A stretch of 25,233 nt of DNA from a virus. Made by a program: the position numbers and the translations under genes. Of the stretch, positions 1-25,233 are shown piece by piece (position 1 is the first letter of the stretch; the number at the start of each line of letters is the position of its first letter). The DNA lies in IMG/VR virus record IMGVR_UViG_3300043256_000309, positions 1-25,233 of that record; one strand, 5' to 3'. Under the pieces are notes generated by a model. It was given only the letters and a program-made list of their open reading frames with translations, had not been told where the DNA came from and searched no databases.

Positions 1-2
1 AC

Positions 3-200
3 CTTTATCCCGACAGCGGTTCTATATTCTCAAACCGTAATAAAACAACAAAACGACTAATTGTACCAAAATTGAGATTAGTAAGTACGGGGCGGGTAAG
101 AGCGCCATTCAACGGGAACATCCGAGCAACGATCAACTTCTATCGACTCGGCAGGGGCTTCATTCGATTCCTGATAATCCGACTAGAGCTAAAAGGGTAG
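3..200 (+). CDS. possible C-terminal end of an off-window gene (partial)
   Basis: Frame 3 is open from the left edge to a TAG at 198-200, about 65 codons. The minus frames are interrupted early and the other two plus frames close within 60 bases. The peptide is basic and rich in Arg, Ile and Leu, and I recognise no motif. It would be the tail of a gene entering from the left on the same strand as the repair operon. An open frame of this length can occur by chance in AT-rich DNA, so the call is weak. The alternative is a non-coding leader upstream of the operon. Confidence 0.2.
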   Translation, partial: LYPDSGSIFSNRNKTTKRLIVPKLRLVSTGRVRAPFNGNIRATINFYRLGRGFIRFLIIRLELKG

Positions 201-219
201 CTTTAGGACGTACCAAGAT

Positions 220-243
220 AAGCCTGTCGTTAACTAAAGGCTT
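220..243 (+). terminator. weak hairpin with T-rich flank, possible terminator or leader hairpin
   Basis: AAGCCT at 220-225 pairs with AGGCTT at 238-243 (6 bp, 12-nt loop), followed by a T-rich stretch (GTTTAATTCT). It lies between the putative upstream gene end at 200 and the operon start at 290. The stem is short, so it is a weak intrinsic terminator candidate at best. I see no clear promoter in 201-289. Confidence 0.25.
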
Positions 244-289
244 GTTTAATTCTCCTTACTTAGGGATGAATATTAGGGAAGAACTATCT

Positions 290-643
290 ATGAAGTTTGA
301 AAATCCAGAAAGAATAACAGAAGCCAATATTCAGGCTGAATTTTACCATCAGTGTAGACTGAAGGGTGTAGAGTGTTACTTAGAGTATAAGCATGAACAG
401 TCAAGGTTCGATGCAATAATTATAAAGAATAATGATGTGGTGCTCATTGTAGAGTTCAAGAGCTACAAAACGGATAAGAAAGGAAAAACCAAAACCAAGC
501 AACTTGATAAATATAGGCAATACGGTATTCCAGTATTACTAATAACACGAATGAATCAAATAGAACAGGTTATCGCCTCTCTTTCTTTTAAAATAGGCGT
601 AGCACCAATGCGTAGCTGTGCTCAATTAACACTAAGCTCATGA
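290..643 (+). CDS. small PD-(D/E)XK-type nuclease-like protein
   Basis: The 117-residue protein has the layout of a minimal PD-(D/E)XK nuclease core: a helix with Glu17 (AEFYHQ), Asp41 in RFDAII, the Glu55-x-Lys57 pair in VLIVEFKS, then a helix with QLDKYRQYG and a strand PVLLIT. This pattern is shared by VRR-NUC and Holliday-junction-resolvase-like domains. I chose ATG 290 because an AGGGA stretch lies about 10 bases upstream. A TTG start at 242 in the same frame would add 16 unconvincing residues. The stop overlaps the next start (ATGA at 640-643), so the gene is probably translated together with the CCA-adding enzyme. It could act on DNA or on RNA. Nuclease activity is inferred from the motif only. 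Confidence 0.6.
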   Translation: MKFENPERITEANIQAEFYHQCRLKGVECYLEYKHEQSRFDAIIIKNNDVVLIVEFKSYKTDKKGKTKTKQLDKYRQYGIPVLLITRMNQIEQVIASLSFKIGVAPMRSCAQLTLSS

Positions 644-1986
644 AAGAAGTAACACTACCAACTAAGCTCAGGGAAATAGCCAATAGTATTGCTAAATCTG
701 GCGGTGAAAGCTATCTGGTTGGTGGCGCAGTCATTGATATCCTTCAAGACAGAGAGCTAAAGGACTGGGATATTGAAGTATATAAGCTCAGCTTAGAACA
801 GTTACAGAGTATCTTATCAACCCATGGTAAGCCAAGCCTGGTAGGTAAATCTTTTGGCGTTATTAAGATACGCATCGATGAAATAGAGTATGATTTTAGT
901 ATCCCGAGAAAAGAAAACCGATCAGGAGTAGGGCATAAAGACTTTAATATTGAGCTGGTACCGTTTATTTCCCATAAAGAAGCTGCAGAAAGGCGCGACC
1001 TTACCATTAATTCGATGTTCTATAATCTTCTTGATGGTACATTTAAGGACCCATACAATGGGATGGCTGATCTTGAAGCCGGCGTACTCCGTCACGTATC
1101 AGATAAGTTTACCGAGGACCCACTAAGAGTACTTAGGATTATGCAGCTACTCCCAAGAAAAGGTAATAGAGTGGACGCAAAGACTATTGAGCTATGTAGA
1201 TCATTATCTCCAGAGTTTCCTTCACTGGTCAAGGAAAGAGTTTTTGAGGAGTGGAATAAGCTTATGAGATCACCAAAGCCTTCACGTGGACTATACTTTC
1301 TTGAGAAATGTGACTGGATTAAATGGTTTCCTGATCTTGATGCATTGCGTGAAACGGGTCAGAACCCTGAGCATCACCCAGAGGGGAGTGTGTGGACACA
1401 TACCTTAATGGTGGTTAATAATGCGGCTCAGTTAAGAAAAGATGTTCCAGAAGAGTGGCAACTGGCTTATATGTACGGGACACTATTGCATGACGTAGGT
1501 AAGCCATCCACGACACTGGAGGATTTTACAGCATATGGCCATGAAGATGTAGGAGAGGCTATTGCAGTTGAGTTTATGAGGAGGCTCACAGATGACAAGG
1601 ATTTAATAGAGAAGGTGGCTAGTATCGTTGGTAATCACATGCGCCCCTGGAATCTGACTTCTGGCGGCGGAAAGAAATCAGCGTGGAAGCGGTTACATAA
1701 TGACATTCCACTGAACATTATAGGCATGGTTTCAAAAGCTGATGGATCAGCAAGTAGGGGCCGGTCTTTAGGTGACTATCACAAGCCAAGCGAGAAGTGT
1801 TTTGAAGTATTCGAAGAGTTAGGAGCGATTGAAGATAAGATACCGCCAGTTCTTATGGGCAGGGACCTAATAGAGGCTGGAATAGAACCAGGACCACAAT
1901 TTAAGGAAATACTTGATCAAGCCTACAATATACAGATTGAGGAGGATATTATAGATAAAGAACTATTATTAAAAAGGGTACTATGA
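640..1986 (+). CDS. cca: CCA-adding tRNA nucleotidyltransferase with HD domain
   Basis: This is a class II tRNA nucleotidyltransferase/poly(A) polymerase family protein of 448 residues. The head domain has the LVGGA motif near residues 27-31, the two metal-binding Asp of DWD (42, 44), a third carboxylate near Asp85, the RRDLTINSM motif at 118-126 and the DP-N-G-DL/EDPLRVLR segment at 138-166. An HD phosphohydrolase domain follows, with His254, the His284-Asp285 pair in LLHDVGK and His301. Size and domain order match E. coli Cca, which adds CCA to tRNA 3' ends and whose HD domain has 2',3'-cyclic phosphodiesterase activity. The gene overlaps both neighbours by 4 bp, inside what looks like an RNA repair operon. 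The exact specificity (full CCA, A only or poly(A)) cannot be read from the sequence. Confidence 0.88.
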   Translation: MKEVTLPTKLREIANSIAKSGGESYLVGGAVIDILQDRELKDWDIEVYKLSLEQLQSILSTHGKPSLVGKSFGVIKIRIDEIEYDFSIPRKENRSGVGHKDFNIELVPFISHKEAAERRDLTINSMFYNLLDGTFKDPYNGMADLEAGVLRHVSDKFTEDPLRVLRIMQLLPRKGNRVDAKTIELCRSLSPEFPSLVKERVFEEWNKLMRSPKPSRGLYFLEKCDWIKWFPDLDALRETGQNPEHHPEGSVWTHTLMVVNNAAQLRKDVPEEWQLAYMYGTLLHDVGKPSTTLEDFTAYGHEDVGEAIAVEFMRRLTDDKDLIEKVASIVGNHMRPWNLTSGGGKKSAWKRLHNDIPLNIIGMVSKADGSASRGRSLGDYHKPSEKCFEVFEELGAIEDKIPPVLMGRDLIEAGIEPGPQFKEILDQAYNIQIEEDIIDKELLLKRVL

Positions 1987-3074
1987 AAGGAATGGATATA
2001 AATTACTTAGACGACAATAAATTAGTATTATTCGAAGCAGTCAGTGGGTCCAGAGCCTACGGTACCGCTACAGAGACCTCGGATACCGATACCCGTGGGG
2101 TATTCATTCTGCCACAGGATAATATACTGGGTATGCACTACACCGAACAGGTGAATAATACATCGAACGATACTATATTCTATGAGGCTAGGCGATTCCT
2201 GCAGCTCCTCAGTAAGAATAATCCCAATATTATGGAGCTTCTGTTTATGCCCAAAGATAGTGTGCTTAGGTCCCACCCTATTTATAATCTATTATTGGAG
2301 CACAGAGAGGAGTTCATTACTAAGCAGTGTGCTAAGACTTTTGGAGGGTATGCAATAGCTCAAATCAAGAAGGCTAGGGGGATGAATAAGAAGATTGTGA
2401 ATCCTATAGCCAAAGAGAGAAAGACACCATTAGATTTTTGTTATATGATAATGGAGGATGGGTACTCAGTCATGCCACTAAATGATTGGCTAAAAACAAC
2501 AGGTTTTGATCAGATGAATTGCGGACTAGCCAATATACCGCACATGAGAGATATGTATTCTATATTCCATGATGATTCAAATCCTAGTTCATTCAGGGGT
2601 ATTGTCTCTGAGGATGACGGTAATGAACTACGCCTAAGCTCTATTCCGGAGGGACGTACCTGCTTTGGCTCTATGAACTACAATAAAGACGGCTACTCAA
2701 AGTACTGTAAGGATTATAAACTGTATTGGGACTGGGTAGAGAAGCGTAATCCTGCAAGATACAATGATACCGTAGAGCATGGCAAGGGGTATGATGGGAA
2801 GAACCTAGGGCATTGTCACCGGTTACTAGATATGGCCATTGAAATTGGTAGTGGTCAGGGAGTTAATGTTCGTAGGCCCAACAGGGAGGAGTTACTAAGT
2901 ATCCGAAGGGGTGAGTATGATTATGACGAGCTGATCAAGGACGCAGAAGAGAAGCTAAAGAAACTGAATACTGTATTTGATAATTGTAACCTACCAAAAG
3001 ATGTAGACAGCGACATGGTAGATAAGCTACTAATAGAGATGCGACACGAATTTCACCTTAACCACGGACAATGA
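1983..3074 (+). CDS. RlaP-type RNA-repair nucleotidyltransferase (COG3541-like)
   Basis: The 363-residue protein begins with a DNA polymerase beta-type nucleotidyltransferase core: the G-S helix GSRAYGT at residues 22-28 followed by the metal-binding Asp pair in SDTDTRGV (Asp34 and Asp36). A long alpha-helical region follows, containing the segment FGGYAIAQIKKA. I recognise this as the phage/bacterial predicted nucleotidyltransferase family called RlaP, which comparative genomics places in RNA repair operons with RNA ligases and Thg1-like proteins. Its chemistry is not well established. It overlaps the upstream and downstream genes by ATGA at both ends, so the four proteins are likely made in similar amounts. 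The family call is fairly firm and the RNA substrate is inferred. Confidence 0.78.
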   Translation: MKGMDINYLDDNKLVLFEAVSGSRAYGTATETSDTDTRGVFILPQDNILGMHYTEQVNNTSNDTIFYEARRFLQLLSKNNPNIMELLFMPKDSVLRSHPIYNLLLEHREEFITKQCAKTFGGYAIAQIKKARGMNKKIVNPIAKERKTPLDFCYMIMEDGYSVMPLNDWLKTTGFDQMNCGLANIPHMRDMYSIFHDDSNPSSFRGIVSEDDGNELRLSSIPEGRTCFGSMNYNKDGYSKYCKDYKLYWDWVEKRNPARYNDTVEHGKGYDGKNLGHCHRLLDMAIEIGSGQGVNVRRPNREELLSIRRGEYDYDELIKDAEEKLKKLNTVFDNCNLPKDVDSDMVDKLLIEMRHEFHLNHGQ

Positions 3075-3808
3075 AAGACGCAATAGGAGACAGAATGAAG
3101 GCGAATTACGAGAACAGAACTCGTATTTATTTACCAAGAAGAAGCTTTACCATCATCCGAATAGATGGTAAAGCATTTCATACCTACACAAGAGGCATGG
3201 AAACTCCATTTGATGATGGACTTATAGAAGACATGGACCTTACGGCGGCCTATCTGTGCCAGAATATAATGGGTGCTAAGTTTGCCTTTGTTCAATCAGA
3301 TGAGATATCTATATTACTTACAGATTTTGAGGAAATAGGGACCCAGAGCTGGTTCGACAGTAATATCCAAAAGATGTGTAGCGTATCAGCCTCACAGGCA
3401 ACAGTTGGTTTTAATTCGGCAAGATTAAAACGAACAGGAGAAGCAGATATGAAATGGGCCGAGTTTGATAGTCGCGTATTCCAGATACCTCAAAAAGCAG
3501 AGGTTGAGAATTACTTCATCTGGAGACAGCAGGACACTACCCGGAATTCAATATCATCGGTAGCGCAGTCTCTATACAGCCATAAGGAGCTGAATGGAGT
3601 AAAAACAGATCAGCAGCAAGAAATGATATTTCAAAAAGGCATTAACTGGAATGATTACCCAGCCAAATACAAGAGGGGGCGAATGATTGAAAGACAGACC
3701 TATGAAAAGGCTCCTGAAGTAATGAGATCAAGATGGGTAAGTATTGAGGTGCCTGTATTTACTCAAGAAAGGGAGTTTCTGGCTGAACGAATACCTAATA
3801 ATCAATAG
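3071..3808 (+). CDS. Thg1-like 3'-5' RNA polymerase (tRNAHis guanylyltransferase family)
   Basis: The 245-residue protein shows the Thg1 signature: RIDGKAFHTYTRG at residues 30-42, with metal-binding Asp32, and FVQSDEIS at 73-80, with Asp77 and Glu78. FDSRVFQIP (132-140) and YFIWRQQD (148-155) follow. Family members add nucleotides to RNA 5' ends in the 3'-to-5' direction. The eukaryotic HINNLYN element that goes with tRNAHis specificity is replaced here by a segment around TTRNSISSVAQ. That resembles Thg1-like proteins of bacteria and archaea, which repair truncated tRNA 5' ends. It overlaps the RlaP-type gene by 4 bp and ends the recognisable repair cassette. Catalytic residues look intact and length is normal. 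Confidence 0.88.
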   Translation: MKDAIGDRMKANYENRTRIYLPRRSFTIIRIDGKAFHTYTRGMETPFDDGLIEDMDLTAAYLCQNIMGAKFAFVQSDEISILLTDFEEIGTQSWFDSNIQKMCSVSASQATVGFNSARLKRTGEADMKWAEFDSRVFQIPQKAEVENYFIWRQQDTTRNSISSVAQSLYSHKELNGVKTDQQQEMIFQKGINWNDYPAKYKRGRMIERQTYEKAPEVMRSRWVSIEVPVFTQEREFLAERIPNNQ

Positions 3809-3809
3809 A

Positions 3810-3941
3810 ATGAAACTACTCAGCCCAAATAACGAAGTACCTACCGAGTGGATACAGTTTTATGTTGTCATGTATAACTTGATGGCGGCTAAGCATAAGA
3901 GATTAACAGAGAAACGATTTAAACCGACAAAGAAATCATGA
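3810..3941 (+). CDS. small basic hypothetical protein (43 aa)
   Basis: ATG 3810 lies one base after the Thg1-like stop at 3806-3808, and the stop overlaps the next ATG at 3938. The peptide has 43 residues, with a hydrophobic aromatic middle (EWIQFYVVMYNLM) and a strongly basic C-terminus rich in Lys and Arg. I recognise no family. A longer frame starts at 3744 inside the Thg1-like gene, but the tight stop/start junction favours 3810. Its position suggests co-expression with the repair genes. It could be a small adaptor or nucleic-acid-binding peptide, but this is a guess. Confidence 0.5.
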   Translation: MKLLSPNNEVPTEWIQFYVVMYNLMAAKHKRLTEKRFKPTKKS

Positions 3942-4195
3942 ATCCCGGAAAATTATCAACTAGCTTCTCTATCAAGATGTCTGAGGAGTATTTTCCCACA
4001 GGCTTTCAGAAGGGTGATAAAATACAGATAGGTGGGTATAAAGGTACACTTACAGTATTAGAGGTGAAAGATACTAATGAGATCGAGGTTGGATATCCAA
4101 CTATATGGTGGAGAATTAAATATTACGTGTCAATTAAGTGGAGTAAACTACAAATAGCAATATCATGGATAAAGGAAAAGTTAAAAAGGAATTAA
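3938..4195 (+). CDS. hypothetical protein, beta-rich N-terminal half
   Basis: This 85-residue protein is not one I recognise. Residues about 20-55 read as short beta strands around FQKGDKIQIGGYKGTLTVLE, like a small SH3/KOW-type barrel. A Trp-rich segment (TIWWRIKYYV) and a basic C-terminal helix follow. It starts in a 4-bp overlap with the upstream 43-residue gene and its last 31 bases overlap the next gene, a compact phage arrangement. The SH3-like reading is only a secondary-structure impression. Confidence 0.6.
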   Translation: MNPGKLSTSFSIKMSEEYFPTGFQKGDKIQIGGYKGTLTVLEVKDTNEIEVGYPTIWWRIKYYVSIKWSKLQIAISWIKEKLKRN

Positions 4196-4887
4196 GCCCT
4201 GCTGAGAGGGAGTTCTTTGAAGAGTATGGTGCAGGAATGAATGATGCACAGATAAGGTTTGTCTGTATGGGTTTTGCAGCAGTTGAAAAGATGAAGAATC
4301 CGGACCGAACCCTACTGGATAAGGTTTTAGAACAAGTCGAGGATATGCCGCTAAATAATGACGGCAAAACGTTTGAATGGAAGCTGCAAGGAAAAGGTAA
4401 AAGCGAAACCGTATCCCTGATAGACGAGCTAAAGCCTCTACAGGAAGAAAACAATAAGCTGATGAATAAATTCCAAAAAGAGGAACTAGAGAAATACTAC
4501 ATTCCTGAAATATCAGAGTTCCATGTGGGATTTGAGTACGAATGGTCAGAAGACGGTAGCAAGATATGGATAGAGGAAACAGCTGATCAAGACGATGTTC
4601 TTTTAGCATATTCTAGTTATGAGCATAATGATGAGTACAATGAAGAATATAGAGTAAAGTATCTGGACAGGGAGGATATTAAGAGCGAGGGTTGGATATG
4701 GGAAGACTCCTTACTAGGCCTAAAGTCTCCCCAGAACTATAGCTTTGGAGATTATTGGATGATCTGTAATTATGATAAAACAGTAAAGATTAAGAAAAGA
4801 GGAGGTGAAACCTTGTTCTGTGGAACAATCAAAAATAAATCAAAATTTAAAGGGATACTGCAACAAGTAGGTATCCTGCAAAGATGA
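4165..4887 (+). CDS. hypothetical phage protein, 240 aa, acidic
   Basis: The N-terminus (about 1-95) is helical and charged, and a coiled-coil stretch rich in Glu, Lys and Asn spans about 95-115. The remainder is a beta-rich, Trp/Tyr-rich domain (about 115-240) with the segments EFHVGFEYEW and KYLDREDIKSEGWIW. I associate the EFHVGFEYEW...LDREDI-GW pattern with small uncharacterised proteins of Bacteroidetes phages and prophages, but I know no function. It begins inside the previous gene with a 31-bp overlap, and its stop overlaps the next ATG (4884). No catalytic motif or membrane segment is seen. Confidence 0.7.
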   Translation: MDKGKVKKELSPAEREFFEEYGAGMNDAQIRFVCMGFAAVEKMKNPDRTLLDKVLEQVEDMPLNNDGKTFEWKLQGKGKSETVSLIDELKPLQEENNKLMNKFQKEELEKYYIPEISEFHVGFEYEWSEDGSKIWIEETADQDDVLLAYSSYEHNDEYNEEYRVKYLDREDIKSEGWIWEDSLLGLKSPQNYSFGDYWMICNYDKTVKIKKRGGETLFCGTIKNKSKFKGILQQVGILQR

Positions 4888-4988
4888 ACGGAAGCACTAA
4901 GCGCCAAGCCAGCCGGGTCGTTCAAAAAGCTCGTCAAGGAAGTGGCAGTACCGGTTTGCTGGAGTCGAGGGTACTTTCCAAATACTAG
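4884..4988 (+). CDS. tiny basic hypothetical protein (34 aa)
   Basis: ATG 4884 overlaps the upstream TGA at 4885-4887, and the frame closes at 4986-4988, just before ATG 4993 of the next gene. The 34-residue product is basic and Ser/Gly/Arg-rich (segments RQASRVVQKAR and GSGSTGLL). No family is recognised. The ATGA junction and the exact fit between two genes are the only support, so it may be a spacer, not a gene. Confidence 0.4.
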   Translation: MNGSTKRQASRVVQKARQGSGSTGLLESRVLSKY

Positions 4989-4992
4989 AAAT

Positions 4993-5202
4993 ATGACAGA
5001 CCTAAGAATAGAGGTATACCCAGTCATTAACACTAACCTGCCAGAGGCTACTAAGCTAATGAATAGAAAAAGTGATCAATTTGAATCAAGAGTGGTGGAG
5101 ATTATTGTCGGGGATCGGGAAAGCCTGGTGATCGTAGAATTAAAAGGATCCTACCCTTTCATTACCGAACAATGGGAAAAAGTAATTAATGCAACAAATT
5201 AG
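4993..5202 (+). CDS. hypothetical protein (69 aa)
   Basis: I chose ATG 4993 over an earlier in-frame ATG at 4942 because it begins right after the preceding small frame and gives a soluble alpha/beta protein. The upstream 17 residues look like readthrough of another frame. The product has a strand, a helix (LPEATKLMNRKS), then two strands around VVEIIVGDRESLVIVELKG and a C-terminal helix. The layout resembles small phage beta-alpha-beta folds, but no family is recognised. Confidence 0.55.
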   Translation: MTDLRIEVYPVINTNLPEATKLMNRKSDQFESRVVEIIVGDRESLVIVELKGSYPFITEQWEKVINATN

Positions 5203-5208
5203 AAAATT

Positions 5209-5904
5209 ATGAGCAAACCAGAAATGAAAACCTATGAGATTCCGGGTAAGTACGGAATAAACGATATTAAATCATTATGCGCATGGTGGGGTGGATGGGG
5301 CCAAGGCGATATGCATGGCGATAGTGATGTAAATGGTGACCATCGCTTTATGAGCTTCCAATTCGGGGAAGATATTGATCAAACGGACCAGAAGGCTATT
5401 GACGCTGAGATTAAGAGAAGAGAGCAGCAGAACATTGAGTATATAGAGGACCTTAAGGAGCTCGGTGCTTATGGAACTGAATATATTACTTCCTTTACAT
5501 TAGCTCATAATCCGTTGCTTGATGATCCGAAACGCGTAAAACCAGATACAAAATCATATCGCTATACAATACTAGACCTCAGTAAGGTTCCGGAAAAGAA
5601 ACCGCTCGTATTTAAAGAGTATGAGGTATGGATGGGTAATTGTGGTAGTATGGGGCAAGGAGATCATGGCCCAACCGAACCAAGAATGCTTGGAAAAGTC
5701 AAAGCTACATCATTCAATATAGCTTGTGTGATTTATGAGCATCAAAGTGCCATTGATCATTTAAACCTCAGAATGAACCGTGGAGATACTCATATAGAGG
5801 ACATCCATTTCGGGGGCTGGTGCTATACACCCAAAGATAATAGGAATTCCTGGACAGGTAAGTATTACGAATCAGAGCAAGAGGCTCTTAAATCATTCAA
5901 ATAA
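5209..5904 (+). CDS. hypothetical protein, Trp/Gly-rich (231 aa)
   Basis: The N-terminal quarter has a Trp/Gly-rich segment (ALCAWWGGWGQGDMHGD-like, about residues 25-42). A charged helix follows (QKAIDAEIKRREQQ), then a region of mixed strands. The C-terminal half contains YEVWMGNCGSMGQGDHGPTEP and a YEHQSAIDHLNLRM helix. His, Asp and Cys residues are abundant, but no known metal or catalytic motif is clear. It sits 6 bases after the previous gene and 4 bases before the next, in the same operon. The family is unknown. Confidence 0.65.
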   Translation: MSKPEMKTYEIPGKYGINDIKSLCAWWGGWGQGDMHGDSDVNGDHRFMSFQFGEDIDQTDQKAIDAEIKRREQQNIEYIEDLKELGAYGTEYITSFTLAHNPLLDDPKRVKPDTKSYRYTILDLSKVPEKKPLVFKEYEVWMGNCGSMGQGDHGPTEPRMLGKVKATSFNIACVIYEHQSAIDHLNLRMNRGDTHIEDIHFGGWCYTPKDNRNSWTGKYYESEQEALKSFK

Positions 5905-5908
5905 AAAT

Positions 5909-6217
5909 ATGACAGATCAAGAAATACTAAGATCAGCTTTAGAGAAGGCTGCAGAAAATGGAAGTGAGATAGCGAAAGGTTATGTCGAACGAATAACCGC
6001 CCCTGGTACCCAAGACTGGAATTCAGAATTTGTATGTAGGGCCGCTTGCCTAACAAAAGACTTCGCAATTGCTTTTTGGGGAGAGGATCCTGTAGGTCTA
6101 CGTACGTATGAGATATCCGATCCTATAGTAGAAGGGGAACCAGTAACCTTTGTTGGTACCTACGTCTTGGAGGATAATCCAGTTCAATACCTTGAGCAGT
6201 TTTTGAAGAGGGACTAA
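5909..6217 (+). CDS. hypothetical protein (102 aa)
   Basis: The first about 28 residues form a charged helix (EILRSALEKAAENGSEIAKG). Alternating strands follow, with an aromatic segment DFAIAFWGEDPVG and an acidic C-terminal half. No signal peptide, membrane segment or recognised motif is present. It lies 4 bases after the preceding gene and 3 bases before the next, so it is co-transcribed with them. I cannot assign a function. Confidence 0.6.
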   Translation: MTDQEILRSALEKAAENGSEIAKGYVERITAPGTQDWNSEFVCRAACLTKDFAIAFWGEDPVGLRTYEISDPIVEGEPVTFVGTYVLEDNPVQYLEQFLKRD

Positions 6218-6220
6218 TCT

Positions 6221-6475
6221 ATGATACAAATAAATAAGAAAACCTGGACGAATCCATTCCAAGAAGGCGGTATCCCATTTACCGAAACACGGATAAGGGC
6301 ATCAATGACTCATAAAGGAAAGGAGTTTTTTGAAGATTATGTACTCCTGAGCACTAGTGACGTTACAGAGCCGCAAGCTATTGAGTTTCTTAAAACAAAA
6401 TTAAGGGAAAGTGTCAGGAGTTATAATATTCATGCTGCAGCTCATCGTACAGATCAAATACTTTCTGCCAATTAG
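6221..6475 (+). CDS. hypothetical protein (84 aa), last gene of the plus-strand operon
   Basis: The product has an N-terminal beta-rich half (TETRIRASMTHKGKEFFEDY) and a C-terminal helix (QAIEFLKTKLRESVRS). No family is recognised. Its last 62 bases (6414-6475) overlap antisense with the 3' end of the minus-strand NinG-like gene, so there is no intergenic room for a terminator between the converging operons. Confidence 0.6.
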   Translation: MIQINKKTWTNPFQEGGIPFTETRIRASMTHKGKEFFEDYVLLSTSDVTEPQAIEFLKTKLRESVRSYNIHAAAHRTDQILSAN

Positions 6476-6917
6476 GGCTCTTCTCCAACAGCTTCTCTCG
6501 GGGTAGGTTATGCCACTGAAAATGTTCCTGGGGTGTTTTAAGTACAATATTCTTATCGTATAACCGATAGCCAGGATATGCCGCCTTGGTCAACAAATGA
6601 CTGAACATGCTCACATTCATCTCCTCACCCAAATCTACGCCTGAAACAAACGATACGTGTGGCCGTGTTTCCCAAATTGACTGAAATAGGACCAGCTCCC
6701 CTGTCGGTTTACGTGGTTTCTGCTTTATAGGAGAGCGTTTAAGCTGCTTTCTAGGCCTTTGTGCCCAGTTTATGCTTTTCTTTGGTTTTCGAGCTTCTAG
6801 GCGCTCCGTATTACATGTAGCGCAGTATTTATTAGGTAATATCTTCTTGACGATAGGCTGCTCGGAAGTTCCTGCGGGGCATTCAGTGCAGAATCCTAGT
6901 TTATATTGGAGACTCAC
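6414..6917 (-). CDS. NinG-like HNH/zinc-finger recombination nuclease
   Basis: The 167-residue protein has an N-terminal zinc-finger pattern Cys10-x2-Cys13 and Cys32-x2-Cys35. A basic linker follows (KQLKRSPIKQKPRK, about 58-71), then an HNH-like core: FQSIWETRPHVSFVSG, His107 in MFSHLL, Asn123 in NIVLKT and His132/His136 in QEHFQWHN. This layout resembles NinG/Rap-type and related phage HNH proteins that act on branched DNA. It starts with GTG in a 4-bp overlap (GTGA) with the upstream RusA gene, so the two junction-processing proteins are coupled. A generic HNH endonuclease is the main alternative. Confidence 0.62.
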   Translation of the reverse strand: MSLQYKLGFCTECPAGTSEQPIVKKILPNKYCATCNTERLEARKPKKSINWAQRPRKQLKRSPIKQKPRKPTGELVLFQSIWETRPHVSFVSGVDLGEEMNVSMFSHLLTKAAYPGYRLYDKNIVLKTPQEHFQWHNLPREKLLEKSPNWQKVFDLYDELQHEYYNS

Positions 6918-7480
6918 GTTTGATATATCTCAATTCGTCCCTCACCTTCATAGCACCAGATCTTAGTTATGCGTCCATCCCAAATATGAGAATCATCCCT
7001 ACACAAAGAATCTAAAATTCCTTTTTCTATGTTATCCTTATCTGGCTTCTGTTTATGTGGACAACCAGCATTTAGTTTTTTCTTCTTCTTTGACCAACTC
7101 CTAGCCATGGGAATATAACACACCATCCACCAAAAGGCTTCAGGCATAGTGAAATTTGCTCCCTTCGCAATAGATACCAGCTGATCTTTATAAACCCAAT
7201 ACCTTAGCACTTCCGGCCTTTTCTTCCAAGCATCACTCTTAACCATTCTTACCTTCCCTATGGGTGTGACCGGAAACGTTATCAAAAGCTTATGTGATTG
7301 TAAATCAGGTAGCGTTAAGTACTCCATTGGAAATGAGGGATCATGAGCCTGTACAAACTCGGGCTTGGTTTTGAATGGTATCATGGTCGCGCTTTTCTTC
7401 TTTTTACCCTTGGGCTCCCAAGAACCATCCTCCTGCTCTACTAGCCCCATTCCCCTCATTTCTTCCTTAGTGACTCCCAT
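6914..7480 (-). CDS. rusA: RusA-family Holliday junction resolvase
   Basis: After a charged N-terminal extension of about 60 residues, the protein has the RusA fold signature: the strand LLITFPVTPIGKVR, the MPEAFWWMVCYIPMARSWSKKKK-type segment split around residues 112-135, then KPDKDNIEKGILDSL at 146-159 and RDDSHIWDG at 161-169. The acidic residues Asp147, Asp149, Asp157, Asp162 and Asp163 match the metal-binding positions of the family. RusA cuts Holliday junctions during phage recombination and packaging. The N-terminal extension is longer than in E. coli RusA (about 120 residues in total). It overlaps the NinG-like gene by 4 bp. Confidence 0.85.
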   Translation of the reverse strand: MGVTKEEMRGMGLVEQEDGSWEPKGKKKKSATMIPFKTKPEFVQAHDPSFPMEYLTLPDLQSHKLLITFPVTPIGKVRMVKSDAWKKRPEVLRYWVYKDQLVSIAKGANFTMPEAFWWMVCYIPMARSWSKKKKKLNAGCPHKQKPDKDNIEKGILDSLCRDDSHIWDGRITKIWCYEGEGRIEIYQT

Positions 7481-7494
7481 ATTTTTACTTTATT

Positions 7495-7707
7495 TCACTC
7501 CCAGATGTTTTCGCTACTGAATTTACCCCGGTTCTTGTTTATACGGTGTCGGGTTTGAAGGGTTCTTAATGTTTTGGGCCAAACACCGAGAATCTTTGCA
7601 GAGCGTTGTTGATTGTGGCCGATGTTGAGAACAAGTAGTATTCTATCCCTTTCAGCTGCTAGTAGGCTGTCTGAGCCGTTGTATTGGTATCTTTCGTAGA
7701 TTGTCAT
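7495..7707 (-). CDS. Fis-type helix-turn-helix protein (70 aa)
   Basis: Residues about 18-58 match the C-terminal helix-turn-helix of Fis and NtrC-type proteins: a helix ERDRILLVLNIG, the HNQQRSAKILGV turn and the recognition helix WPKTLRTLQTRH. It could bind DNA as a small regulator of the downstream RusA and NinG-like genes, whose operon it precedes by 14 bases. No effector domain is present. The DNA-binding call is reasonable. The target is unknown. Confidence 0.6.
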   Translation of the reverse strand: MTIYERYQYNGSDSLLAAERDRILLVLNIGHNQQRSAKILGVWPKTLRTLQTRHRINKNRGKFSSENIWE

Positions 7708-7762
7708 TATTTTTTATACCTGATTAAGTGGTGCGATTTTGCACACGGTGGAGACAACTTTT

Positions 7763-7996
7763 TTAGTCTGTTGGTGAGGGGGCGTTTCTAATTGAATCGA
7801 AGTCTGGTGTCCAGATACCATTCGTTTCTTTCATTTTACACTCTCTAGCACATATATCCCTTTGCTCCTTGCACTTAGATTCAATAAGAGCTTCGAGTTC
7901 AGTGGTCATTTCTCTCACCCTTTTTCCATGATTAGCCACTATTACGTTGGCATATTTTACAACAAACATTGATGTTAATGTTATCTCTTTACTCAT
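7763..7996 (-). CDS. hypothetical protein (77 aa)
   Basis: A small, mostly helical protein with a Glu/Lys-rich central helix and the two-Cys segment CARECKM near residues 49-55. No family is recognised. Its start overlaps the end of the upstream DUF551-like gene at base 7996. About 55 bases separate it from the Fis-like gene. They hold an AT-rich leader with a motif (CACTTAATCAG) also seen near 8840-8850. Confidence 0.5.
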   Translation of the reverse strand: MSKEITLTSMFVVKYANVIVANHGKRVREMTTELEALIESKCKEQRDICARECKMKETNGIWTPDFDSIRNAPSPTD

Positions 7997-8328
7997 TATC
8001 CTTCTGTGTTAGTGTTAGGTGGCTCTGGGAGGGGTTGCCATTTTGTAACATTCTGTCCCATATGCCCGATTCTAGCCCAAGATAAATCAGAACTTACCGG
8101 ATTGATACGCTCAAGCCAACCGAATGTTACCAATCCCTTATCTTGAATATAGATAATTACTTTCTTTCCAGCTTCCGGCAATCGCTCCTCTACACTTATC
8201 CACTTGCCTTGCTCTTTGGCGTAGGATTCAGCGAAACCAATCATGTTGGCGTAAGTAAACATTGTCTCGCCCTGAAGTATTGCTGCTGTGTCACTGTATT
8301 CTTTAAGGTGCTTCTCTACTCTCTTCAT
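7996..8328 (-). CDS. DUF551-domain protein (110 aa)
   Basis: The C-terminal 70 residues show the DUF551 pattern: GKWISVEERLPEAGKKVIIY, a GLVTFGWLER strand pair and VTKWQPLPEPP at the end. DUF551 is a small Trp-rich domain widespread in phages and of unknown function. The N-terminal 40 residues are helical and probably phage-specific. It sits between small accessory genes, 24 bases after the previous one. Confidence 0.78.
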   Translation of the reverse strand: MKRVEKHLKEYSDTAAILQGETMFTYANMIGFAESYAKEQGKWISVEERLPEAGKKVIIYIQDKGLVTFGWLERINPVSSDLSWARIGHMGQNVTKWQPLPEPPNTNTEG

Positions 8329-8352
8329 ATCTCTCTATGTTATCCCCTTGAA

Positions 8353-8832
8353 TTAACTTAATCCTTTCAGATATTCTTTATCTACACAATTCTCGCATTT
8401 ACATTTTCCTTCTTCCTTTGCCTCACCCTGTTTGCTGGAGAGGATTTTATACATTCCTTTAAGGTAACCCGTGTACAGGCTTCGCCAATCATAATCCATA
8501 TTGTCTTTCATGAATAAATTAGCAAAATCCCTCGATTCTTGTTTTATATCTTCATCACTCGGCAGCTCTCTAGTTTTAGTACCAGATAAGAATATACCAT
8601 AATTAACGCCGCGCACAAACGCTCTCCTTTGACGCGCTGATGTAGTATAGAACTTTTCAGCCTCTTCTTGTATTTTGTCAGGTGTCGACAGCTCTCTCTC
8701 TGCTATGGGAGGGGAGGCGTGCTTATGATAATCCTCAGCAAACTTAATCATCAAATCACCACGTATGGCATCTATTGATTTTTTCCATTTCTCATCTTTT
8801 CTTTTTTCTCGGTAAAATTCTTTTGCTTCCAT
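8353..8832 (-). CDS. hypothetical protein (159 aa), helical, Cys-rich tail
   Basis: The protein is almost entirely helical and highly charged. A Cys-x-Cys-x2-Cys cluster lies near the C-terminus (KCKCENCVDKEY, about residues 142-153), which might bind zinc. The central helix contains TTSARQRRAFVRGVNYG. No family is recognised. The leader upstream contains CCCCACTTAATTAG, which resembles the leader of the gene at 7495-7707. Confidence 0.55.
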   Translation of the reverse strand: MEAKEFYREKRKDEKWKKSIDAIRGDLMIKFAEDYHKHASPPIAERELSTPDKIQEEAEKFYTTSARQRRAFVRGVNYGIFLSGTKTRELPSDEDIKQESRDFANLFMKDNMDYDWRSLYTGYLKGMYKILSSKQGEAKEEGKCKCENCVDKEYLKGLS

Positions 8833-8852
8833 GCCTGTCTAATTAAGTGGGG

Positions 8853-9077
8853 TTAGTCTTTCTTGTTAGTACTATTCGTTACCAATCCTAGAAGCCAAAA
8901 AAGTCCAAAAAGACCCCAGTTTACAGGTATACCACACCATAATGGAATAGTAACATTATACCACAACCAATCAGTATGTATGGTTAATTTCAATACTGCC
9001 AATACTATGAATATCGCACACATTAAAATAGTGAGTTTTATTGTTCTGTTTAACGTAATATCTCCGCTTCCTTTCAT
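8853..9077 (-). CDS. small membrane protein with two predicted transmembrane helices (74 aa)
   Basis: Two hydrophobic segments are visible at about residues 12-32 (LTILMCAIFIVLAVLKLTI) and 40-66 (VTIPLWCGIPVNWGLFGLFW and onward). A short polar loop separates them and a Lys/Asp tail follows. It is most likely an inner-membrane protein. It might be a holin-like, spanin-like or superinfection-exclusion protein, but nothing in the sequence decides this and no lysis gene lies beside it. Confidence 0.55.
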   Translation of the reverse strand: MKGSGDITLNRTIKLTILMCAIFIVLAVLKLTIHTDWLWYNVTIPLWCGIPVNWGLFGLFWLLGLVTNSTNKKD

Positions 9078-9102
9078 CGTTCTTTTGGTTTAATTATTAA
9101 TA

Positions 9103-9309
9103 TTAACTTTTGATTAATGTAGCTGATATTGAAAGCATGGTTTCCCCTTCTCGTAATGGGCATTTATCTGGTACATGAATTTCTGTCAATCCATAAGAAC
9201 AATAAATCTCACGAATATTACAACCATTCGCAGTACTGAACGGACAACTAGCCTTAGGTTTTTGATCTTCCTTATGTGAATGTTTTACAGATATTTTATG
9301 AGGGCTCAT
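9103..9309 (-). CDS. small Cys-containing hypothetical protein (68 aa)
   Basis: Four Cys residues are spread over positions about 22-50 (CPFSTANGC, IYCSYG, DKCPL), suggesting a small metal-bound or disulfide-stabilised fold. The N-terminus is His/Lys-rich. An AACAAGAACGATG leader/start arrangement resembles that of the neighbouring membrane-protein gene. No family is recognised. Confidence 0.45.
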   Translation of the reverse strand: MSPHKISVKHSHKEDQKPKASCPFSTANGCNIREIYCSYGLTEIHVPDKCPLREGETMLSISATLIKS

Positions 9310-9342
9310 CGTTCTTGTTGTTTAACTGTTAGGGGAGTGGGG

Positions 9343-9795
9343 TTAACGAGACCTAAACCATTTCACCTCAACAAAATGCCCAGGCAATACGCTAGTTCCT
9401 ATTCTATTTATAGCCAAATCCCCAAAAGGGAATAATACACTTCCTACATTGTTTGACGAAGATCCACCCTCAAAATTTATCTTCTTTCCCATTACAAAGT
9501 AAGTTCCGACCTTCGCAGCCAATGGGCCAAACCAAGGAGCCGAACCCCTTTCCGGTAGAATTAAGATTCCGTTATTATGCTGAATCATTTTCTCTATCCA
9601 GATCTCTTTTTCAGAGAAAGGAGGATTACACCAGACAAATCCAAACCAAGGTTCTTTTAGCCCGTTTTGATTGCGACCATCCCAATAATTAACCTCTCCT
9701 ATTTGAGTATGCTCACCAGCACAAGGATCTAAATCGAACGGCCCTAATGCATCAACCATGTAACCAGGAGTTTTTAATATGTCGTTCTTCTTCAT
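9343..9795 (-). CDS. phage DNA N6-adenine methyltransferase (Dam-like)
   Basis: The 150-residue protein has the layout of the phage N6-adenine methyltransferase family (Pfam Dam, PF05869): the motif FDLDPCA at residues 20-26 and the catalytic NPPF at 57-60 followed by SEKEIWIEKM. A strand/turn ILILPERGSAPWFGPLA and a glycine-rich GGSSSNNVGSVLF segment come next. It would methylate adenine in DNA, probably to evade host restriction. I chose ATG 9795; a GTG at 9813 adds six residues. No cognate endonuclease is seen nearby, so it is an orphan methyltransferase. Confidence 0.8.
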   Translation of the reverse strand: MKKNDILKTPGYMVDALGPFDLDPCAGEHTQIGEVNYWDGRNQNGLKEPWFGFVWCNPPFSEKEIWIEKMIQHNNGILILPERGSAPWFGPLAAKVGTYFVMGKKINFEGGSSSNNVGSVLFPFGDLAINRIGTSVLPGHFVEVKWFRSR

Positions 9796-9915
9796 CACGT
9801 CGTTTTTATACACGTCTTAAATGAGGTCGGAGCAGGCGACGTGTTAGCCTTGTTGAACAGAACCGCTAAGTATCTGACTCCGGTATAAAGATAAGTATTT
9901 TATATTGATTAATCA

Positions 9916-9957
9916 ATCCTTCTTGTATTACCCCAATACTAGGGGAGGTTAGTTAAA
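9916..9957 (-). repeat. intergenic leader repeat, copy A
   Basis: The plus-strand 16-mer TCTTGTATTACCCCAA at 9921-9936 recurs exactly at 10251-10266. On the minus strand it forms CCCC-N7-GGGG, then TAATACAAGAAGGAT, like a small hairpin followed by an A/G-rich ribosome-binding leader. This copy lies in the 140-bp gap between the methyltransferase gene and the zinc-ribbon-like gene. The rest of that gap (9814-9915) shows no gene. Confidence 0.55.
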
Positions 9958-10246
9958 AATCTCCACATTCCGAATCATCACAACATCCACCATAGATAGA
10001 TTCATGTTTTAGTATCGGCTTACCACAGCAACCACATTTCAATCCTGATGGTCTGCGTATTCGTTGATTTGGTACTATTTTAGTATCACGTAACAAGAGT
10101 TGGGATTGCTTTTCAAGAGCCGAAAGTAATTTCTTTCGTATCGCTCCCCAATTCGTATCAGCACCATTTCGCTTGGCTATCTGATAACAAGATGTTAGTA
10201 GATCATTAGATTCTCGTAACGTGTCAAATATTTCTTTTGCATTCAT
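9953..10246 (-). CDS. hypothetical protein with Cys-rich zinc-ribbon-like tail (97 aa)
   Basis: The N-terminal 60 residues are helical (EIFDTLRESNDLLTS, AIRKKLLSALEKQ). The C-terminus has CGCCGKP and then GGCCDDSEC, a pattern of paired Cys consistent with one zinc-binding site. A nucleic-acid or protein interaction role is possible but not shown. The start is preceded by copy B of the leader repeat (ACAAGAAAGGATG), which supports ATG 10246. Confidence 0.55.
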   Translation of the reverse strand: MNAKEIFDTLRESNDLLTSCYQIAKRNGADTNWGAIRKKLLSALEKQSQLLLRDTKIVPNQRIRRPSGLKCGCCGKPILKHESIYGGCCDDSECGDF

Positions 10247-10283
10247 CCTTTCTTGTATTACCCCAAAATGGGAGTTAGTTAAA
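10247..10283 (-). repeat. intergenic leader repeat, copy B
   Basis: This second copy shares the exact 16-mer at 10251-10266 and the flanking TTAGTTAAA with copy A. On the minus strand it places CCC-ATTTT-GGG and TAATACAAGAAAGG directly before ATG 10246. It may set translation or transcription of the small accessory genes. Confidence 0.55.
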
Positions 10284-10290
10284 CCTAGTT

Positions 10291-10524
10291 CTATTCGGTT
10301 GCTTTTTTGATGGCTTTATGATTCGCCTCAATACACCTGCTTATTCCCGCAATACATGAAGCGTTTAATGACTTCTCGTTTGTAATTAACTCCTCAATTT
10401 CTGCGAATACAGCTAATGAAATCAGATTAGCATCATGACTTTCCGGTGCTGCTGCAATCAGTTTAGCGTTGGCTTTAGCCTCTTCTGCATCCTCGCTGGG
10501 CTCTCCATTTTCTTTGTGGTGCAA
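10291..10524 (-). CDS. phage protein with the AKANAKLIAAAPE motif
   Basis: The segment EDAEEAKANAKLIAAAPE at about residues 11-28 is a hallmark found near the C-terminus of many small uncharacterised phage proteins. A helical C-terminal region follows here. The best start in this frame is TTG 10524. No in-frame ATG lies upstream, although the frame stays open for about 28 more codons, including residues NIVCDIE that fit the family. The gene may use a weak start, or its N-terminus may have been lost by a frameshift into the preceding small frame. Function is unknown. Confidence 0.5.
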   Translation of the reverse strand: MHHKENGEPSEDAEEAKANAKLIAAAPESHDANLISLAVFAEIEELITNEKSLNASCIAGISRCIEANHKAIKKATE

Positions 10525-10538
10525 TTCAATATCGCAGA

Positions 10539-10667
10539 CTATATTTTCATCTGTCCCTTTTCTATACCTGCTGTACTTGATGGAACCTTTCCTTTGGCTC
10601 TAATCTTAGCTTCACGGTTTGTAACATACCTTCCTGTTTTTCTTAATCTATTCATTGAACTTGACAT
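10539..10667 (-). CDS. small basic hypothetical protein (42 aa)
   Basis: ATG 10667 follows an AAAAACAATT leader and gives a 42-residue basic peptide with RLRKTGRYVTNREAKIRAKG at residues 7-26. It ends 14 bases before the TTG-started gene. The peptide is hydrophilic and Arg/Lys-rich, so it might bind nucleic acid. It overlaps in another frame the upstream extension of the next gene, so the two cannot both be translated full length. One may be a remnant. Confidence 0.4.
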   Translation of the reverse strand: MSSSMNRLRKTGRYVTNREAKIRAKGKVPSSTAGIEKGQMKI

Positions 10668-10699
10668 AATTGTTGTTTTTATTATTGATTAGTTATTGT

Positions 10700-10774
10700 T
10701 TACCCCATCAAATACACCAAAATCAGCATTAGCAGGGTGGTTAGTAGCTCTTGTTTGTTGTAGTAGAATTTCAT
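10700..10774 (-). CDS. candidate 24-residue single-transmembrane peptide
   Basis: ATG 10774 lies two bases after the stop of the gene at 10777-11106, and the frame ends at TAA 10700-10702. After a polar start with two Tyr, residues 10-23 are nearly all hydrophobic (LLTTLLMLILVYLM), enough for one membrane helix. The tight spacing and an AATAACC leader favour translation, but 24-codon frames occur by chance. Confidence 0.35.
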   Translation of the reverse strand: MKFYYNKQELLTTLLMLILVYLMG

Positions 10775-10776
10775 GG

Positions 10777-11106
10777 TTATTGATTTCCGATTAAATTATC
10801 TACAGGCCGGTGCTTGTCCATGCAGAGCAAGTGGAGCTCTAGCCACTCTATACTGATCTCCAGAGCAATAAAGGTTCTCTTTTCGCTGTGGAACACCTGG
10901 TAGTAGTGGCCCTTCACATTCGGACTGTTCTGGAACTTGATACTTACTCGGTCCCGATCTTTTACCAGGGGTTCAACGAAATAGCCGTCACGGTATCTCC
11001 ATCCATGGTCTTCCAGATACTTTGTAGTGAGCTGAGTGCCGTCTTTTAATCTGTTAGCTACGAACTTGCGCGCTAGCTCATATATCAGTTTTTTCAATTT
11101 CTTCAT
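10777..11106 (-). CDS. hypothetical phage protein (109 aa)
   Basis: An N-terminal basic amphipathic helix (KKLKKLIYELARKFVANR) is followed by a compact mixed domain with LEDHGWRYRDGYFVEPL and a C-terminal segment IEWLELHLLCMDKHRP. The pattern of a GW-x-GYF strand pair next to charged helices recurs in small phage proteins, but I can name no family. Its start overlaps the upstream gene's end by 29 bp. Confidence 0.6.
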   Translation of the reverse strand: MKKLKKLIYELARKFVANRLKDGTQLTTKYLEDHGWRYRDGYFVEPLVKDRDRVSIKFQNSPNVKGHYYQVFHSEKRTFIALEISIEWLELHLLCMDKHRPVDNLIGNQ

Positions 11107-11281
11107 TTGGATTAATTTGATAATTGTACCCCCAGGGCTTCTTGCCCCAAAGGCTTTTTAAATACTTCTTTACCCAGGCCATTGCATCCTTCTTGGTCTT
11201 TCGGTGCTCCACCGGCACCGTGTAGGTTGCTGGCATTCTCTTGTAATGAACGCATCGTATTTCTGTTACCCTAATAGCCAA
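11078..11281 (-). CDS. small basic hypothetical protein (67 aa)
   Basis: The frame starts at TTG 11281, or at an internal ATG 45 bases later (11236), and ends inside the next gene. It contains EHRKTKKDAMAWVKKYLKSL, a basic helix near the middle. The TTG overlaps the end of the upstream 56-residue gene, whose stop is at 11266-11268, so re-initiation is plausible. No family is recognised. The true start is uncertain. Confidence 0.5.
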   Translation of the reverse strand: MAIRVTEIRCVHYKRMPATYTVPVEHRKTKKDAMAWVKKYLKSLWGKKPWGYNYQINPNEEIEKTDI

Positions 11282-11436
11282 TGCTTTTTTCTTGGTTTAT
11301 AATCGTCTGATCCCACCACTTCCTCCTGAGCCATTTCTGCCTCCCTGTCAAGATCCATGATCTCCACCAATGCTATATCTTTCGATACTATAGCCTGGAC
11401 CCCACAGGGAAGCGTTATTTTTATATGGTTATTCAT
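11266..11436 (-). CDS. small acidic hypothetical protein (56 aa)
   Basis: ATG 11436 lies 16 bases after the single-stranded DNA-binding protein gene. The 56-residue product has a short beta start (HIKITLPCGVQAIV), an acidic helix (LVEIMDLDREAEMAQEE) and a basic tail. It fills the gap between two accepted genes on the same strand and overlaps the TTG start of the next. No family is recognised. Confidence 0.5.
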   Translation of the reverse strand: MNNHIKITLPCGVQAIVSKDIALVEIMDLDREAEMAQEEVVGSDDYKPRKKHWLLG

Positions 11437-11452
11437 TGTAACTTATTGATTA

Positions 11453-12178
11453 TCAAAAAGGAAGATCATTCTTCTCAGTATCAGGCACTTGCGTAGATTC
11501 TTCTGGCTTATCTTCCTGCTTCACAATCTGATCACTCACATCAAAGTTTTTCGCTTTAATAGACTCCCCAAGAGTACTCGACTCCTCAACAGCTTTTTTA
11601 AGAGGATCCTCTTTATCTAAAGATTGGGCTGCGCCTGCAAACATTCCATCCTTACTCATTCGAGCAAAAGCCTCAATGAACTTAGGTGCAATAATCTGAG
11701 TTATCTTCTCTGTCCACATCCTATTAAGACGGTCATAGTTTTTATCATCACCTTCACCATCAATTAGCTTGGAGAACTCATCATATTTCCACTTCCAGCT
11801 CAGAGCCGACCCCTCATCTATAGATACAAATACACTGGGGTATCCTCCACTCTCCTTGCTTACGACCACCTGTATTTGAACCTTCCCAGGAAACTTTACT
11901 GTCATCAGACAATTTAATATCGCCCGACTCATAGAGTTAAATGGAATTTCAAACTGGTACTTATTATCACCATCCTTCAGGTGCATGATGTATGTTTGAA
12001 TTATTTTTCCCCTGTGCTCAAACTCATCGAAGGTGAATTTAGAAATGTATCCACTCAGATAATCTCCCGTAGTTACCTTTCCATTGTCTTTATAGTGAAA
12101 TACCGGTGTTTCACCTTGCTTTGTTCCTTTTAGAGAGACGAATATTGGTAAGTCTCTTTCTTTTGTTCCATGTCCCAT
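11453..12178 (-). CDS. phage single-stranded DNA-binding protein
   Basis: The 241-residue protein has a beta-rich N-terminal half (about 1-125) compatible with an OB fold, including KIIQTYIMHLKDG and YQFEIPFNSMSRAI. A helical region follows, then a low-complexity acidic C-terminus rich in Glu, Asp and Gln ending in NDLPF. That tip mirrors the DDIPF tail of bacterial SSB, which recruits replication and repair proteins. The position, beside the J-domain gene and in the PrimPol-helicase block, fits a replication role. The core fold cannot be proven by reading, so the call rests mainly on tail, size and context. Confidence 0.65.
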   Translation of the reverse strand: MGHGTKERDLPIFVSLKGTKQGETPVFHYKDNGKVTTGDYLSGYISKFTFDEFEHRGKIIQTYIMHLKDGDNKYQFEIPFNSMSRAILNCLMTVKFPGKVQIQVVVSKESGGYPSVFVSIDEGSALSWKWKYDEFSKLIDGEGDDKNYDRLNRMWTEKITQIIAPKFIEAFARMSKDGMFAGAAQSLDKEDPLKKAVEESSTLGESIKAKNFDVSDQIVKQEDKPEESTQVPDTEKNDLPF

Positions 12179-12228
12179 AATAATTGATTGTTTAGTTGTT
12201 GATTATTGATTAATATATTTAATTTTTA

Positions 12229-12855
12229 TTATCTCATACCTGAAATTGTGAATATCGAATCCCCTGTACTGAAACCCGTTTGTATCTCCTCTATCTTATC
12301 CCAGTCGTAGTTATACTCATCGAGCAGGTCTTTGGATTTATTCAAAAAGTCAAGGCCTTCTTTTGCTTTTGCCACTTTTCGCTCAATATCATCTACCTGC
12401 GACTGTACAGCCTGGGCTAAAATATTGTCTCCTTCACCCTTCTTGTTAATCCGCTTCTTAACCTGCTCCAGCTTTCCAACCTCTTTATTGGCCATTCGAA
12501 TAGACTTCTCTGTAGCCCTAATATTCTCTCGCATTGTATCCCTGAATATTTTAATCAGATCAACCTTATTTGGATTATCCACTTTCTGTGCGATCTCCAG
12601 AAATATAGACCCTACCATCTCCCTGAACTTAGATAGAAACGGTATTTCTCGGCTTCTCTCTCCAGTGGCATCAAATCGCTCCCTCTTCTCAGGGTTGGTT
12701 AGTAATGTATATGCTTCCATCATTTCTTTAAATTTCTCCTCGTCTCCACCATTGTCCGGGTGTAGATCCTTTGCCAAGAGGCGCATGCGCTTAGTAATAT
12801 CAAATTTTGTGAAGTCTTTCCCGACTCCCATTATTTTGTATGGATCCCAGGTCAT
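12229..12855 (-). CDS. J-domain (DnaJ-like) phage protein
   Basis: Residues 1-65 form a J domain: WDPYKIMGV at 3-11, the HPD tripeptide at 32-34 in DLHPDNGGDEEKF, and AYTLLTNPEKRERFD at 48-62. J domains stimulate the ATPase of DnaK/Hsp70. The remaining 140 residues are charged, helical and probably coiled-coil, with no Cys-rich zinc region or classical client-binding domain. It may steer host DnaK to the phage replisome, as in lambda replication where host DnaJ and DnaK remodel the initiation complex. That role is inference. It abuts the next gene (12856). Confidence 0.82.
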   Translation of the reverse strand: MTWDPYKIMGVGKDFTKFDITKRMRLLAKDLHPDNGGDEEKFKEMMEAYTLLTNPEKRERFDATGERSREIPFLSKFREMVGSIFLEIAQKVDNPNKVDLIKIFRDTMRENIRATEKSIRMANKEVGKLEQVKKRINKKGEGDNILAQAVQSQVDDIERKVAKAKEGLDFLNKSKDLLDEYNYDWDKIEEIQTGFSTGDSIFTISGMR

Positions 12856-13155
12856 CTAACTAAATTCAAAATATTCATTTTCCTTGATGATTGTAGTGGT
12901 AAACGGAAACTTTTCCTTAGGAACCTTTTGAATTGTTTCCATTAGAACCGTTGCACCTGTAAAAACTACATGATTCATATCCCCTATAGATATCTGAAGA
13001 TAAAGACATTTACCATTACCATCAGTATATTTTGAATCTTTAATTCGATAGTCATTAACCACTACCTCCCTATTCAATATTCGATCAATCTTTATCTTAT
13101 CGCCAATCAAACCCTTTATAGAAGGCTTTATACCTAAGTCACTAAACTTGTCCAT
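12856..13155 (-). CDS. small beta-rich protein, possibly OB-fold (99 aa)
   Basis: After a short N-terminus the protein consists mainly of alternating strands: GDKIKIDRILNREVVVNDYR, CLYLQISIGDMNHVVFTG and PFTTTIIKEN. This pattern occurs in small uncharacterised proteins of phage replication modules and is compatible with an OB-type barrel. It overlaps the reverse transcriptase gene by 14 bp and abuts the J-domain gene. It does not look like the four-helix Avd accessory protein of DGRs. Function is unknown. Confidence 0.6.
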   Translation of the reverse strand: MDKFSDLGIKPSIKGLIGDKIKIDRILNREVVVNDYRIKDSKYTDGNGKCLYLQISIGDMNHVVFTGATVLMETIQKVPKEKFPFTTTIIKENEYFEFS

Positions 13156-14101
13156 GTAACAATTTCTTTAATAAATGTTTGCTATCACAGTGTACGGCCC
13201 ATCCAAAATAAGAAGCGATAGACGCCCTATTTCTTCTCTTCGCCAACATTCTGGCAAAATTCTGTTTAATGCTTTTCCTTAGTCCAACATGGGTATGGTA
13301 AAAACAATATCCTACAAAATCAATACCTCTCGATGCAACCGGGAATACTTGATAATTCCCTTTCACTGTTAATTTTAGTTCGACATCCAAATATTCCCTT
13401 ATTTCGCTCAATAATCCATGTAAATAAGTCTTTGACCCTGATAATATTACAAGATCATCCGTGTATCGAAAATAATACCTCACTCCCTTAACTTCCTTCA
13501 ACCAATGATCAAAATACGTTAGATAGAAATTAGCAAAATATTGACTCAAATAATTACCAATAGGTAGGCCATTTGTACTATCAATAATTTCATCAAGCAA
13601 CCAGAGAAGATCTCTATCCTTAATCTTTCTTCGAAGCAAAACTTTCAATATCTCATGATCTACGCTTGGATAGAACTTTTTCACATCCAATTTTAGACAA
13701 TATTTTGTTTCAGGAATATCTTTCAAGGCGCTCTTAACACCATAAGCTGCTGCATGGATCCCTCGATCTTTTATGCAGCTGTAGGTATCGGCAGTAAATA
13801 CAGATAAAAATATAGGCTCTAAAATATTCATTATTGCATGGTGTACTATTCTATCAGGAAAATAAGGCAAGCTATATACTTTTCGCTCTTTAGGTTCATG
13901 AATTATAAAAGTCTTATACTCCGAAGTTTTGTAAGTTTTAGTTTTAAGAATCTCATGCAATAATGTAATATTCGATTCCCTATTCTTGTTATGCATCTGT
14001 ACGCCATATTGAGAAGCCTTACCCTTCTGTGCCTTTTTATCAGCCAGTTGCAAGTTCTCAATATTGCATATTTTCTCGTACAGATTATTTAATCGTTTCA
14101 T
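13142..14101 (-). CDS. diversity-generating retroelement reverse transcriptase
   Basis: The 319-residue protein is a compact reverse transcriptase: RT motif around KVYSLPYFPDRIVHHAIMN (74-92), catalytic Asp139 in LKLDVKKFYPSVDH, GLPIGNYLSQYFANFYL (178-194), the active-site YTDD at 213-216 in FRYTDDLVIL, and GIDFVGYCF (259-267) before a basic C-terminal thumb. The IGN-SQ motif and the HTH-x-x-LRKSIK segment are typical of DGR enzymes. There is no maturase or endonuclease domain, which argues against a group II intron. It lies directly downstream of a template repeat and three variable genes. It would copy template RNA with errors at adenines and replace the variable repeats. Confidence 0.93.
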   Translation of the reverse strand: MKRLNNLYEKICNIENLQLADKKAQKGKASQYGVQMHNKNRESNITLLHEILKTKTYKTSEYKTFIIHEPKERKVYSLPYFPDRIVHHAIMNILEPIFLSVFTADTYSCIKDRGIHAAAYGVKSALKDIPETKYCLKLDVKKFYPSVDHEILKVLLRRKIKDRDLLWLLDEIIDSTNGLPIGNYLSQYFANFYLTYFDHWLKEVKGVRYYFRYTDDLVILSGSKTYLHGLLSEIREYLDVELKLTVKGNYQVFPVASRGIDFVGYCFYHTHVGLRKSIKQNFARMLAKRRNRASIASYFGWAVHCDSKHLLKKLLHGQV

Positions 14102-14110
14102 AAGCCTTTG

Positions 14111-14184
14111 CTTTGAAGGTCATTTTCTCAAAGTGATACCAATACCCTTTAAATTAAAAACGTGATTTTTTGCTATGTGAGCAA
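14111..14184 (-). other. template-to-RT spacer with two small hairpins
   Basis: Between template repeat and reverse transcriptase, CTTTGA (14111-14116) pairs with TCAAAG (14128-14133), and TTGCT (14170-14174) pairs with AGCAA (14180-14184). In studied DGRs the spacer next to the template is part of the structured RNA needed for priming cDNA synthesis. These stems are short and the role here is inferred. Confidence 0.35.
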
Positions 14185-14216
14185 GGTCTGTGCTGCATAA
14201 TAATATTTGCATAGAT

Positions 14217-14286
14217 GGGAACTGACGTTCGTATTCGTGTTCGTGTAATCGTAGTTCGTGTTAGAAAACTCGAAGCCTGAAGGAAC
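14217..14286 (-). repeat. DGR template repeat (TR)
   Basis: The 70-bp segment matches VR1 over its full length and VR2 and VR3 over 64 bp. It lies outside any gene, between the first target gene and the reverse transcriptase. Read on the coding strand it is rich in AAC, AAT, TAC and ACG codons, the usual template design, which gives broad residue choice at substituted adenines without creating stops. It holds 20 coding-strand adenines. Eighteen differ in at least one variable repeat, and no other base does. Weaker similarity continues to about 14209 with changes at non-adenine positions, as expected for IMH versus IMH*. Confidence 0.95.
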
Positions 14287-14316
14287 TACAGCACTCACAA
14301 CACACAACCTGGTTAA

Positions 14317-14697
14317 TTATTTCAACATTAAATAATACTCTTTATAAAGCTTCTTAAATTGCTTTCCCGCATATTTCGCAATTTCGCTAGACTTATAGCA
14401 AAAGCGGGAACCGACGCTCGCATACGTGTCCGCGCAATCGTAGCCCGTGTCAGAAAACCCGAAGCCCGAAGGAACCTTATCGCTAGCCTTTATGTCGAAC
14501 CAAGGATAGTATTTATACTCATTCCAATCGTTCCAGTTTGGCTCCCAGCCATCATTTAACGACTCAGCTATAATTACCAGTTGATAATGAGCCAATAACG
14601 CCTTTTGATGCTTTTCTGGCATAGCTGAAAAATCAGGCAATGCAGCATCAATACCAAGTGCTTTACACGCACCTTTAAATGTTTTGATCTTATTCAT
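14317..14697 (-). CDS. DGR target protein 1 (126 aa)
   Basis: This short paralogue of the next two genes lacks their first about 45 residues and begins at the equivalent of KTFxxAC. It has a conserved block DGWEPNWNDWNEYKYYPWF (49-67), the variable segment at residues 75-97, then VGSRFCYKSSEIAKYAGKQF at 95-114 and a basic helix. The C-terminal variable segment ending in a G-x-R-strand recalls the C-type-lectin-like fold of other DGR targets, but the fold is not proven. There is no signal peptide or membrane segment. It is closest to the template. Its product should differ between phage lineages at about ten surface positions. Confidence 0.9.
   Translation of the reverse strand: MNKIKTFKGACKALGIDAALPDFSAMPEKHQKALLAHYQLVIIAESLNDGWEPNWNDWNEYKYYPWFDIKASDKVPSGFGFSDTGYDCADTYASVGSRFCYKSSEIAKYAGKQFKKLYKEYYLMLK
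14406..14475 (-). repeat. DGR variable repeat 1 (VR1)
   Basis: Ungapped alignment to the template over 70 bp shows 12 substitutions, all at template coding-strand adenines (11 A to G, 1 A to T). It is the only variable repeat that keeps the template's last six bases (plus-strand AGGAAC), so it has the longest homology. It encodes residues 75-97 of target 1. Confidence 0.94.
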
Positions 14698-14702
14698 GTT
14701 AT

Positions 14703-15170
14703 TTATTTTGTAATAGTTAGGTAATCCTTGTAAATATCTTCGAACTGCTTACCGGCATACTCGGCCAACTCCCGTGTTTTGAAGCAAAGGCGGGAACCGA
14801 CGCTCGTAATCGTGTACGTGCAAACGTAGTCCGAGTGAGAAAACCCGAAGCCCGACTTAAATTTAAACCAAGAATAATACTTGTACTCACTACTGTTTTT
14901 CCAATCAGGTTGCCATCCTTCGTTAAGCACTTCTATTATGGTCTTCAGTTTTTTGTAAGCAGCCTCATCCTCTGTATCATAATCGGACAATATACTGCTT
15001 ACCGAAATTCCCTTTATTGAACAGGCATCTTCAAAGGTTTTTACTCTCTCTGTTATATCCTCGATAAGCTCCTGCTTACCAAATAGATTTTCAAGTAATT
15101 TTCTTCCCTTAGTATTAGCGCTTTTATAAGCCTTAATAGCATTCTCTTTTGTAATTTCTAGTGTCTTCAT
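14703..15170 (-). CDS. DGR target protein 2 (155 aa)
   Basis: This target has the N-terminal element LEITKENAIKAY and LLENLFGKQ (residues 4-33), shared with target 3, then KTFEDAC (44-50), GWQPDWKNSSEYKYYSWF (85-102), the variable segment at about 106-126 and VGSRLCFKTRELAEYAGKQF (124-143). It lies 5 bases upstream of target 1 in the same transcript. The conserved N-terminus may anchor or assemble the protein and the C-terminal variable face may bind a ligand. This is inferred from other DGRs. No virion motif is visible. Confidence 0.9.
   Translation of the reverse strand: MKTLEITKENAIKAYKSANTKGRKLLENLFGKQELIEDITERVKTFEDACSIKGISVSSILSDYDTEDEAAYKKLKTIIEVLNEGWQPDWKNSSEYKYYSWFKFKSGFGFSHSDYVCTYTITSVGSRLCFKTRELAEYAGKQFEDIYKDYLTITK
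14792..14855 (-). repeat. DGR variable repeat 2 (VR2)
   Basis: Sixty-four aligned bases with 11 substitutions relative to the template, all at template coding-strand adenines (6 A to G, 4 A to T, 1 A to C). Similarity stops at 14855, earlier than for VR1. It encodes about residues 106-126 of target 2. Confidence 0.94.
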
Positions 15171-15180
15171 AACTATTGAA

Positions 15181-15651
15181 TTATTTGATTAAATATTCCT
15201 TGTAAATCTCCTCAAATTGTTTACCAGCGTACTCTGCTAGTTCTTCGCTTTTAAAACAAAGGCGGGAACCGACGATCGTACTCGCGCGCGTGTAACCGTA
15301 GCCCGTGAAAGAAAACCCGAAGCCTGATTTCACCTGAAACCATGGATACCATTTTCTCTCATTACTATTCTCCCAATCGGGCTCCCAACCACCATTCAGT
15401 GCTCTAATAATTATAATTAGCTTCTGATACGCCTCGACAGATTTCCTATCTTCTGAAGTTAATCCGCTTTCGTAATCACTCTTTTTCAGATCAAGCAACG
15501 AACAGGCATCCTTAACTGTTTTTACGGATTCCATTACATTTTTAACAAAAGCTTGCTTCCCAAATAGATTTTCGAGAAGAACTTTTTCAGGCTTGCTTCC
15601 TTTATTATACGCTGCCAAGGCGTTTTCTTTGCTAATTTCTAGTGTTTCCAT
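15181..15651 (-). CDS. DGR target protein 3 (156 aa)
   Basis: This is the most upstream of the three paralogues and has the same plan: LEISKENALAAY and LLENLFGKQ (4-33), KTVKDAC (44-50), GGWEPDWENSNERKWYPWF (87-105), the variable segment at about 109-129 and VGSRLCFKSEELAEYAGKQF (127-146). Its variable residues differ strongly from those of the other two targets, including Phe, Arg and Ile where the template encodes Asn. It sits 10 bases upstream of target 2, so one message probably carries all three targets, the template and the reverse transcriptase. Confidence 0.9.
   Translation of the reverse strand: METLEISKENALAAYNKGSKPEKVLLENLFGKQAFVKNVMESVKTVKDACSLLDLKKSDYESGLTSEDRKSVEAYQKLIIIIRALNGGWEPDWENSNERKWYPWFQVKSGFGFSFTGYGYTRASTIVGSRLCFKSEELAEYAGKQFEEIYKEYLIK
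15264..15327 (-). repeat. DGR variable repeat 3 (VR3)
   Basis: Sixty-four aligned bases with 12 substitutions relative to the template, all at template coding-strand adenines (8 A to G, 3 A to T, 1 A to C). It shares with VR1 and VR2 the substitutions at template offsets 7 and 54, which may be fixed differences. Confidence 0.94.
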
Positions 15652-15690
15652 TATCTATAGTTTTAAAATACATGATTAATTCTATTGTTT

Positions 15691-15930
15691 TCATGCTGCT
15701 TTATTTTTAAATTTAGTATCGTCGTAAAAATCACTGATATCAATCTTCTTAATTGCTTTCATATCAGAGGTGAAATACACCTCTGGGTGCGTCTGACAGT
15801 AATCTATTACTATTTCCCTCCAGACCTCCTGATTAGCTTCTGATACAAATTCAGCAATCATGTAGGTACCGAAGTCCAGGTTATTCAGATACTTGATCAC
15901 TTGCTCTACTGTTGGTGGTGGTTTATTCAT
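15691..15930 (-). CDS. hypothetical protein (79 aa)
   Basis: A small mixed alpha/beta protein beginning MNKPPPTVEQVIKYLNNL and ending in a charged Lys/Asp tail. No family is recognised. ATG 15930 lies one base after the stop of the sulfotransferase-like gene. The 39 bases between it and DGR target 3 are AT-rich, so a promoter for the DGR could lie there, but I see no convincing box. Confidence 0.55.
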   Translation of the reverse strand: MNKPPPTVEQVIKYLNNLDFGTYMIAEFVSEANQEVWREIVIDYCQTHPEVYFTSDMKAIKKIDISDFYDDTKFKNKAA

Positions 15931-15931
15931 T

Positions 15932-16570
15932 TTAAAAATATTTGTTTATAAACCAATTTGCCTCTCCATTGAAGTATCCCCGGTCCTTAAATGGAATATC
16001 CTCAAAGGATTTATACTTATAGGTTCTGTGCTCATTAATTTTATTTTCCATGATATTATTAGTAATAGCAACATCATATATCCCAAAACTATGTAGTATA
16101 CCTAGTAGATATTGTGGATCACCTACCATCTTATCGAAATCTATCACCTCTCCACCCGACTGAATGAACTCATCGAATATCATTAAAGACTTCCTAAGCT
16201 TTCCATAGTAGTGATCTTTTAGCTGGCCATTAAATAACTCATACCAACTCAGGAATGTATGCCTGGGATTCCTGAGTATTATAGCCTTACGCTTAACGTT
16301 CAGGATATGCATACCACAGCGAAGTCTCGCATTAACCTCTCCGTAGTAGTCGCCACGACTATCTAAGTCCTCCTGAACCCTATTTAAGTCGTAGTGAACT
16401 GGGGTGTAGTGAGTTTTTGACTTAAGAGCATCCTTCCATGCCTTTTTAGATTCCTCGCTATCAGTAAGCCCTTCATGCCCTACAGTCCACCTGTTTGATC
16501 GATTCATTACTGATGACAGGAACTTTGTTCCGGATCCACCTAAAGCTGTTATAAGAAAGTTTTCGTTCAT
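15932..16570 (-). CDS. sulfotransferase-like P-loop protein (212 aa)
   Basis: The N-terminus FLITALGGSGTKFLSSVM (residues 5-22) has the strand-loop-helix of the sulfotransferase 5'-phosphosulfate-binding loop. RKAIILRNPRHTFLSWYELF near residues 95-115 resembles the second, 3'-phosphate-binding region with its Arg and Ser. The C-terminus is helical and aromatic. Such enzymes move sulfate from PAPS to sugars or other acceptors. I chose ATG 16570; a TTG at 16582 overlaps the upstream stop. The acceptor and the link to replication genes are unknown. A non-catalytic P-loop protein is possible. Confidence 0.58.
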   Translation of the reverse strand: MNENFLITALGGSGTKFLSSVMNRSNRWTVGHEGLTDSEESKKAWKDALKSKTHYTPVHYDLNRVQEDLDSRGDYYGEVNARLRCGMHILNVKRKAIILRNPRHTFLSWYELFNGQLKDHYYGKLRKSLMIFDEFIQSGGEVIDFDKMVGDPQYLLGILHSFGIYDVAITNNIMENKINEHRTYKYKSFEDIPFKDRGYFNGEANWFINKYF

Positions 16571-16578
16571 AATTTTAA

Positions 16579-18390
16579 TCAAAAAGGCATATCTGTCTCT
16601 GTCTTTTGCCTGGGATTCATATTATCGAACACGATGTATCCAGCGTTATTAGTTAACATTTCAAATAATATCGGGTGATCCATGTGTGTGGGCCTGCCTC
16701 CGGTTTCAGTCTCTTTAACCTTTCGTATATGGACCTCCATAATCCTGTACTTCTCACTATCCTGTACTTTACGATGCAGGGTTATGAAGTCATCAGCTCT
16801 GTTAGAGAACTTGCCTCCGCCTTCTGTATCAGCTTTCTGTGGAGCTGCTGGATTACCATCATGATCCTTCTGGCGTAGTGCATAAGTCACAGCATGGCAA
16901 CTTAGCCATATTCCACAGTACTTCTTGGAAAACTGCCTAAATTCGTTTGTAGCCTTGTAGTGGTAATCATGAGTGGACTGCCGATTAAACTCACCCATAT
17001 CAACGTCTAATGAGTTGTATGGGTCGATAAAAAAGCCCTGATACTCCGACTCTTCACATAACTTCTCTCCTATAACTAGTAGTTGCTTGTAGGTGTAAAT
17101 CTCGTAATTATTCAGAATGGTGAAGTGTTTTTTTATGAACTTCTTAGCCTCTGCCAGCTCCTCGGGTTTCATCTCCTGTACCTTCTTTACTGCGAAGAAC
17201 TCCAGAAGCTTTACATACACGAAGCCTACCCGGTTCTCTGCCGCGTATATGATCCACCGCCAGTTGTGTAGTTTTGCTGACATTATAGCAAGAAACCAGA
17301 TGAAAACCGATTTACCTACATTATCATGTCCGTTACAGATTATGAAGTTATTGAGTTTGAATACAAAATGTTTGTCCAGTTCCTCGAATCCAGTCTTTAA
17401 TCCCATTTCAAGGTCTCCTGACCTGACCTTCTCCACGTAGCCTTCTAATTCCTCGTCTGAGGCTATAGGGTTTTCGGGGACCTCTACCTCCTTTGGAGTA
17501 GGAGCTGATGTCGGTGATACCGATGGCAGGGGTGAACGATTCATTCCTCCTTCTGATCCGAATCCCAATCCTTTTAGTTTCTTAGCTGTGAGTTTCAGGT
17601 CCCCATCACACTCCAGTATGGCGAATACATTGGCTGGCTTGTATGCTTTCAGTGATTCAAAGGCCGTGGAAGTGGAAAACACGGTGAACCAATTCTTACT
17701 ACGAGTGTAGTCAGCACTCCACAAAGAATCTGTGTCTCCAGGTCGTTTTAAGAGCACCTTATCGCCGTTATCCTTCTTAATGACCCATCCATACCCCTGT
17801 AACAGTTTAAGCACGTCTCCGCGCTCGTTATAGGCCTCAAAACAGTTTTCTGAGTAATGCACCTTCTCCTCAACTTCGTTAAAGCTCATTGCTTGGCTGA
17901 TTAAGTGGTTTCTCTCGTCAGCTGTTAGTGTAGGTATTTCGCTTAGGTCCCTATCAAGCTCATATCCAGGAGTGGGTGCTATGGCGATATATCCACCTTC
18001 TCCTCTAGTCTCAATGATTGCCTCACCAGTTTCCTTGCTCTTGGCCAGCTTCTTATTGCCGGCTATATTGGGTGCTCGGTAAATCAGGTGGTATCCGCCG
18101 TTCTTGGTTTTTTGCGCTACTAACCTATCGCCTATTTCCATATCAATAGTCTCCATGTACCGCTCCATAATACTTCCGGACGGATCGTGTTTAACATCAA
18201 TATCAATTACCTCCAGGTTGCCGTTCACTTTGCCACACACTAGGCCGACACCTTTGGCGGCGTAGAAGTTGTTGCCAGGCTCAATAACCTCGCTCATATT
18301 CTCCTTCCAGGAACCCAATGGTACCTTACTTGCCCCGATAGGAATGACGCTCAGGCCCATTTGATAATATTTTAGTGCTGCTTCTTTCAA
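16579..18390 (-). CDS. PrimPol-helicase fusion, replicative primase/helicase
   Basis: Residues about 1-165 form an archaeo-eukaryotic primase/polymerase domain of the bifunctional prim-pol family, with Asp63 and Asp65 in VIDIDV and His101 in GGYHLIYR. A linker domain follows. The C-terminal RecA-like helicase has Walker A GHDNVGKS at 354-361, Walker B FFIDPYNS at 453-460 (Asp456) and GIWLSCHA at 493-500. It should unwind DNA and make primers or short DNA at the phage fork. The last residues, TETDMPF, resemble an SSB C-terminal tip. It overlaps the upstream replication gene by 4 bp. Confidence 0.85.
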   Translation of the reverse strand: MKEAALKYYQMGLSVIPIGASKVPLGSWKENMSEVIEPGNNFYAAKGVGLVCGKVNGNLEVIDIDVKHDPSGSIMERYMETIDMEIGDRLVAQKTKNGGYHLIYRAPNIAGNKKLAKSKETGEAIIETRGEGGYIAIAPTPGYELDRDLSEIPTLTADERNHLISQAMSFNEVEEKVHYSENCFEAYNERGDVLKLLQGYGWVIKKDNGDKVLLKRPGDTDSLWSADYTRSKNWFTVFSTSTAFESLKAYKPANVFAILECDGDLKLTAKKLKGLGFGSEGGMNRSPLPSVSPTSAPTPKEVEVPENPIASDEELEGYVEKVRSGDLEMGLKTGFEELDKHFVFKLNNFIICNGHDNVGKSVFIWFLAIMSAKLHNWRWIIYAAENRVGFVYVKLLEFFAVKKVQEMKPEELAEAKKFIKKHFTILNNYEIYTYKQLLVIGEKLCEESEYQGFFIDPYNSLDVDMGEFNRQSTHDYHYKATNEFRQFSKKYCGIWLSCHAVTYALRQKDHDGNPAAPQKADTEGGGKFSNRADDFITLHRKVQDSEKYRIMEVHIRKVKETETGGRPTHMDHPILFEMLTNNAGYIVFDNMNPRQKTETDMPF

Positions 18391-19082
18391 TCTTTTTTAA
18401 CTACATATCGCTCCATAATCTCTGCCCTTGTAATAAAAGCCGGAGTCGCATATTCGAAATTCTTCTCCCTATGTTTTGGATCCTTGTATAATTTCCGCAC
18501 TGCTTCGCGCATTTCGTTTCCGTTATAAACCTTTAGTCGCGCCTTGAATTGCGGTTTTGATTTATCGTCCCCGCGAAACTTCCGGCCACTTATTTCATTA
18601 AACATTTCAATGAACGCTTTGTACTTATCCTCAAAAGACAATTGGTTTTTACTTTCCTTAGCTGTGCCGCCTGCCGACGAGTTTTGCGAGTCGACCATAC
18701 TACTATTATCTTTATCTTCTTCTTTATCTTCTATGCTTGAGGTAACCTTAAGCTTACCTTGAGCTGACCTTAAGCCACCCTTGCGTCCTCCCTCTATCTG
18801 GGATTTGCGTTTTTTACTAAGGTCTTTAAGTTGTTCGTTCAAAAAGCTAATTTCGATAAAATTATTTTTGTCAACTTTCATTAAGCCTCTTTCAACTAAT
18901 AATTCGTATTCATGGGGCCTAAACCTTACGTCAAGCTTACCTTTAGGTAACCTACACCCAGCCTTCCAATATAGGGCGCAAATATTAATAAAGATGCCCT
19001 GTAACTCTAATGCCTCAACTACAATATCCCCACTCAACCATTCTGTGGCTACAAACTTGAAAAATGGAAGTTCTTTTGACAT
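18387..19082 (-). CDS. DnaD-like phage replication/helicase-loader protein
   Basis: The N-terminal 90 residues read as a winged-helix domain (FFKFVATEWLSGDIVVEALE, GIFINICALYWKAG) like that of phage replisome organisers. A Ser/Asp/Lys-rich linker spans about 100-145. The C-terminal domain has YKAFIEMFNEISGRKFRGDD and YATPAFITRAEIMERYV, like the conserved phage replication C-terminal domain. It overlaps the PrimPol-helicase by 4 bp, which fits an origin-binding or helicase-loading partner. I see no iteron cluster in the gene by eye. Confidence 0.65.
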   Translation of the reverse strand: MSKELPFFKFVATEWLSGDIVVEALELQGIFINICALYWKAGCRLPKGKLDVRFRPHEYELLVERGLMKVDKNNFIEISFLNEQLKDLSKKRKSQIEGGRKGGLRSAQGKLKVTSSIEDKEEDKDNSSMVDSQNSSAGGTAKESKNQLSFEDKYKAFIEMFNEISGRKFRGDDKSKPQFKARLKVYNGNEMREAVRKLYKDPKHREKNFEYATPAFITRAEIMERYVVKKD

Positions 19083-19116
19083 TTTACCTCGTTGTAAATC
19101 TCTTGCTCAAAAAAAA

Positions 19117-19296
19117 TCAGATCAGTATTCCGTGTTGTTTTAGTAATGTAATATCCTCGGGCTCCCAATTATCGTTTTTAATCCTAGAGTCTAAGGTGGG
19201 CCTGGTCATGTTCAGTCTGGGTGCCAGCCAGGATTTCATTATTCCTCTTCTTATGATCCCAACTTTTACCTTTTCGCTAGTAGTGAACTCTGCCAT
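19117..19296 (-). CDS. small helix-turn-helix protein, Cro/regulator-like (59 aa)
   Basis: ATG 19296 starts a 59-residue protein whose middle, RRGIMKSWLAPRLNMTRPTLDSRI (residues 16-39 with a turn at LNMT), reads as a helix-turn-helix: W-LAPRL, then the recognition helix RPTLDSRIKND. Similar short proteins act as regulators in phage early regions. It is the first gene of the minus-strand replication block, 34 bases upstream of the DnaD-like gene. A palindrome in the gap upstream is a possible operator. Autoregulation is inferred. Confidence 0.55.
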   Translation of the reverse strand: MAEFTTSEKVKVGIIRRGIMKSWLAPRLNMTRPTLDSRIKNDNWEPEDITLLKQHGILI

Positions 19297-19444
19297 GGTT
19301 AATATTTGTAAAGCATTTTCCGCTAAAAAAACCGGTCAATTCCGGGATCTTGTTATTCAACGGTGTAAAACTATGTACAATAAAATGATATTCCTAGAAA
19401 AACTTTTCAGATTAAATCTAAAACCAGTACATACCAGATAGGGA
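19297..19444 (-). promoter_or_regulatory. intergenic control region with palindrome at 19404-19423
   Basis: The 148-bp gap holds TTTTC-AGATT-A-AATCT-AAAA at 19404-19423 (plus strand), a near-perfect palindrome about 108 bases upstream of the HTH gene's start. It is the only sizeable gap in the minus-strand block, so the promoter of the replication operon probably lies here. The minus-strand TAGTTTTA is a weak match to the Bacteroidetes -7 box TAnnTTTG. The palindrome's one-base centre cannot form a terminator hairpin. Confidence 0.35.
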
Positions 19445-22400
19445 TTAATCTTCTAATTGCCTGAAATTAGAGTCTCCTCCTGCTTTACTCTTGTTTATCT
19501 TAAGCTGCCTAAATCCTGGGGTTTTCGTTTTCTTCTTTTTGTCATTACTATAGACATTAACCCCTCCGCCAAAGAAAGCATAGAACATGAGTAATCCATC
19601 CAAAGCGGTAGGGTCATCTTCTAAAAGCTCCTCTATCGTATCCCAATAAATAGGATGTAGATTTTCCTTTAGTTCATCTAAAAACACATACTCTTCACCA
19701 AACTTAGTAACGCGCATGCCATCTTTACGTACATGGGTATCTAGATATTTGTCAAGCATGTGAGTTGGTGGAGAGAGCTTATTGGTTCCCATGTCTATGA
19801 GCAGACCCTTTCTTGTTGAGGCTTGAAATGGAGTGCCTAGAGGGACTACTTTTCCGCTTCCTTTTAAAATGGATTCAATTAAGAACCTAGCTTGCAGAAC
19901 AACCTGCTGTATTCTACCGCCCCAAGGATCAATTCTCCTGTTTCCGATCTTTATTTTTGCGAAATCACTGCTTGTTGGATCCATCTCAACACCCGTTTCT
20001 GGGTCCCCATCATTATTATAATGAACTGCCGCCAGGGTAACCAGAGATGTCGTGAGCCCTACAAACTTTGAAAAATCTGTAAGTGCTATTTTTTGAGCCA
20101 CTGAAGGCTTCCACGGTTCCGCTCCTGCCCTCATCTTGCCAAAATGATAGAAAGCATAAGGCGTTGATGTTTTAATTACCGATGCCCAATTCCTGGGTGA
20201 AAAGAACACTCTACTTAATCCTTCTTTTATGCCCTCTACGGATAACCCAAACAACTCTAACGAGGCTCTGCCGGTCATAGTATTGATAGCATCAGCCAAG
20301 TCCTTATAGGCTTGCGGGTCGTCCTTGAATTCAATTCCTTTTATCTCTAGCATTTCCTTACCATCCAAGAATCGTAAAACCCTTATAGTGTCCAGATAAC
20401 CAACTGCTGCCCTTTCAACCGCTTTAAGTGGCGATGCGGCTTTCCATTTTTCAAAAGCGTTTTTATTGTTCAGTAATTTAAGAGGGCTACCAATGGTTGC
20501 CCAAATCATATTTGCCCAATCACTGACAAATAACTCCTCCCTTGCACTTATTTTTGCATTAACCTCTGTAAGTGCTAATTTAGACTCTTTTAGTTCTGGA
20601 TACCATTCTTGGGCTTTTATTTTATTTAACCATTTTTCTTGCCTCGTTTCACTACCAAAATGACTTAATGCATTCTTGAAAGATTTTACAGCATGTCTTG
20701 GATTTGCGATAGTTGGAATCAAGCCCTGTATGAGAACAAACGAAAACTCCCCAGTTGCCCTCAGTCCCCTCAATAATCCCCATGCATCTCCTATGCCGTC
20801 TTTTATTTTTTGCTTTAATGACCTATCTTCTAATTCTTTTTTATAGAACTCTTTATCATACTTCTCCCGCACTGCGATCTTCTGAGCTTTTAAATCAGTT
20901 AGCTCTGAATCTGAAATTATTGGTTTAGGCTTAGGTTTTGGTGCGAAGTTCTTTTCCTTAATTCGCTCCTGTAGTTCATCGATAGCTTTTTTGGTGCGAA
21001 TCTTGGCTTGCTCTAACCTTTTTATCTCAGGTATTCCCGCCTCTTTACGCAATTCTAGCAACTCCTTTTTTAATACCTCGCTTCGTTCTTTCAGGGCCTT
21101 TAATTCCGGAGTCTGTGGGATCTTTTTACCGGGAGGTGTTTCAAGTTCTTTCTCTATTATCTTGCGCTCAAGATTAGCAATACTCCTCTCTTCTCCTTTG
21201 ATAGCCAGATCTATTCTCTGCTCATCTGTTAATTCAGACTTACCCTCCAGATCCTCAACTGCTTTTCTAAGCCTATCACGCTCTTCCTTCAGCTCTTTGG
21301 CCTCAAGGTCAAGTTTAACAACTTTCTTCTCTGGGGGCTTCTCTCCTGTATCCAGTCTTCGCTGCAGGTCCTCGATATTGTTTTTTAATCGAGACTTTAT
21401 ACCATCAAGTGCTGTTTTCCACTCCCTGGCTACCTCAGCCGGCTCTATAGGTAAGTCTTTAAGAAGCTCTCTTAACTCCTTTTGCATAGCACGTTCTTCT
21501 GATCCTGGCTTATCTCGCTGTAATCCACTTCTTAAAGGGCGCCTTTTATTCTGAGCATCCTCAATCCCTGAAATCAACTTACCCATTCGCTTCATCTTCC
21601 GAATAGATGTCTCAAGCTGACCCTTGTTTAAAGATGTTATATTTCCGTATCCGGTAATAGCATCCCGAACCTCTCTTTCGGTAATACCCGGGAAGCCTTC
21701 TTTTAACTCTTTATGGACCGCTACAGTAAGGTCCTCGATATTCTTAATGTTCTGCTCAACGACGATTCTTTTAATTAGGCTAGTAGGTATCTTTATCTTC
21801 CCTGGCGTAGTCTCCCTGGCACCAGAAAGCTCTTTCGCCAGACCGGTCCTGTGCTTTTTAAAATCTACCTTACCCTTAAAATTGTCTTTTAGATACTCCT
21901 CAACCTTCAGTAGTACATTCTCGCTCGTTGCTAGTCCTTTAGTAATAAGGCCTTTCCCTATTTTAGCCAGAGCTGATACTACCTCAGGCCTTACTTCACC
22001 AACAGCAAACTGTACTATCCCAAGAGCTTTTGCCAGATCTTCAGTTCCCTCGGCAATTAAGTTGTCCCCTTTTTTCTGCTGGGATTTAATGTTTTTCTTC
22101 CTAGATTTCTTCTCTCGCTCAATCTCGTTTTCTATTCCCTTAAATGCTGTATTTTTTTCGTTCTCCCTTAGCTTCGTTTCAGCATCTACTAGCTTCTTAT
22201 TGATCTCCTTAAGCTCCTTATCATATTCCCTGAACTTAGCCTCTACTTCTGCAGGGATAACACCCTTGTTTAGGTCCTTATACTTATTGATTTGAACATC
22301 TACTGCATAATGAAAGTCAGCACCCTCATAAACATTAGGTAAGTTGGACAAGAATCTTCCTGCAGAACGCGCACTCTTATCAAATTCTTTTATTATTTCT

Positions 22401-25233
22401 GCCTGTTGCTTCTCTAGCTCTTCTGCTTTAGCAGGATCTTTCTCTGCCGCAGCTTTTTTTCCTAGTCCATCGATCATCTCTGACCATATATATGCAGCTG
22501 CCCCACCCTCAACCTGATTGTTTTTCACCGCCTCCAAGGCAGCCTTTTCACCTATATCCTCAATCAATCTTTCGGCTGCTGCCTTCGCCTCCGCAACGGT
22601 CTCTACCCTATACTCTAGCCCTGTTTCTTCTATTGAAGATTTAATAACCTCGCTTTTCGTTCCTTTATGGGCCCTGGTAAGTAGTCTCTTCTCTCCAGTA
22701 GGAATAACAAGGGGTTCGGTTACCGTAGAAATGTCCTCCTGCTCTTCTGCTTCTTCCTTGATCTCCTCCTTAATTTCCTCAACCGCTTCTTTCTTTTCTT
22801 CAAACTTTGAATCCTTAATCAACTGATCACTAAACTCATCAAAATGCTTCTTTTCTAGCCTAGACTTTAGCTGCTTAAATAACTCTTCTAAAAATGCCTC
22901 CGCACTATTAATATAGTCTTTCCCTTCAGATACACCCAGATCAAACAATCCATCGGCAAGCTTTTTAACTGCCTCAAACGCTTTTGGTTTAGTTAGTGGA
23001 TTAGGAGCGTCAACAGCTGCCTTGGCCCCAATAATAGTTGCAATGTCATCTAATCCCTCAGCGATCTTTGCTTTTCCGGATTCCCTTAGCTTCTCGGTCT
23101 CTAATTCTGTCTGCTTCTTTTTGAATTCTTCAGATACAGGCTTGAACTCTTTAACTAACGTATCATGCAGTTCAGCGTCAGTTTTCTTGAGTTCAGCGAA
23201 CTTTTTACCTATTCCAGACTCTTTTGGAGTAGTAGTACCTTCACTTATTCCTTTGATATCTTCACGTATCTCAGCTTCTACGGTGGACACAGGAGGCTTT
23301 TCTTCCTTCTTTGGTGGCGTAGTATCCTTTTTAGCTTTGGGCGCCTCTAACGGCAACCCTCCTCTATCAGCTTCTACTTTAAGCGCTGCCTGGTGAGCCT
23401 CATCGAAACTCTTGCCCTTATTGATCTCCTCGGACATAATCTCCATATGCTCCTCGGTGGTAGTTTCCTTCAGTTCTTTATGGAATGGAGCTTTGGAATG
23501 CTCGACTAGTTTACCGCGTGTAATTTCTGTTTTTTTGAAGTCTGTTTTGTCGATTGCGTCTTCAACACGCTTTGCCTCAACTCCTGCAAGCCCTTCAGTA
23601 CCTTCCCCTTGTTCTTTGATTTGCTCATCAATTTTAGTTTTTAAGGATTCAATTTGTTTTTCGTTCATTCCCTCGATAATCAACTCCTCAAATTCCGGCT
23701 TCTCTTTTATTGCCTTGCCAAGTTTTTTGAAGTCAATTGTTCCATCCTCGTTCTTTACTGCTTCTATAAAAGCATCCACCTCTTTATTGGCCTCAATAAC
23801 CTCATCAGAAGTCTCTTCTATAGGTAGTTCTTTTTTTACCTCTGCTTTACCGGTAAACTCTTTTAACTCCATTCGAAAGGTCTGGGCGTCTATTCCTTTA
23901 CCAACGCGGACCTCAGCGTATCCCTGCTCTACAAAAGTGTCCATGATCTCAATGAAGTCTCGGGCTGTTTTGGTATCCTTGCCTTCTTCGATGTTTTTAA
24001 TGGCCTGCTCAATCTCAGCCTTTTTCATACCGATACCCATTATAGTCTCCGTGGCAGTTTTTCCCAGCTCTATCGCATCCTTTACAAAGGTTTGGGTTTG
24101 TTCTGATCGATCAGTGAGTGGGGTGAATTCTCCTAGTTCCGCTCTTGGCCTACCTAAACTCTTTCCATTTGTTTTAATGTCTAGTTTGTCGGTACCGGTA
24201 ACCGTATGTCCTAGTTCAGAGGATAGGTCTATGATCTGTTGACGGGTCTGTAGATCATTTGCTCTCTCAGTAGTGGTTTTGGCGTTAAACCGCTGCTTGA
24301 GGTCAAGTAATTTATTGGTTTTATCGAACACCTCAGTAGGTTTCTCTTCTTTTATCTCTACTTCCTCTTTAGCAGCCTTGATTTCCTCTAAAGCTTCAGT
24401 CTTAAACACATCAATCAACTCCTTATTAAGTCTTGATTTTTCTTCTAATAATGATTCCTTTTTAGCCGTCTTTACCGGGTCACTAATATGAGGGTTTTCA
24501 TCTATTGCTTTTATGTCCGCCTCGACCTTCTCAATAGCCTTTGATATAGGTTCTGCTTTTTTAATCTGCGGGTCATTCTTGGCAACGGTTTCGTTAATCT
24601 GGTCCTTATAGAACTTTTTCTCCTGCGGATTCATCTCTGGATCCTTCTCTATTACTTCGTGGTATCTCGCTGGATCACGGGTGACGTCTTCTGATATAGC
24701 TTTAATATCTGCTAGATTATCCACTGCGTCTGCTTGAGTTCTCAGTCCTTCTTTCTCCTTATTATCCTCTGACTTATTCGCTTTTTCCCGAAGGTCCGCA
24801 GACCTGTCACGCATTGACTCCAGCGACTCTTTAGTATTGGTTGCTACCAACTTTGCTTTAGGAGATGCTGTTGCGTAATTACCAAAAGCTCTGCCGAATA
24901 GTGCATTAGGAAGACCCGGCAAGCCGAGAGCACCACCAAGAACCACGGAACGCCTAACTTCGTCAGGATTGATTTCACCCTCAGTAAGTAACTGCTCTAC
25001 AGCAGTAAGTCCTCCAAATCCACTTGCATTTACCCCAACTCCTGTGCCCCAGGAAGCAACGCCGCTTTCAGTAGCTTTTTTTACGGCCTGAGCTGCCTTT
25101 CCAGCGCCATGACCTAACATAGATAACATCGCTCCTTCTTTGGCGCCATGCCCCATCGCAGCAAACGACTCCAGCACTTTTGTCTGTCCTGCTACGTTTT
25201 GGTCCGTTAACTCTCCATAAGTTTTCAGAAATC
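19445..25233 (-). CDS. giant polyvalent phage protein, C-terminal 1928 codons (partial at right edge)
   Basis: The frame stays open through the right edge. A GTG at 25177 is internal, because in-frame residues such as YGELTDQNVAG precede it. The first about 120 residues are Gly/Ala-rich (AAMGHGAKEG, GVGVNASGFGG). A very long Lys/Glu-rich helical and coiled-coil region follows. A module beginning AEG-x-D-A-x-x-G occurs twice, at 23075-22805 and 22065-21830. The last about 450 residues form a globular domain with LIPTIANPRHAVKSF, SPRNWASVI and RRIDPWGGRIQQVV, like the large polyvalent protein domains of giant phage proteins. Such proteins are thought to be packaged and injected. No nuclease, protease or helicase motif is visible in this part. 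Confidence 0.75.
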   Translation of the reverse strand, partial: FLKTYGELTDQNVAGQTKVLESFAAMGHGAKEGAMLSMLGHGAGKAAQAVKKATESGVASWGTGVGVNASGFGGLTAVEQLLTEGEINPDEVRRSVVLGGALGLPGLPNALFGRAFGNYATASPKAKLVATNTKESLESMRDRSADLREKANKSEDNKEKEGLRTQADAVDNLADIKAISEDVTRDPARYHEVIEKDPEMNPQEKKFYKDQINETVAKNDPQIKKAEPISKAIEKVEADIKAIDENPHISDPVKTAKKESLLEEKSRLNKELIDVFKTEALEEIKAAKEEVEIKEEKPTEVFDKTNKLLDLKQRFNAKTTTERANDLQTRQQIIDLSSELGHTVTGTDKLDIKTNGKSLGRPRAELGEFTPLTDRSEQTQTFVKDAIELGKTATETIMGIGMKKAEIEQAIKNIEEGKDTKTARDFIEIMDTFVEQGYAEVRVGKGIDAQTFRMELKEFTGKAEVKKELPIEETSDEVIEANKEVDAFIEAVKNEDGTIDFKKLGKAIKEKPEFEELIIEGMNEKQIESLKTKIDEQIKEQGEGTEGLAGVEAKRVEDAIDKTDFKKTEITRGKLVEHSKAPFHKELKETTTEEHMEIMSEEINKGKSFDEAHQAALKVEADRGGLPLEAPKAKKDTTPPKKEEKPPVSTVEAEIREDIKGISEGTTTPKESGIGKKFAELKKTDAELHDTLVKEFKPVSEEFKKKQTELETEKLRESGKAKIAEGLDDIATIIGAKAAVDAPNPLTKPKAFEAVKKLADGLFDLGVSEGKDYINSAEAFLEELFKQLKSRLEKKHFDEFSDQLIKDSKFEEKKEAVEEIKEEIKEEAEEQEDISTVTEPLVIPTGEKRLLTRAHKGTKSEVIKSSIEETGLEYRVETVAEAKAAAERLIEDIGEKAALEAVKNNQVEGGAAAYIWSEMIDGLGKKAAAEKDPAKAEELEKQQAEIIKEFDKSARSAGRFLSNLPNVYEGADFHYAVDVQINKYKDLNKGVIPAEVEAKFREYDKELKEINKKLVDAETKLRENEKNTAFKGIENEIEREKKSRKKNIKSQQKKGDNLIAEGTEDLAKALGIVQFAVGEVRPEVVSALAKIGKGLITKGLATSENVLLKVEEYLKDNFKGKVDFKKHRTGLAKELSGARETTPGKIKIPTSLIKRIVVEQNIKNIEDLTVAVHKELKEGFPGITEREVRDAITGYGNITSLNKGQLETSIRKMKRMGKLISGIEDAQNKRRPLRSGLQRDKPGSEERAMQKELRELLKDLPIEPAEVAREWKTALDGIKSRLKNNIEDLQRRLDTGEKPPEKKVVKLDLEAKELKEERDRLRKAVEDLEGKSELTDEQRIDLAIKGEERSIANLERKIIEKELETPPGKKIPQTPELKALKERSEVLKKELLELRKEAGIPEIKRLEQAKIRTKKAIDELQERIKEKNFAPKPKPKPIISDSELTDLKAQKIAVREKYDKEFYKKELEDRSLKQKIKDGIGDAWGLLRGLRATGEFSFVLIQGLIPTIANPRHAVKSFKNALSHFGSETRQEKWLNKIKAQEWYPELKESKLALTEVNAKISAREELFVSDWANMIWATIGSPLKLLNNKNAFEKWKAASPLKAVERAAVGYLDTIRVLRFLDGKEMLEIKGIEFKDDPQAYKDLADAINTMTGRASLELFGLSVEGIKEGLSRVFFSPRNWASVIKTSTPYAFYHFGKMRAGAEPWKPSVAQKIALTDFSKFVGLTTSLVTLAAVHYNNDGDPETGVEMDPTSSDFAKIKIGNRRIDPWGGRIQQVVLQARFLIESILKGSGKVVPLGTPFQASTRKGLLIDMGTNKLSPPTHMLDKYLDTHVRKDGMRVTKFGEEYVFLDELKENLHPIYWDTIEELLEDDPTALDGLLMFYAFFGGGVNVYSNDKKKKTKTPGFRQLKINKSKAGGDSNFRQLED

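Follow-up and report, generated by a model that had tools for sequence, protein, structure and literature searches.

The cassette lies in the window, by which we mean the whole stretch of viral DNA analysed here (25,233 nucleotides), and, read along the minus strand, consists of target 3, target 2, target 1, template repeat (TR), spacer RNA, reverse transcriptase (RT) and a 99-aa partner protein, in that order (Table 1). It is almost certainly a complete diversity-generating retroelement (DGR) of a tailed phage, whose host is probably a bacterium of the Bacteroidota. A first-pass annotation had already called a complete DGR at 13142-15651, and the call stands since the RT is of DGR type, the differences between TR and variable repeats (VRs) are confined to adenines, and the VRs lie inside open reading frames. 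The interval is real, but the cassette is larger than so annotated: it also includes a spacer RNA and, down to 12856, the gene of the RT partner. The same cassette is found at some 70 loci in IMG/VR, where its VRs sit near -190, -600 and -1050 from the TR, and is also present in Bacteroidota genomes.

Table 1. Coordinates of the cassette features in the window
Feature	Coordinates	Strand	Remarks
Target protein 3, 156 aa, phrog_11581	15181-15651	-	
Variable repeat 3 (VR3), inside target 3	15264-15327, core 15274-15309	-	12 substitutions, all on TR A
Target protein 2, 155 aa, phrog_11581	14703-15170	-	AlphaFold2 models made
Variable repeat 2 (VR2), inside target 2	14792-14855, core 14802-14837	-	11 substitutions, all on TR A
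Target protein 1, 126 aa, phrog_11581	14317-14697	-	
Variable repeat 1 (VR1), inside target 1	14406-14475, core 14416-14451	-	12 substitutions, all on TR A
Template repeat (TR)	14217-14286	-	Non-coding, between target 1 and RT
Hypermutated TR core, 12 codons, NTNYDYTNTNTN	14227-14262	-	36 bp, 17 A
TR 3' border, GTCAGTTCCCA (VRs: GTCGGTTCCCG)	14216-14226	-	IMH*-like
Conserved spacer RNA	14106-14190	-	Covariation; found 5' of RT in related DGRs
DGR reverse transcriptase, 319 aa, YTDD, IGNYLSQ	13142-14101	-	ORF intact
99-aa protein, phrog_19665, candidate DGR accessory protein	12856-13155	-	14-bp overlap with RT end

Reverse transcriptase, spacer RNA and partner protein

The RT, annotated in the first pass as intact with a YTDD motif, was recovered as such. 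It carries IGNYLSQ, an instance of the DGR motif IGxxxSQ, where group II introns have QGxxxSP. Its best PDB match is 8ub7 ('Reverse transcriptase', E 6.6e-44), which we take to be the RT of the BPP-1 DGR; the corresponding value for a group II intron RT is 1.8e-18, and retron-type RTs score far lower than the DGR RT in the same search. Placement among DGRs, group II introns or retrons had been left as a check: in a tree from which retrons were absent, the RT groups with BPP-1, and the group II intron RTs separate at 100/100. PADLOC gave only generic RT matches for this protein and none for the targets and the partner.

The type of machine is known. What is distinctive is that Avd was not found, that the RT has another partner and a conserved RNA helper, and that the targets are small and are not tail fibres. 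Like the mtd/avd/TR/brt system of the Bordetella phage BPP-1, the cassette has a TR upstream of a homologous RT, adenine-only substitutions in its VRs, and 3' borders that differ between TR and VR. However, BPP-1 has Avd and a different gene order from the target-TR-spacer-RT-99-aa gene order seen here, and diversifies one tail protein instead of three small targets. Judged by its sequence, the RT appears close to those of the crAss-like phages, whose DGRs were placed in lineage 3 / CLec3 of Wu et al. (2018), a lineage with a described SRLC/A border motif (PMC7290462). The DGRs of these phages (crAssphage LMMB, cr52_1, cr55_1) share the target-TR-RT order and the absence of avd, their RTs are 49-59% identical to ours, and the spacer RNA occurs in cr7_1, cr52_1 and cr55_1. 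They differ in their target, which is a large tail protein carrying the VR C-terminally, and in that the 99-aa partner was not detected in them; no homologue of it could be recognised among the small ORFs that follow the RT in Versailles, LBR48 and cr55_1. Also related are Bacteroidales prophage DGRs acting on phrog_5302 tail proteins (L107, L115 and others), with RTs 57-64% identical, the same spacer RNA, a divergent 99-aa partner nearby and a homologous variable hairpin ending in GSRLCF; their target, however, is a tail protein of about 440 aa rather than a series of tandem small proteins.

Between TR and RT lies a covarying RNA of about 85 nucleotides, made up of hairpin I (14171-14183), helix II (14142-14148 with 14117-14123), helix III (14134-14136 with 14128-14130) and a GGUA/GAA internal loop. 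In the alignment, 91% of cells are paired versus 72% after shuffling, and the covariation score is 0.554 versus 0.185 for shuffled alignments and at most 0.133 for slid controls. Minimum-free-energy folding of the spacer alone is no better than that of shuffled sequences (z -0.25), so that support for the structure rests on covariation. In most of the related DGRs, a match to this element sits directly 5' of the RT; BPP-1 gave no match to the model (R1), nor did an Rfam search of the window return any.

DGRs are known for making phage tails and the surface proteins of bacteria variable, and Avd is their usual helper. No match to Avd (PF22296) was found in the 25-kb window, which is a genome fragment, or in 45 related records, while the BPP-1 control was recovered at 2e-37; about a quarter of DGRs are without avd (PMC7290462). 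Homologues of the 99-aa protein lie 3' of the RT in 49 of 53 related loci, five of the six matches to the family among 395 sampled Bacteroidota genomes adjoin a DGR RT, and in three DGRs (L128, L132, L156) the protein is fused to the RT. This conserved linkage suggests that it is probably a DGR accessory protein, standing in the place that Avd holds in BPP-1. Identity with Avd itself was rejected on comparison. A PDB sequence search with the 99-aa protein found no match, and Pfam and NCBIfam gave nothing useful for either the partner or the targets.

Template adenines and repeat borders

On the coding (minus) strand, TR 14217-14280 aligns without gaps to VR1 (+189), VR2 (+575) and VR3 (+1047). 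The match to VR1 extends to 14286/14475, and those to VR2 and VR3 end at the equivalent of 14280, in keeping with the shorter intervals of the first-pass annotation. All 35 substitutions (12, 11 and 12) fall on the 20 adenines of the TR, for which the probability by chance is about 3e-22, and no other base has changed in 64 bp x 3. The first-pass alignment was thus reproduced base for base, including its count of 18 of the 20 adenines variable in at least one copy.

Are all 35 substitutions the product of mutagenesis? The earlier reading of the whole set as adenine-specific variation is right as to the base, but it holds as hypermutation for the 12-codon core, where 27 of the changes lie, all on A (chance 1.6e-11 for the core alone). 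The remaining eight, at border adenines 14278, 14270 and 14223, are border differences and not hypermutation; these positions are mostly fixed across the clade. The change at 14278 (TCA>TCG) is silent and seen in two of the three VRs; those at 14270 (GAG>GGG) and 14223 (GTCAGT>GTCGGT) are seen in all three, as is a further one at 14216 (CCCA>CCCG), just beyond the interval first annotated. Across the clade, the positions equivalent to 14278, 14223 and 14216 show little or no variation; 14270 is constant in the window but not clade-wide. The 3' borders of TR and VR differ in sequence in a manner that looks like IMH* and IMH. Here these border differences are on A, whereas those of BPP-1 are mostly non-A (C>A, T>C, A>T, C>G, C>A).

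The border pattern, A in the TR and G in the VRs, could reflect nothing more than ordinary mutagenesis followed by selection on the protein for Gly and Arg: the two invariant residues of VGSR, Gly and Arg, are specified by border positions +3 and +10, and in tail-type DGRs one position within the VR is also A in the TR and G in the VR, in 11 of 11 cases. We take this as a serious possibility, if short of a probable one. Silent border positions are fixed too (TCA>TCG, and CTA>CTT at +14, with T in 65/74 and 27/30), and a G in the TR at the border would waste fewer cDNAs, yet most TRs keep A.

Small targets beside replication genes

The target proteins (126-156 aa in the window) adjoin replication genes. 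In each, the variable residues are predicted to lie in a beta hairpin, followed by a constant helical tail of about 25 residues. Two AlphaFold2 models of target 2, in which the VR was modelled at low confidence, showed no significant similarity to PDB folds and no C-type lectin; the sequence search of the PDB with the targets gave no C-type-lectin match either, and a BFVD search with target 2 returned only uncharacterised phage proteins. Several VRs served by one TR are also found in the multi-target DGRs of Treponema denticola and of tentaclin phages (PMC10743442), but tentaclin targets have C-type-lectin domains. A single origin of the small targets without later switches is unsupported, as the tree needs five label changes, at least two of them forced by starred branches.

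The targets may be virion receptor-binding proteins after all, with an accidental replication-gene neighbourhood. Tail proteins are most of the viral DGR targets in several clades (PMC8144416), and sister DGRs in the same RT clade act on large phrog_5302 tail proteins with a homologous variable hairpin. However, the targets, at 126-160 aa, are without a tail-protein body, and in the window and three related loci (L003, L034, L140) the cassette sits amid DNA-metabolism genes (RecT, exonuclease, DnaB, primase, methyltransferase), not tail genes; an RT-less relative in BI-TP1 also adjoins resolvase and methyltransferase genes. We therefore find the receptor-binding role rather doubtful.

Turnover of the variable repeats and a possible mechanism

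Near-identical contigs of relatives differ almost only within single VRs, with the TR unchanged and the flanks nearly identical. In five such pairs of the same layout, 43 of 45 VR differences fall on TR adenines. Single VRs thus turn over independently in these relatives. The first-pass statement that the system works or worked recently holds for them, and it is in relatives only that recent activity was shown; for this phage we infer retrohoming. A cassette active in an ancestor and now silent here, its three VRs being fossils of past rounds, would agree with the fact that the population comparisons come from relatives, no near-identical contig of this phage being among them, and with an adenine retention in the core (24/51 in the window) somewhat above the 39% of the clade. 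We consider it improbable: none of the parts (RT, targets, TR, spacer, partner) is damaged, and alongside the turnover in relatives there are the non-A positions of the repeats, unchanged throughout. Ordinary divergence of three tandem paralogues (45-56% identity) without RT action can be practically dismissed, since every difference from the untranslated repeat falls on A and non-A core positions are identical in 2218 of 2226 cells across the clade, which had already refuted it.

In the mechanism we propose, the transcript of TR and spacer would be bound by the RT through the folded spacer, the 99-aa protein probably joining this binding where Avd stands in BPP-1. The RT would make errors when copying TR adenines, and the resulting cDNA, with the constant borders as its guide, would overwrite the corresponding 36-bp core of any target. 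The three copies would be rewritten independently.

More speculatively, and we think this on the unlikely side, the clade may form a branch of DGRs that does without Avd and leaves its work to the compact folded spacer RNA and the 99-aa partner, the latter sometimes fused to the RT. Adenines would be retained at the TR borders but hardly ever at those of the VRs, the error-prone RT thereby turning template-type into target-type ends and protecting the TR from overwriting. The diversified proteins would be small ones made beside replication genes, perhaps with variable intracellular host factors, not external receptors, as what they bind.

The clade is large and runs without detectable Avd. Its conserved RNA and RT partner are open to direct test, and it aims at small proteins next to replication genes; should these work within the infected cell, hypermutation would here be directed by phages at intracellular targets.

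All that the targets have in common with the tail-protein targets of sister DGRs is the variable hairpin of 28 residues and the GSRLCF border. The variable module can thus be housed by proteins that are unrelated apart from it, a point relevant to the way DGRs come by their targets.

Cassette components and relationships

The template repeat (TR) of the window, read on the minus strand, aligns without gaps with the three variable repeats (VRs), and the match continues beyond 14280 only in VR1, up to 14286/14475. As the first-pass annotation had claimed, the 12, 11 and 12 substitutions in the VRs all fall on one of the 20 adenines of the TR, a pattern with a probability of about 3e-22 by chance. 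The TR core has a coding capacity of about 1.2e10 protein variants per target.

Features of the window, in order of position
Feature	Coordinates	Strand	Remarks
tRNA nucleotidyltransferase (phrog_2244), nucleotidyltransferase (phrog_388), tRNA-His guanylyltransferase (phrog_4717)	640-3808	+	three overlapping genes, strand opposite to the cassette
Partner ORF	12856-13155	-	99 aa, phrog_19665; overlaps the RT end
RT ORF	13142-14101	-	uninterrupted
Spacer RNA	14106-14190	-	85 nt before the RT start, conserved
TR	14217-14280	-	
216-aa protein	15932-16582	-	
1910-aa ORF	19445-25177	-	extends close to the contig end

The reverse transcriptase (RT), already described as intact, is indeed open, and matches the phage RT family phrog_1423 (3e-119). 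Its top relative in a PDB search is 8ub7 (6.6e-44), the RT complex of the Bordetella phage BPP-1; group II intron and retron-type RTs come next, at about 1e-18. The motif IGNYLSQ stands at the place of the group II intron QGxxxSP. Placement in a phylogeny had been suggested as a check: the maximum-likelihood tree, which contains no retrons, groups this RT with BPP-1 and other DGR RTs and separates group II introns at 100/100; BPP-1 and other long rows are placed with less certainty. The element is a genuine DGR and very likely functional. Its target-TR-RT layout lacking avd is known from crAss-like phages (PMC7290462); the target family is distinctive, the spacer RNA covaries and the RT partner is conserved. 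Since the genome relatives of the RT are mostly from Bacteroidota, the host of the window phage probably belongs to that phylum.

A homologue of the partner comes after the RT at 49 of the 53 loci, and likewise at most Bacteroidota genome loci with small targets. Bacteroidales DGRs of the tail type, whose targets are phrog_5302 tail proteins, have divergent homologues a few hundred bases past the RT; the homologue of a Methanosarcinales virus overlaps the RT, and in L128, L132 and BT-TP2 (L156) the partner is fused to the RT C-terminus. A search of 395 Bacteroidota genomes gave six matches, of which five are next to a DGR RT and one is weak. Comparison of the 99-aa protein with Avd, the BPP-1 accessory protein, led us to reject their identity; Avd (PF22296) had no match in 46 records, the control BPP-1 record matching at 2e-37. 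One DGR-associated protein from an earlier survey, with no Pfam entry (PMC10053308), may be this partner family, and we therefore claim no novelty for the association.

The spacer RNA consists of an AGACC-TGCC...GGCAAAAAA hairpin, followed by helix II, a GGUA/GAA internal loop and helix III. RNAalifold returned our hand-drawn structure minus one pair, with both-sided changes in 10 of 12 pairs. Paired cells amount to 91.1% vs 71.8% in shuffles, and covariation to 0.554 vs 0.185 (at most 0.133 in slid versions). Nearly all related DGRs have a match to the covariance model directly before the RT, among them crAss-like elements and some Firmicutes ones with an RT identity of 45-50%. The model also matches weakly in an archaeal virus; it has no match in BPP-1 or group II introns, and an Rfam search returned no family. 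In BPP-1, the TR-RT spacer folds and recruits RT-Avd (PMC12875486). By analogy, we infer that the spacer RNA here recruits the RT machinery.

Core and border adenines

The 35 substitutions had been read as one adenine-specific signature. All are on TR adenines, but 8 of the 35 are border changes. Over 113 VRs from 54 loci, with positions -36 to -2 relative to the VGSR V codon as the core, the VR base at TR core adenines is A in 39%, G in 30%, T in 19% and C in 12%, and at non-A core positions TR and VR agree in 2218 of 2226 cells. At border adenines -52, -51, -45, +3 and +10, 323 of 331 VR cells are G and 4 are A; at +14, the VR has T for the A of the TR in 65 of 74. Previously unused genome loci follow the same pattern (+3, 40/41; +10, 38/39; +14, 27/30), as do tail-type DGRs (+10, 14/14; +14, 12/12). 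Our segment finder tolerates only A mismatches within a segment, so the 5' border is biased; the 3' border is unforced, the segment being free to end before position 0.

Selection on the protein alone is insufficient to explain these fixed changes, because silent ones (TCA>TCG, CTA>CTT) are fixed as well. In BPP-1, five IMH mismatches set direction (PMC3240598). TR/VR 3' differences there are mostly off A, whereas those of the window clade are on adenines; the borders look like the same device built of adenines. The border adenines might be kept if the error-prone RT converts template-type ends to target-type ends.

Turnover of variable repeats in related loci

Scanning IMG/VR gave 80 loci with RT identity of 64-77%. 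In about 70 of these, a TR precedes the RT by about 180 bp and is accompanied by one to four VRs, located near -190, -600 and -1050. Nearly all VRs lie inside homologous small proteins with the consensus ...YPWF...SGFGFS[variable]VGSRLCFKTxELAEYAGKQFxxLYKxYL. The record of L003 has two extra VRs that belong to its TR but lie about 40 kb from it, in two more target genes (L158, 54.5-57.5 kb), and that of L051 has one extra distant VR; targets are thus used in trans.

Near-identical contigs of relatives differ almost exclusively in VRs: 12 of 13 differences in VR1 for L022/L024 (6,861 bp), 13 of 13 in VR3 for L022/L023 (5,995 bp), 11 of 12 in VR2 for L021/L023 (4,705 bp), and all 6 and all 3 in a VR for L068/L070 and L050/L052. 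Across these five pairs the TR is constant, one VR is altered per pair, and 43 of 45 VR differences are at TR adenines. L021-L024 form a single phage population, so these are three events in one lineage and two in others. The earlier statement that the system works or worked recently is thus demonstrated for relatives, not for the window phage itself.

Two target genes are merged into one ORF, with two VRs each, at L072 7873-8751 and L131 6928-7788. In Dysgonomonas sp. PH5-45 (L139 3625-5367), one cassette has two TRs and three VRs, apparently through partial duplication. The DGR target and RT of the crAss-like phage cr52_1 (L083) contain in-frame stops (code 11), consistent with stop-codon recoding.

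Target proteins and other genes

The sole family match of the targets is phrog_11581, of unknown function. An AlphaFold2 model of target 2 (pLDDT 87.9) has a confident helical N-terminal part, a poor VR and C-terminal helices; in a second model, built from a tighter alignment, the VR forms a beta hairpin at residues 112-123, with low confidence. PDB fold searches with these models, in which the VR is poorly modelled, gave no fold match and no C-type lectin. Profile comparison with the phrog_5302 targets aligned 28 columns, SGFGFS...VGSRLCF (E 4.7e-7, probability 92.5): both target types share the variable hairpin and its border, the remainder differing. Target type changed more than once along the RT tree. 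Such targets may already figure among the unannotated clusters of large surveys (PMC8144416).

An intracellular early role of the small targets is plausible, because the cassettes of the window, L003, L034 and L140 neighbour primase/helicase, DnaB, RecT, exonuclease and methyltransferase genes, and similar genes occur in Bacteroides phage BI-TP1. In the latter, a target homologue (L154 6001-6585) adjoins genes for DNA methyltransferase and resolvase, and the 12.6 kb covered contain no annotated RT.

The window is an entire IMG/VR record of 25,233 bases, possibly a fragment, and its 1910-aa ORF, which has no PHROG match, may be cut off. The 216-aa protein resembles by eye a sulfotransferase P-loop start (GGSGTKFL), with no Pfam or PHROG match. 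The three overlapping plus-strand genes are a possible phage tRNA repair operon.
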